This document shows positions 1 through 61,412 of a stretch of 61,412 nt of DNA, piece by piece. Within the stretch, counting starts at the first letter, position 1, and the number at the start of each line of letters is the position of its first letter. The translations under genes were made by a program, and so were the position numbers. The notes under the pieces were generated by a model. That model was not told the DNA's origin. It saw only the letters and a program-made list of their open reading frames with translations, and ran no database searches. Origin of the DNA: Herminiimonas sp. (GTDB lineage Bacteria > Pseudomonadota > Gammaproteobacteria > Burkholderiales > Burkholderiaceae_D); assembly GCA_014377845.1 (NCBI GenBank), contig JACMOV010000177.1, positions 1 to 61,412 of the forward strand, read 5' to 3'.

Positions 1-1979
1 CTGCCATTGACGACCAGACCATCGATCAGGGCGCGGTCGCCGACCTTCCAGAGGCCGCCGCCAAGCAGAAGTGCGCCGCCGGAGAAGACCACATCGTTGA
101 ACTTGTCCATGTAGTACTTGTTGTCGAGCAGCGTATGCACTGCATGGAATTTCGCGAAGAACCAGGCCGGCACCCGCGGATTGACCATGTAGCAGTACCA
201 GGCGCTGACCACGCCTGCAAGCGCGAGCCCGAACGGCAGCGAGGTGAAAGCATGCAGGCCCATTTCGGCCGCGCCATGGAATTCATGCGCCAGCTCTTCC
301 ATTGCGTGGTGGGATTCGCCGACGGTGATGACACCCTTGAAGAAGTCGCCGAAGAGCATCGTCTTGATCGTCAGATAACCGATCAGCACCGACGGGATCG
401 CCAGCAGCACCAGCGGCAGGGTCACGACCCACGGCGTCTCGTGCGGCTTCTGGCCAAGAGCGAGGCCGTGATGGTCATCATGGCCTTGATCGTCGTGCAC
501 ACCGTGGTCGTCGGCATCGCCGTCTTCCGACATCGAATGCGCTTCATCATGATCGCTGTGCGAGGCATGTGCGTCGTGCTGTGATGAATGCGGTTTGCCA
601 AAACGCTCCTCGCCATGGAACACCAGGAAGTACATCCGGAACGAATAGAAGGCGGTCACAAAAACGCCGGCCAGTACCGCGAACTGCGCGAAACCCGCGC
701 CGGCGAGATGGGATGCGCCGACCGCCTCGATGATGCTGTCCTTGGAATAGAAGCCGGAGAAGAATGGCGTACCGATCAGCGCCAGCGAACCGAGCAGCGA
801 GGTGATCCACGTGATCGGCATGTACTTGCGCAGGCCGCCCATGTTGCGGATGTCCTGGTCATGATGCATGCCGATGATGACCGAACCGGCGCCGAGGAAC
901 AGCAACGCCTTGAAGAACGCATGCGTCATCAGGTGGAACACCGCGACCGAGTAGGCGGAGGCGCCGAGCGCGACCGTCATGTAGCCAAGCTGCGACAGCG
1001 TCGAGTACGCGACCACGCGCTTGATGTCGTTCTGGATCACGCCCAGGAATCCCATGAACAACGCGGTGATCGAACCGATCACCAGGATGAACGACAAGGC
1101 CGTGTCCGACAGCTCGAACAACGGCGACATGCGGGTAACCATGAAGATACCGGCCGTCACCATGGTCGCGGCGTGAATCAGCGCGGAAATGGGGGTTGGG
1201 CCTTCCATCGAATCAGGCAGCCAGACATGCAGCGGGAATTGCGCAGACTTACCCATGGCGCCGATGAACAGGCAGATGCAGGCGACGGTGAGCAGCATCC
1301 AGTTTGTGCCAGGCAACATCACGCCGACCAACGCATCCTTCTTCGCGAAGACTTCCGCATAGTTCATCGAACCTGCGTAGGCCATGAGCAGGCCGATGCC
1401 GAGGATGAAGCCGAAGTCACCGACGCGGTTGACCAGGAACGCCTTCATGTTGGCGAAGATCGCTGTCGGCTTGGTGTACCAGAATCCGATGAGCAGGTAC
1501 GACACCAGGCCGACCGCTTCCCAGCCGAAGAACAGTTGCAGGAAGTTGTTGCTCATGACAAGCATCAGCATCGAGAACGTGAACAGCGAAATGTAGGAGA
1601 AGAAGCGGTTGTAGCCCGGGTCCTCTTCCATGTAGCCAATGGTGTAGATGTGGACCATCAGTGACACGAAGGTGACGACGCACATCATCATCGCGGTCAG
1701 GCTGTCGATCAGGAAGCCGACTTCCAGCTTCATCCCGGCCACCGTCATCCATGTGTACAGCGTACCGTTGTAGGTGGCGCCATCGAGCACCGCCATCAGG
1801 GTCGACAGCGAGATCAGGAGCGCAATCAGCACGCCCAGAATCGTGACCGTGTGCGATACCTTGCGGCCGACCAGGTTGCCGAAGAATTTCGTACCGAGCA
1901 AACCGGCGATCGCCGAACCGGCAAGCGGTGCGAGCGGTACGGCCAGTAGCAAGCTAGGGTTGAGTTGCCCCGTCATCAT
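1..1979 (-). CDS. nuoL: NADH-quinone oxidoreductase subunit L (partial, C-terminus off the left edge)
   Basis: Largest antiporter-like membrane subunit of complex I, part of the distal proton-pumping arm. Reading the complement from an ATG-ATG at 1979 gives about 659 residues with no stop before the window edge. Since NuoL is usually 650-690 residues, only a short C-terminal piece should be missing. The proton-translocating core is recognisable, with the typical stretches FFGWEAVGLVSYLLIGFW and KSAQFPLHVWLPDSMEGPTP. Residues about 464-505 form a His/Asp-rich loop (11 His in 42 residues) between membrane helices. It follows nuoK by 55 bases on the same strand and is the last nuo gene seen. The ATG pair has an AAGG Shine-Dalgarno nearby. 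Identity is secure. Confidence 0.95.
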   Translation of the reverse strand, partial: MMTGQLNPSLLLAVPLAPLAGSAIAGLLGTKFFGNLVGRKVSHTVTILGVLIALLISLSTLMAVLDGATYNGTLYTWMTVAGMKLEVGFLIDSLTAMMMCVVTFVSLMVHIYTIGYMEEDPGYNRFFSYISLFTFSMLMLVMSNNFLQLFFGWEAVGLVSYLLIGFWYTKPTAIFANMKAFLVNRVGDFGFILGIGLLMAYAGSMNYAEVFAKKDALVGVMLPGTNWMLLTVACICLFIGAMGKSAQFPLHVWLPDSMEGPTPISALIHAATMVTAGIFMVTRMSPLFELSDTALSFILVIGSITALFMGFLGVIQNDIKRVVAYSTLSQLGYMTVALGASAYSVAVFHLMTHAFFKALLFLGAGSVIIGMHHDQDIRNMGGLRKYMPITWITSLLGSLALIGTPFFSGFYSKDSIIEAVGASHLAGAGFAQFAVLAGVFVTAFYSFRMYFLVFHGEERFGKPHSSQHDAHASHSDHDEAHSMSEDGDADDHGVHDDQGHDDHHGLALGQKPHETPWVVTLPLVLLAIPSVLIGYLTIKTMLFGDFFKGVITVGESHHAMEELAHEFHGAAEMGLHAFTSLPFGLALAGVVSAWYCYMVNPRVPAWFFAKFHAVHTLLDNKYYMDKFNDVVFSGGALLLGGGLWKVGDRALIDGLVVNG

Positions 1980-2034
1980 GAAGCCTTGTCTTTATTTTTT
2001 GAAGAAACCAGAATCTGCTGCCGAACGTCCACGA

Positions 2035-2343
2035 TCAGCCCTTCAGGCTGTCGAGATCCTCGACATTGATCGTATCCAGATTGCGGAACAGCACCACCAG
2101 GATTGCCAGGCCGATCGCCGATTCAGCGGCCGCCACCGTGAGGATGAAGAACACGAAAATCTGACCGGCGGCGTCGCCGAGGTAATACGAAAATGCGATG
2201 AAGTTCATGTTCACCGCCAGCAGCATCAGCTCGATTGCCATCAGCAGGACGATGATGTTCTTCCGGTTCAGGAAAATGCCGACGATCGAGATCGCAAACA
2301 GGATTGCGCCGAGTACCAGGTAATGTGCGAGTGTCAGGGTCAC
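2035..2343 (-). CDS. nuoK: NADH-quinone oxidoreductase subunit K
   Basis: Small membrane subunit of complex I (102 residues, the usual length) with three hydrophobic segments. It contributes a proton half-channel next to NuoJ and NuoA. The helix with the conserved glutamate is visible ([13 protein letters not shown], about residues 32-44), as is the second glutamate region ([17 protein letters not shown]). The start is GTG at 2343, supported by an AAGG about 8 bases upstream. It lies 21 bases after nuoJ and before nuoL in the standard nuo order. Confidence 0.96.
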
Positions 2344-2364
2344 GTCGAGCCTTTCTTGTTCTTG

Positions 2365-3051
2365 TTATTTCGAGGCCGGCGCAGGACCGGCGGCCTGCAC
2401 TGCGGCGGTCGCAGCCGACACGCCTGCCGGATCGGCCACGACGACCGCTGGCGCGTCATGCCGCTCGCTCGGCGCCATGTGCACGATGCGGACGCGGTCG
2501 CTGGCCTTGACCTTGACCGCCGCTGATGGCGAGAAGTACTTGCTGTCCTTGCGCTTGCGCATGGTCAATGCAACAGCGGCAACGATTGCGACCAGCAGGA
2601 TCGCCGCTGCAATTTCAAAGGCATAGACGTATTGCGTATAGATAAGCTTGCCAAGTTCCTTCGTGTTGCCAAGGTTCGCAGACACCGCCGGTACCAATGC
2701 ATCGAGCTTGAAGCCGCTCAGCAGCACCGCCGACATTTCAAGTACGATGAGTACGCCGATCACCGCCGCAAACGGGAGGTAAGCCCAAAAGCCCTCCCGC
2801 ATCTTGTCGATATTAATGTCGAGCATCATCACCACGAACAGGAACAGCACCATCACCGCGCCGACATAGACCAGCACCAGCACGATTGCCAGGAACTCCG
2901 CTTTCAACAGCATCCAGATGCCGGCAGCCGAAAAGAACGACAGCACCAGGAACAGCGCCGCGTGGACCGGGTTGCGATCGGTGATGACACGGGTCGCGGC
3001 GATGACCAGGATCAGCGAGAACGCGTAGAACAGTACAGTTTTAAATTCCAT
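2365..3051 (-). CDS. nuoJ: NADH-quinone oxidoreductase subunit J
   Basis: Membrane subunit of complex I, 228 residues, with five predicted transmembrane segments in the first ~165 residues (MEFKTVLFYAFSLILVIAA onward). The family core is clear, including AEFLAIVLVLVYVGAVMVLFLFVVMML, the helix involved in conformational coupling. The C-terminal ~60 residues form an Ala/Val-rich hydrophilic tail ending in AAGPAPASK, a lineage-specific extension compared with the ~185-residue E. coli protein. It lies between nuoI and nuoK on the same strand. Confidence 0.95.
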   Translation of the reverse strand: MEFKTVLFYAFSLILVIAATRVITDRNPVHAALFLVLSFFSAAGIWMLLKAEFLAIVLVLVYVGAVMVLFLFVVMMLDINIDKMREGFWAYLPFAAVIGVLIVLEMSAVLLSGFKLDALVPAVSANLGNTKELGKLIYTQYVYAFEIAAAILLVAIVAAVALTMRKRKDSKYFSPSAAVKVKASDRVRIVHMAPSERHDAPAVVVADPAGVSAATAAVQAAGPAPASK

Positions 3052-3156
3052 GACGGACCAGTAAGGAAAGCGTGGCGTTCGGCGCAGGCAGAGCAGTCAG
3101 CGCACGCCAGGTAAGCACAGGCAGGATTTGCAGCATCGTCATCGAGGGCGTCTTCA

Positions 3157-3648
3157 TCAGCGGTACGGCGCATCGGCCGCACGGGCAGCGGCGATTTCAG
3201 GTTCGTAGCGGTCGCCGACGGCGAGCAGCATTTCTTTCGTGAAGTAAAGATCCCCGCGTTTTTCGCCGTGGTATTCCAGCACATGGGTTTCGACGATCGA
3301 ATCGACCGGGCAAGATTCCTCGCAGAAGCCGCAGAAGATGCACTTCGTCAGGTCGATGTCATAGCGCGTGGTGCGGCGGCTGCCATCGTCGCGCTGCTCG
3401 GACTCGATCGTGATCGCCATTGCCGGGCATACTGCTTCGCACAGCTTGCAGGCGATGCAGCGCTCTTCGCCGTTCGGATACCGGCGCAGCGCGTGCAGGC
3501 CACGGAACCGTGGCGACTGCGGTGTTTTTTCTTCCGGAAACTGCACCGTAATCTTGCGGGCGAACATGTAGCGGCCGGTCAGCGCCAGCCCCTTGAACAG
3601 TTCCCGCAGCATCAGGCTGCCAAAAAAATCCTTGATTGCTTCCATCAT
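3157..3648 (-). CDS. nuoI: NADH-quinone oxidoreductase subunit I (2x[4Fe-4S] ferredoxin)
   Basis: Peripheral-arm subunit of complex I carrying clusters N6a and N6b, which pass electrons towards NuoB. Two ferredoxin motifs are visible: [12 protein letters not shown] near residue 60 and [12 protein letters not shown] near residue 103. Both have the C-x2-C-x2-C-x3-C-P pattern. Length (163 residues) is normal. The start offers ATG-ATG (3648 or 3645) with a GGGG stretch just upstream. About 105 bases separate its stop from nuoJ, with no gene seen in that gap. Confidence 0.96.
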
Positions 3649-3694
3649 CGAACCCCGATTGTTTGACTGCGTACTGCGCGCCGCATTGGCCGCA

Positions 3695-4783
3695 TTACTT
3701 CCAGATATTCCATGAAGTCTGCATCCAGGCCGCGACGATGACCAGATACGCCAGCGTCAGGGGAATGAATACCTTCCAGCCCAGGCGCATGATCTGGTCG
3801 TAGCGATAGCGCGGGAACGATGCGCGCACCCAGATGAAGATCGATACTACGAGAAAGGTCTTGATACCGAGCCAGATCCAGCCGGGAATGTACGACAGCA
3901 AGCCGATCACCGGGATCTGTTCGCCGATCGGCGAATTCCAGCCGCCCAGGAACATCAACGACGCCAGCGCCGAAATCAGGATCATGTTCGCGTATTCGGC
4001 CAGGAAAAACATCGCGAACGACATGCCCGAATACTCGACCATGTGACCGGCGACGATTTCCGACTCGCCCTCGACCACGTCGAACGGATGACGGTTGGTT
4101 TCGGCGATGCCAGAGATGACGTAGACGAAAAACATCGGCAGCAGCGGCAGCCAGTTCCACGACAGAAAATTCAATCCCATGTTGGCGAACGTGCCGCGGG
4201 TCTGGCTCATCACGATGTCGGTGAAGTTCAGGCTGCCCGATACCATCAGCACGATGACCAGCACGAAGCCCATCGAGATCTCGTACGACACCATCTGCGC
4301 AGAGGCGCGCATCGCACCCAGGAATGCGTACTTGGAGTTCGATGCCCACCCCGCGATGATCACGCCGTAGACTTCCAGCGACATGATCGCCATGGCAAAC
4401 AACAGACCGGCGTTGATGTTGGCAAGCGCGGTTTCCGGTCCGAACGGCACCACGACCCAGGCCGCCAGGGCCGGCATGATGGTCATGATCGGCGCGATCA
4501 CGAACAGGGCCTTGTTGGCCTTGGCCGGGATGATGATTTCCTTGAGCAGGAGTTTCAGCGCATCGGCGATCGGTTGCAGCAATCCGGCAGGGCCGACCCG
4601 GTTCGGGCCGATCCGCACATGCATCCAGCCGATCATCTTGCGTTCCCACAGCGTCAGATAGGCGACGCAGCCCATGATCGGCAGCACCAGGCAAATGATC
4701 TTGGCCAGGTTCCAGACCAGGGGCCAGAAATAGCCGAAGATGCCAAGTCCGGTGGTCTGGATCGATGTCAGCAAGCCGCCCAT
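3695..4783 (-). CDS. nuoH: NADH-quinone oxidoreductase subunit H
   Basis: Membrane subunit of complex I at the junction with the peripheral arm; it helps form the quinone chamber. The protein has 362 residues and about eight or nine hydrophobic segments. Family landmarks are visible, such as the quinone-loop region [27 protein letters not shown] written here only in part ([13 protein letters not shown], residues about 54-66) and the acidic loop [19 protein letters not shown]. The ATG shares one base with the nuoG stop (TGATG), so translation is probably coupled. Identity is secure. Confidence 0.96.
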
Positions 4784-7128
4784 CAGATATTCTCCACGCG
4801 AATCGGGCCGAACATCGGTCCGAGTGCGGCCGTGCTGGCATGCGCTGCAGCGATACGCACGACATTGTTCGGCAACGCTGCGTCGACCACGGCGTCGACG
4901 ACGATGCTTCCGGCGCCCTGGGACAGCTTCAGCTTGCCGCCATTCTGCAGGCGCAACTGCTGCCCCAGCACGCTGGAGACGTGCGCTTTCGGTGCCCGTG
5001 CGTCGTTTGTTTCCTGCAAGGCAGGTGCGCGCCGTACGATCGCGTCGCTAAAATAGATCGGCACATCGGCGATCCGCTCCAACACCATGTCGGCAGTCGA
5101 TGCTGCACGGGCGGCAACTGCCACCGGCGTGCGGCCGCTCAGGTTGTTCAGACGCGGGGTGAGATCGATGGCCGCATCCTTGGCGCCAAGAACTTCCGCA
5201 CGCACGGCTTCCGAGGTCTCGTACTCGAATCCGCTAATCTCCAGCAGATTACCCAGTACGCGAAGCACCTTCCAGCCTGGACGCGCTTCGCCCAGCGGCT
5301 TGACAGTGCCATTGAAACTTTGTGCGCGACCCTCGCAATTGACAAACGTGCCGCCGGTCTCGGTAAACGGTGCGATCGGGAGCATCACGTCGGCGTACGC
5401 GGCGCCGTGCTGGAATGGCGACATCACCACGACCATGTCGGCCTGCGCCATCGCAGCGCATGCCAATGCCGGGTCGGCGCAATCGAGTTCCGGTTCCGCA
5501 TTGAGAAGGATGTAGGCTTTCTTCGGCTGCGACAGGAACTGCTGCGCATTGCCGCCATTGGCAGGCAACGCATTGGCGAGATAGCCGCCAACGGTATTGC
5601 CGGACTCGGTCAGGTAGCCGAACTTCGCACCGGTATTCGTCGCGATCCATTCTGCCGCCGCGTGCAATTGGGCTGCCTGCGGATGCTGCGCCGCAGCGTT
5701 CCCGAGCAGAACCGCCTTCGGCTCGCCGGACAACAGGCTGGCGGCTGTCTGTTTGGCTTCGGGCGACGCGGCAATGCCCTCGAATCCTGCAGGCAGGCCA
5801 AGCGATTTCGCTTCGGCGACGGCAACGATCACCTCGCCGAGTGCTGCCAGCCATTCGGACGGAGCACGGATGATCTTGTTTGCGACCGGCATCAGCAGGT
5901 CGTCATCCGTGGCGCTGAGCAGGCTGACGCTGCCGCCGCGCTTGACGGTCTGGCGCAGGCGTGCCGCCAGCAGCGGATGGTCCTTGCGCAGAAACGAGCC
6001 GATCACGAAAGCGCGTTGCAGCGCGCCGAACTCGGTGATCGACATGCCAAGCCAAGGAACGACCTTGCCGCCTAACGAGAAGTCGGATTGACGCAGGCGG
6101 AAGTCGACATTGTCAGAGCCGAGGCCGCGCACCATTTTTTGCAGCAGCGACAGTTCTTCCAGTGTCGAGGTTGGCGCCGCAAGAGCCGCAATCGCATCCG
6201 CGCCATGTTCGTGCTTGATGTTCCGCAGGCCGTGGGCGACATACTCGAGCGCGGTTTGCCAGTCGGTCTGCTGCCAGCGACCATCCTGCTTGATCATCGG
6301 GCTGGTCAGGCGCTCGTCGCTGTTGACACCTTCGTAGGAAAAACGGTCACGGTCGGAGATCCAGCATTCATTGATGCCGTCGTTTTCAAGCGGCAGCACG
6401 CGCATGACCTTGGCGCCCTTGACCTGCACCAGCAGGTTCGATCCCATGCCGTCGTGCGGACTGACCGACTTGCGGCGGGACAGCTCCCAGGTCCGTGCGC
6501 TGTAGCGGAACGGCTTCGAGGTGAGCGCGCCGACCGGGCACAGGTCGATCATGTTGCCCGACAACTCGGAGTCCACCGTCTTGCCGACAAACGAGGTGAT
6601 CTCGGCGTGTTCGCCGCGACCCAGCATGCCGAACTCCATGACGCCGGCAATTTCCTGGCCGAAGCGCACGCAGCGGGTGCAATGGATGCAGCGGCTCATT
6701 TCCTTCATGGAGATCAGCGGGCCGGCATCCTTCGGCACGACCACGCGCTTTTCCTCCGCATAACGGGACGAGGACTTTCCATAGCCGACGGCCAGATCCT
6801 GCAACTGGCATTCGCCGCCCTGGTCGCAGATCGGGCAATCCAGCGGATGGTTGATCAGCAGGAATTCCATCACGCCTTTTTGCGCCTGCACTGCCTTGGC
6901 GCTGTTTGAGCGCACGATCATGCCAGCGGAAACCGGCGTGGCGCAGGCCGGCAGCGGCTTCGGCGCTTTCTCGACTTCGACCAGGCACATGCGACAGTTC
7001 GCGGCGATCGACAATTTCTTGTGATAGCAAAAATGCGGGATGTACGTGCCAAGCTTGTTGGCCGCGTCCATGACCATGCTGCCTTCCTGGACTTCGACTT
7101 TGACGCCGTCTATTTCGATTTCAACCAT
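4783..7128 (-). CDS. nuoG: NADH-quinone oxidoreductase subunit G
   Basis: Large iron-sulfur subunit of the complex I peripheral arm (781 residues). The N-terminal [2Fe-2S] ferredoxin domain has Cys residues in [15 protein letters not shown] and ACATPV. It is followed by the His-Cys motif ([18 protein letters not shown]) and a [4Fe-4S] motif ([16 protein letters not shown]). The remainder is the molybdopterin-oxidoreductase-like fold, which carries no molybdenum cofactor in complex I. It sits 39 bases after nuoF and overlaps the nuoH start by one base. Confidence 0.96.
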
Positions 7129-7167
7129 GGCTATGCTTGTTGCCTCAGTATGCGTAATTCTTGGAGA

Positions 7168-8463
7168 TCAGATGTATGCCGGAACCAGGCACCGCTTGTG
7201 CTCGATGTGGTATTCGAATTCTTCCCGGTAGTTCTTGATGAAGGCCCGCACCGGCATCGCCGCGGCATCGCCGAGCGCGCAGATGGTACGGCCCTGGATG
7301 TTGTCGGCAATCGAGTTCAACATGTCGAGATCGTCCACCCTGCCCTGGCCGTGCTCGATCCGGTGCACCATGCGATACAGCCAGCCAGTACCTTCGCGGC
7401 ACGGCGTGCATTGACCGCAGGATTCTTCGTAATAGAAATACGACAAGCGCAACAGCGATTTGACCATGCAGCGGGTCTCGTCCATCACGATGACGGCGCC
7501 TGAGCCGAGCATCGAACCGGCCTTGGCGATGGAGTCGTAATCCATGTCGGTCGCCATCATCACGTCGCCGGTCAGTACCGGCATCGATGAACCACCCGGG
7601 ATCACGGCCTTGATCTTCTTACCGTCGCGCATGCCGCCGGCGAGTTCCAGCAGTGTCGCGAACGGCGTGCCGAGCGGGACTTCGTAGTTGCCCGGCTTGG
7701 CGACGTCACCCGACATCGAGAAAATCTTGGTGCCGCCGTTGTTCGGCTTGCCCAGTCCGGCATACGCCGCACCGCCGAGCGCGAAGACGAACGGCACTGC
7801 CGCGAATGTTTCAGTGTTGTTGATGGTGGTCGGCTTGCCGTACAGGCCGAAGCTGGCCGGGAATGGCGGCTTGAAGCGCGGCTGTCCCTTCTTGCCTTCG
7901 ATCGACTCCAGCAACGCGGTCTCTTCGCCGCAGATATAGGCGCCGTAGCCGTGGAACGCATGCAACTGGAAATTGAAATTGCTGCCCGCGATGTTGTCGC
8001 CGAGGAAACCGGCGGCGCGTGCTTCTTCCAGCGCCTCCTCGAAACGATCGTAGTCGGCGAAAATCTCGCCGTGGATGTAGTTGTAACCCACCGAAATACC
8101 CATCGCATAGGCGGCGATGGCCATGCCTTCGATCAGGGCGTGCGGGTTGTAGCGAATGATGTCGCGGTCCTTGAAGGTACCCGGCTCGCCCTCGTCGGAA
8201 TTACAGACGAGGTATTTTTGACCGGGATACTGGCGCGGCATGAAACTCCACTTCAGGCCGGTCGGGAATCCCGCGCCGCCGCGGCCGCGCAGGGCCGAGG
8301 TCTTCATTTCGGCGATGACCTGCTCGGGCGTGATGCCTTCGTTCAGGATGCGCTTCAATTGCTCGTAGCCGCCGCGCTCGACATAGTCCGCGACATGCCA
8401 GTTCTTGCCGTCGAGACCGGCAAGGATCAGCGGCTTGATGTGACGATCATGGAGACTGGTCAT
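7168..8463 (-). CDS. nuoF: NADH-quinone oxidoreductase subunit F (NADH/FMN-binding)
   Basis: Catalytic NADH-dehydrogenase subunit of complex I, binding FMN, NADH and the N3 cluster. The glycine-rich NADH site [15 protein letters not shown] and the [4Fe-4S] motif [12 protein letters not shown] are present. The frame stays open 25 codons upstream. The start was placed at MTSLHDRH (ATG at 8463) because this ATG overlaps the nuoE stop as ATGA and gives the normal family length (431 residues). Confidence 0.96.
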
Positions 8464-8960
8464 TTCGTGCCTTCCGTTGCAGGCGCGCGCAACTCGCCAA
8501 GCAGCGCGTCGATCTTGTCGTTGCTCATCCAGCTGCACATGCGTTTGTTATTGACCAGCATCACCGGCGCGTCGCCACAGGCACCCATGCATTCGCCTTC
8601 CTGCAGGGTGAACTGTCCATCTTCCGTGATTTCACGATAGTCGATGCCGAGCTTTTGCTTCAGGTACTGCGCCGCCTTTTCCCCGCCCGACAGGGCGCAT
8701 GGCAGGTTGGTGCACACCGTAATCTTGAACTTGCCGACCGGGTTGACGCAATACATCGTGTAGAAAGTCGCGACCTCCTGCACCGCGATCGCCGCCATGC
8801 CGAGATAGTCGGCGATGTCCTGCATCAACTCCGGCGACAGCCAGCCTTTTTCATCCTGCGCGATCGCCAGCGCGGCCATCACCGCCGACTGCTTCTGCTC
8901 GGACGGGAACTTCGCGACTTCGCGATCGATCTTCTTGTACGCCTGCTCTGATAACAGCAT
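8460..8960 (-). CDS. nuoE: NADH-quinone oxidoreductase subunit E ([2Fe-2S])
   Basis: Thioredoxin-fold [2Fe-2S] subunit of complex I that partners NuoF. The four ligands lie in CTNLPC and GECMGAC, giving the C-x4-C ... C-x3-C pattern. Three in-frame ATGs are possible (8987-8993, 8966, 8960). The last ([10 protein letters not shown]) was chosen because a GAGG lies 8 bases before it. This gives 166 residues, close to the family norm. An unusual 118-base gap with a 13-bp tandem repeat separates it from the upstream nuoD. Its stop overlaps the nuoF start (ATGA). Confidence 0.95.
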
Positions 8961-9001
8961 GTTCATTGCCTCAATGTTGATGCGGTAGTGCACTGCGACC
9001 T

Positions 9002-9066
9002 CAGTGACGTGATTCAGTGACGTGATTCAGTGACGTGATTCAGTGACGTGATTCTGCGACGAGATT
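9002..9066. repeat. 13-bp tandem repeat in the nuoD-nuoE spacer
   Basis: Four perfect copies of CAGTGACGTGATT lie head to tail (9002-9014, 9015-9027, 9028-9040, 9041-9053). A fifth copy at 9054-9066 matches at 10 of 13 positions, followed by a further CAGTG. The block lies between the nuoD stop (9079) and the nuoE start (8960), inside the transcribed spacer of the nuo operon. It is outside any credible reading frame. The other nuo gene junctions here range from overlaps to about 105 bases, so a repeat-filled 118-base spacer stands out. Confidence 0.95.
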
Positions 9067-9078
9067 CAGTGCGCCGTT

Positions 9079-10332
9079 TCAGCGATCGATTTCGCCGAAC
9101 ACGATGTCCTGCGTGCCGATGATGGTCACGGCATCGGCGATCATGTGACCTTTTGCCATTTCATCGAGCGCCTGCAGGTGCGGAAAGCCCGGTGCGCGGA
9201 TTTTCATGCGGTACGGCTTGTTCGCGCCATCCGAAATCAGGTACACGCCGAACTCGCCCTTCGGATGCTCGACCGCGGCATAAGCTTCACCCGGCGGCAC
9301 GTGGAAGCCTTCGGTAAACAGCTTGAAGTGATGAATCAGTTCTTCCATGTTCGACTTCATGTCGACCCGCGATGGCGGCGCCACCTTGTGGTTGTCGATC
9401 ATGACCGGCCCCGGATTGTTGCGCAGCCATTCGACGCATTGGCGAATGATCTTGTTCGATTGCCGCATCTCTTCGATGCGCACCAGGTACCGGTCGTAGC
9501 AGTCGCCGTTGACGCCGACCGCGATGTCGAAATCGAGCAGATCGTAGACTTCGTAAGGCTGCTTCTTGCGCAGATCCCACTCGATGCCGGAACCGCGCAG
9601 CATCGGGCCGGTGAAGCCCATCGCCTTGGCGCGCTCCGGCGAGACAACGCCGATTCCAACGAGACGCTGTTTCCAGATGCGGTTGTCGGTCAGCAGGGTT
9701 TCATACTCGTCGACGTAATGCGGAAAACGGTTCGTGAAATCCTCGATGAAGTCGAGCAGCGAACCCTGCCGGTTTTCGTTCAGTTGGCGGATCGCCTTGG
9801 CATTGCGCAGGATCGATGCCTTGTGTTGCGGCATGGCGTCCGGCAGATCACGATACACGCCGCCCGGGCGATAGTAGGCCGCATGCAGGCGCGCGCCGGA
9901 GACCGCTTCGTAGCAGTCCATCAGGTCTTCGCGCTCGCGGAACGCGTACAGGAACACGCCCATCGCGCCGACGTCAAGCGCGTGCGCACCCAGCCACAGC
10001 AGGTGATTCAGGAGGCGCGTGATTTCATCGAACATGACGCGGATGTACTGGGCGCGCAGGGGCACTTCGAGCCCCAGCAGCCGCTCGATGGCCATCACGT
10101 AGCCGTGCTCGTTGCACATCATCGACACGTAGTCGAGACGGTCCATGTACGGCACGGATTGCAGGTAGGTCTTTTGCTCCGCCAGTTTTTCGGTCGCGCG
10201 ATGCAGCAGGCCGATGTGCGGATCGGCGCGCTGGATGACTTCCCCGTCGAGTTCCAGCACCAGACGCAACACGCCATGGGCAGCCGGATGCTGCGGACCG
10301 AAGTTGAGGGTGTAGTTCTTAATCTCAGCCAT
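9079..10332 (-). CDS. nuoD: NADH-quinone oxidoreductase subunit D
   Basis: 49-kDa-type subunit of complex I, related to [NiFe] hydrogenase large subunits; with NuoB it forms the quinone-binding site. It has 417 residues, the normal length. The N-terminus [21 protein letters not shown] and the quinone-site region [12 protein letters not shown] are diagnostic. The C-terminus ends in the conserved [14 protein letters not shown]. The ATG shares a base with the nuoC stop (TAATG). Confidence 0.97.
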
Positions 10333-10928
10333 TATTTCATCCCGTAGTGTTCTTCACGGATCACGCGCGGCACGTTTTCACGCGGCTCGATGGTCACGGG
10401 CTGGTAGATCACGCGCTTCTGCTCGGGGTCGTAGCGCATCTCGACATAACCGGAGACCGGGAAGTCCTTGCGGAACGGATGGCCGATGAAGCCGTAGTCC
10501 GTCAGGATGCGGCGCAGATCGTTGTGGCCTTCGAAAATAATCCCGAAGAAATCGAATGCCTCGCGCTCGTACCAGTTGGCGGACGCCCAGATGTCCGTCA
10601 TCGACGCCACCATCGGCAGTTCATCGTCCGGTGCGAACACCCGTACCCGCAGGCGCCAGTTGTGCGTGATCGACAGCAGATGCGACACCACGGCAAAGCG
10701 CTGGCCCTCCCATGCGCCATCGCCATAGGTCGAGTAATCGACGCCGCACAGGTCGATCAGTTCTTCGAATTTGAGGTCGGCATGGTCGCGCAGCACACGC
10801 ATTGCGGACAGGTAATCCGCAGCCTTGACGATCAGCGTTACTTCGGAGAGTGCGGTGTCGAGGCTATGCACATGGGCGCCGAGCGCGTTGCGCAGCGCGG
10901 CGTCGAGTCGTTCGAGTTTGGTGGTCAT
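10332..10928 (-). CDS. nuoC: NADH-quinone oxidoreductase subunit C
   Basis: 30-kDa-type peripheral-arm subunit of complex I, 198 residues. The signature region [45 protein letters not shown], quoted here in pieces ([21 protein letters not shown]), identifies the family. It is a separate gene, not the NuoCD fusion found in enterobacteria. It overlaps nuoD by one base and follows nuoB by 18 bases. Confidence 0.96.
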
Positions 10929-10946
10929 GTCTGTGCAGGCGTCCGG

Positions 10947-11423
10947 TTAGCGGGCGATCGTATTGGTGCGCTTGATCTTGTTTTGCAGCTGCATGATCCC
11001 GTAAAGCAGCGCCTCGGCCGTCGGCGGGCAGCCCGGCACATAGACGTCGACCGGGACGATGCGGTCGCAGCCACGCACCACCGAGTAGGAATAATGATAG
11101 TAGCCGCCGCCATTGGCGCAGGAGCCCATCGAGATCACCCAGCGCGGCTCGGCCATCTGGTCGTACACCTTGCGCAGCGCCGGCGCCATCTTGTTGCACA
11201 ACGTGCCCGCCACGATCATCACGTCGGACTGGCGCGGCGATGGACGGAACACCACGCCGAAGCGGTCCAGGTCATAGCGGGACGCGCCCGCGTGCATCAT
11301 CTCGACGGCACAGCAGGCCAGGCCGAACGTCATCGGCCACATCGAGCCGGTCCGGGTCCAGTTGATCAGCTTGTCTGCCGTGGTGGTGACAAACCCTTCG
11401 TTCAATACGCCTTCAATAGACAT
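10947..11423 (-). CDS. nuoB: NADH-quinone oxidoreductase subunit B
   Basis: Complex I subunit that holds cluster N2, the last iron-sulfur centre before quinone. The protein has 158 residues. The tandem cysteines ([11 protein letters not shown]) and the further ligands in [14 protein letters not shown] and [11 protein letters not shown] are all present. It begins three bases after the nuoA stop and lies in the normal nuoA-B-C order. Confidence 0.97.
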
Positions 11424-11426
11424 GTC

Positions 11427-11786
11427 TCACTCCCAGTCAAGGGCACCTTTCTTCCAGATGTACCAAAAGCCGACCGCGAATTCCGCGATGAACACCATCA
11501 TGGTGATGAAGCCGGCCCAGCCGAGCTCGCGCATGGCGACGCCCCAGGGGAAGAAAAACGCGGTTTCGAGATCAAACAGGATAAACAGGATGGCGACGAG
11601 GTAGTAGCGTACGTCGAATTTCATCCGCGCGTCTTCGAAGGCCTCGAAGCCGCATTCGTACGGAGAATTTTTTTCGACGTCCGGCTTGAACGGCGCGAGC
11701 AGGCGGCCCAGCACTTGCGGCACAATGCCGACGCCGATGCCGACCAGGATGAAGAGCAATACAGGGAAGTAATTTTCGAGGTTCAC
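11427..11786 (-). CDS. nuoA: NADH-quinone oxidoreductase subunit A
   Basis: Small membrane subunit of complex I (119 residues, three hydrophobic segments) and the first gene of the nuo cluster. Family landmarks are [28 protein letters not shown] (short form PYECGFEAF) and [14 protein letters not shown]. The start is GTG at 11786 ([11 protein letters not shown]), without an obvious Shine-Dalgarno. Upstream, a terminator at 11904-11937 separates it from tRNA-Leu. The nuo promoter should therefore lie within 11787-11903, although no convincing -35/-10 pair was seen there. Confidence 0.94.
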
Positions 11787-11903
11787 GGTTTGGCGCAGTC
11801 ACGCAAAATGGGTTGAACGATCGGTCGGCGCGCTGCCTTCATGCTGATGGAGATACGCAAGACCGCACTGCTCCGGATGCCGCATGCTGCTGACCACTCT
11901 CGA

Positions 11904-11937
11904 TAAAAAGCCAGCTCGGGTACTCCCCTCGCTGGCT
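11904..11937 (-). terminator. Rho-independent terminator after tRNA-Leu
   Basis: On the minus strand a 7-bp stem (AGCCAGC paired with GCTGGCT) encloses a G-rich loop and is followed by TTTTT. It sits about 10 bases after the tRNA 3' end and before nuoA. It should end the tpiA-secG-tRNA transcript. Confidence 0.8.
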
Positions 11938-11946
11938 GTCAATGTT

Positions 11947-12031
11947 TGGTGCCGACGGCGAGACTCGAACTCGCACAGCTTTCGCCACTACCCCCTCAAG
12001 ATAGCGTGTCTACCAGTTTCACCACGTCGGC
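11947..12031 (-). tRNA. tRNA-Leu (anticodon GAG)
   Basis: The complement folds as a class II tRNA. The acceptor is GCCGACG/CGTCGGC. The D arm is GTG...CAC with the AAACTGGTAGA loop. The anticodon stem CTATC/GGTAG carries the loop TTGAGGG, so the anticodon is GAG. A long variable arm follows, then the T arm GCGAG-TTCGAGT-CTCGC. The discriminator A and an encoded CCA end the gene at 11947. It reads CUC and CUU codons. It lies between secG and nuoA, a familiar betaproteobacterial position. Confidence 0.96.
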
Positions 12032-12138
12032 GTAAGACCGTTATTTTAACCTGTTTTCTCTCTTTTGTTCAACGCACCATTGCACTAAACCAATCGTTCT
12101 TGATGCCGCGATCATTCGCGGCATCAAGCCGTTGCCGA

Positions 12139-12594
12139 TTACTTTGGAATCTGGTTCGACTGACCACCGCTTGCCGGGCTGGCAGGCGTCGTGACGGGCG
12201 CCGGTACGGCCGCTGCCGGAGCCGGCGATGCTGCTGCAGCGGGCGCGCCAGCAGCCGGCGCAACCGGTGCGCCTGCTGGCGTCGACGGCGCGGCTGGCGC
12301 CTTGACAGGCCCGGTCTGGAGATTGTCCATCACGCCTCCGCCGACGACGGCGTGCCGGTTGCTGCCGATGTAGGCCAGCACCAGCGTCGCAATGAAAAAG
12401 ACTGCTGCTGCGACGCCGGTCGACTTCGACAGAAAATTCGATGATCCGGTCGCGCCGAACAGGCTGCCCGATGCGCCGGAGCCGAATGCCGCGCCCATGT
12501 CCGCGCCCTTGCCGTGTTGGAGCAGTACCAGGCCGATGATCGTGAGTGCCGACAGCACCTGGATGACGACGATGACGGTGAATAGTGTGTTCAT
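12139..12594 (-). CDS. secG: Preprotein translocase subunit SecG
   Basis: Accessory membrane subunit of the SecYEG protein-export channel. The core with two transmembrane segments is clear (VIQVLSALTIIGLVLLQHGKG and VAAAVFFIATLVLAYIG), with GADMGAAFGSGASGSLFG between them. At 151 residues it is longer than the ~110 of E. coli. Residues ~90-151 form a low-complexity Ala/Pro-rich tail, common in betaproteobacterial SecG. It follows tpiA by about 37 bases and precedes tRNA-Leu. Confidence 0.95.
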   Translation of the reverse strand: MNTLFTVIVVIQVLSALTIIGLVLLQHGKGADMGAAFGSGASGSLFGATGSSNFLSKSTGVAAAVFFIATLVLAYIGSNRHAVVGGGVMDNLQTGPVKAPAAPSTPAGAPVAPAAGAPAAAASPAPAAAVPAPVTTPASPASGGQSNQIPK

Positions 12595-12631
12595 GATGTG
12601 AAGTCCAATGGATAAAGTATGGTGCTGTAAT

Positions 12632-13390
12632 TTATTGCCGCGCCGCCGCGATGATGGCGTTGAAATCCGCTGCCTTCAATGCCGCGCCGCCGATCAATCC
12701 GCCATCGATATCGGCCATGGCAAGCAGATCCGCAGCGTTGTCCGGTTTCATGCTGCCGCCGTACAGGATCTGCACTTGCGATGCGGCTTCGGCATCCCGG
12801 GCCGCGAGGCGAGCGCGTAGTACGGCGTGGACCGCTTGCGCCATCTGCGGCGTTGCGGTCTTGCCAGTACCGATCGCCCACACCGGTTCGTAGGCAATCA
12901 CCAGCTTGGCCAGATCAGTGGCCGCGACGGCATCCAGTACCGCGTCGAGCTGGGCGCCAACCACTGCCGCGGTCCGTTCCGCATCGCGCTCATCGAGCGT
13001 TTCACCGACACACACGATTGGCGTGAGGCCCGCCGCAAGTGCCGCCAGCGCCTTTCGGGCCACGACCGCACTCGTTTCGCCATGATAGCTGCGGCGCTCG
13101 GAATGCCCCACGATCACGTACCGGCAACCGAAATCCTGCAGCATCGCGCCCGAGACTTCGCCCGTATAGGCGCCGCTCACGCTGGTCGAAACATCCTGCG
13201 CGCCCAGGCGAATTGAGGTTCCCTGCAACGCCGCAGCACACTGCGCCAGGTACGGTGCCGGAACGCAGACCGCGACATCGACGAGATCGTCGCCGACACC
13301 TTGCTTCAGACCGGCCAGGAGCACGTCGTTGGCAGCGAGGCTGCCATTCATTTTCCAGTTACCGGCAATCAGTGTCCGCCGCATAGTCAT
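12632..13390 (-). CDS. tpiA: Triose-phosphate isomerase
   Basis: Glycolytic enzyme interconverting dihydroxyacetone phosphate and glyceraldehyde 3-phosphate. Catalytic landmarks are visible: AGNWKMNGS (Lys), VGHSERR (His), [11 protein letters not shown] (the active-site Glu and the flexible loop) and [10 protein letters not shown]. It has 252 residues, the normal length. Two starts are close together: ATG at 13390 (MTMRR) and ATG at 13384 (MRR). The second has slightly better spacing from a weak GTGG. A strong promoter lies just upstream at 13411-13439. Confidence 0.97.
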
Positions 13391-13410
13391 CCACTTTTAA
13401 ATAACCCGCT

Positions 13411-13439
13411 ATTCTAGCCTCCGGATGCCTCTTGGTCAA
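13411..13439 (-). promoter_or_regulatory. sigma70-type promoter for tpiA-secG-tRNA-Leu
   Basis: On the minus strand, TTGACC (13439-13434) and TAGAAT (13416-13411) are separated by exactly 17 bases, close to the sigma70 consensus. The -10 box ends about 20 bases before the tpiA start. This should drive tpiA, secG and the tRNA up to the terminator at 11904-11937. Confidence 0.75.
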
Positions 13440-13589
13440 ACCGGCGAATGGCAGTCCGCCGAGGCACCAAAATCTTTTACTTTCAATCAATCCTCGCGAT
13501 ACCATGCCTTCTGATGCCGGCACTCAGATGCCCGCAGATACGCGTCTGAACCAAAAGGCGCAGCCGGCCAACGATGACACGGACCTGCC

Positions 13590-16500
13590 TTGGCAACCGA
13601 CGCCCCCCTGCTCACGATCGATCTGCACTTGTCCCGCGCGCTCGACAGCGCGCGCCAGGTGTCGTTCGACTGGCGCATCCCGGAAGATGTGCTGTACCTG
13701 AGTGGCGAACTCTCGGAGAGCTTTCGGGGCGTGCTGATCACGCCGGCGTCGACCTGGCATTCGCGCGACCTGTTTGCCCTCGTCTGCGAGGAAGACCGCG
13801 ATCCATTCCTGAATGGGCTGCACCAGATGTTGCGCGGCAGCGATGGCGGCACACCCCTGGTAGTGCATGCCGCAGCGCTGCGCCTGCGCGACCACCTCGA
13901 CGGCTGGCGCTGGGTCGAGATCCACGCCCAGGTCGTCGAGCGCGATGCGGTCGGACGCGCGCTGCGTGCCGTCGGCACGCTTTCCGACATCAACGCACGC
14001 AAGCAGGATGAGCGTCGGATCGGCCGCCTGCGCGATCTCTATGAAGCACTGAGCCAGACCAACAAGGCGATTGTCCGTATGGGCGAGCCGCAGCAGCTGT
14101 TCGAAGAAATCTGCCGGATCGCGATCGAATACGGCCGCTTCCACCTGGCCTGGATCGGACTGATCGATGACCAGACATTACGCGTCAATCCCGTTGCGCG
14201 TACCGGCCAGAGCATCGCCGCCCTCGACGCGGCCGTGTTCTCAGTCGACCCGTCGATTCCGGAGGGCCGAGGCGGTATCGGCACGGCGATTCGCAACGAC
14301 CGCCCGAGCGTGTTCAATGACTTTTTCTCGTCGCCATCACTGCAACCCTGGCATGACCGGGCCAAGGAATCGGGCTTCCGCTCCTTTGCGACCTTTCCGT
14401 TCAAGTCGGACGGCCGCATTGTCGGCACACTGAGCCTGTATTCGACCGATCGGGATTTTTTCGACCCCTCACTGATCGCGTTGCTGACCGAGATGGCGAG
14501 CGACATCTCGTTTGCGCTCGACCACCATGGACGCGAGAAGGCCCGCGAAAAAGCCGAGGCCGCCCTCGCCCGCAGCGAACATCTCAAGAGCGCGATCGTT
14601 GCGGCCGCGCTGGACTGCATCGTCACCATCGATCAAGACGGGCGCATCGTCGATTTCAATGCGGCGGCGGAGAATACCTTCGGTCATCACAGCGCCGACG
14701 TGATCGGCCGCGTCATGTCGGAAATCATCGTACCGCCGGCGATGCGCATGCGCCACGACGAGGGAATGGAGGCGTATGTAAAAACCGGCGAGAGCAAGAT
14801 CCTGAACCGGCGTATCGAGCTCGAAGCAATGCACGCAGACGGCCATTTGTTCCCGATCGAGCTGACGGTCATGCCGGCTACCGTCGATGGCCGGCAGATT
14901 TTCACCGCGTTCATGCGCGACATCAGCGAACGCAAGCGCAGCGAACAGTTGCAAACGATGCAAAATCGCATCCTTGGGCAGGTCGCCACCGGTGCGCCCT
15001 TGAACGAGATCATGCGGGAACTGCGTTCCTTCATCGAGCAGCAGGCGGGGCCGGCACGATGCTCGGCGATGCTGCTCGAGGAGGGCGCCAGCATGCTGCA
15101 TGCCGCTGCCATCGATTCCCTGCCGGACGGCTACCGTACGCTGTTCGAGCAGGTGGCGATCGGTGCCGCTGGCCGAACCTGCGGCGTGGCCGCCGCACGC
15201 GGAAAGCTGGTCGAAACGGCCGACATTGCCTGCGATCCGCTCTGGGCGGAGGCGCGCGAGGTCGCCGCCGCCAATGACATCTGCGCCGTCTCTTGCTGGC
15301 CGATTCCGGGCAAGCAGCGCATGGTGCTGGGTACGCTCAGCGTGCATTTCAAGCAAGTTGGCCTGAAAAGCAAGCAGCACCGGCAACTGATGGACCTGGC
15401 AACCAATCTCGCCCGCATCGCCATCGAGAGCCGCGAGTCGGAAGAACGCATTCGTTTTCTTGCACACTACGATGGCCTGACGGCGCTCCCGAACCGGTTC
15501 CTGTTCAAGGAATTCCTGGAGCACGCGCTGCTCGCAGCCCGTCGCAGCAGCACGCGCTTCGCTGTCTTTTTCGTCGATCTCGATCGCTTCAAGAACATCA
15601 ACGATACCTTTGGCCACGACGCCGGCGATCGGGTCCTGCGCGAAATCGCGACCCGGCTTTCGGCCGCCCTGCGCGAGAGCGATATCGTGGCCCGCATGGG
15701 CGGTGACGAATTCTATGTGCTGATCGAACACCTGCCCGAAACAGCCTACGCTGCCGAAGTCGCGCAAAAACTGCTGAACGAAGCCTCCCGGCCTTTCTAT
15801 GTCGATGGCCAGGAATGCCAGCTCACCGCCAGCATCGGCATCGTGGTCTGCCCGGACGATGGCGCCGATTCCCAGACCCTGCTGAAAAATTCGGACATCG
15901 CGATGTATCGCGCCAAGGCGCTCGGCAAGAACGGCTACCAGTTCTATGCGGCCAGCGACGATATGCATTCGATCGAGCGGATCGGCCTCGAATCGCGATT
16001 GCGCCGGGCCATCGAGCAACAGGAATTCGTCCTGCATTACCAGCCGAAACTCGATCTGATGAGTGGCGACATTACCGGCCTCGAAGCGCTGGTGCGCTGG
16101 CAGCATCCCGAACATGGCCTGCTGGCGCCAGCGCATTTCATTGGCATGGCTGAGGAAACCGGCCTGATCGTGCCGCTTGGCAAAGCGATCCTCGACATGG
16201 CCAGCCAGGATTCGGCGCGACTGCAAAACCTGTTCCCGCAGCCAGTGCGGATTGCCGTCAACCTCTCGGCGCGGCAGCTTGACGATCCGCGCTTTCTGGA
16301 TGACATGCGACGGCTGATCGATGCGCCGCGCACGCATCCGCTGCCGCTCGACCTGGAGATTACCGAAAGCATGATCATGCCTTCGCCCGAGAAAGCGGTG
16401 CATATCCTGACGGCGCTGCAGGCAATGGGTATCCGGTTGGTGATCGACGACTTCGGTACCGGCTATTCTTCGCTCGCCTACCTCAAGCGCTTCCCGGTCC

Positions 16501-16754
16501 ATGGCTTGAAAATCGACCGCTCCTTCGTGCAAGACATTCCGGACGATGTCAACGACACCGCCATTACTCAGGCGGTCATCGCCATGGGGCATTCGCTGGG
16601 CATGCGCGTCGTCGCCGAAGGTGTCGAGACGCAGGCGCAGATGGATGCCCTGCGCCGGTTCGGCTGCGATGAATTGCAGGGCTATTTTTTCTGCCGTCCG
16701 ATACCTCTGGATGATGTGATCGCGTTGTTGAGGACGCGATTGGCCGAGTCCTAG
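13590..16754 (+). CDS. PAS-GAF-PAS-GAF-GGDEF-EAL cyclic-di-GMP signalling protein
   Basis: Large soluble-looking sensor/output protein for cyclic-di-GMP, 1054 residues from a TTG start. Domains in order: a degenerate PAS (~20-135), GAF (~155-310), PAS (~328-450, ending DISERKRSEQL), a second GAF (~455-610), GGDEF (~625-785) and EAL (~800-1050). GGDEF is intact at 704-708, and an inhibitory RxxD (RESD) lies five residues before it. EAL (832-834) and the DDFGTGYSSLAYLK and KIDRSFV motifs are intact, so both synthase and phosphodiesterase activities are possible. No transmembrane segment is seen. The N-terminus is uncertain: there is no in-frame ATG upstream, and another open frame from ATG 13504 runs into a C6 tract at 13603-13608. 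Confidence 0.92.
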   Translation: MATDAPLLTIDLHLSRALDSARQVSFDWRIPEDVLYLSGELSESFRGVLITPASTWHSRDLFALVCEEDRDPFLNGLHQMLRGSDGGTPLVVHAAALRLRDHLDGWRWVEIHAQVVERDAVGRALRAVGTLSDINARKQDERRIGRLRDLYEALSQTNKAIVRMGEPQQLFEEICRIAIEYGRFHLAWIGLIDDQTLRVNPVARTGQSIAALDAAVFSVDPSIPEGRGGIGTAIRNDRPSVFNDFFSSPSLQPWHDRAKESGFRSFATFPFKSDGRIVGTLSLYSTDRDFFDPSLIALLTEMASDISFALDHHGREKAREKAEAALARSEHLKSAIVAAALDCIVTIDQDGRIVDFNAAAENTFGHHSADVIGRVMSEIIVPPAMRMRHDEGMEAYVKTGESKILNRRIELEAMHADGHLFPIELTVMPATVDGRQIFTAFMRDISERKRSEQLQTMQNRILGQVATGAPLNEIMRELRSFIEQQAGPARCSAMLLEEGASMLHAAAIDSLPDGYRTLFEQVAIGAAGRTCGVAAARGKLVETADIACDPLWAEAREVAAANDICAVSCWPIPGKQRMVLGTLSVHFKQVGLKSKQHRQLMDLATNLARIAIESRESEERIRFLAHYDGLTALPNRFLFKEFLEHALLAARRSSTRFAVFFVDLDRFKNINDTFGHDAGDRVLREIATRLSAALRESDIVARMGGDEFYVLIEHLPETAYAAEVAQKLLNEASRPFYVDGQECQLTASIGIVVCPDDGADSQTLLKNSDIAMYRAKALGKNGYQFYAASDDMHSIERIGLESRLRRAIEQQEFVLHYQPKLDLMSGDITGLEALVRWQHPEHGLLAPAHFIGMAEETGLIVPLGKAILDMASQDSARLQNLFPQPVRIAVNLSARQLDDPRFLDDMRRLIDAPRTHPLPLDLEITESMIMPSPEKAVHILTALQAMGIRLVIDDFGTGYSSLAYLKRFPVHGLKIDRSFVQDIPDDVNDTAITQAVIAMGHSLGMRVVAEGVETQAQMDALRRFGCDELQGYFFCRPIPLDDVIALLRTRLAES

Positions 16755-16781
16755 CGCCCGACTGCGAACCCGCTGAACGAC

Positions 16782-16812
16782 AAAAAACCCGACAGGTAAG
16801 TGCCGGGTTTTT
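16782..16812. terminator. Terminator between the c-di-GMP gene and pnp
   Basis: AAAACCCG and CGGGTTTT pair across a 12-base loop, with an A-run on one side and a T-run on the other. The hairpin can therefore end the plus-strand c-di-GMP gene and the minus-strand pnp transcript, which converge here. Confidence 0.85.
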
Positions 16813-16851
16813 CGGTATTGCCGCGCAAGATGGACGCGGCCAGGATTGTGC

Positions 16852-18993
16852 TTACTGAACCGGCGTTGCAGCCGGCGCGGCGGCGACGCCATCGTCGGCT
16901 GCCGCTGCCTTCATCGACAGCTTCAGGCGGCCGCGGTCATCTGTTTCCAGGACCTTGACGCGAACCTGCTGGCCTTCTTTCAGGTAGTCAGCCACGGCGT
17001 TGACACGTTCATTGGCGATCTGGCTGATGTGCAGCAAACCGTCCTTGCCCGGCATGACCTGCACGATCGCGCCAAAGTCCAGAAGCTTCAACACCACGCC
17101 ATCGTAGACCTTGCCGACTTCGACCGATGCCGTCAGTTCCTCGATGCGACGCTTGGCTTCCTGGCCAGCGGCGGCATCCACGGATGCGATGGTGACCAGG
17201 CCCTCGTCGCTGATGTCGATCTGGGTACCGGTTTCTTCGGTCAGGGCGCGAATGACCGCGCCACCCTTGCCGATGACGTCACGGATTTTTTCCGGATTGA
17301 TCTTGATGGTGATCAGGCGCGGCGCGAAGTCAGACAACTCGGTTTTACCATGCGGCACGGCTTCCTGCATCTTCGCCAGGATGTGCATGCGGCCTTCCTT
17401 GGCTTGCGCCAGCGCGACCTGCATGATTTCCTTGGTGATGCCCTGGATTTTGATATCCATCTGCAGGGCGGTGATGCCGGCGGCGGTGCCCGCAACCTTG
17501 AAGTCCATGTCGCCGAGGTGATCTTCATCACCCAGGATATCGGTGAGGACTGCGAACTTGCCGCCTTCCTTGATCAGGCCCATGGCGATGCCGGCGACGT
17601 GCGCCTGCATCGGCACGCCGGCGTCCATCAGGGCCAGGCAACCGCCGCACACCGATGCCATCGACGACGAGCCGTTCGACTCGGTGATCTCCGACACCAG
17701 GCGCACCGAGTAGCTGAAGTCTTCCGGTGCAGGCAGTGCTGCCAGCAATGCGCGCTTGGCCAGACGGCCATGGCCGATTTCGCGGCGCTTCGGCGTACCG
17801 ACGCGACCAGTCTCGCCGGTCGCGAACGGTGGCATGTTGTAATGAAGCATGAAGCGATCGCTGTATTCGCCCATCAGTGCATCGATCTTCTGTTCGTCGC
17901 GTGCGGTGCCGAGGGTGGCAACGACGAGCGCCTGCGTTTCGCCGCGGGTAAACAGTGCCGAACCGTGGGTGCGTGGCAAAACGCCGGTGCGAATCGAGAT
18001 CGGACGCACGGTGCGCGTGTCGCGACCGTCGATACGCGGCTCGCCGTCCAGAATCTGCGACCGCACGATCTTGGCTTCGATGTCGAACATGATCGTGTTG
18101 ACATCGGCGCCGCTTGGGACGCTGGTGCCGGCCGCGTCGGCGTCGGCTGCCAGAGCTGCCATCACGCTGGCGGTGGCATCCTTGAGCTTGGCGGTACGCG
18201 CCTGCTTGTCCTTGATCTGGTAGGCATCGCGCAGCTTGGCTTCAGCGACATCGGCCACGCGGGCGATCAGCGATTCATTCTTCGGCGCCGGCTTCCACTC
18301 CACTTCAGGCTTGCCACCGTCACGCACCAGTTCATGGATCGCGTCGATCACTGCCTTCATCTGCTCATGGCCAAACACGACCGCGCCGAGCATGACTTCT
18401 TCCGACAGCTGCTTGGCTTCCGATTCGACCATCAGGACAGCGCTTTCGGTGCCAGCCACCACCAGGTCGAGCTGGGTATTGACCAGCTGGGACGTGGTCG
18501 GGTTCAGGACGTACTGACCATTGATATAGCCCACACGCGCTGCGCCAACCGGACCGCTGAAAGGAATGCCGGATACCGACAGGGCCGCCGATGCACCGAT
18601 CATGGCGGCGATGTCCGGATCGATTTCCGGATTCACGGACAGCACGTGGATGATGATCTGGACTTCGTTGAGGTAACCCTCGGGGAACAGCGGACGCATC
18701 GGGCGATCGATCAGCCGCGAGGTCAGCGTTTCCTTCTCGGAAGGACGGCCTTCGCGCTTGAAGAAGCCGCCTGGAATACGGCCGGCAGCATAGGTCTTTT
18801 CAACATAATCGACGGTCAGCGGAAAGAAATCCTGGCCTGGCTTGGCATCCTTGCGGGCGACCACGGTGGCCAGCACGACGGTGTCTCCGATCGACACCAG
18901 CACGGCGCCAGAAGCCTGGCGGGCGATTTCGCCGGTTTCCAGGGTGACTTGGTGCTGACCGTACTGGAAGGTCTTGGTTACTTTATTGAACAC
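16852..18993 (-). CDS. pnp: Polyribonucleotide nucleotidyltransferase (PNPase)
   Basis: Phosphorolytic 3'-5' exoribonuclease and core of the RNA degradosome, 713 residues. Two RNase PH-like domains ([20 protein letters not shown] near the N-terminus; ALVVATLG in the second half) are followed by a KH domain ([20 protein letters not shown]) and an S1 domain ([29 protein letters not shown], quoted in part as [17 protein letters not shown]). A short Ala-rich tail ends the protein. The start is GTG at 18993 with AAGGA seven bases upstream. It lies downstream of rpsO in the classic rpsO-pnp pair. Confidence 0.97.
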
Positions 18994-19110
18994 GATGTTT
19001 CCTTTCTGTTTTTTGCCGGCAGATTTTCAGGCGCTGTCGTCCACCTCACCACTGATTGCCGGTCGATTCGACGGACAATCCAATACAACTTGCAAACACA
19101 CTTACAAAGC

Positions 19111-19147
19111 AAAATGCCCGCGTCAGCTAGGCCGACACGGGCATTTT
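19111..19147 (-). terminator. Hairpin between rpsO and pnp
   Basis: AAAATGCCCG and CGGGCATTTT form a long stem over a GC-containing loop between the rpsO stop (19182) and the pnp start (18993). On the minus strand it ends in TTTT. It probably acts as a terminator or attenuator after rpsO, or as a processing site as in the E. coli rpsO-pnp leader. Confidence 0.75.
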
Positions 19148-19181
19148 CAATTCCAGATGCAAAAGACGGTGCGCGCCAAAA

Positions 19182-19451
19182 TTACTTGCGCAAGCCCAGT
19201 TTCTCGATCAGCGAGCGATAACGGGTAGCGTCCTTGCCTTTTAGGTACGACAACAGGCTTTTACGGCGATTGACCATCATGATCAGACCGCGGCGCGAAT
19301 GATGATCCTTCGCGTGTGCCTTGAAGTGACCGTTGAGTTCGTTGATACGGGCCGTCAGCAGCGCGACTTGCACTTCGGGCGATCCGGTGTCGTTCTGGCC
19401 GCGCGCATTGTCTGCGATGATTGCGGCCTTGTTGGTTTTTTCCATTGTCAT
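19182..19451 (-). CDS. rpsO: 30S ribosomal protein S15
   Basis: Small-subunit protein that binds 16S rRNA early in 30S assembly; 89 residues, the family length. Family landmarks are [22 protein letters not shown] and [23 protein letters not shown], given here in part as [16 protein letters not shown] and DHHSRRGL. ATGs exist at 19451 and 19445; the first lies closer to an AAAGG. It pairs with pnp downstream. Confidence 0.97.
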
Positions 19452-19583
19452 GGCGGGTCATACCTTTCACAGGCGGTGTATCGAGACGGTGGCGGCACAA
19501 TACCGACATCACCCGAAGTACCGTGAACAAACAGTTAATAAAGATGATCTAATCGACCAACTCGGCATTGTATCGGAAAAGGC

Positions 19584-20165
19584 ATGGTGATTCAAACTCC
19601 GCCCCGTTTTATTTGGCGCGCCGAAGGATTGGCACCCCTTGTCAGGAGGCGCAGCGTGCTCGCCGCCCTGATGCTGGCAGGATGCGCCACGACCGGCGTC
19701 AGCGACCTGCAGCCGGGCATGCCCGAACCGGCGGTCATCGCCCGGCTCGGCAGACCGACCCATGTCCTGCCCGACCAGGCATCAGGCGGCAGGATCGACG
19801 AATACATGTCAGGTCCCTACGGACAGACGACCTATCTGGCGCGAATCGGTCAAGACGGTAATCTGATTTCTTATGAACAAGTCCTCGATTCACGTCACTT
19901 CGGACAGATCCAGGTTGGTGTGTCTACCAAGGCCGACGTGTTGCGCATCGTCGGCAGTCCGAGCGAAACCATGTATCTGGCACTGGCGAAGCTCGAAGTC
20001 TGGTCCTACCCGCACAAGGAAAACCCGGTGTCGGACGCGATCATGAACATCCACTTCGACAGCGCCGGCGTCGTGCGCATGATGCAGAACACCCCGGATC
20101 TGCGACGCGATCCCGACCAGAGCGGCCTGTTCGGACTGGGTTTTCGCGGCTTCCGCCGTCACTGA
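19584..20165 (+). CDS. BamE/SmpA-like outer-membrane lipoprotein
   Basis: Predicted lipoprotein of 193 residues. A positively charged N-terminus (LVRRRSVLAALMLAGC) ends in a lipobox with the acylated Cys at about residue 34. The mature part appears to contain two SmpA/OmlA-like units: GMPEPAVIARLGRPTHVLPD with a following beta segment, and VGVSTKADVLRIVGSPSETMYL with another. The fold is the one used by BamE, but two units are present and the protein is longer than BamE, so bamE itself is not claimed. ATG at 19584 follows GGAAAAGG closely. It is convergent with leuA. The exact role is unknown. Confidence 0.8.
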   Translation: MVIQTPPRFIWRAEGLAPLVRRRSVLAALMLAGCATTGVSDLQPGMPEPAVIARLGRPTHVLPDQASGGRIDEYMSGPYGQTTYLARIGQDGNLISYEQVLDSRHFGQIQVGVSTKADVLRIVGSPSETMYLALAKLEVWSYPHKENPVSDAIMNIHFDSAGVVRMMQNTPDLRRDPDQSGLFGLGFRGFRRH

Positions 20166-20182
20166 AAACCGCACCGCGCTTG

Positions 20183-20219
20183 AAAAAAGCCGCACAGCCA
20201 ATACCGGTTGTGCGGCCTT
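20183..20219. terminator. Convergent terminator between the lipoprotein gene and leuA
   Basis: AAGCCGCACA pairs with TGTGCGGCCTT around a short loop, with an A-run before it, between the ends of two converging genes. A second, stronger-looking hairpin follows at 20229-20259 (TGCCGCA/TGCGGCA plus inner GCACG/CGTGC) and lacks a T-run. Confidence 0.7.
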
Positions 20220-20281
20220 CTCGACGCCTGCCGCAAGCACGATCTCCGTGCCTGCGGCAACCGCAAACTGCGACTACGCGA

Positions 20282-21820
20282 CTACAACTGCGGATTGACG
20301 CGCTCCAGTTTCGAATGCAGCTTGTTCAAGGCGGCGAGATAGGCCTTGGCCGACGCCACCACGATATCCAGATCGGACCCAACACCGTTGACGATGCGCC
20401 CCGCTTTCGACAGACGCATCGTGACTTCACCTTGCGACTCCGTCCCGGTGGTGATCGCGTTGACTGAAAACAGCAGCAATTCCGCGCCGCTCGCGACTTT
20501 CGATTCGATTGCATTGACGATCGCGTCGACTGGACCATTGCCCTCGCCGCTGCAGGTTGATTCTTTTCCATCCATCGAGAAAACCACCTTGGCGGTCGGC
20601 TTTTCGCCGGTTTCCGATTGCTGCGACAGCGACACGAACTGGTAGAACTCGTTCTGATGCGCATGCTGTTCATCCGATACCAGCGCCATGATGTCTTCAT
20701 CGAAAATATCGGACTTGCGGTCTGCCAGCTCCTTGAAGCGGGCAAAGGCAGCATTCACGTCGGCTTCCGATTCCAGCGCAATGCCGAGTTCCTCGAGGCG
20801 CTGCTTGAAGGCGTTACGGCCGGATAATTTGCCCAGCACGATCTTGTTGGCCGACCAGCCTACATCCTCCGCGCGCATGATCTCGTAGGTATCGCGCGCC
20901 TTTAATACGCCGTCCTGATGGATGCCGGATGCATGGGCAAATGCATTGGCGCCGACCACCGCCTTGTTCGGCTGTACCGCGAAGCCGGTGATCTGCGACA
21001 CCAGCTTCGAGGTCGACACGATCTGGGTAGCATCGATGGCGATATCGAGATTGAAATGGTCGCGCCGGGTCCGCAGCGCCATCACGATTTCTTCCAGCGC
21101 GGTATTCCCCGCGCGTTCGCCCAGCCCGTTGATGGTGCATTCGATCTGGCGTGCACCGCCGATCATCACGCCAGCCAGCGAATTGGCGACCGCCATGCCG
21201 AGATCGTTATGGCAGTGCACCGACCAGACCGCCTTGTCGGAGTTTGGAATCCGCTCGCGCAAGGTGCGCAACATCGTGCCGTACAGTTCTGGCACACCGT
21301 AGCCCACCGTATCGGCAAAATTGATGGTGGTGGCGCCCTCCGCAATCACCGCTTCGATCACGCGGCACAGGAAATCCATGTCGGAGCGGCTGCCATCTTC
21401 AGGACTGAATTCCACATCGTCGGTGAACTGGCGGGCGTAACGGACCGCCTGCTTGGCCTGCTCGAACACCTGATCGGGTGTCATGCGCAGTTTTTTCTCC
21501 ATGTGCAGCGCCGAGGTTGCGATGAAGGTGTGGATGCGCTTGCGCTCGGCCGGCGCGAGCGCCTCGGCCGCGCGGGCGATATCGCGGTCGTTGGCGCGCG
21601 AGAGCGAGCACACGGTCGAGTCGCGAATCACGCTGGCGATCGCCTTGATCGACTCGAAATCGCCCGGAGACGCAGCGGCGAAACCGGCTTCGATCACGTC
21701 GACCTTCATGCGCTCCAGTGCCTTTGCGATCCGCAGTTTTTCTTCACGCGTCATCGATGCACCGGGCGATTGTTCGCCGTCGCGCAAGGTGGTGTCGAAA
21801 ATGATCAATTTATCGGCCAT
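20282..21820 (-). CDS. leuA: 2-isopropylmalate synthase
   Basis: First committed enzyme of leucine synthesis, condensing acetyl-CoA with 2-ketoisovalerate. It has 512 residues from [12 protein letters not shown], chosen because AGGAG lies six bases before that ATG. The catalytic motif [16 protein letters not shown], the [14 protein letters not shown] metal-site region and the [14 protein letters not shown] region are present. The C-terminal ~120 residues form the leucine-binding regulatory domain (for example FSMDGKEST and [11 protein letters not shown]). A Leu-rich leader ORF and a promoter lie upstream (21974-22132), so attenuation-like control by leucine is likely, in addition to feedback inhibition. 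Confidence 0.97.
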
Positions 21821-21973
21821 GCTGTTCTCCTGAAGGGGCATTGAAAATGCTGTGCATCGTTAAGAAATGCGGAGTGGAATCGGTAACGCGCGTCGCATGA
21901 TATCTCGCACCCCCTTGCTGTTACAGCAGGAGCGTAGTACCACACGACAGGAAGAGGAATGAGTGTCTGCGCG

Positions 21974-22096
21974 CTAGCGCAGCAGGGCTAGAGCGAGGTG
22001 CAACGCAAGCAGCGACGCGTGCACCGGCAACCGCGGTGCACCTGCAGGCAGGTAGCGCGAACTGGCCGATGCGAAATGGGAGGATGACGAGGTCAT
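21974..22096 (-). CDS. Candidate leuA leader peptide (40 residues, Leu-rich)
   Basis: Short ORF in the long leuA leader. It starts at ATG 22096, seven bases after a -10 box, and stops at TAG 21974. The peptide begins MTSSSSHFASASS and ends LLALHLALALLR, with seven Leu in the last 12 residues. The Leu codons there include CTT, TTG, CTC and CTA, and are not only the CTG typical of this genome. This is the pattern of a leucine-sensing leader peptide. A small hairpin overlaps its stop (CTGCGC/GCGCAG), and another 8-bp stem lies inside it (GTGCACCG/CGGTGCAC). No clear U-tract terminator was found, so the mechanism is uncertain. Confidence 0.6.
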   Translation of the reverse strand: MTSSSSHFASASSRYLPAGAPRLPVHASLLALHLALALLR

Positions 22097-22103
22097 GGGA
22101 AAA

Positions 22104-22132
22104 AGAATAAGCGGATTTCGGGAAAAGTGCAA
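22104..22132 (-). promoter_or_regulatory. sigma70-type promoter for the leader ORF and leuA
   Basis: On the minus strand TTGCAC (22132-22127) and TATTCT (22109-22104) are 17 bases apart. The predicted start of transcription falls at or next to the leader ATG (22096), so the leader ORF would be leaderless. It leaves about 275 bases of leader RNA before leuA. Confidence 0.65.
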
Positions 22133-22298
22133 CCTTTGTCGGCGACGGGCAACGTCGAAAGCGATGGCTCTACCACCGGCAGCGGCAACCGACGCATCCG
22201 CGCCGGCGGCCCGGCACGGACGGGTCGGTTTGTCCGGCCACCATTTCTGCCCCCGACGGTCAGCCCGGCCGATCGCCCGGGCCGTGCCCTACATGCTG

Positions 22299-22820
22299 TT
22301 ATGCCCGCGCCGGAATACGCAGCTTCTGCCCCGGATAGATCTGGTTGGGATCGCTCAGCATCGGCTGGTTGGCCTCGAAGATCGTGTTGTAGCGGCTGTC
22401 GTCACCATACATATCCTGCGCGATCTTCGACAGGCTGTCGCCGCTCTGCACCGTGTACCACTGCGACTCCGCGCCATCGCCGCCGCGCAGCACGAGGCCG
22501 TCATCGACGTGTTCGACGCCCTGCACGTTACCGCTGCAAAGGATCATTTTTTCGCGGGTCTGCTGATCCGGTACGGTACCGCTCAGGTAGACCCTGGCGC
22601 TCGCAGACTCGAATCGCACCGTGACGCCACTTGTCGGCAGATTCTGCGCCGCCATGTAATCGAGAATGGCGCGCTCGAGCGTCCGCTCCTTGGCACGCAG
22701 GCCTTCGTCGGCGCCATCCGGCACTGGCGTTGCGGCTGCGGTGGCCGCGGTCGTTGTCACGTCCGCACCGCCATGCAGCATCTTTTCACCCGCTTCCTTC
22801 AAAAACGATATCAAGCCCAT
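22299..22820 (-). CDS. kbp: BON-LysM domain protein, Kbp (YgaU)-like
   Basis: Small soluble protein (173 residues) resembling E. coli Kbp/YgaU, a cytoplasmic K+-binding protein. The N-terminus MGLISFLKEAGEKMLHG matches the family start. A BON domain covers ~55-115 (VRFESASARVYLSGTVPDQ) and a LysM domain ~120-172 (YTVQSGDSLSKIAQDMYGD ... IYPGQKLRIP). No signal peptide is seen. AGGAG seven bases before the ATG sets the start; the longer open frame upstream is not credible. An Ala/Thr-rich insert at ~20-40 is extra compared with E. coli. It follows pssA. Confidence 0.87.
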   Translation of the reverse strand: MGLISFLKEAGEKMLHGGADVTTTAATAAATPVPDGADEGLRAKERTLERAILDYMAAQNLPTSGVTVRFESASARVYLSGTVPDQQTREKMILCSGNVQGVEHVDDGLVLRGGDGAESQWYTVQSGDSLSKIAQDMYGDDSRYNTIFEANQPMLSDPNQIYPGQKLRIPARA

Positions 22821-22911
22821 TTTTACTCTCCTGGCTGAGGTTAAAAAACCATCATGGCACCAGGTGAGCCCACGTGCGGCCGTTGCCGCATGAGGTAAAA
22901 CAAGTCCTGCG

Positions 22912-23781
22912 CTATTTGGACTCGGAACCCTCGATTTCAGTCTGGATGATGCTGACCGGCTTGCCTTTGAAGAGACGCCAGAAGTACACACCGTAGCCCG
23001 AAAGACCATAGACGACGAACAGGATGAAGAGCACCTTCGGCGGATCGCTCGACACGGCGACGAACGCGAGCACGATCAGGAAGATCGCGATGAACGGCAC
23101 CGACTTGCGGAAATTGACCTGCTTGAAGCTGTAGAACGGTACATTCGTCACCATCGTCAGGCCGGCGAATACCGTGATCACCCAGGAGGCCCAGCGCAAG
23201 TCGGTACCCTCGAAGCGCAGGTCATCCATGAGATAGATGAAGCCCGCCACCAGTGCCGCCGAGGCCGGGCTCGGCAAGCCCTGAAAATAGCGTTTGTCGA
23301 CCACTTCGATGTTGGTATTGAAGCGCGCCAGCCGCAGTGCCGCGCCGGCGCAGTAGACGAATGCCGCCAGCCAGCCGAGCTTGCCGAGCCCCCGCAGCGA
23401 CCAGGCGTACATCACGAGCGCCGGCGCCACGCCGAATGACACCATGTCCGACAGGCTGTCGTACTGGGCGCCGAACTCGCTCTGGGTATTGGTCAGCCGG
23501 GCCACGCGGCCATCGATCCCGTCCAGCACCATCGCAGCGAAAATCGCGATCGCGGCCTGATCGAACTTCAGGTTCATCGCCATCACGATGGCATAGAAAC
23601 CGCAGAACAGCGCGGCCGTCGTGAAGGCGTTCGGCAGCAGGTAGATGCCGCGCCGACGCAAACTTGGACGCACGACCTCGCCGTCATCTAGATGCGGATG
23701 ATGCAAGGTCTGCTTGTTGCCGCGCAGCGTTTTGGAAAAACCGAACCTGCGCTTGCCCTTGCGGCGATTGAAAGTGGCCAA
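22912..23781 (-). CDS. pssA: CDP-diacylglycerol-serine O-phosphatidyltransferase
   Basis: Membrane enzyme that makes phosphatidylserine, the precursor of phosphatidylethanolamine. It belongs to the CDP-alcohol phosphatidyltransferase superfamily. The catalytic motif D-G-x2-A-R-x8-G-x3-D-x3-D is intact (DGIDGRVARLTN then GAQYDSLSD, residues about 90-115). It has 289 residues with several hydrophobic helices and a basic N-terminus. The reading frame begins at TTG 23781 with GGAG five bases upstream; no ATG is available in a sensible position. The decarboxylase gene psd, often its neighbour in Burkholderiales, is not in this window. Confidence 0.94.
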   Translation of the reverse strand: MATFNRRKGKRRFGFSKTLRGNKQTLHHPHLDDGEVVRPSLRRRGIYLLPNAFTTAALFCGFYAIVMAMNLKFDQAAIAIFAAMVLDGIDGRVARLTNTQSEFGAQYDSLSDMVSFGVAPALVMYAWSLRGLGKLGWLAAFVYCAGAALRLARFNTNIEVVDKRYFQGLPSPASAALVAGFIYLMDDLRFEGTDLRWASWVITVFAGLTMVTNVPFYSFKQVNFRKSVPFIAIFLIVLAFVAVSSDPPKVLFILFVVYGLSGYGVYFWRLFKGKPVSIIQTEIEGSESK

Positions 23782-23921
23782 TGAAGCTCCGTCGAAAGTG
23801 ATGCAACTGGCGTCTGGCAGCGATCGAGCATGCCGCGATTGCAGGAAAGGCGCCCTTGCCAGGGCGACGTCATTCTAGTCGAGCGTTCCGCAAATGTAAC
23901 GCGCTACATGCAGCAGGGTAA

Positions 23922-24125
23922 TTATTTGGAGGCGTCGTCGATCTTGCGGCGCTGGTCGATATCTGCCTGCAGCAGGACCCCCTCAACCGCTTTTGCCTTG
24001 TCCATGGTTTCGCGCTGCGTCTTGAGCACATCTGGCGGCGGATTGGGCTTGCAGCCGGCGAACGCACCGAGGCCTGCACCAATACTGATCGTCAGGATGC
24101 ATCTGCCGATTACGGAAAACCACAT
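23922..24125 (-). CDS. Small predicted lipoprotein (67 residues)
   Basis: Short gene with an excellent AGGAGG Shine-Dalgarno about six bases before ATG 24125. The N-terminus (VIGRCILTISIGAGLGAFAGC) is a signal peptide with a lipobox, Cys at about residue 25. The mature peptide is charged and probably helical (PDVLKTQRETMDKAKAVEG...). It follows the SIMPL-domain gene by 18 bases and is likely co-transcribed. No family was recognised. Confidence 0.75.
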   Translation of the reverse strand: MWFSVIGRCILTISIGAGLGAFAGCKPNPPPDVLKTQRETMDKAKAVEGVLLQADIDQRRKIDDASK

Positions 24126-24143
24126 CTCAATCCTCCTGTATTT

Positions 24144-24893
24144 TTATTTGAACCGGACTTTTGCAACAAGCCGCATCGGCAGCGTGGTTTCACCCGGCTC
24201 GAAGCTCGGTTCTTCGATGACAGATGGCTCGGCAACGGCGCCGCGCATGCTCATTTTTGCAAGCGACGACACGAGTGCCTGCGCCTCCGAGGACGCGCCA
24301 TCAAAGTCGATGTTCTCGATATACGCATCCGACACCTTGCGTCCCATTGCCCGCGCGATCGAGGCAATGCGTTCGGTCAGGTTCTGGTAGGTCGCGGCGA
24401 TACGCTTGTCATCCAGACGTCGGGCCGAGGCGTCCGAGAGGCCGAAGTTCAGGCCATTGACGGCAAGCGTACGCTGGGTCGAGGCAACCACCTTCGGCAA
24501 CGCCTGCAGGTTGGTCGTCGTCACGTCGAGGTACTGACCCACGCGCCACGACACGATCTGCCGGGTGCGCTGATTTTTTGGAAGCGGCTCCTCGGCATAC
24601 ACAGGATAGGTGTAGTACCCATGCGACTTCAGTATTGCCTGCGGATCCTCCCGCCGGACCAGGTCGATGCCCTGCTTCATCTTCAGATTGACACGCGATG
24701 CGGCCTGCGCCTTTTCCTTGTCCTGCTCCTCGGCCATGAGGACCAGGTGCGCCTCGTCGTTTGCCTGCCGGACTTCCGATGTCGCCGGGACCGCGACCAG
24801 CGTTCCGGTAGCAGCCGGCGGCGACTGTGCCAGGGCGGCAGTGCATACCAATCCCACCAGCAATAAAAAAGCGCGGTTGATGAAAATACTCAT
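24144..24893 (-). CDS. SIMPL domain (DUF541) periplasmic protein
   Basis: Predicted exported protein of 249 residues from ATG 24893 (MSIFINRAFLLLVGLVCTAALAQ, a signal peptide cleaved after ALAQ). The mature region matches the SIMPL/DUF541 family in layout: an N-terminal strand with EVRQANDEAHLVLMAEEQDKEKAQA, a central VGQYLDVTTTNLQALPKVV region, and a C-terminal strand TLPMRLVAKVRF. Function in the family is poorly known; some members are linked to outer-membrane or stress functions. It lies between the ilvBHC terminator and pssA, a slot where psd is often found. Confidence 0.82.
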   Translation of the reverse strand: MSIFINRAFLLLVGLVCTAALAQSPPAATGTLVAVPATSEVRQANDEAHLVLMAEEQDKEKAQAASRVNLKMKQGIDLVRREDPQAILKSHGYYTYPVYAEEPLPKNQRTRQIVSWRVGQYLDVTTTNLQALPKVVASTQRTLAVNGLNFGLSDASARRLDDKRIAATYQNLTERIASIARAMGRKVSDAYIENIDFDGASSEAQALVSSLAKMSMRGAVAEPSVIEEPSFEPGETTLPMRLVAKVRFK

Positions 24894-24985
24894 AGGATCG
24901 ATCCGGTAGCTGAAAACCCGAGTGTAACGCCGCTGTGGGAGATTCGTGAATTCTCCGCGCCGCACCCGCCGTCGACACGAGCATG

Positions 24986-25014
24986 AAAAAAGCGGCGCTC
25001 GCGCACCGCTTTCG
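24986..25014 (-). terminator. Rho-independent terminator after ilvC
   Basis: On the minus strand GCGGTGC and GCGCCGC pair (one G-U) around a GCGA tetraloop, flanked by AAA/TTT pairs and followed by a run of six T. It separates ilvBHC from the SIMPL-pssA genes. The rest of the 24894-25207 gap shows no gene. Confidence 0.85.
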
Positions 25015-25207
25015 TGACGTCCTGACGCCGGTTCGGCCGGGTGACTTACAAGAAGCTATTTCGACTGGCAAGATCGATGCGGCAGGACGCTTTGCGCGTA
25101 TCTCTGCGTCGTGGCTCCTTGCCATGGCCCGCCATGTCGCGTCGCCACGCCTTGGTCTCCGCACAAATCACGCCTGCCACAGCGACCCTGCAAGCCGAAA
25201 CAGGTTC

Positions 25208-26236
<1,029 letters not shown>

Positions 26237-26329
26237 TTAATTGTAAGTATGGTTTCGCGTATCGCGTCGACGATCGATTCAGATACGCGTTGCAGATGCT
26301 GGCTGGTGATTCACGGAGCGCGTCCCGCG

Positions 26330-26821
26330 CTATACCTTCAGGATTCGCTCACCCCGGCCGATGCCGGAGCCACCGGTACGAACGGTTTCGAGAATCGAGG
26401 CACGATCGATGGAGTCGATGAAGGCATCGAGCTTGACCTTGTTGCCGGTCAGTTCGATCGTGTAGGTTTTTTCGGTGACGTCGATGATGCGTCCGCGGAA
26501 GATATCCGCCGTCCGCTTCATCTCTTCACGCTCCTTGCCGACCGCGCGCACCTTGATGAGCATGAGTTCGCGCTCGATATGCGCGCCCTCGGTCAGGTCG
26601 ACCACCTTGACGACTTCGATCAGGCGGTTCAGGTGCTTGGTGATCTGTTCGATCACGTCGTCGGAGCCATTGGTGACGATCGTCATGCGTGACAGCGTCG
26701 GATCTTCGGTCGGTGCCACGGTCAGGGTTTCGATGTTATAGCCACGCGCCGAAAACAGACCGACCACGCGCGACAGTGCACCCGCTTCGTTTTCCAGCAA
26801 TACCGAGACGATATGTCGCAT
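26330..26821 (-). CDS. ilvH: Acetolactate synthase small (regulatory) subunit
   Basis: Regulatory subunit that binds valine and activates the catalytic subunit; 163 residues. The N-terminal ACT domain is clear (MRHIVSVLLENEAGALSRVVGLFSARGYNIETLTV, in part SVLLENEAGALSRVVGLF). The second half is the small-subunit C-terminal domain. Only two bases separate it from the ilvB stop, so the two subunits are made together. Confidence 0.96.
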   Translation of the reverse strand: MRHIVSVLLENEAGALSRVVGLFSARGYNIETLTVAPTEDPTLSRMTIVTNGSDDVIEQITKHLNRLIEVVKVVDLTEGAHIERELMLIKVRAVGKEREEMKRTADIFRGRIIDVTEKTYTIELTGNKVKLDAFIDSIDRASILETVRTGGSGIGRGERILKV

Positions 26822-26823
26822 GA

Positions 26824-28605
26824 TCAGAGGTCCTCCGAGCCGAGCAGCATTTCAGTCAGGCCCTTGCCGGCCTTGACCATCGGCCAGACGTTCTCGCTCT
26901 GATCCGTGATGAAATTCATGAACACCAGCCGGTCCTTCATGTCGAAGGCTTCCTTCAACGCACCATCGACGTCGGCTGGATTCTCGATCTTCATGCCGAC
27001 ATGGCCGAAGGACTCGGCCAGCATCGTGAAGTCGGGCAGTGAATCCATGTACGACTCGGAATAGCGCGAACCGTAATCGATCTGCTGCCACTGTCGGACC
27101 ATGCCGAGAAAGCGGTTGTTGAGCAGGATGATCTTCGGCGTCAGGTGGTACTGCTTGCACGTAGCGAGTTCCTGGATGCACATCTGGATCGAGGCTTCGC
27201 CGGTGATGCAGGCGACGGTCGCGCCGGGGTTTGCCATCTGCACGCCCATTGCATACGGCAGGCCGACACCCATCGTGCCGAGGCCACCGGAATTGATCCA
27301 GCGGCGCGGCTTGTCGAAGCCGTAATACTGCGCCGCCCACATCTGGTGCTGGCCGACGTCGGAGGTAACGAAGGCATCGCCGCCGGTGACTTCCCATACT
27401 TTCTGCACCACGGATTGTGGCTTGATGACGAGGTCCGAGGTCGCGAATTTCAGGCAGTCCTTGCCGCGCCACTCGTTGATCTGCTTCCACCAGGCAGACA
27501 GGTTTGCCGGACTGGGTTTGGTCTCCGCCGCATCGAGCTGCGACAGCAATTCGACCAGCACGTCCTTGACGTTGCCCACGATCGGGATGTCGACCTTGAC
27601 CCGCTTGGAAATCGACGATGGGTCGATGTCAATGTGAATGATCTTGCGCGGCACCGACGAGAAATGCTTCGGGTTGCCGATCACGCGGTCGTCGAAGCGC
27701 GCGCCGATGGCGATCAGCACGTCGCAGTGCTGCATCGCCATGTTCGCTTCATAGGTGCCGTGCATGCCCGGCATGCCAACGAACTTGTCGCTCGACGATT
27801 TGTAGGCGCCCAGGCCCATCAGGGTATTGGTCACCGGGAAACCGAGCGTGTCGACCAGCTTGTTCAACTCCGGGGACGCGTTGGCGAGGATCACGCCACC
27901 ACCGGTGTAGATCATCGGCCGCTCGGCGCCCAGCAGCAATTGCACCGCCTTGCGGATCTGGCCGGAATGCCCCTTGTCGACCGGCTTGTAGGAACGCATC
28001 TCGATCTCTTTCGGATACGAGTAGGCACACTTGTGCATCGAGATATCCTTCGGGATATCGACCAGCACCGGGCCCGGCCGGCCAGTGGTGGCAATGTAAA
28101 AGGCCTTCTTGATCGTCAGCGCAAGGTCCTTGACATCCTTGACCAGGAAGTTGTGCTTGACGCACGGACGCGTGATGCCGACGGTGTCGCATTCCTGGAA
28201 CGCGTCCTGGCCGATCGCATGCGACGGTACCTGACCGGAAATGATCACCATCGGAATGGAGTCCATGTACGCGGTTGCCAGGCCGGTGACGGCATTCGTC
28301 ACGCCCGGGCCGGAAGTCACCAGCGCGATGCCGACCTTGTTGGAGCTACGGGAATACGCGTCCGCTGCATGGATGGCCGCCTGTTCATGGCGTACCAGGA
28401 TATGCTGGAACTTGTCCTGATTGAAGATCGCGTCGTAAATGTAGAGAACCGCACCGCCGGGATAACCGAACACGTGTTCCACGCCTTCTTCGGCGAGGCA
28501 GCGCACCAGAATTTCGGCGCCGGTGATTTCCGCATTGGCTGCGGACGGTGAAGCGGGTGGAGCGTGTGCTGCGGATGAAGCATGTGCTGCATTGGGGGCA
28601 ACCAT
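26824..28605 (-). CDS. ilvB: Acetolactate synthase large (catalytic) subunit
   Basis: Thiamine-diphosphate and FAD-dependent enzyme of valine/leucine/isoleucine synthesis, 593 residues. The N-terminal ThDP-Glu region (FGYPGGAVLYIYDAI, LVRHEQAAIHAADAY) and the C-terminal GDG-type motif (ITGEASIQMCIQELAT, with GEA for GDG) are seen. The first ~25 residues are an Ala/Pro/His-rich extension. ATG 28605 has AAGGA nine bases upstream, so the extension is probably real. It could be called ilvI or ilvB. A likely promoter and a hairpin lie 240-350 bases upstream. Confidence 0.95.
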   Translation of the reverse strand: MVAPNAAHASSAAHAPPASPSAANAEITGAEILVRCLAEEGVEHVFGYPGGAVLYIYDAIFNQDKFQHILVRHEQAAIHAADAYSRSSNKVGIALVTSGPGVTNAVTGLATAYMDSIPMVIISGQVPSHAIGQDAFQECDTVGITRPCVKHNFLVKDVKDLALTIKKAFYIATTGRPGPVLVDIPKDISMHKCAYSYPKEIEMRSYKPVDKGHSGQIRKAVQLLLGAERPMIYTGGGVILANASPELNKLVDTLGFPVTNTLMGLGAYKSSSDKFVGMPGMHGTYEANMAMQHCDVLIAIGARFDDRVIGNPKHFSSVPRKIIHIDIDPSSISKRVKVDIPIVGNVKDVLVELLSQLDAAETKPSPANLSAWWKQINEWRGKDCLKFATSDLVIKPQSVVQKVWEVTGGDAFVTSDVGQHQMWAAQYYGFDKPRRWINSGGLGTMGVGLPYAMGVQMANPGATVACITGEASIQMCIQELATCKQYHLTPKIILLNNRFLGMVRQWQQIDYGSRYSESYMDSLPDFTMLAESFGHVGMKIENPADVDGALKEAFDMKDRLVFMNFITDQSENVWPMVKAGKGLTEMLLGSEDL

Positions 28606-28827
28606 GATGCGTTCCTTTCAAGGTCCATTGGAAATTGATCGGATGCTCATTCCTGGCGAAATCGCCGTGTGCGACAGTTGTTGGCGTCCCTTTTTCGTGC
28701 GGTCACGTCACCTCGTTGCACATCCATGGATGGGGTTCAGGGCGGCGCTAAACGCGACTCGTTCGGCCAGAAACACTGGGGCAGCACGCCCGATTCCTCG
28801 CGCTTGTGGCACGGGTCAGAGCAAACA

Positions 28828-28845
28828 GCTTTACATTGTAAAAGC
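28828..28845. promoter_or_regulatory. Palindrome TTTACA-T-TGTAAA upstream of ilvB
   Basis: A perfect 13-bp odd palindrome (28830-28842), flanked by GC on the left and AGC on the right, lies in the ilvB leader region. It also contains a TACAAT hexamer on the minus strand. It may be an operator or part of a second promoter; no regulator can be named. Confidence 0.45.
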
Positions 28846-28848
28846 GCG

Positions 28849-28889
28849 CCCCGTCGGCTTCCGGCATTCTGCGCCGCATCCGACGGGAC
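28849..28889 (-). other. Hairpin in the ilvB leader
   Basis: CCCGTCGG and CCGACGGG form a perfect 8-bp stem over a 22-base GC-rich loop. On the minus strand it is followed by GCGCGCTTTTAC. It lies in the ~310-base leader between the proposed promoter and ilvB, so it could act as an attenuator or an RNA structure. No leader peptide rich in Ile, Val or Leu was found there. Confidence 0.45.
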
Positions 28890-28923
28890 CATTGTTTTCC
28901 AGCGCTGTGGCGCGGAACCCATT

Positions 28924-28952
28924 ACGTTAATGCGTCGCACCAATCCGGTCAA
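28924..28952 (-). promoter_or_regulatory. Possible promoter for ilvB-ilvH-ilvC
   Basis: On the minus strand TTGACC (28952-28947) and TAACGT (28929-28924) are 17 bases apart. The -35 is good and the -10 weak. It predicts a leader of about 310 bases. The whole 28606-29119 gap otherwise holds only the palindrome, the hairpin and the upstream region of the divergent sigma-factor gene. Confidence 0.45.
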
Positions 28953-29119
28953 GTCATATCGGGCGAAATCCGTTTGAAATCAACGATTTTCGGTGGCGGA
29001 TACGCACAGTCGTGCGCTTATTTGCTAGTATGCCGACAGTTTCAAACGGCAAACATCGCGCGCCTGCCGACGTTCCCATTACACACGTTCCCATAACGTC
29101 GCACCCAGAGCAGCAACGC

Positions 29120-29689
29120 ATGGCCACCGAAAAAGAGCTTTCCGACTTCCTCGAAAACGTCGAGCGACGCGCCTTCAAGCAGGCGGCCTATGCGGTCCGC
29201 AAGGACGAATCCGCGCTCGACATCGTGCAGGATGCGATGATCAAGCTGGCTGACAAATACGGTGACAAACCGGCGGCCGAGCTGCCCATGCTGTTCCAGC
29301 GAATCCTCCAGAACACGATCCACGATTACTTTCGTCGCGAAAAAGTCCGCAATACCTGGGTCAGCCTCTTTTCCAGCCTCGCGGGAAACCGTGCCGACGG
29401 CGAGGATTTCGATATACTAGAAACGTACGAGTCCGAAGGCGGCAGCGAGTCTTCGGAATCGAGTGCGGACAAGGTCGAACGGGACCAAATGCTGGCCGCC
29501 ATCGACGCCGAGGTACAAAAACTACCGACGCGTCAACGGGAAGCGTTTCTCATGCGTTACTGGCAGGATATGGATGTGGCTGAAACAGCCGCTGCGATGG
29601 GATGTTCCGAGGGAAGCGTGAAAACGCATTGTTCTCGCGCAACACACTCCCTGGCCACTGCCCTGCGAGCCAAAGGAATCACGCTATGA
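29120..29689 (+). CDS. RNA polymerase sigma factor, ECF-like (sigma-70 family)
   Basis: Alternative sigma factor of 189 residues from ATG 29120 (MATEKELSDFL). Region 2 is visible at ~15-80 (ALDIVQDAMIKLADKYGDK, then LFQRILQNTIHDYFRREKVRNTW). Region 4 lies at ~135-180 (LPTRQREAFLMRYWQDMDVAETAAAMGCSEGSVKTH, quoted in part as QDMDVAETAAAMGCSEGSVK), a helix-turn-helix for the -35 element. A long acidic, Ser-rich linker (~85-125) joins them. There is no sigma-1.1 or sigma-3 region. Its stop overlaps the next gene as ATGA. An upstream open frame reaches 29012, but ATG 29030 falls inside a possible -10 box, so the internal start is preferred. Confidence 0.9.
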   Translation: MATEKELSDFLENVERRAFKQAAYAVRKDESALDIVQDAMIKLADKYGDKPAAELPMLFQRILQNTIHDYFRREKVRNTWVSLFSSLAGNRADGEDFDILETYESEGGSESSESSADKVERDQMLAAIDAEVQKLPTRQREAFLMRYWQDMDVAETAAAMGCSEGSVKTHCSRATHSLATALRAKGITL

Positions 29690-30102
29690 ACCAAGCTATG
29701 ACCGCCAAGGAAGTCAATTTCGCCTACAAGGTCCGGCATGCCCTGAACGAGCATGCAGAGGCACTGCCCGCCGCCACGGTCGAGCGTCTGGGCGCGGCCC
29801 GCAAGCTGGCGCTGGCGCACAAGAAAAAGGATGCGCCGCTGCGGGCATTGGCCACGCGTGCCGTTTTCGCGGGTCCGGCCGGTGCGTTTTTCGAACAACC
29901 CCTGTCGTGGCTCGGCCGCATAGGTGTTGCAGCACCCCTGGTCCTGGGTGCTGCGCTGTTCGTCGGCATGTATCAGTCCGCGCAGCAGGAGCGGGTCAAT
30001 GAGCTGGCGGATATCGATGCGGCGGTGCTGGCCGACGAGTTGCCGCTGTCTGCCTATCTCGACCATGGATTCAATGCTTATTTGGCCAAGCGAGCTGATT
30101 GA
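29686..30102 (+). CDS. DUF3619 single-pass membrane protein, candidate anti-sigma factor
   Basis: Protein of 138 residues whose ATG overlaps the sigma-factor stop (ATGA). Residues 1-~77 are charged and probably cytoplasmic. One transmembrane segment spans ~78-96 (IGVAAPLVLGAALFVGMYQ), and a short acidic tail of ~40 residues is predicted periplasmic. This N-in, one-pass layout and the overlap are what anti-sigma factors of ECF modules show. No zinc-binding (ZAS) motif is seen. The assignment to DUF3619 is from recognition of the family in this gene order; the anti-sigma role is inference. Confidence 0.8.
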   Translation: MNQAMTAKEVNFAYKVRHALNEHAEALPAATVERLGAARKLALAHKKKDAPLRALATRAVFAGPAGAFFEQPLSWLGRIGVAAPLVLGAALFVGMYQSAQQERVNELADIDAAVLADELPLSAYLDHGFNAYLAKRAD

Positions 30103-30851
30103 TGGCGTCTGATGGTTCCGGTTACCATGCCGCCCGCCTTCCGCGGGCGGCGTGCGTTTCGGCACTCGCTTCGCTGACAGCGTCGCTTCTGGTGCTGTTG
30201 GCGGGCGTGTTCGGTGCATCGAACAGCCTGGCGGCGGGTGGCAGTGCATTGCCGCAGGTGCCCCTACCGACGGCAAGACCGGTATTGAAGGCGCCGATTG
30301 TCAACCCTGCCTGGAAAGAACTTCCGCCCGCGCAACAACAGGCGTTGTCACCGCTGGCAACGGAATGGAACTCGCTCGACGCCGCACATAAATCGAAATG
30401 GCTGGCGATCGCCCGCAAGTTTGAAACGATGAAGCCGGATGAGCAGAACCGCATCCAGGAGCGCATGCGTGCATGGGTCGCCCTGACGCCGGATCAGCGC
30501 CGCGTTGCGCGCGAGAGCTACACCCGTACCAAGAAACTGAACACCGACCAGAAATCGGCGCAGTGGCAGCAATACCAGCAATTGCCAGAAGAGCAAAAAA
30601 AGCTGTTGGCGGCCGAAGCGGCGAAGAACAAGGTAGCGACACTGCCGCCATCGCACAGCAAGCCGAAGTCGGTTCCGCCGATTAAATCGGTCCAGAAACC
30701 GGCGCTGCAACAATCCATCATGCCGACATCGCTCGTGAAGCCTGCTGCGCCGCCGCCTGCCGTAACGCCTGGATCGCCACCGGCATTGGCACCTGCTGCG
30801 CCAGCACCCGCTCCGGCGGCCGCCATCGTGCCGCCAGCCATCGAAAAATAA
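30102..30851 (+). CDS. DUF3106 exported protein with 18-residue repeats
   Basis: Predicted periplasmic protein of 249 residues; its ATG overlaps the previous stop (TGATG). A hydrophobic signal sequence covers ~15-45. Residues ~71-166 hold six degenerate units that begin at residues 71, 89, 107, 125, 143 and 158, for example WKELPPAQQ, WNSLDAAHK, FETMKPDEQ, WVALTPDQR and YQQLPEEQK. The pattern aromatic-x-x-L-x-P-D-Q recalls the LTxxQ motif of CpxP/Spy-type periplasmic proteins. The last ~70 residues are Pro/Ala-rich and probably disordered. A sensor or modulator role for the sigma/DUF3619 pair is inferred. Confidence 0.8.
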   Translation: MASDGSGYHAARLPRAACVSALASLTASLLVLLAGVFGASNSLAAGGSALPQVPLPTARPVLKAPIVNPAWKELPPAQQQALSPLATEWNSLDAAHKSKWLAIARKFETMKPDEQNRIQERMRAWVALTPDQRRVARESYTRTKKLNTDQKSAQWQQYQQLPEEQKKLLAAEAAKNKVATLPPSHSKPKSVPPIKSVQKPALQQSIMPTSLVKPAAPPPAVTPGSPPALAPAAPAPAPAAAIVPPAIEK

Positions 30852-30854
30852 CCG

Positions 30855-31364
30855 ATGGCAATGCAGATTGCATCGACGCCCCCGCTCAAGCGCCGCCTTG
30901 CGTGCATGCTCTACGAATCGCTGTTGCTGTTCGGCGTGATCTTCATCGCCGATGCCGCTTTCGACATCCTGACGAACAGCCGGCATGCCTTGTTCCTGCG
31001 CGGTGCGCGCCAGCTCTGGCTCTTTCTCGTAATCGGCGCCTATTTCACGTTTTTCTGGTGCCGGACCGGGCAGACGCTGGCGATGCAAACCTGGCGCCTC
31101 CGCGTGATCCCGGTGTCCGGCACCAAGCTTCCACTACGAAACGCGATCCTGCGCTATGTACTTGCATGGATGTGGTTCCTGCCAGCCATGGTGATCGACT
31201 ATACGTTCGGATTGAAGCAGTGGCCGAGCGTGATCGTGATCGTCGGCGGCATGCTGCTGTGGCTTGCCGCAACACGCCTCGACAGTGACCGTCAGTTCCT
31301 GCATGACCGCCTCGCCGGCACCCGCCTTGTCGACATGCCGAAAACGCCATCGGTCATGGCGTGA
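30855..31364 (+). CDS. RDD family membrane protein
   Basis: Small membrane protein of 169 residues with three to four transmembrane segments (ESLLLFGVIFIADAAFDIL; ARQLWLFLVIGAYFTFFW; VLAWMWFLPAMVIDYTFGL; VIVIVGGMLLWLAA). The family Arg-Asp positions are seen as R13-R14 near the N-terminus (PLKRRLACMLYES) and in the C-terminal SDRQFLHDRLAGTRLVD. The family is of uncertain function; some members are linked to Na+ or solute transport. It starts 3 bases after the DUF3106 stop and completes the sigma-factor cassette. Confidence 0.87.
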   Translation: MAMQIASTPPLKRRLACMLYESLLLFGVIFIADAAFDILTNSRHALFLRGARQLWLFLVIGAYFTFFWCRTGQTLAMQTWRLRVIPVSGTKLPLRNAILRYVLAWMWFLPAMVIDYTFGLKQWPSVIVIVGGMLLWLAATRLDSDRQFLHDRLAGTRLVDMPKTPSVMA

Positions 31365-31436
31365 ACACGCCGGCGCCGGCAGCGGCACCGACGCGGCTGC
31401 ATTGCCGACGCTCTGATTCATGATTCCTGTCGCGCC

Positions 31437-32405
31437 ATGATTGCCCGTCTTGCCCGCACCCTGCTGCTGCTGCAAGTGCTGGTGGCAGGACTGATCGGTT
31501 ACGCAGTTTCGCGCCACCTGCCGTCTGCGCCAGTGTGGCTGGCAACAGGTTGCGGCATCGGTTTCGTCTTCTGTATCCGTGCGCTGATCGCAGCAAACAA
31601 CTTCCGCCTGGCGCGCAGTTTTGGGGACGAGGTTCCAGTGCCGCGCCTTGGTTGGCGACGGGTTGCCCGCATGTATCTTCGGGAACTGGCAGCGACGCTG
31701 ATCAGCACGTCCTGGAACATGCCTTTTCGTGGCATGGGCGCCGCTCCGACCATTTTCCCGAACAGCCTGCCGGTGCTCCTGATTCACGGGTACGGCTGCA
31801 ACAGCGGTTACTGGCGATGCCTGTGCCGGCATCTGCGGCAGGCACGGATCTCGTTTCAGGCGGTCGATCTCGAGCCCCCACTCGCCGATATCGACAGCTA
31901 TGTTCCGCAGATCAGCGCGGCGATCGCGGCGCTCTGCACCGCGACCGGGCAAAGCCGCGTCATCATTGTCGGCCACAGCATGGGGGGGCTGGTGGCGCGG
32001 GCTTGGCTGCGAGCAAATGGTTCTGACCGGATCGCCAGACTGATCACACTCGGCACGCCGCACGACGGCACCGGCCTGGCACGGTTTGGTGTCGGCGAAA
32101 ATTCGCGTCAGATGCGCCGCACCGGCCGCGCGCCGCACAGCATCTGCAGTCCGTGGCTGACCGCGCTGAAGGCGAGCGAAGGCACTGGCGAGACATTACT
32201 GGTCTCCATTTATTCGCGCCACGACAACATCGTCGCACCACACGCTTCCGCGGTACTGGCCGGCGCACGGAACATCGCATTCGACGGCATCGGTCATGTG
32301 GCGCTGGCAAGTGATCCGGCCGTCATTGCATGCGTGCTGACTGAAATCGGCGACGCCATGCGGATGGATGCGAATGCCAGGACGTCCCCCCTTGCATTCA
32401 AGTGA
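31437..32405 (+). CDS. Membrane-anchored alpha/beta hydrolase, lipase-like
   Basis: Serine hydrolase of 322 residues. The N-terminus has two hydrophobic segments (LARTLLLLQVLVAGLIGYAV; PVWLATGCGIGFVFCIRAL), so the protein is probably anchored in the membrane. The oxyanion region LLIHGYGCNSGYW and the nucleophile elbow GHSMGG (Ser) are clear. Asp in SRHDNIV and His in GIGHVALA complete the likely triad. It resembles triacylglycerol lipase/esterase (LipA/EstA-type) proteins. It converges on the MBL-fold gene, ending 6 bases before that gene's stop. Confidence 0.85.
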   Translation: MIARLARTLLLLQVLVAGLIGYAVSRHLPSAPVWLATGCGIGFVFCIRALIAANNFRLARSFGDEVPVPRLGWRRVARMYLRELAATLISTSWNMPFRGMGAAPTIFPNSLPVLLIHGYGCNSGYWRCLCRHLRQARISFQAVDLEPPLADIDSYVPQISAAIAALCTATGQSRVIIVGHSMGGLVARAWLRANGSDRIARLITLGTPHDGTGLARFGVGENSRQMRRTGRAPHSICSPWLTALKASEGTGETLLVSIYSRHDNIVAPHASAVLAGARNIAFDGIGHVALASDPAVIACVLTEIGDAMRMDANARTSPLAFK

Positions 32406-32411
32406 CGATGC

Positions 32412-33191
32412 TCAAGGTGCGATGTCGACCCACTCGAAACCGTCCTGCTGACAGGCGATCATGATGCTGGTCCCGGCCGCGCCGATGACGCGGGAAATCG
32501 CCTCGTGTGCCAGCGCTGGCGTGTTGTTTTGCGTGCTCAGATGCGCGCCGACCACGATCCTCAGACGGCTGCGGTCGATCGCCGCAAGGATATCGGCCGA
32601 AGTGTGATTGGACAGGTGGCCATACGCACCGCCGATGCGCACCTTCAACGAAGTCGGATAGACGGAGTTGGCAAGCATGTCGCGGTCGTGGTTACATTCG
32701 AGCATGAGGGCGTCGCAGCCACCCAGCGCGGCGATCAAGTGCGGCGTCGCGTGGCCGGCATCGGTCAATACGCCGAGGCGGCTGACGCCGTCGCCGAGCA
32801 CGAATTGCACCGGCTCACGAGCATCATGCGGCACGGTGTAAGGAAGAATTTCGAGTGCGCCGATGACGACCGGATGGGCGTCGCGGCAAATCGTGTAGCT
32901 GACGCCGCGGCGGTCGCTTCCGACTGCCTGCGCCGTGCCGTGCGTGAGCCAGACCGGTGTGCCGTGACGGCGGGCGAACTTGAACACGCCGCCAACGTGA
33001 TCCTGGTGTTCATGCGTGACCAGGATACCGTGCAGGTCGGTGGGCGACAGCCCAAGGCGCGCCAGGCGTCGTTCCGCTTCCTTGATGCCGAATCCGCAGT
33101 CAAGCATGACCGTGGTGCGGTTGGCGCCCTCGCCTGCCGAAATCAGCAAGGCGTTGCCTTCACTGCCGCTGCCCAGACTTGCAAATCTCAA
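32412..33191 (-). CDS. MBL-fold metallo-hydrolase (YycJ/WalJ-like)
   Basis: Metallo-beta-lactamase-fold hydrolase of 259 residues. The metal-binding motif HEHQDH (about residue 60-65), a further Asp in LTDAGHATPHL, a His in ECNHDRDM and HLSNH, and a C-terminal HLST are present. Family members act on nucleic acids or phosphodiesters. The start is TTG at 33191 (MRFASLGSGSEGN), with AAAGG about six bases upstream. It lies downstream of bamC on the same strand, as often seen in Burkholderiales. Confidence 0.87.
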   Translation of the reverse strand: MRFASLGSGSEGNALLISAGEGANRTTVMLDCGFGIKEAERRLARLGLSPTDLHGILVTHEHQDHVGGVFKFARRHGTPVWLTHGTAQAVGSDRRGVSYTICRDAHPVVIGALEILPYTVPHDAREPVQFVLGDGVSRLGVLTDAGHATPHLIAALGGCDALMLECNHDRDMLANSVYPTSLKVRIGGAYGHLSNHTSADILAAIDRSRLRIVVGAHLSTQNNTPALAHEAISRVIGAAGTSIMIACQQDGFEWVDIAP

Positions 33192-33255
33192 ACCCGACCT
33201 TTCACCTGCATTGACCGATCCGACCGCTGCGACGCAGTGCGCGCCGCGTCTGCGA

Positions 33256-34401
33256 TTACTTCAGCTGCTCGGACAGCAGTGACAGGATCTTGTCGGCGGT
33301 AGAAGACGTATCCGGCTTGCCTTCGGCATTCTGGACCGTGACCTGGCTGATATTGCCGGTGGCCTTCACGGCGACCCGATAGCGCTGCGCGTCGCCCTTC
33401 TTGTCGTCGGAGCTGGTGAACAGGCGCGCGAAAAACCCTTGACCCGACTCCTTGTTCTTGGCATCGACGCCCTGATCGACGTAACGCACGAAGTAGGTGC
33501 CTTGCGCGCGGTCACGATCTTCGACGGTAAATCCGACGCGGTCCAGCGCCAGGCCGACCCGGCGCCACGCGCGGTCGAACCCTTCACCGACTTCGAGCGA
33601 GCTGCCGGCTGCCGATTTCGTGATCTTTGCACGAGCCGGTTCGACCGCCGCCGCAGCAACTTGCGACTTGGCTTGCGCCTTGTCGTCGCCCAGTCGAACC
33701 ATCAGGCGCGCCAGGAATTCGGCTTCCAGTTCAGGATCCGGCGGACGTGGCGTCCATACCGTGCTTTCTTTCTGCGCACCGACCAGCATCTCTTGCGCAC
33801 CGCGATGGCTCACGTAGATTTCAGTCGTGCCGTCCGGCCCGCGTTCGAGTCGGGTGCGGAATTTGTCGCGCTCACCGGTAGAGTACAGCGAGTCGAATAC
33901 CTTGCCGAGCGTATTGCGGATAAAGTCTTGCGGAATCTTGGCGCGGTTTTCTGCCCAGTCGGTTTCCATCACGCCTGCCGCCGGCAGGTCGATGTTGATG
34001 AGAAAGCCCGACTCTTGCCAGAAGTCCTTGATCTGCGGCCACAGGACTTCGGGCGACTGCTTGACCACCAGCCAGCGTTGACTGCCTGCCCGCTCGATGC
34101 GCATGTCCTTGGAGGCGCTCGGCGCGACCGTGGCACCGGTTGCATTGGCCGGCTTGGCGCCCTGCTCGGCATTGAAACCCGATGCCGTTGCGGTGCCACG
34201 ATTGGTCTCCGGAATGGCATAGCGATTGTCGCGTTGCAGCTGGGTCAGATCCGGCGGCACGTCGAGCGTCGGCGCTTTACCAGCGCTTTTGTAATTGACC
34301 TTGTCGCCTTCAAGAAGATTACTCAGCGAACTGCAGCCAGCCAGGCATACCAGCGCGAGCGCCATCAGAGTTGCAGGTCGAGCGATGCTGCGATGAGCCA
34401 T
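33256..34401 (-). CDS. bamC: Outer-membrane protein assembly factor BamC
   Basis: Lipoprotein of the BAM complex that inserts outer-membrane beta-barrels. It has 381 residues from ATG 34401, chosen for the signal peptide and GGAAG upstream. The lipobox VCLAGC sets the acylated Cys at about residue 22. The unstructured N-terminal segment is followed by two helix-grip domains (about 100-225 and 260-375), for example QRWLVVKQSPEVLWPQIKDFW (in part LVVKQSPEVLWPQIKDF) and GEGFDRAWRRVGLALDRVGF. It lies directly downstream of dapA, the same pairing as in E. coli. Confidence 0.93.
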   Translation of the reverse strand: MAHRSIARPATLMALALVCLAGCSSLSNLLEGDKVNYKSAGKAPTLDVPPDLTQLQRDNRYAIPETNRGTATASGFNAEQGAKPANATGATVAPSASKDMRIERAGSQRWLVVKQSPEVLWPQIKDFWQESGFLINIDLPAAGVMETDWAENRAKIPQDFIRNTLGKVFDSLYSTGERDKFRTRLERGPDGTTEIYVSHRGAQEMLVGAQKESTVWTPRPPDPELEAEFLARLMVRLGDDKAQAKSQVAAAAVEPARAKITKSAAGSSLEVGEGFDRAWRRVGLALDRVGFTVEDRDRAQGTYFVRYVDQGVDAKNKESGQGFFARLFTSSDDKKGDAQRYRVAVKATGNISQVTVQNAEGKPDTSSTADKILSLLSEQLK

Positions 34402-34531
34402 GTGAAAAGTCTTCCAAAAAGTCATGTCGATGAAGCGCGATGTTGCGTGGGACGCGGCTTGCGCCTGCATGCCAGCGATGCGGAATGGTCGGTCCTGTGC
34501 AGCCGCGTGCGGCGGCAACGTCGTGCGCGCG

Positions 34532-35410
34532 CTATTGTAATACAGCGGCGTCGCGCAAGGCCTGCCTTACTGTCTCGTGATACTCCGGCGCCAGCGGCAC
34601 CAGTGGCAGCCGGATCCCGGCGCCGATCAGGCCCATCTCCTGCATGGCCCACTTGACCGGCAGCGGATTGGGTTCGACAAAAAGCTTGTTATGCAAAGGC
34701 AGCAGGCGGTTGTTGATCGCAATGGCTTGCTTGACGTCGCCCTGCATCGCCGCGACGCACAGCTCGTGCATGGCGCGTGGCGCGACGTTGGCGGTCACCG
34801 AAATGTTGCCCTTGCCGCCGCATAGCATCAACGCCATCGCGGTCGGATCGTCACCCGAATAGACTGCAAACGCCGGGTCGACCAGACGGATCAGATCGGT
34901 GCCACGGCCGATGTTGCCGGTCGCATCCTTGATGCCGACGATGTTCGGGATGGCGGCCAGCCGCAGCACCGTCTCGTTGCTCATGTCGGCAACCGTACGG
35001 CCGGGTACGTTGTAGAGAATGATCGGCAGGTCGACCGCTTCGGCGATCTTGCGGAAGTGCTGGTACATCCCTTCCTGATTCGGCCGATTGTAATAAGGCA
35101 CGACCTGCAGGGACGCATCGGCGCCGACTTCCTTGGCGAACTGCGTGAGCCGGATCGCTTCGGCAGTCGAGTTGCCGCCGCTACCGGCGATGATCGGCAC
35201 GCGCCGCGCCGCGTGCTCGACTGTCACGCGAATCAGTTCGCAGTGTTCTTCGACCGAGACGGTAGGCGATTCGCCGCTGGTGCCGACGATCACGATGCCG
35301 TCCGTACCTTCGGCGATATGCCAGTCGATGAGCTTGCGCAGCGCGGCTATATCAAGGCTGCCGTCGGCATGCATGGGAGTGACGATTGCTACAAGGCTGC
35401 CCTGGATCAT
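34532..35410 (-). CDS. dapA: 4-hydroxy-tetrahydrodipicolinate synthase
   Basis: First enzyme of the diaminopimelate/lysine branch, condensing pyruvate with aspartate semialdehyde. It has 292 residues. Family signatures are [18 protein letters not shown] and [15 protein letters not shown] (catalytic Tyr); the catalytic Lys is in [17 protein letters not shown] box lies about 35 bases before ATG 35410. It heads the dapA-bamC-MBL run. Confidence 0.97.
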
Positions 35411-35524
35411 GGTGTTCTTCGTGCGTGGTGGAAGAAAACCACGATTGTAACGGATGCGTTGTGGCCGTGGACAGAGTTGGCTGCGATCTGCCAGTCGCTG
35501 AAGTCAGCGCAACCTTGCTGGATG

Positions 35525-36100
35525 CTATACCGGACGGACCGCGCAGATACGCTGGGTGAGCGCAGGTGCGGGCATGCCGACCTCGCCTTCTTCGAATGCG
35601 ACCACATGGAGCGGTGCGGCACCACGCGCCGCCAGCGCCAGCAATTCTCCCGGCATCAGCAGGAAGTCCGGGTTCGACGGCTTGCCGTAGCGCTCATTGC
35701 CGCGCGCAAAAGTCTCGTAGATCAGAATGCCGCCCGGCGCGAGACTGGCCACCAGAGCGTCGAGCAAGGGACGATGGAGATAATTGGTGACGACGATCGC
35801 GGCGAAACGCCCGGCCGCAAACGGCCAGTCGAATCCGGCCGCCGCCTCGCTGTCCTGTTCGAGATCGATCTGCAGGGTCACGATGCCGGGTACAGCCGCA
35901 GCCGCCGCCGCGAGCCGCTCTAGCGCCGCTGCATCCCGGTCGATCCCCAGCACCGGATGGCCGAGCGCTGCGAACAGCAGCGCATGACGGCCGCTGCCGC
36001 AGGCGACGTCGAGGACCTCGCCGGTCGGCGCCAGCGGTGCGAAGCGCGCCACCCAGGCCGATGGCACGACGCCGGCGGCGTACGTGTGCGGCGCCGTCAT
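35525..36100 (-). CDS. Class I SAM-dependent methyltransferase
   Basis: Methyltransferase of 191 residues. Motif I is VLDVACGSGRHALLFA, followed by LGIDRDAAALERL (acidic loop) and the post-I region AAIVVTNYLHRPLL. The C-terminal FARGNERYGKPSNPDFLL segment resembles TehB-like and thiopurine-type methyltransferases. The substrate is unknown. The ATG overlaps the trpS stop by one base (TGATG), so it is translated with trpS. Confidence 0.85.
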   Translation of the reverse strand: MTAPHTYAAGVVPSAWVARFAPLAPTGEVLDVACGSGRHALLFAALGHPVLGIDRDAAALERLAAAAAAVPGIVTLQIDLEQDSEAAAGFDWPFAAGRFAAIVVTNYLHRPLLDALVASLAPGGILIYETFARGNERYGKPSNPDFLLMPGELLALAARGAAPLHVVAFEEGEVGMPAPALTQRICAVRPV

Positions 36101-37302
36101 CAGCTGTAGCTAAGTCCCATCGCCTCGCGCACGTCGCGCATCGTTTCCTGGGCCAGCTTGCGCGCCTTGTCGCAGCCATCGGCCACGATTGCGCGCACCA
36201 GTGAAGGATCATCGAGGTACAGCTGGGCGCGCTCGCGCATCGGCTCCTGTTCCTTCAGGATGGCGTCGATCACCGGCTGCTTGCATTCCAGGCAGCCGAT
36301 GCCGGCGCTCTTGCAGCCACGCAAGACCCAGTCCTTGGTCGGTGTGTCCGAGTACACCTGATGCAACTGCCAGACCGGGCATTTCTCCGGATCGCCCGGA
36401 TCGGTGCGGCGCACCCGCGCCGGGTCGGTCGGCATGGTTCGAATCTTCTTGGTCAGACTGTCCTTGTCTTCACGCAGGGCGATCGAATTGCCGTAGCTCT
36501 TGGACATTTTCTGGCCATCGAGACCCGGCAGGCGCGACGATTCGGTCAGGCGCGAATGCGGCTCCACCAGGATCAGCTTGCGGCTGCCTTCGAGATAACC
36601 GAACAACCTTTCGCGATCGATCATCGACAGGTTCTGGGCATCGTCGAGCATCGCCTTGGCCTGCTCGAGCGCATCGGCCTTGCCCTGTTCCTGGAACTCG
36701 GTGCGCAGCTCGTTGTAGATCTTGGCGCGCTTGCCGCCGAGCTTCTTGACGGCGTCGCGGGCTTTCTCCTCGAAACCCTTTTCCTTGCCATAGAGATGAT
36801 TGAAGCGGCGTGCGATCTCGCGCATCATTTCCACATGCGGCACCTGGTCGGCACCGACCGGCACCTGGCTGGCGCGATAAATCAGTACGTCGGCCGCCTG
36901 CAGCAGCGGGTAACCCAGAAAGCCGTACGTCGCCAGGTCGCGATCAGCGAGCTTTTCCTGCTGGTCCTTGTAGGTCGGCACGCGTTCGAGCCAGCCGAGC
37001 GGCGTCGCCATCGACAGCAGCAAATGCAGCTCCGCATGCTCCGGCACCTTGGACTGGATGAACAGCGTCGATTGCGACGGATCGACACCGGCGGCGAGCC
37101 AGTCGATCAGCATGTCCCAGGTGCTGGTTTCGATGATGCTGGGATCATCGTAATGGGTCGTCAATGCATGCCAGTCGGCGACGAAGAACAGGCATGGCAG
37201 CTCGGATTGCAGCCGCACCCAGTTCTTCAGCGCCCCATGGTAATGGCCAAGATGCATTGCGCCGGTCGGACGCATGCCAGAAACAACACGATCGGGATAC
37301 AT
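36100..37302 (-). CDS. trpS: Tryptophanyl-tRNA synthetase with a possible Fe-S cluster motif
   Basis: Class I aminoacyl-tRNA synthetase charging tRNA-Trp, 400 residues and so longer than the ~335 of E. coli. The HxGH-type motif HLGH (17-20) and KMSKS (265-269) are present. After KMSKS come four cysteines at 308, 330, 337 and 340 (C-x21-C-x6-C-x2-C). This closely resembles the C-x22-C-x6-C-x2-C [4Fe-4S] motif described in Thermotoga maritima TrpRS. It lies 6 bases after the M50 protease gene. Confidence 0.95.
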   Translation of the reverse strand: MYPDRVVSGMRPTGAMHLGHYHGALKNWVRLQSELPCLFFVADWHALTTHYDDPSIIETSTWDMLIDWLAAGVDPSQSTLFIQSKVPEHAELHLLLSMATPLGWLERVPTYKDQQEKLADRDLATYGFLGYPLLQAADVLIYRASQVPVGADQVPHVEMMREIARRFNHLYGKEKGFEEKARDAVKKLGGKRAKIYNELRTEFQEQGKADALEQAKAMLDDAQNLSMIDRERLFGYLEGSRKLILVEPHSRLTESSRLPGLDGQKMSKSYGNSIALREDKDSLTKKIRTMPTDPARVRRTDPGDPEKCPVWQLHQVYSDTPTKDWVLRGCKSAGIGCLECKQPVIDAILKEQEPMRERAQLYLDDPSLVRAIVADGCDKARKLAQETMRDVREAMGLSYS

Positions 37303-37308
37303 GAATAG

Positions 37309-37965
37309 TCAGCCCAGCAGGAAAGTCAGAGGAGAAAGCAGCAGTTGCAACGCACTCTGGGTCAGGCCCATCACCGGGGCCATCCAGAAATTGAGGACAT
37401 GCAGGTAAGCCAGCGCCAGGACGATGAAAAATCCATACGGCTCCAGCTTGGAGAACTGGTGCGCCTGCCGGTTCGGCAGGATGCTGGTCATGATACGGCC
37501 GCCATCGAGTGGCGGAATCGGGAACAGGTTGAAGGCAAAGATCACCAGGTTGGTCTCGACGCCAGCGCGCGCCATTTTCAGAAAATAAGGCTCGGCGACC
37601 TGAAACACCACCAGCGCGAGGGAAAACAGCAGCCAGAACAGCGCCATCACGAAATTGGCGGCAGGGCCGGCCAGGGCCACCCATGCCATGTCGCGCTTCG
37701 GATTACGCAATTTCCCGAAGTCGATCGGCACCGGTTTGGCATAGCCGAACAAAAAAGGACTCTGCACGAAGAACAGCACCACCGGAATCAGGATCGTGCC
37801 GACCGGATCGATGTGCTTGATCGGGTTCAGGCTCATGCGGCCGAGCTGATAGGCGGTGCTGTCGCCGAAGTATTTTGCGGCGTAAGCATGGGCTGCTTCA
37901 TGCAGCGTGATCGCAAACAGGATTGGCAGTGCGAATACGGCAAAGGTCTGGATCAGATCATTCAT
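37309..37965 (-). CDS. M50 family site-2-type membrane protease
   Basis: Membrane-embedded zinc protease of 218 residues. The catalytic HExxH is seen as HEAAH (about residues 22-26). The second motif lies near the C-terminal half (FNLFPIPPLDGGR, with the Asp ligand). Six hydrophobic segments are predicted. There is no PDZ domain, so it belongs to the compact Rip/YwhC-like group, not RseP. The start ATG 37965 lies six bases after a TAGAAT box, suggesting a leaderless or very short 5' end. Confidence 0.9.
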   Translation of the reverse strand: MNDLIQTFAVFALPILFAITLHEAAHAYAAKYFGDSTAYQLGRMSLNPIKHIDPVGTILIPVVLFFVQSPFLFGYAKPVPIDFGKLRNPKRDMAWVALAGPAANFVMALFWLLFSLALVVFQVAEPYFLKMARAGVETNLVIFAFNLFPIPPLDGGRIMTSILPNRQAHQFSKLEPYGFFIVLALAYLHVLNFWMAPVMGLTQSALQLLLSPLTFLLG

Positions 37966-38016
37966 GGCGGAATTCTAGCAGAGGGGCTCGCGCAGCCGAC
38001 AAGGCGCGCACAAACA

Positions 38017-38640
38017 TCACAGCCCGAACGGTGCGCTCTCGCCCCGGCCCTGGCGGATCAGGACCGGCTCGTCGGCGGTAAGGTCGATGATCGTGGTCGC
38101 TTCCAGGCTGCACGCGCCGCCGTCGATGACCAGCTCGATCTGGCGCTCGAGCCGCTCGCGGATCGTATCGGCATCGGTCAGCGCCAGGTCGTCGCCAGGC
38201 AGCATCAGGGTCGTGCCCAGCAGGGGCTGCCCTAGTTCGTCAAGCAACGCATGGGCGATGCGGTTTTCGGGCACCCGCAGGCCGATGGTCTTGCGCGAGG
38301 GATGGCTCAGGCGGCGCGGTACTTCTTTGGTCGCCTCAAGAATGAAGGTGTACGGTCCCGGAGTGGTCGCCTTGAGCAGCCGGTACTGGCGATTGTCGAC
38401 CTTGGCGTACTGAGAGATCTCGCTCAGGTCGCGGCACAGCAGCGTCAGGTGGTGCTTGTCGTCGACACCGCGCAGGCGGCGCAGACGCGTCACCGCGTCC
38501 TTGTCGTCGAGGTGGCAGACCAGCGCATAGCAGGAATCGGTTGGCAGGGCGACGATGCCGCCGGCGTGGATCACCTGCGCCGCCTGTTTGATCAGACGCA
38601 GTTGCGGATTATCCGGATGAAGCTGAAAGAACTGGCTCAT
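38017..38640 (-). CDS. yciO: YciO-type Sua5/YrdC family protein
   Basis: Protein of 207 residues with the Sua5/YrdC nucleotide-binding fold; relatives make L-threonylcarbamoyl-AMP for tRNA t6A. The core [16 protein letters not shown] and the [19 protein letters not shown] and [11 protein letters not shown] segments match the family. The role of YciO itself is less certain than that of TsaC. Its ATG overlaps the htpX stop (ATGA). It could also be named L-threonylcarbamoyladenylate synthase. Confidence 0.87.
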
Positions 38641-39524
38641 CGGGTCGCGGCTTGGCCTACTGCCCGAAGCGCAGCGATCCGTTCCTCGATCGGGGGATGG
38701 CTCGAGAACAGGCCGAGGAAACCCGGCCCGTCATGAATGCCGAGCGCGGTCAGCGACTGCGGCAGATGGCTCGGTTCAACGCCGCCCAGGCGCGCCAATG
38801 CGTTGACCATGGGTTGTGGCGTGCCGAGCAGACGTGCCGAACCGGCATCGGCGCGAAACTCCCGATGCCGTGAAAACCAGGCCACGATGACCGATGCGCC
38901 AATGCCGAATACGATCTGCGACACGAAGACCGTCACCGTGTAGCCGATGCCGGGCCCAGTGTTGTTGTCGCGCGAGAGCGCCCGGTCGACCGCATAGCCG
39001 ACCACGCGCGAGAGAAACACCACGAAGGTATTGACGACTCCCTGCACGAGCATCATCGTCACCATGTCACCGTTGGCCACGTGCGAAATCTCGTGGCCGA
39101 GCACGGCCTCCACTTCGTCCTTGGTCATCCCCTGCAACAGTCCGGTAGAGACTGCCACCAGCGCGGAATTGCGAAACGCGCCGGTGGCGAACGCATTCGG
39201 CTCACCCTCATAGACTGCGACTTCAGGCATGGCGATGCCAGCCCGCTGCGCCAGCCGCGCGACCGTATCAAGCAGCCAGGCCTCCGTGCCGGATGAAGGT
39301 GCCGTGATCACCTGCGCGCCGGTCGACCACTTCGCCATCGGCTTGCTGATCAACAAAGAAAAAATCGATCCGGTGAAGCCGACCACCAGCGCGAAGATCG
39401 CCAGCATCGGCAGGTTCAGCCCAGTGCCGGTCAGGAAGCGGTTCACGCCCAGCACCGACAGCACGATCGTCATGACGGCAACCACGGCAATGTTGGTGGC
39501 GATGAAAAGGAAAATGCGTTTCAC
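38637..39524 (-). CDS. htpX: Protease HtpX
   Basis: Membrane zinc metalloprotease for membrane-protein quality control, 295 residues. The N-terminal helices ([24 protein letters not shown], in part [17 protein letters not shown]) and the catalytic HEISH (within [15 protein letters not shown]) are clear. The zinc-ligand Glu lies in [12 protein letters not shown]'s preceding EFRAD. The start is GTG 39524 with GGAG eight bases upstream. It overlaps the YciO-type gene. Confidence 0.95.
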
Positions 39525-39763
39525 GGATCGGCTCCAGTGTCGATGTGGAAATCAGTCGGGTAATGCGTGGCGGTCATGGCAGCTGGCAGTGCGCGCGACG
39601 CCTGGTCGGGTGCAACCCCGGGCTCGCGTTCTGTGTCACGCTAGTCTGGCAACCGGGAACCGCCACGTCTTGCGTCAATACATGCGGCCCGGGCGATGCA
39701 ATTCAAGCCATACCGCCTGCCATGGTCCGGCGACTCCGGTCCCAGCAGGCATCCAGGCACGCC

Positions 39764-40630
39764 CTACCAGTCGCGCCAGACCGGCACCAATCCCTCGGGA
39801 CACGTTGGCAGGGTACCAAGGTCCAGCCGGGATTCGCCTGGACCGTGGAAGTCGGAGCCTTGCGACACTTCGAAACCATATTGCTTCGCCAGGTTGGCAT
39901 AGACCGCGTACTGGTCAACCGTGTGGCTGCCGGTCAGAACTTCGATGGCGGTGCCGCCGAGATCCTTGAATGCCTCGAAAAATTCCTGATGCGCGAGCGG
40001 GCCGAACTTGTAGCGGCCAGGATGGGCGACCACCGCGACGCCGCCGGCCGCCTTGATCCAGCGCACCGCCTCGCCGAGCGTGGCCCAGCGGTGCGGCACG
40101 AAGCCAGGCTTGCCTTCGATCAGATAGCGCTTGAAGACACTGTTCACATCGGGGCAGATGCCGAGTTCCATGATGTACCGGGCAAAGTGCGTGCGCCCGA
40201 TCAGGTCTGGATTGCCGACGAATTTCAGGGCGCCCTCGTAGGCCCCGGGAATGCCGGCGGCAGCCAGCTGGGCCGACATCTCCCGCGCCCGCCGTTCACG
40301 GCCGCTACGGGTGGCCTGCAGTCCGCCGGCCAGTTCGGCACTGGTTTCATCGATCTGCAGGCCGACGATATGCACCGTCTGCCCGGCCCAGGTGACCGAA
40401 ATCTCGACTCCCGGCACGTACGGCAAATCCAGTGCGGCGGCAGCGGCGCGCGCTTCCGGTATCCCGGACAGTTCGTCATGGTCGGTCAGGGCCCAGAGCG
40501 CGACGCCATTCGCCTTGGCGCGGGCGGCGACGGCAGCGGGTGCAAGAACGCCATCCGACACCGTGGAATGGCAGTGCATGTCGACGTTGCGCAAGCGCGA
40601 AGCGGTCGCGTTTTCAGAGTTAAGCAGCAT
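39764..40630 (-). CDS. PHP domain phosphoesterase (RNase AM/YciV-like)
   Basis: Metal-dependent phosphoesterase; E. coli YciV/RNase AM is a 5'-3' exonuclease on RNA and acts on 3',5'-nucleoside bisphosphates. PHP motifs are DMHCHSTVSDG, ALTDHDELSGI, PGVEIS, VVAHPGRY and GSDFHGPGE. The start at ATG 40630 gives 288 residues and sits six bases after a TACAAT box. ATG 40675 with an AAGG is an alternative. A longer open frame reaches 40831 but reads like non-coding sequence. The 40631-40884 gap shows no other gene. Confidence 0.88.
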   Translation of the reverse strand: MLLNSENATASRLRNVDMHCHSTVSDGVLAPAAVAARAKANGVALWALTDHDELSGIPEARAAAAALDLPYVPGVEISVTWAGQTVHIVGLQIDETSAELAGGLQATRSGRERRAREMSAQLAAAGIPGAYEGALKFVGNPDLIGRTHFARYIMELGICPDVNSVFKRYLIEGKPGFVPHRWATLGEAVRWIKAAGGVAVVAHPGRYKFGPLAHQEFFEAFKDLGGTAIEVLTGSHTVDQYAVYANLAKQYGFEVSQGSDFHGPGESRLDLGTLPTCPEGLVPVWRDW

Positions 40631-40884
40631 GCCTGTATTGTACGCCGCATGCAACATCAGCGCCGGATCGGGCATGCCGCCGCCTTGCACAAAAGTAACT
40701 AAAAGGCGAGATGGCGACGCACGGCTGCGTCGGCGCCATCGCCAGCCAGCCAGCGTGGCAATTTCGCTGTCGGCCAGAGGCACGTCGAACCGGGCCGCGC
40801 ACTGGCCGGGCGCATCCCGGATTCGCTGCACAAGTTCCTGCTCTATAACCGGATGAGGATCGACGCGCTCAATCGCGGCGACGA

Positions 40885-41757
40885 TTACAGAAAATCCTCG
40901 ATCAATTGGGCGAGTACCTCGGGCTGATCATGATGCAGCATGTGTCCCGCATCCTCGATCATCTCGGTGCGGACCTGCGGCAGGCAGGCGATGCGGCGAT
41001 CGATTTCGATGCGGGCTTTTTCCTTCGGACCCATCCAGCGCCAGACATCGGTCTGCGCCGCTTCGACCCACAGCACCGGCGCTTCGATGCGCTTCCAGCA
41101 GGCCAGCACCTCTTCGACCCGGTACAGCGCCGGGCTGCTCAGCTTGTGCGCAGGGTCGCCGAGGATGCGCCAGTTGCCGGCATCGTCCGGCGCGGCCCAG
41201 TGCCCCGAGAGGAATGCGGCGCGCGCATCGGTCAGACGCGGATTGGTTTTCTGCAGGCGCGCCGCGACCGCGGCCTGGGTCGGATAGCTGCGCAATTCGG
41301 CCGGCGCGCGCAATTCATCAAGCCATTTCGCATACCGTCCGGGCGCCTGGTCCGGCGTCGTCGTCGGCATGCCGAAGCCTTCCAGGTTGATCAGGCGCCG
41401 TACCCGTTCAGGACGCACGCCGGCATAGATGGTGACCACATTGGCGCCCATGCTGTGCCCCAGCAGCGCCACCGGTTCATGCGGGCTGTAGTGCTGCAGG
41501 ATTGCATCCAGATCACCCAGGTAGTCGAGGAACCAGTAGGAGTCGGAACCGGAACCGTCGGTACGGCCGAAGCCGCGCCAGTCGGCGGCAACGACATGCC
41601 AGTCCCGCTTCAAACAATCGACGACGAACTGGAAGGATGCCGAAACATCCATCCAGCCATGCATCATGAACAGCATCGGCGCGGCAGGATCGCCCCAGTG
41701 GCGAATATGGGTGTTCAGTCCGCGGACCTTGATAAATTCGGAGCGAGATGGTTTCAT
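40885..41757 (-). CDS. Alpha/beta hydrolase
   Basis: Soluble serine hydrolase of 290 residues from ATG 41757 (MKPSRSEFIKVRG). The oxyanion motif is MMHGWMD, the nucleophile elbow GHSMGA, and the catalytic His lies in IEDAGHMLHHDQPEVLAQ (in part EDAGHMLHHDQP). It resembles esterases and haloalkane-dehalogenase-like hydrolases. It diverges from the acyl-CoA synthetase gene; a TATAAT box (minus strand) and a GAACG-GT-CGTTC palindrome lie between them. Confidence 0.87.
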   Translation of the reverse strand: MKPSRSEFIKVRGLNTHIRHWGDPAAPMLFMMHGWMDVSASFQFVVDCLKRDWHVVAADWRGFGRTDGSGSDSYWFLDYLGDLDAILQHYSPHEPVALLGHSMGANVVTIYAGVRPERVRRLINLEGFGMPTTTPDQAPGRYAKWLDELRAPAELRSYPTQAAVAARLQKTNPRLTDARAAFLSGHWAAPDDAGNWRILGDPAHKLSSPALYRVEEVLACWKRIEAPVLWVEAAQTDVWRWMGPKEKARIEIDRRIACLPQVRTEMIEDAGHMLHHDQPEVLAQLIEDFL

Positions 41758-41782
41758 CGGGAACAAGTGGCAATCATAAATA

Positions 41783-41794
41783 GAACGGTCGTTC
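41783..41794. promoter_or_regulatory. Palindrome in the divergent hydrolase/acyl-CoA synthetase promoter
   Basis: GAACG and CGTTC form an inverted repeat with a 2-base centre, five bases downstream of a minus-strand TATAAT (41800-41805). The size and position fit a dimeric repressor site, but no regulator gene is in the window. Confidence 0.4.
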
Positions 41795-41816
41795 GAATAA
41801 TTATACTGGAGACGCA

Positions 41817-43544
41817 TTGACCATCCCGTTGAAAAATCCTGGCCGCCGGGTCAGTGGCGAAGCACCCGATGCTTACGCCATGCTGCATGACGGTTTCCGC
41901 TGGAGCGTACCGGAAAATTTTAATATCGCCGGGGTGTGCTGTCACCGTTGGGCCAACGATTCGGCGCGGGTCGCCGTGCGCTACGAGGACGATGCCGGCG
42001 CCACGGCGACCCTCACCTATGCGCACATGCAGAGCCAGGCCAACCGGCTGTCGAACCTGCTGCGCCGGCTTGGCGTGCAGCGCGGCGACCGGGTCGGCCT
42101 GATCCTGCCGCAGCGCTGCGAAACCGCGATCGCTCACATCGCCTGCCTGCAGATGGGCGCGGTCGCCATGCCGCTGTCGATCCTGTTCGGCCCGGACGCA
42201 CTGGGTTATCGCCTGCAGGATAGCGGCGCGGTGGCGGCGATCGTCGATACCGCCGGCAGCGCCCATCTGCGCACGGTACGGCCCGACTGTCCGGCGCTGC
42301 GGCATGCGATCGGCGTCGACCGTGAAGGTGCAGACGGTAGCGGCCTGCTGTCCTGGGACGATGCCTTGGCAGCGGAAAGCGATCGCTTCATGCCGGTGAC
42401 GACGCAATCCAGCGATGCGGCGATCCTGATCTACACCAGCGGCACCACTGGCGCACCGAAGGGCGCACTCCTGCCGCATGCGGCGCTGATCGGCAACCTG
42501 CCCGGCTTTGTCGCATCGCAGAACTGGTTTCCGCAGCCGGGAGACGTGTTCTGGTCGCCGGCTGACTGGGCGTGGACCGGCGGGCTGATGGATGCGCTGC
42601 TGCCGACGCTGTATTTCGGCCAGTCGATCGTCGCTTACCGCGGCCGGTTCTCCGCCGAAACGGCATTCCATCTCCTCGAAAAATACGCAGTCACCAACAC
42701 CTTCCTTTTCCCGACGGCGCTCAAGATGATGATGAAGGCCGTGCCGCTGCCACGTGTGCAGTACCGTTTGAAACTGCGCGCCATCATGAGCGCCGGCGAA
42801 GCGGTCGGCGACGCCGTGTTCGACTGGGGTCAGGCGGCGCTCGGCGTAACGATCAATGAAATGTTCGGCCAGACCGAGATGAACTACATCGTCGGGAACG
42901 CTGCAAACCGATGGCCGGCCCGCGCCGGCAGCATGGGCAAGCCCTATCCCGGCCATCGGGTGGCGGTGATCGATGAGGAGGATGCGGTGGCCGCAGTCGG
43001 CGCGGTCGGCGAAGTCGCCCTGCACCGCAATGACATCCACGGCCATCCCGATCCGGTGTTCTTCCTCGGTTACTGGAACAACCCGGAGGCCACTGCCGCC
43101 AAGTACAGCGGCAGCTGGTGCCGTACCGGCGACCTGGCGTCGATGGATGCGGATGGCTATCTCTGGTATCGCGGCCGCGCCGACGACATGTTCAAGGCGG
43201 CCGGGTACAGGATCGGTCCGTCGGAAATCGAAAACTGCCTGGTCAAGCACCCGGCCGTGGCCAATGCTGCGGTGGTACCGAAGCCCGACAGGGAACGCGG
43301 CAACATCGTCAAGGCCTTCATCGTGCTGGTGGCCGGCACACCGCGCGGCCCGGATGCGGACCGGCTGCTGATCGCCGCGCTGCAGGAGCATGTGCGCAGC
43401 AAGCTCGCGCCTTATGAATATCCGAAGGAGATCGCGTTCATCGACGCGCTGCCGATGACGACCACGGGCAAGGTACAGCGGCGCGTCCTGCGACTGCAAG
43501 AAGCCGCTGCGGTGGAACCGCGCGCAATTGGTCAAGCCATTTAG
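41817..43544 (+). CDS. AMP-dependent acyl-CoA synthetase
   Basis: Adenylate-forming enzyme of 575 residues activating a carboxylic acid to its CoA thioester. The P-loop-like motif IYTSGTTGAPKGALLPH is intact (about residues 206-222). FGQTEMNYI (A5), SWCRTGDLASMDADGYLWYRGRADD (in part RTGDLASMDADGYLWY) and the C-terminal Lys region TTTGKVQRRVLR are also present. It resembles medium-chain and related acyl-CoA synthetases; the substrate cannot be told. The start is TTG 41817 with GGAG close upstream. It is divergent from an alpha/beta hydrolase. Confidence 0.92.
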   Translation: MTIPLKNPGRRVSGEAPDAYAMLHDGFRWSVPENFNIAGVCCHRWANDSARVAVRYEDDAGATATLTYAHMQSQANRLSNLLRRLGVQRGDRVGLILPQRCETAIAHIACLQMGAVAMPLSILFGPDALGYRLQDSGAVAAIVDTAGSAHLRTVRPDCPALRHAIGVDREGADGSGLLSWDDALAAESDRFMPVTTQSSDAAILIYTSGTTGAPKGALLPHAALIGNLPGFVASQNWFPQPGDVFWSPADWAWTGGLMDALLPTLYFGQSIVAYRGRFSAETAFHLLEKYAVTNTFLFPTALKMMMKAVPLPRVQYRLKLRAIMSAGEAVGDAVFDWGQAALGVTINEMFGQTEMNYIVGNAANRWPARAGSMGKPYPGHRVAVIDEEDAVAAVGAVGEVALHRNDIHGHPDPVFFLGYWNNPEATAAKYSGSWCRTGDLASMDADGYLWYRGRADDMFKAAGYRIGPSEIENCLVKHPAVANAAVVPKPDRERGNIVKAFIVLVAGTPRGPDADRLLIAALQEHVRSKLAPYEYPKEIAFIDALPMTTTGKVQRRVLRLQEAAAVEPRAIGQAI

Positions 43545-43603
43545 CTTCCAAACGCAACGCGCGACCGATGCCGCGCGTGATCCTCGGCAGCCTGATCGCT
43601 TGA

Positions 43604-43879
43604 TTACTTGCCGGCGTCCGCCGGCGCATCTTTCTTGGCGTCCGCCTGCGCTTCCTTGGCCTTTTCCTGGATTTTTGCGCCAGCGTTTTCCATTGCCTTG
43701 CCAGCCTCTTGCGCCGCCTGCTTCAGTTCCTTGCCGGCTTCGACGGCGGCCTTGTCGATCTGCTTGCCGGCGACCTCCGCCGGGCCCTTGCCTTCGGTGT
43801 CGGTCTTCTGGCAACCGGCAAGTGCCGCGGCACCGATGAGCAATGTGGCAAGGGCGATACGGGACGTATTGATAAGCAT
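43604..43879 (-). CDS. Small lipoprotein with helical repeat region
   Basis: Lipoprotein of 91 residues; the lipobox ALAGC places the acylated Cys at about residue 23. AAGGA seven bases before ATG 43879 supports the start. The mature part is Lys/Glu/Ala-rich and almost certainly a long amphipathic helix (GKQIDKAAVEAGKELKQAAQ...). No function is recognised; an envelope or stress role is possible. It is convergent with the acyl-CoA synthetase gene. Confidence 0.75.
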   Translation of the reverse strand: MLINTSRIALATLLIGAAALAGCQKTDTEGKGPAEVAGKQIDKAAVEAGKELKQAAQEAGKAMENAGAKIQEKAKEAQADAKKDAPADAGK

Positions 43880-44098
43880 GGGATTTTCCTTCGAACGGTG
43901 AACAATCGGATCAGACAGCAGCATTGGGCGATATGCCGACGATCGCTACTGCCCGCATCGTACAGCCATTGATAATAGAACAACTCGCAAGTGGTGGCTA
44001 TGCGGCAGCCCACATCCGAAAAATCCACCGTTATCGAGAGCGTTCACGAAGGTGGCGGTAAAATGCAGCACACGAAACCCCCCATTTTACGGAACGCC

Positions 44099-44626
44099 AT
44101 GGCCATCTACCAATTCGGCGAACACGCGCCGCAGATCGATCCTTCCGCTTTTGTCGTCGACTCGGCCAGCATCGTTGGCAAGGTCAAGCTCGAAGCCAAC
44201 AGCAGCGTCTGGTTCGGCGTCACGATCCGTGGCGACAACGAACTGATCACGATCGGGGAAAACAGCAACGTGCAGGAAAACTGCGTGCTGCATACTGACA
44301 TGGGTTACCCGATGACCATCGGCAAACAGGTCACCATCGGCCACCAGGCGATGCTGCATGGCTGCACGGTGGGCGACGGTTCGCTGATCGGCATCCAGGC
44401 GGTCATCCTGAACAATGCGAAAATCGGCAAGAACTGCCTGGTCGGTGCGGGCGCACTGGTCACCGAGGGCAAGGAATTTCCCGATAACTCGGTCATCATC
44501 GGCAGCCCGGCCAAGGCGGTGCGTACCTTGTCGGAAGAAGATGCGCGCAACCTCGCCGCGATCAGCGACACGTATGTCAAGCGCGCGCAATTCTGCAAGA
44601 CCAACCTGAAGCGAATCGACAAGTAA
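44099..44626 (+). CDS. Gamma carbonic anhydrase family protein
   Basis: Left-handed beta-helix protein of 175 residues related to gamma carbonic anhydrases (YrdA/PaaY group). Hexapeptide repeats run from VDSASIVGKVKLEANSSVWFGVTIRGDN (in part NSSVWFGVTIRGDN) to IGSPAKAVR. The zinc-type His residues lie in ENCVLHTD and TIGHQAMLHGC. ATG 44099 has GGA nearby; the open frame upstream to 43991 is not credible. It overlaps hslO by one base (TAATG). Confidence 0.9.
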   Translation: MAIYQFGEHAPQIDPSAFVVDSASIVGKVKLEANSSVWFGVTIRGDNELITIGENSNVQENCVLHTDMGYPMTIGKQVTIGHQAMLHGCTVGDGSLIGIQAVILNNAKIGKNCLVGAGALVTEGKEFPDNSVIIGSPAKAVRTLSEEDARNLAAISDTYVKRAQFCKTNLKRIDK

Positions 44627-45552
44627 TGACGGACACCCTGCAAAAATTCCTGTTCGAAGGCGCGCCAGTACGCGGCGAACTGGTCGAGCTGTCCGCCACC
44701 TGGCAGCAGGTGCTTTCACGGCGCGCCTACCCGGTGCCGGTGCAGACGCTGCTCGGCCAGATGCTCTCGGCGGCGGCACTGCTGTCGGCGAACCTGAAGT
44801 TCAATGGCGTGATCGTCATGCAGATTCATGGCGACGGTCCGGTCAAGTTGCTGGTCGTGGAATGCGATGCCGACCTGCGCCTGCGCGCCACCGCCAAGCT
44901 GGCTGACGATGCCGTGATCCCGGCCGACGCCCTGCTGCCGCAACTGGTCAATGCACACGGCAACGGCCGCTTCGTGATCACGCTCGACCCGAAAGACAAG
45001 CTGCCCGGTCAGCAAGCCTACCAGGGCATCGTGCCGCTAGACGGCGACTCTGTCGCCACCGTGATCGAGAACTACATGCTGCGCTCCGAACAGCTCGACA
45101 CGCGCCTGTGGCTGGCAGCCGATGGCACCGTGTCACGCGGCCTGCTGCTGCAGAAGCTGCCGAATCACGGCGGCACCGAAGCACCCGTGACGGATGATCT
45201 CGAAACCTGGGACCGCAGCGTCATGCTGGCATCGACCCTGAAGGATGCGGAATTGCTGGCGACCGATATCGGTACGCTGATGCGGCGGCTGTTTTGGGAA
45301 GAGACAATTCGCGTGTTTGATCCGAAGCATCCGCAATTTCACTGTAGCTGCAATCGCGAGAAGGTCGGCAACATGCTCAAGATGCTCGGCAAGGCCGAGA
45401 TCGACGAAGCGATTGCGGAGCTAGGCAAGCTTGAAATCAACTGCGATTTCTGCGGACATCACTACGCGTTCGACCAGGTCGACTGCGCACAGTTGTTTGC
45501 GGTGGAAGCGCCGGTAGAAGCGATGCTGCCGCCGAGCGAACAGCGGCACTGA
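44626..45552 (+). CDS. hslO: Redox-regulated chaperone Hsp33
   Basis: Chaperone activated by oxidation, 308 residues. The C-terminal zinc switch is intact: HCSC near residue 240 and CDFCGHH near residue 272 (C-x-C ... C-x2-C). The N-terminal domain includes GQMLSAAALLSANLKFNG. The ATG shares a base with the gamma carbonic anhydrase stop. Confidence 0.95.
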   Translation: MTDTLQKFLFEGAPVRGELVELSATWQQVLSRRAYPVPVQTLLGQMLSAAALLSANLKFNGVIVMQIHGDGPVKLLVVECDADLRLRATAKLADDAVIPADALLPQLVNAHGNGRFVITLDPKDKLPGQQAYQGIVPLDGDSVATVIENYMLRSEQLDTRLWLAADGTVSRGLLLQKLPNHGGTEAPVTDDLETWDRSVMLASTLKDAELLATDIGTLMRRLFWEETIRVFDPKHPQFHCSCNREKVGNMLKMLGKAEIDEAIAELGKLEINCDFCGHHYAFDQVDCAQLFAVEAPVEAMLPPSEQRH

Positions 45553-45577
45553 GCGCTACTAAGCGGTACTCAGGCGA

Positions 45578-45979
45578 TCACGGCCTGGCCGGTGGCGACG
45601 GTGCCGGTCGATTCGCAACAGCGGTTTTGGCAGACGGTTTCGATGTTGCAGCGATCGGCGCCGTCACCGCCGGTGCCGCAGCGGCCGCCGACGCGTTGAC
45701 TTTGGCATTGGGGTCCAGCACCTGCACGAAAATTTCGTTGTCCTTGATCATGCCGAGTTCGAAACGGGCGCGCTCTTCCACTGCGCCCGTGCCCTGCTTC
45801 AGGTCCTGCACTTCAGAATCGAGCTTGGCGTTGCGCGCCCTGAGCTCGTCGTTCTTCTTCTGTGCCGCCACTACCTGCTTGTCCAGTTCCCACACGTGCA
45901 GCCAGCCACCCTTGCCGAGCCAGAGGGGAAACTGGATCAGGAGCAACAGGACGGTCAGACAGATGAGGATCAGGCGCAT
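45578..45979 (-). CDS. ftsB: Cell division protein FtsB
   Basis: Bitopic divisome protein that acts with FtsL and FtsQ. It has 133 residues: a short N-terminus, one transmembrane helix ([22 protein letters not shown], in part [17 protein letters not shown]), then a coiled coil ([30 protein letters not shown], in part [20 protein letters not shown]) and the conserved [17 protein letters not shown]. The last ~45 residues are an Ala/Pro-rich tail absent from E. coli FtsB. It follows eno, the usual betaproteobacterial pairing. Confidence 0.92.
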
Positions 45980-46056
45980 CGCCGGCGATTCAAACGGGAT
46001 TCAGACAGGTTGCAGGCAGGTTGCAGGCGCGGCCGCAAGGCGTCCGCGCACCGACA

Positions 46057-47340
<1,284 letters not shown>

Positions 47341-47419
47341 TTACTTCTCCAGAAGACCAGCATTTAAATTTAGTAAGCCATGCGCGCCACGTGGGCTGCT
47401 GCATTGACAACTGCGTTGG

Positions 47420-51013
<3,594 letters not shown>

Positions 51014-51014
<1 letters not shown>

Positions 51015-51862
51015 CAGGGAGATCCGGATAAAAGGGAGCGCAGCATGTGATGCACCGCTGCTGCTGCGACCGCCGGAGACTCCATGGGAAAGAGATGGCC
51101 GCCGGGTAGCAGCCTGAAGTGACTGCCGACGAGCCGCCGGGTCGCAGTCAGCCCCGCTTGCCGGCACTCGACGGATTGTTCGCCGCCGATGAAGCCGACC
51201 GGCACCGGAAACCGTCGGGTCAGGCGGCCGAGATGATGTGGCAGCGTACGATAGACCGCAGTCTCGGTCTCGCGGGTGAAGCGCAGGGTGACGCCCTGCG
51301 GATGCGCCGTCAGACCGACGTCGATGTAATCGCGCAGCACGCTGGGTGGCCAAACCGAAAACAATGGCTTGCTGACGTAGTGTTCGAATGCCGCCTCGGC
51401 GTCGGGCCAGACATTTCGACGGCGCGCCGAGAACTTTGCCGGTCCGAAGCGCTGATCGACGCCGACTGCCTTCGCCATGCGCAACAGGCCCGCGCGCCAG
51501 CCGGCCACCACCGGCGAATCCAGCAGCACCACGCAGCGCACCAGGTCTGGCCGTTCCTTGGCCACCATCAGCGCCAGCATGCCGCCCATCGAATGCCCGA
51601 CCAGAATCACCGGCCGGTCGTAACGTGCGACGAGATCGTCGAGCAGCTCCTGCATCAGCTGCCGCCAGCCATTGCGCACCGGATAACGCGGGTCATGCGC
51701 ATGCATCGGCAGGCACTGCACCGTGTAATGCGGCGCGAGATGCCCGAAAAACTGCCGATAGGTTGCCGACGGATAGCTGTTGGCATGGACAAAGTGCAGG
51801 ATCGGGAGGCTGGTCGGCGATTGGCATTGCGGTTCGGATTCAAGCAGATTCGGCGTCGTCAT
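51014..51862 (-). CDS. Alpha/beta hydrolase
   Basis: Soluble serine hydrolase of 282 residues from ATG 51862 (MTTPNLLESEPQ). FVHANSYPSATYRQFF carries the oxyanion region, GHSMGGMLALMVA the nucleophile elbow, and LLPGGHLFPMESP the catalytic His. The substrate is unknown. A TTG at 51886, overlapping the comEC stop, is an alternative start. It is translationally coupled to the lpxR-like gene. Confidence 0.85.
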
Positions 51863-51870
51863 TGGGGTTT

Positions 51871-54288
51871 TCAGTGGCCATACCAATAGCGCGCATGCGT
51901 CTGCCGGTATTGGCCGATGGTCAGGGAAGAACCGAATTGTAAGGTGATTGCCCCCGATTCATCACTCCGCATGCGCTCGATGCCGAGTTCGCCGTACCGC
52001 TCGAACACCTTCGGTTTCGGATGGTGATACCGGTTGCGGTAGCCGACCTGAAAGATTGCTATCTGCGGCTTGACCGCCAGCAGGAACGGTAAGGTCGACG
52101 AAGTACCGCTGCCATGATGCGGCGCAAGCAGCACCGTCGCCTGCAGTCGACCAGCGCTACTGCCGAGCAGTTCGTCTTCCTGGATTGCCTCGATGTCGCC
52201 GGGCAGCAGCATGGTATGCGGGCCCTGGGTAATCCTGAGCACGCAACTGCGCGCATTCGGTTTCCACTTGGTGCTGTCGTAGATGGCCTGTACCGGGTAC
52301 AGGATCTCGAAGTCGATGCCGTCCCACGACCAGCGTTGCCCCGCCATGCAGCGGCGGTGATTCGGCGCAGCCGCCACGATCGCCGCGTCGGCCGCGAGCG
52401 AGGTCGCAACCCAATCGATGCCAATTTCGTCGAACACCGACAACGCGCCGCCCGAGTGATCGTTGTCGTTGTGCGAGATGATCACGGCACTCAGGCGGTC
52501 GATGCCGCGTGACTTGAGGTACGGCAGGATCACCCGGTTACCACCGTCCGATTCCGGTGAATAGGCTGGCCCGGTGTCGTAGAGCAGACGGTGTCCGGCG
52601 GTCTCGACCAGCAGCGCCATGCCCTGGCCGACGTCGAAGGCGGGCACCGTCATGCTGCCCGGCGTCGGCGCGACCGGCGCATTGCACAGCAGCGGCAACC
52701 ACGCGCTCAATCCAAGCCACCGCGACGGCCAGCCGCGCGGCGCGAGCAGCCACAGGGTTCCGGCAAGCGCCGCAAGAAACATCCAGAGTGGCGGTACCGG
52801 CGTTGCCCACACGGCGCCAGCCAAACCACTGAGCCATGTCAACGCCGCGGCCAGCCATTCGAACAAGGCATGTGCAACAGTCAGCAGGCCGACCGACAGC
52901 GGCCATGGCAGCACGCTGCCTGCCAGAGCGAGGGGCGCCACCAGCAGGCTCACGAGCGGAATTGCAATCGCGTTGGCAAGCGGGCTGACCAGCGACACCT
53001 GGCCGAACAGCAGCATCGACAACGGCACCAGGCCGAGCGTCACCACGTACTGTGTGTGCGCGGCTTCCTTCAAGCTTGCCAACAGCCGCGCCCGCCGGGT
53101 GACTGCGCTGCGATCGTCTCGCAACCGGCCGGCAGACGCATAGAGGATGATCGCCACCGCGCCGAAGGACAACCAGTAACCGGGCCACAGCACCGCCCAG
53201 GGATCGAGCACCACCACGACCGCCGCCGCCAGGCACAACACATGCGTGATGCTGCCGAGCCGGCCGCACCAGAGCGCGGCGGCCACGACCCAGATCATGT
53301 ACAGGGTGCGTTGCGCCGGCACGCCGAAGCCGGCCAGCAGCACATAGAGCAACGCGGTCACGGCGGCAGTCAATGCCGCCGCTTTCTGGGCCGGCATCCA
53401 GAGCGGCAATTCGGCGCCGGTGAAGAACGATCGCCGCCACAGAAAATGCATCACCGTTGCAAACAGGCCGGCGATCATCGTGATGTGGAGCCCGGAAATC
53501 GATACCAGGTGACCGATGCCGGTGCGGTTGAAGATTTTCCAGTCCGATTGCGCGATCGCGCGCTGGTCGCCGATCACCAGCGCCACCATTGCCCCCGCAT
53601 ATGGCTTGTCCGGCAATGCAGAGAGAATCCGGTCACGCAGGATGCCGCGGGTGCGCTCGACCAGCGTGCCGGGACGGACGACGAAGGCATCGAGGCGGCG
53701 GTTGCTGGAGGCGGCGCCCGCTGACGTGCGCACCTGGCCGGTGGCGCGCAGGCCTTGCTCCAGCAGCCAGAGCTCGTAGTCGAAGCCTTCGGGGTTCATG
53801 TTGCCATGCGGCCGCTGCAAGCGCACCGCGAATTGCCAGCGCTCGCCGGGCCGCACCTCGGCCACGCCAGGTGCCGCTGCATCGCGCGAATCGGCGTACC
53901 AGCCCAGCGCCACGTGCTGCGGTACGCTAACGGGTTTGCCCTCCAGTTGTGCGCGTTCAATCAACAGGTTGAAGCGCACCCCCTGCGGAAAGCGATTCGG
54001 CAGGCTGTCGATGATGCCGGTCACGACCAGCTCCTGTCCTTCCAGCACGTCGTCGAGAGAATCCGACAGCGCATGCTGCGCCAGCAGTGCCGCCCAGCCG
54101 AAGCCGACGAGCGCGCCCGCGCAGACTTTCAGCAGAACCGCCTGCCAGGCACAGTCCCGTCGATTGGCTATTGTGAAACATCCTAGCGCGAGGCAAGCCA
54201 CGGCAAGCAGAACGACATCCGAGGGTAGCGTCGCGCAAGTCTGGAGCAGGCTGATACCGGCCACCAAGCCGATGATCGCGCTGCGCAT
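51871..54288 (-). CDS. comEC: DNA internalisation channel ComEC/Rec2
   Basis: Inner-membrane protein for uptake of transforming DNA, 805 residues. An N-terminal OB-like domain (VTGIIDSLPNRFPQGVRF, about 90-190) is followed by the polytopic competence domain (GIGHLVSISGLHITMIAGL and many hydrophobic helices). The C-terminal metallo-beta-lactamase-like domain carries SHNDNDHSGG and LLAPHHGSGTSS. All three parts appear intact, so DNA uptake is possible; other competence genes are outside the window. It follows tatD by 7 bases. Confidence 0.94.
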   Translation of the reverse strand: MRSAIIGLVAGISLLQTCATLPSDVVLLAVACLALGCFTIANRRDCAWQAVLLKVCAGALVGFGWAALLAQHALSDSLDDVLEGQELVVTGIIDSLPNRFPQGVRFNLLIERAQLEGKPVSVPQHVALGWYADSRDAAAPGVAEVRPGERWQFAVRLQRPHGNMNPEGFDYELWLLEQGLRATGQVRTSAGAASSNRRLDAFVVRPGTLVERTRGILRDRILSALPDKPYAGAMVALVIGDQRAIAQSDWKIFNRTGIGHLVSISGLHITMIAGLFATVMHFLWRRSFFTGAELPLWMPAQKAAALTAAVTALLYVLLAGFGVPAQRTLYMIWVVAAALWCGRLGSITHVLCLAAAVVVVLDPWAVLWPGYWLSFGAVAIILYASAGRLRDDRSAVTRRARLLASLKEAAHTQYVVTLGLVPLSMLLFGQVSLVSPLANAIAIPLVSLLVAPLALAGSVLPWPLSVGLLTVAHALFEWLAAALTWLSGLAGAVWATPVPPLWMFLAALAGTLWLLAPRGWPSRWLGLSAWLPLLCNAPVAPTPGSMTVPAFDVGQGMALLVETAGHRLLYDTGPAYSPESDGGNRVILPYLKSRGIDRLSAVIISHNDNDHSGGALSVFDEIGIDWVATSLAADAAIVAAAPNHRRCMAGQRWSWDGIDFEILYPVQAIYDSTKWKPNARSCVLRITQGPHTMLLPGDIEAIQEDELLGSSAGRLQATVLLAPHHGSGTSSTLPFLLAVKPQIAIFQVGYRNRYHHPKPKVFERYGELGIERMRSDESGAITLQFGSSLTIGQYRQTHARYWYGH

Positions 54289-54294
54289 GCTGCT

Positions 54295-55101
54295 CTAGGC
54301 TGTCTTTGAAAGGAACGCCAGCCTCGGCAGTGCGTCGCAGGCGTTGTCGCTGGTCGCAGCGGCGATTTCCTCCGCCGTCACACCGCGCAGTTCTGCGAGC
54401 ACCGCACCGATCCCCGGCAGGTTCTCGGGACTGTTGCGGGCCGGGTGAATCCATTCGGGCGAGAGGTCGGGCGCATCGGTTTCCAGCACCAGCGACGACA
54501 GCGGCAGCATCGCCGCATGCCGGCGGATCTGCAGTGCGCGGGTAAAAGTCATCGCACCGCCGAGGCCAAGCCGAAAGCCGAGATCGATGAACGTCTGCGC
54601 CTGCTGATCGCTGCCGTTGAAGGCATGCGCGATGCCGCCCGGCGGCCTCATCCGCCGCAAATACTTGAGGATCGTGTCCTGCGAGCGCCGCACGTGCAGC
54701 AGCACCGGCAGATCGAAATCGCGGGCGATTTTCAGCTGCTCGGCATAGAAATGGGCCTGCTTCTCGCGCATGGCTGCAGTGCACAGTTGCGGCAGGAAAA
54801 AATCGAGCCCGATCTCCCCGATGGCGACGAAACGCGGATCTTCCAGCGCAGCAGGAATCGCCGCCCGCAGACGCGCCAGGTCGGTCGGGCCTGCCTGCGG
54901 CACGCAGACAGGATGGATGCCGAGCGCATAAGTACAGTTGGGAAGGCTGGTGGCGAGCATTCGCACCGCGTCGAAGTTTCCGGTGTCGATTGCCGGCACC
55001 ACGATCCAGGAAACCTGCGCTTCCAGAGCGCGCCGCGCCACATCGGCGCTTTCGGTGCCGAATTCAGCCGCGTCCAAGTGACAGTGCGTGTCGATCCACA
55101 T
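54295..55101 (-). CDS. tatD: TatD family hydrolase
   Basis: Metal-dependent DNase/hydrolase of the TIM-barrel TatD family, 268 residues from ATG 55101 (MWIDTHCHLDAAEFG). DTHCHLD supplies the two His ligands, AIGEIGLDFF the Glu, LHVRRSQD the third site, GIAHAFNGS another His and LETDAPDLSP the Asp. No Shine-Dalgarno is clear at the start. It precedes comEC on the same strand. Confidence 0.92.
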   Translation of the reverse strand: MWIDTHCHLDAAEFGTESADVARRALEAQVSWIVVPAIDTGNFDAVRMLATSLPNCTYALGIHPVCVPQAGPTDLARLRAAIPAALEDPRFVAIGEIGLDFFLPQLCTAAMREKQAHFYAEQLKIARDFDLPVLLHVRRSQDTILKYLRRMRPPGGIAHAFNGSDQQAQTFIDLGFRLGLGGAMTFTRALQIRRHAAMLPLSSLVLETDAPDLSPEWIHPARNSPENLPGIGAVLAELRGVTAEEIAAATSDNACDALPRLAFLSKTA

Positions 55102-55206
55102 GGGAAAGGATAAGAGTGAGGTCGTCAATATGCGGCAAACGGGTGCCGCTCGGGACCTGCAGTCTAGCGGGAATCGGAAACGAAGAGACGATGACAGGAG
55201 ATAACC

Positions 55207-55911
55207 TTAATCTCCCGCAACAGTTGTTTCCTGAAAGGGCAGCAGGCCATTTTCCGACAGGCGCAGAATGCGGTCGCAGTGCCGCGCCAGTTCGATGTCA
55301 TGCGTGACGATCACGAATGCGGTGCCGAGCGTACGCGACAGCTCTAGCATCAGATCGAAGGTCTTGTGCGCGGTCGCCCGATCGAGATTACCGGTCGGCT
55401 CGTCGGCCAGCACGCAGGCAGGCTGGGTCACCAGCGCGCGCGCCAGGGCCACGCGCTGCCGCTCGCCACCCGACAGTTCGCCGGGTGTATGCGTGACGCG
55501 ATTGGCCAGACCGACCCGGGCCAGGATCGCCGCCGCGGCTTCCTGCGCTTCGGCCCGCTTGACGCGCCGGATCATCAGCGGCATCGCCACATTATCGAGC
55601 GCGGAAAACTCCGGCAACAGATGATGAAACTGGTAGACGAAACCCAGCGAGGCGTTGCGCAGGTCGCCGCGTGCCTTCTCCGACAGGCCGGCAAAATCCT
55701 GGCCGAGAAGGCTGACTTCGCCCGTGGTCGGCGTGTCGAGTCCGCCGAGAAGATGCAGCAGGGTCGACTTGCCGGAGCCGGAGGCACCGACGATCGCAAC
55801 GCGCTCGCCCTTGACGACCTTGAAGTCGACACCTTGCAGGACCTTGACCGAGTATTTTCCTTGGGTAAAAGTCTTGCCGAGGCCGTGGCAGTGCAATACG
55901 GTGTCACTCAT
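55207..55911 (-). CDS. lolD: Lipoprotein-releasing ABC transporter ATP-binding protein LolD
   Basis: ATPase of the LolCDE complex that extracts lipoproteins from the inner membrane. It has 234 residues from ATG 55911. Walker [10 protein letters not shown], the Q-loop ([20 protein letters not shown], in part [13 protein letters not shown]), signature [15 protein letters not shown] and Walker [12 protein letters not shown] are intact. It overlaps the end of lolC/E by eight bases. Confidence 0.95.
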
Positions 55912-57169
55912 AGCGCAGCGCCTCCGCCGGCTTGACGCGGGCCGCCCACCAGCTTGGATACAGGGTTGCAAAGAAAGCCAGCACCACAGCGACGGAACCG
56001 ATCGTCCAGACGTCGGGCCAGCGCAGATCGGACGGCAAGGCGCTGATCAGGTAGATGTCGCGCGGCAGGAACTGCACGCCGAGCAGGTGTTCGATGAACG
56101 GCACGATCACGTCGACGTTGAGCGCCACCGTGATGCCGAGCGTCACGCCAAGCGCGGTGCCGAACAGGCCAACCAGCGCGCCCTGGATCATGAAGATCTT
56201 CATGATCGATCCGGGCGAAGCGCCGAGAGTCCGGAGGATCGCGATATCGGCCTGCTTGTCGGTCACCGTCATCACCAGCGTCGAGACGAGATTGAATGCG
56301 GCCACTGCAATGATGAGTGTGAGAATGATGAACATCATGCGTTTTTCGGTTTGCACCGCAGCGAACCAGTTACGGTTTTGCTTGGACCAATCGCGGATCA
56401 GGACGTCCCCGGTCAGCATGCGCGAGAGATCGGTCGCCACCTGCGGCGCGCGCTGCATGTCGGCGATCTTCAACCGCAGGCCCGATGGTGCGGCCAGCTT
56501 GAACATCTTCATCGCGTCCTCGATGTGGACGAAGGCCAGCGTCGAATCGTATTCGAAATGGCCAGCTTCAAAGATGCCGACCACGTTGAACTGCTTCAAG
56601 CGTGGAATCACGCCGGCTGGCGTCACCTGACCCTGCGGCGCGATCATGGTCACCTTGTCGCCGACCCCGACATGCAGGGCGCGGGCCAGTTCACCACCCA
56701 GCACGATATTGAATTCACCGGGACGCAAATCGGTAAATTTGCCTTCCTTGACCTGCGAGGCGACCTCCGACACGTTCGGCTCCTGGTCGGGCAGCACGCC
56801 GCGCACGATCACACCGCGCACGGTATCGTCCGCCGTCATCATGGCCTGTCCGGAGACATACGGTGCGGTGCCGCGCACTTCCTTGTCGGCCATCGCCTCC
56901 TTCGCGGTCAGCTGCCAGTTCGGCAACGCGCCGCTGGCGTCGAACACCTCGATATGCGACACCACCGACAGCATGCGATCGCGAACTTCCTTCTGAAAGC
57001 CGTTCATCACCGAGAGCACCACGATCAAGGCTGCTACACCCAGCGCAATACCCGCCATCGAGATCAGGGAAATGAAGGAAATGAAACTGTTTCGTCCGCT
57101 GCGCTTGCCGGCGCGCGTATACCGCACGCCAACCAGCCACTCGAACGGGAAATTTTTAAGGATACTCAA
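55904..57169 (-). CDS. lolC: Lipoprotein-releasing ABC transporter permease LolC/LolE
   Basis: Membrane permease of the Lol system, 421 residues. It has an N-terminal membrane segment ([27 protein letters not shown], in part [19 protein letters not shown]), a large periplasmic MacB-PCD domain, and three C-terminal helices of the FtsX fold. Only one permease gene is present, so it may work as a homodimer (a LolCE-type 'LolF'). The start is TTG 57169 with GGAG six bases upstream; ATG 57244 would overlap the divergent gene. Confidence 0.92.
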
Positions 57170-57235
57170 CAAGGACTCCGGCAGCGCGACATGGTCGGCG
57201 AAGGTACGGCACGCATCTTGCCATACAATCGCGCA

Positions 57236-58315
57236 ATGAGTCATTTAGAGATACTGCTGCCCTTCGGCCTGCCGCCTGCCGAATTGGCCAAAGACCTGTT
57301 GCGCGATCTGAAACTGCCGGCCCTGTCGATGCTGCTCGGCCGCGGCAATGCATCCGGCGGTGCTGCGCTTGTCGAGGACGATCAATCGAACGAACCGGAG
57401 CGCGCGCTGCCACATGAGCGCTGGCTGGCCGATCGCTTCGCCATGGGTGATGCCCTGCGCAGCGGCGGCAGTCCTCCGGTGGCGCCAGCGCTGGTGCGCA
57501 CGATGGGGCTGGTACCGGAGCAGGGACACTGGTTCATCGTGCAGCCGGTGCATTTTCACATTGCCCGTGACCACCTGGTACTGACCGACCCGCGCCGGCT
57601 CGCGTTGTCGGAAGACGAATCGCGCGCGCTGTTCAACGTCGCGTTGCCCTCATTCGATGAAGCCGGACTACGGCTGACTTACGGACGCGCCGATACCTGG
57701 TTCGTCCTCGCCGACCGCCATGCCAACCTGCGCACAGCATCACCGGATGCCACCTGCGGCCGTAACATCGACATCTGGATGCCAAAGGGCGATTCGGCAC
57801 GCGCCTGGCGCAAGCTGCAAAACATCGTGCAGATGGATTGGCATGCCAGCCCGATCAACGAAGCCCGCACCGCAACGATGGCCGAACCGGTCAACTCGCT
57901 GTGGTTGTGGGGCGGCGCGCCGGCGTCGATCCTGGCCATGCCGTCAGCCGCCGCACCGGCCACCGCCCTATTCGGCTTCCAGGGCTGGTTTGCTGCATTC
58001 GGCGCACTTGCCGGTGCATCGGTGCCGGGCGCCGTCGCGCAGAATGTGATCGCCGCGTCAAACCAGCACCGGCTCTTGCTGCTGGACGGCCTGATCAGTC
58101 CGGCGCTGGCGGGCGACTGGGCCGAATGGCTCACGCAGTTGCAGGTACTCGAGGCCCTGTGGTTCGTGCCGCTGCTGGAAGCACTGCAGGACGGCAAGGT
58201 CGACGCGATGTCGCTGCTGCTGACCAACGGCACCCAGACACGGCAATGGCAGGTGTCGCGCCATTCGCTTCGAAAATTCTGGCGCAAGCCGACGCTTTCC
58301 GGTCTGCTGCCATGA
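57236..58315 (+). CDS. RpfE-like conserved protein (COG4255 type)
   Basis: Protein of 359 residues, ATG 57236 (MSHLEILLPFGLPPAE). It resembles the RpfE/COG4255 family found beside recJ in many beta- and gammaproteobacteria, some of which are labelled phosphoglycerate mutase. No catalytic motif of that enzyme was recognised. No signal peptide or transmembrane segment is clear. A TACAAT box ends seven bases before the start. The stop overlaps recJ (ATGA), so the two are made together. The function is unknown. Confidence 0.8.
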   Translation: MSHLEILLPFGLPPAELAKDLLRDLKLPALSMLLGRGNASGGAALVEDDQSNEPERALPHERWLADRFAMGDALRSGGSPPVAPALVRTMGLVPEQGHWFIVQPVHFHIARDHLVLTDPRRLALSEDESRALFNVALPSFDEAGLRLTYGRADTWFVLADRHANLRTASPDATCGRNIDIWMPKGDSARAWRKLQNIVQMDWHASPINEARTATMAEPVNSLWLWGGAPASILAMPSAAAPATALFGFQGWFAAFGALAGASVPGAVAQNVIAASNQHRLLLLDGLISPALAGDWAEWLTQLQVLEALWFVPLLEALQDGKVDAMSLLLTNGTQTRQWQVSRHSLRKFWRKPTLSGLLP

Positions 58316-60000
58316 CCCGCATTGCGACCCGGCCCTATCCTTTCCGCGATGCCGAACGCATGCGCCAGGGCGGCGTGCATCCTGTGCTGGCGCGCCTGTA
58401 CGCCGCGCGCGGCTTGGTCGACCAGCGCGAACTGAGCAGCGAGCTGAGCGGCTTGATGCCGCCGGCCGGATTGCTGCACATCGACCGGGCGGCGGCGTTC
58501 CTGGCCGATGCCATCGCGGCCAGAAAGCGGCTCGTGATCGTCGCCGACTACGATTGCGACGGCGCCACTGCCTGCGCGGTCGGACTGCGCGGCCTGCGCG
58601 CGATGGGCGCCGAGATCGACTTCATCGTACCGAATCGATTCGAATACGGCTATGGCCTGACACCGGAGATCGTCGCACTCGCAGTCCGCGAAAAAAATCC
58701 TGACATCATCGTCACCGTCGACAACGGCATCGCCAGCATCGACGGCGTGGCCGAGGCCAATCGGCGCGGCATCGCGGTGGTCGTCACCGATCATCATCTG
58801 CCGGGCGACCGACTACCCGATGCCGCCGTGATCGTCAATCCGAACCAGCCGGACTGCGGCTTCCCGAGCAAGAACCTGGCTGGTGTAGGCGTGATGTTCT
58901 ATGTCCTGCTGGCGCTGCGGGCCGAGCTGCGCCGGCGTGGCGTGTTCGACGCGGCGAACCAGCCGAAACTCGACAACCTGCTCGACCTGGTCGCGCTGGG
59001 CACGGTGGCCGACGTGGTGCGGCTCGATGCCAACAACCGGATCCTGGTGGCGCAGGGACTCAAGCGCATGCGCGCCGGTCGGATGCATGCCGGCGTCGCC
59101 GCGCTGTTCCGGGCGGCTGGGCGGGAGCCGCGCAGCGCCACGCCGTTCGACCTGGGCTTCGCGCTCGGACCGCGCCTGAACGCGGCCGGCCGGCTGGCCA
59201 ACATGGCGCTCGGCATCGAGTGCCTGACCACCGACGACGAAGGCCGCGCCTGGGCCATCGCGCAGGAGCTCGATGGGATCAACCGCGAACGGCGCGAGAT
59301 CGAGGCCGGCATGAACGAGCATGCACTGGCGCTGCTGGACCAGTTCAGTCCGGCCGACAGCGCGACCATCACCGTCTTCGACGCCGCCTGGCATCAGGGC
59401 GTGATCGGCATCGTCGCGTCGCGCCTGAAGGACAAGTTCTACCGCCCGACCATCACCTTCGCGCCGGGCAGCGACGGCTGGATCAAAGGTTCCGGACGGT
59501 CGATCGCCGGCTTTCACCTGCGCGACGCGCTCGACCTGGTATCGAAGCAGGCGCCGACCCTGATCGACAAGTTCGGCGGCCATGCGATGGCTGCCGGGCT
59601 GACGATCCGCGCCGAGGCTTTCGACGCCTTTGCCGCCGCCTTCGAGGCAGTCGGCCGGGCCTCGCTCAGCAAAAGCCAGCTCGAGCGCGTGATCGAAACC
59701 GACGGCTCGCTCGAAGACGCCTACTTCACCACCGACTTCATCGACCTGATCGGAGGCCAGGTGTGGGGCCAGGGCTTTGCACCGCCGGTATTCTGCGACC
59801 AGTTCAAGGTGTTGAACCAACGCGTGCTCAAGGAGCGTCATCTGAAGCTGCAACTGGAACGCGACGGTCATCGTTTCGACGCCATCTGGTTCGGACATGC
59901 CGATGCCTTGGGCGCCACCGCGACCATCGCTTACCGGCTGGACGCGAACACCTATAATGGCGTGACGCGGGTCCAGCTGCTGGTAGAGCACGCCGAATAA
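58312..60000 (+). CDS. recJ: Single-stranded-DNA-specific exonuclease RecJ
   Basis: 5'-3' exonuclease for repair and recombination, 562 residues. DHH-superfamily motifs are intact: DYDCDGATA (motif I), VDNGIAS, VTDHHLPGD (DHH) and the C-terminal DHHA1 region (GFALGPRLNAAGRL, KGSGRSIAGFHL, GGHAMAAGL). It overlaps the RpfE-like gene by four bases. Confidence 0.96.
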   Translation: MTRIATRPYPFRDAERMRQGGVHPVLARLYAARGLVDQRELSSELSGLMPPAGLLHIDRAAAFLADAIAARKRLVIVADYDCDGATACAVGLRGLRAMGAEIDFIVPNRFEYGYGLTPEIVALAVREKNPDIIVTVDNGIASIDGVAEANRRGIAVVVTDHHLPGDRLPDAAVIVNPNQPDCGFPSKNLAGVGVMFYVLLALRAELRRRGVFDAANQPKLDNLLDLVALGTVADVVRLDANNRILVAQGLKRMRAGRMHAGVAALFRAAGREPRSATPFDLGFALGPRLNAAGRLANMALGIECLTTDDEGRAWAIAQELDGINRERREIEAGMNEHALALLDQFSPADSATITVFDAAWHQGVIGIVASRLKDKFYRPTITFAPGSDGWIKGSGRSIAGFHLRDALDLVSKQAPTLIDKFGGHAMAAGLTIRAEAFDAFAAAFEAVGRASLSKSQLERVIETDGSLEDAYFTTDFIDLIGGQVWGQGFAPPVFCDQFKVLNQRVLKERHLKLQLERDGHRFDAIWFGHADALGATATIAYRLDANTYNGVTRVQLLVEHAE

Positions 60001-60159
60001 ATGCACCAAAATTGCGCTAGAGAACACATCGAGCTTGATACGCGCACCAATATGTTCCGTTAATACAACATTTCCTAAAAACATACTTTCGGTTACAGAT
60101 CGGCGTGCCTTTCGTGTAGAGTTTTTCATTCATCCACTCTAGTTCACGACGGGGACGCA

Positions 60160-61412
60160 ATGGCCCAAGCACCGACGATTCACACCGAAACCTTCCTTCC
60201 CTACATGCGCGACGTCGGCAACGCCGAACAGACACTGCAGGAATTGAACCTGATGTGGCGCCTGATCGATGCATCGGCCAGGATGAACTGTCCGGGTGAA
60301 GCCAAGACCATCCTGTCGACCCTGGCGGCGACGCGCACCGGCTTCAGCGCGCTGGAAGAGGCCCTGATCAAGACGCTGGTGCACGAAAAAGTCGCCAACG
60401 TGCAGAAGGCGATCGGCACCAAGGCGCAATACGTCATCGACATCATCGTGCGCAACCTGTTCGAGCGCACGGCGGATGTGGGTTTTCTTGCAACCGACGT
60501 CGCGCTGTGCTCGTTCGTCGCCGGCCTGCAGACCGATCGCGATGCCATCCACGACCGGCTGCGCGCCTACCGCGACAAGTACACGGTCTATGACGACATT
60601 CTTCTGCTCGACCCGAAAGGCCACGTACTGGCGCAGATCGATCCGGCGCATCCGGTCGCCAGCAGCACGGATCCGCTCCTGCAGGCCACACTGGCCAGCG
60701 ATACCTACGTCGAGACCTTTCGCGCGACCGACCTGCGTCCGGCCAAGACGCGGGCACTGGTGTACTCGCGCCGGATGCACCATCCGCAGACCGGTGCGGT
60801 AGTCGGCGTACTGTGCCTGTCGTTTCATTTTGAAGACGAAATGGCCGGCATTTTCCATTCTCACCGGGACGAGGACAACCATTCGATCATGCTGCTGCTC
60901 GACGGCCGTGACCAGGTGATCGCCAGCAGCGAGCCGCGCTGGATCGCGACCGGGTCGACGGTACCGTCGAATCGTTCCGGCGCGGCCATGCTCATGCCGT
61001 TCTGCGGCCGCCAGTACCTGGTGCGCACCTTTGGTTCGCCTGGATACCAGGGCTATCCGGGGCCGGATGGCTGGCAGGGCCAAGTCATGATCCCGGCCGA
61101 AATCGCGTTCAATGGCGTCGCTACCGATGCGCTCGGGGGGCTGGATGCGGATACGGCGGCCGGCCTGCTGTCGCATGCGCAGTCATTCTGCCTGCCGCTG
61201 CACGAAATCATGAAGGCAGTGACGACTGCCTCCGACACGATCCAGCGCATCGTCTGGAACGGCCACCTGCTGACTGCCGGTGAAGCAGGCGAGATGCAGA
61301 AACTGAAAAGCATCCTCGACCAGATCAACGAAACCGGCGCGCGCAGCAACGCCCTGTTCGCGCGCTCCATCCACGACCTCTACCAGACGGTGCTGGCCTC
61401 GAGCATGCGCGA
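60160..61412 (+). CDS. Soluble Cache-type sensor protein (partial, C-terminus off the right edge)
   Basis: Reading from ATG 60160 (MAQAPTIHTETFLPYMRDVG) stays open to the window end, giving 417 residues. Residues ~1-110 are helical; a Cache-like sensor region follows (RNLFERTADVGFLATD then DKYTVYDDILLLDPKGHVLAQID, in part YDDILLLDPKGHVLAQID; VYSRRMHHPQTGAVVGVLCLSF). No signal peptide or transmembrane helix precedes it, unlike normal extracytoplasmic Cache receptors. The C-terminal ~70 visible residues look helical and could lead into a CheW, HAMP-less MCP or other output domain, but the end is missing. The 60001-60159 gap before it is AT-rich and shows no gene. Confidence 0.75.
   Translation, partial: MAQAPTIHTETFLPYMRDVGNAEQTLQELNLMWRLIDASARMNCPGEAKTILSTLAATRTGFSALEEALIKTLVHEKVANVQKAIGTKAQYVIDIIVRNLFERTADVGFLATDVALCSFVAGLQTDRDAIHDRLRAYRDKYTVYDDILLLDPKGHVLAQIDPAHPVASSTDPLLQATLASDTYVETFRATDLRPAKTRALVYSRRMHHPQTGAVVGVLCLSFHFEDEMAGIFHSHRDEDNHSIMLLLDGRDQVIASSEPRWIATGSTVPSNRSGAAMLMPFCGRQYLVRTFGSPGYQGYPGPDGWQGQVMIPAEIAFNGVATDALGGLDADTAAGLLSHAQSFCLPLHEIMKAVTTASDTIQRIVWNGHLLTAGEAGEMQKLKSILDQINETGARSNALFARSIHDLYQTVLASSMR

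Follow-up and report, generated by a model that had tools for sequence, protein, structure and literature searches.

Organization of the sigma factor operon

The analysed window, a 61,412-nucleotide stretch of Herminiimonas sp. DNA, contains a group of four genes transcribed in one direction on the plus strand, next to a divergent acetolactate-synthase-like gene (ilvI, named by eye). The first gene encodes an ECF sigma factor, which scores 286 bits against NCBIfam model NF006550/PRK09047 (curated cut-off 173) and matches Pfam Sigma70_r4_2 (2e-16), with Sigma70_r2 at 23.5 bits, just below the cut-off of 24. It is followed by genes for a DUF3619 protein (positions 29686..30102; PF12279, 7e-38), the proposed one-pass anti-sigma factor, and a DUF3106 protein (30102, ATG, to 30851; PF11304, 3.1e-31), the proposed exported periplasmic partner or sensor. 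The fourth gene encodes an RDD membrane protein (30855..31364; PF06271, 1.4e-14). The bit scores of the last three are above the respective gathering cut-offs (130.4 against 22.2, 108.4 against 24.3 and 55 against 24.1). The gene order and coordinates given in the preliminary description were confirmed on the sequence, together with the ATGA stop/start overlap between the sigma and DUF3619 genes (29686-29689), suggestive of translational coupling, the TGATG overlap between DUF3619 and DUF3106 (30100-30104), and the gap of 3 bases before RDD. A 4-nt sigma/DUF3619 overlap was found in 83 of 108 loci of the same order and 33 of 52 other loci, when start codons were picked nearest to an overlap.

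The sigma gene was originally listed as an ORF at 29012-29689. Its end and its overlap with the next gene stand; its start is probably placed 36 codons too far upstream. Most of the 12 relatives that were aligned have their first residue at MATEKELSDFL or close to it, and the protein therefore probably starts at the ATG at 29120 (29120..29689, 189 aa). The 36 codons preceding this ATG contain a conserved extended -10 of the sigma-70 type, the putative operon promoter element TGCTAGTAT at 29023-29031 (plus strand).

Conservation of the three-gene core

The distribution of the operon was followed through 150 genomes from the order, which is Burkholderiales going by the members that carry names, and, for matches outside the order, through 229 genomes from the class. 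Within the order, each genome contributed one place, with any second DUF3106 place and, in one case, a DUF3619 piece omitted, and sigma rows were accepted above the cut-off and the other families at E <= 0.001. DUF3619 was present in 107 genomes, DUF3106 in 109 and the sigma factor in 109; all three occurred together in 105, while 38 of the remaining 45 had none of them and seven had one or two. The preliminary description had named freely varying neighbours as evidence against a functional module. Instead, the three genes stay together: DUF3619 and DUF3106 adjoin in 105/105 genomes of the order, and sigma and DUF3619 in 105/106, the single exception (G114) having a sigma gene cut by contig ends. 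Outside the order, 56 of 62 further sigma matches (E <= 1e-40, with two order genomes excluded and second repeats in one protein omitted) had DUF3106 within 1.5 kb downstream, and 12 of 68 DUF3106 rows lacked an upstream sigma match. The middle gene was found by an iterated DUF3619 profile in 52 of these 56 loci, with mostly the N-terminal part of the protein remaining recognisable; 33 of the 34 members of the DUF3619 alignment (A2) match the Pfam family at E <= 1. The arrangement of the operon is far from chance.

The RDD gene behaves differently. All four genes lie in order in 72 of 80 named loci (Herbaspirillum, Janthinobacterium, Massilia, Burkholderia, Ralstonia, Cupriavidus and others), three of the eight misses being at contig ends, four without a DUF3619 match and one without an RDD match. 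Downstream of the core, RDD is present in 83 of the 105 order loci where the sequence extends far enough, and in 0/56 loci outside the order. RDD, originally suggested to be an effector or transporter, is therefore not supported as a core effector. RDD is a lineage-specific accessory outside the core, found, among the loci examined, only within the order.

Topology of DUF3619 and structure predictions

DUF3619 in the window comprises a cytoplasmic part (residues ~1-76), a transmembrane helix (~77-96) and an acidic periplasmic tail of ~42 aa (97-138), with boundaries set by eye. Omitting two fused genes, 106/106 proteins of the order and 51/52 others carry more positive charge in the N-terminal part than in the tail, and are thus N-in by charge. 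A Kyte-Doolittle value of at least 1.6 for the best 19-residue window is reached in 80/106 and 47/52, respectively; the helix is thus evident in the majority of the proteins but not in every one. Three residues of the basic N-terminal part (L35, R39 and A42) are invariant across 34 aligned sequences, and in the order the tail ends in the conserved motif D..LL..DLP..AY.D.GF..WL. Among the 11 Pfam families matched at E <= 1 by 34 DUF3619-type proteins there was no anti-sigma model (the class I RseA/zinc type was absent), and hhalign against a single sequence of CnrY, a class II anti-sigma factor, found no homology (probability 0.6%).

In one genome of the order (L137) the sigma and DUF3619 genes form one frame across a single TAG, and this linked protein, with the TAG read as Q, was modelled with AlphaFold2 (pLDDT 77.9, pTM 0.59). 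The model places two DUF3619 helices at 225-245 and 250-267 and has a closed sigma part, which superimposes on the sigma factors of RpoE-NepR, SigW-RsiW and CnrH-CnrY (4cxf) at 2.8, 3.7 and 3.6 A, respectively, over 143-149 residues. The distance to sigma factors in transcription complexes, with both domains aligned, is 21-28 A, and that to sigmaE-RseA (1or7) 12.1 A. The closed form is suggestive, not proof, since SigG1, solved without a separate anti-sigma factor, superimposes nearly as well (3.4 A, 137 residues); such a form might be predicted even without DUF3619. With Foldseek alone, these families were again recovered but superimposed less closely (RpoE-NepR, SigW-RsiW and CnrH-CnrY at 5.8-10.2 A, transcription complexes at ~27 A).

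Covariation was analyzed after removal of L136 and the fused genes. With 156 triples, the highest-ranking pairs involved the DUF3619 tail for both partners, a pattern that we attribute to the division between order and non-order sequences. Within the order, the cytoplasmic part showed no preference for sigma (0.48 of the top 25 pairs, 0.47 expected), and the DUF3619-DUF3106 pairs tended to involve the tail, whose share was 0.60 in the top 25 (0.35 expected) and 0.37 in the top 200. The 52 non-order triples showed no preference.

The assignment of DUF3619 as a one-pass anti-sigma factor, as first proposed, is thus supported by co-conservation, gene overlap, topology, the closed sigma2/sigma4 arrangement in the linked model and the characterised AabA protein described below. 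In this role, DUF3619 would bind the sigma factor directly. That DUF3619 is instead a membrane anchor for DUF3106, with a merely co-transcribed sigma gene, agrees with the lack of a covariation preference of its cytoplasmic part for sigma and with the existence of DUF3619-DUF3106 fusions, sigma-DUF3619 fusions being absent from the loci read (108 in the order, 56 elsewhere), but is very improbable given the adjoining genes in 105/106 genomes, the mostly N-terminal conservation of DUF3619 outside the order and the AabA precedent.

DUF3106 as the proposed periplasmic partner

DUF3106 (alignment A1) consists of helical repeats of the W..L(T/P)P.QR type preceded by an export signal, judged by eye. 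In two genomes of one genus (L089 and L111), DUF3619 and DUF3106 form a single reading frame. Since the DUF3106 part comes after the transmembrane helix in these fusions, it lies on the periplasmic side, with the DUF3619 tail. The natural fusions and the export signal support the proposed role of DUF3106 as a periplasmic partner; it would also be the putative sensor. The fusion model has a confidently helical DUF3106 part and a low pTM (0.36), with no convincing fold match among the matches listed.

Apart from an LTPEQ-type motif in common, the likeness to CpxP/Spy-type sensors suggested earlier (CpxP/Spy/CnrX; LTXXQ, Metal_resist) was not supported: hhalign gave 1.2% for Spy and 0.8% for CnrX, Pfam matches were weak and non-specific, and no such fold appeared among the listed structure matches.

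Promoters upstream of the sigma gene

Regions upstream of the sigma gene were searched for conserved promoter elements. The extended -10 form TGnTAnnnT, within -150..-10, occurs in 77/80 named regions and 74/109 order regions (5.5 and 9.6, respectively, in mononucleotide shuffles), and in 8/56 regions outside the order (4.4 in shuffles). The 109 order regions count two genomes twice (L011/L138 and L016/L137) and range from 100 to 300 nt, many being only ~150 nt long. The ECF-type pattern GTCAAC-N16/17-CGTT was found before the sigma gene in 18/56 non-order, 2/109 order and 0/80 named regions, with 0 to 0.1 expected from mononucleotide shuffles. In a count made without any prior pattern, GTCAAC/CGTT was also the commonest gapped word pair in the 56 non-order regions. 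It is not present before the sigma gene of the window, which has GTCAAG. Autoregulation is thus not seen in the order, as most of the upstream stretches (100-300 nt) have a sigma-70-type promoter and no copy of the motif.

Two other candidates were rejected. The GTCAAG-N17-CGTT sequence of the window is not an ECF promoter, because GTCAAG is the reverse of the -35 element of a conserved divergent promoter of the sigma-70 type, TTGACC-N17-TAnnnT, which faces the ilvI-like gene; its exact form occurs in 44/80 named, 32/109 order and 0/56 outside regions. Promoters of the GGAA[C/T] type gave nine scattered matches without conservation.

Predicted promoter motif and target genes

Candidate target genes were sought with the pattern GTCAACC-N15/16-CGTT followed 30-60 nt on by ATGAARAA, with the reversed pattern as control. 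The order gave 12 sites in 10/150 genomes and the family of the window 38 sites in 32/90 genomes; the reversed pattern gave 0 in both. The motif alone, on forward and reverse strands, showed no excess over the reversed control in six genomes (G000 4/6, G007 10/8, G061 6/9, G105 5/14, G201 4/10, G224 4/6), and the regulon claim therefore rests on the motif combined with the start codon. The association with the sigma factor is weak in the order (10/109 sigma-positive and 0/41 sigma-negative genomes; Fisher p = 0.06). In the family, 31/85 sigma-positive and 1/5 sigma-negative genomes carry the pattern, the latter (G437) being 86% complete.

The genes behind the sites were inspected at 11 of the 12 order places (L316 only as a 25-aa frame) and at 32 of the 38 family places. 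Of the 38 listed frames, 33 encode 40-119 aa with a signal-like start, commonly rich in Lys/Ala, although signal peptides, which were judged by eye, are favoured because the pattern forces an MKK/MKN start. The five others (L316, L324, L335, L337 and L340) are shorter than 40 aa. Two target frames look PsiF-like, and another site lies before the gene for an OmpA-type lipoprotein (218 aa; both assignments by eye). The genome of the window has one such site (G000:C154:104050-104140, minus strand), located before a gene for a 70-aa protein, with a DUF192 gene next in line. At 26 of 40 distinct sites, the first 40 nt of the leader include a perfect stem of 5 bp or more (shuffle mean 6.4, maximum 10 in 50 runs). 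Judged from these sequences, the predicted regulon commonly consists of small basic exported proteins.

Could these sites be read by another ECF sigma factor, the module controlling other genes? Most sigma operons of the order lack the motif (2/109 regions), one family genome has a site without a sigma match, and many of these genomes carry several ECF-type genes. However, the same motif precedes this very sigma gene in 18/56 non-order loci and two order loci, the aligned order and non-order sigma factors hardly differ in the region 4 segment (MGCSEGSVKTH), and all 10 order genomes with sites carry the sigma factor. We regard a different reader as unlikely, and the sigma factor of the window is predicted to recognise GTCAACC-CGTT in its own genome.

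Comparison with characterised systems

The closest known system is SigAb-AabA-AabB of Acinetobacter baumannii, described in 2025 (PMC12153292), to which the present operon is likened on the basis of the published description and the promoter motif. In the text available from that source, the ECF sigma gene overlaps a gene for a small protein with one transmembrane helix, which in turn overlaps a gene for an exported protein; the window operon shares this gene order and localisation (export by eye). AabA has demonstrated anti-sigma activity, its cytoplasmic part inhibits SigAb, and it was modelled as CnrY-like; AabB is periplasmic (PMC12153292). The mapped SigAb promoter has a -35 GTCAAC and a -10 CGTT with a 17-bp spacer, 16 bp being tolerated (PMC12153292), and promoters of this type stand before the present sigma family as well, at some of the non-order loci. 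SigAb promoters are reported before sigAb, relA, sabS and cysTW. Unlike the present system, that of SigAb is called Acinetobacter-specific and responds to copper, AabA has 107 aa, and no RDD gene is mentioned in the accessible part of the report (PMC12153292).

CnrY-CnrX-CnrH of Cupriavidus metallidurans likewise combines a small anti-sigma factor, a periplasmic sensor and an ECF sigma factor, and CnrH is held closed by two CnrY helices wrapped around it, according to the part of the source seen (PMC4598750; PDB 4cxf). It differs in gene order (cnrY-cnrX-cnrH), CnrH is 28% identical to the present sigma factor, and no homology was detected by hhalign between DUF3619 and CnrY or DUF3106 and CnrX (0.6% and 0.8%). 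The sigmaE-RseA-RseB system has the same logic of sigma factor, membrane anti-sigma factor and periplasmic modulator (as told in the available text of PMC12153292), but RseA (217 aa) lies between sigma2 and sigma4, the linked model superimposes on 1or7 only at 12.1 A, and the promoter is different.

Proposed mechanism

The reading of the operon as sigma factor, anti-sigma factor and periplasmic protein is well supported by conservation, topology, natural fusions and the characterised look-alike. In unstressed cells, two cytoplasmic DUF3619 helices would keep the sigma factor closed at the inner membrane, as CnrY does with CnrH, while the exported helical DUF3106 would bind the conserved acidic tail of DUF3619. 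An envelope signal would change this contact, DUF3619 would release the sigma factor by conformational change or proteolysis, and the freed sigma factor would take RNA polymerase to GTCAACC-N15/16-CGTT promoters. In the family of the window, the main predicted target would be a small Lys/Ala-rich exported protein whose mRNA begins with a hairpin. Taken as a whole, with its mechanism and regulon, we consider this switch the probable function of the operon.

Release might follow the sigmaE-RseA-RseB route, in which case DUF3106 would protect the DUF3619 tail against a periplasmic site-1 protease and the sigma factor would be freed by regulated intramembrane proteolysis. In keeping with this route, the tail is a short acidic stretch with a conserved motif at its end, and the fusions hold DUF3106 to it; however, at ~42 aa it is much shorter than the periplasmic domain of RseA. 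Moreover, the cytoplasmic fragment of AabA alone still inhibits SigAb in the portion of the report available (PMC12153292), and therefore cleavage would need further degradation. We rate this route as a serious possibility that falls somewhat short of even.

The module had initially been called undescribed. This holds for the names DUF3619 and DUF3106, which were not found in the literature searched, and not for the kind of system, which is represented by SigAb-AabA-AabB; measured against that literature, the large family, its two DUF constituents and the regulon of small proteins appear to be new. The sigma group may already be listed in the ECF re-classification (NAR 2021). A broader proposal, for and against which we see equal chances, is that a single switch, described only as Acinetobacter-specific, is widespread in the order and in other orders of the class, with DUF3619 as its anti-sigma factor and DUF3106 as its periplasmic sensor, and that in the family of the window, for which Noviherbaspirillum and Herbaspirillum are the nearest named loci, it controls an envelope-protection regulon made up of small, cationic, exported proteins with a protective 5' hairpin on their mRNAs. 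If so, SigAb would be one branch of a widespread envelope response open to study in harmless soil bacteria. Testable functions are proposed for two unknown protein families, scattered sigma genes fall into a single system for which a promoter code is predicted, and small basic exported proteins emerge as a new predicted regulon.

A possible orthologue of the present sigma factor is RpoR (Rmet_0910) of C. metallidurans, a paralogue of RpoQ. Both have been tied to thiol and copper homeostasis; in the sections of these reports available, the mutant discussed is a double one, and no anti-sigma factor or DUF3106 partner is reported for RpoR (PMC11022561, PMC13192273). Nothing was found on the neighbours Rmet_0907-0913 in the literature searched. 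The RpoR gene presumably adjoins ilvI, as does the sigma operon in the window.

Further predicted promoters and leader hairpins

Beside the operon of the ECF sigma factor, a conserved divergent promoter, TTGACC-N17-TAACGT, is located on the minus strand (window positions 28924-28952) and points at a gene of acetolactate-synthase-like type, named ilvI by eye. Promoters of the form TTGACC-N17-TAnnnT were present in 44 of the 80 named regions and 32 of the 109 order regions upstream of the sigma loci, and in none of the 56 regions from outside the order.

The motif predicted to be read by the sigma factor, GTCAACC-N15/16-CGTT, was found at two further sites in the window's own genome, on contigs C66 (L276; 4218-4243) and C143 (L282; 12730-12756). 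The genes at these sites start ∼60-90 nt downstream of the motif; judged by eye, one looks like that of an exported ComEA-like protein and the other like that of a small c-type cytochrome.

In two genomes of the order (L278 in G105 and L289 in G061), the motif precedes genes for similar hydrophobic proteins, which by eye resemble MFS transporters; these sites are placed 37-50 nt before the ATG and ∼22 kb away from the sigma gene. Genes encoding similar-looking lipoproteins were observed downstream of the motif in two genomes outside the order, G201 (L280) and G224 (L279). The G201 lipoprotein matches DUF4382, and the motif preceding its gene shares a strand with the sigma promoter, ∼2.6 kb away.

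The leaders of the predicted target mRNAs (L308-L346) often start with a hairpin after the motif, with a perfect stem of at least 5 bp in 26 of 40 leader sites. The hairpin, whose sequence varies from lineage to lineage, may stabilise the mRNA or serve as an operator.
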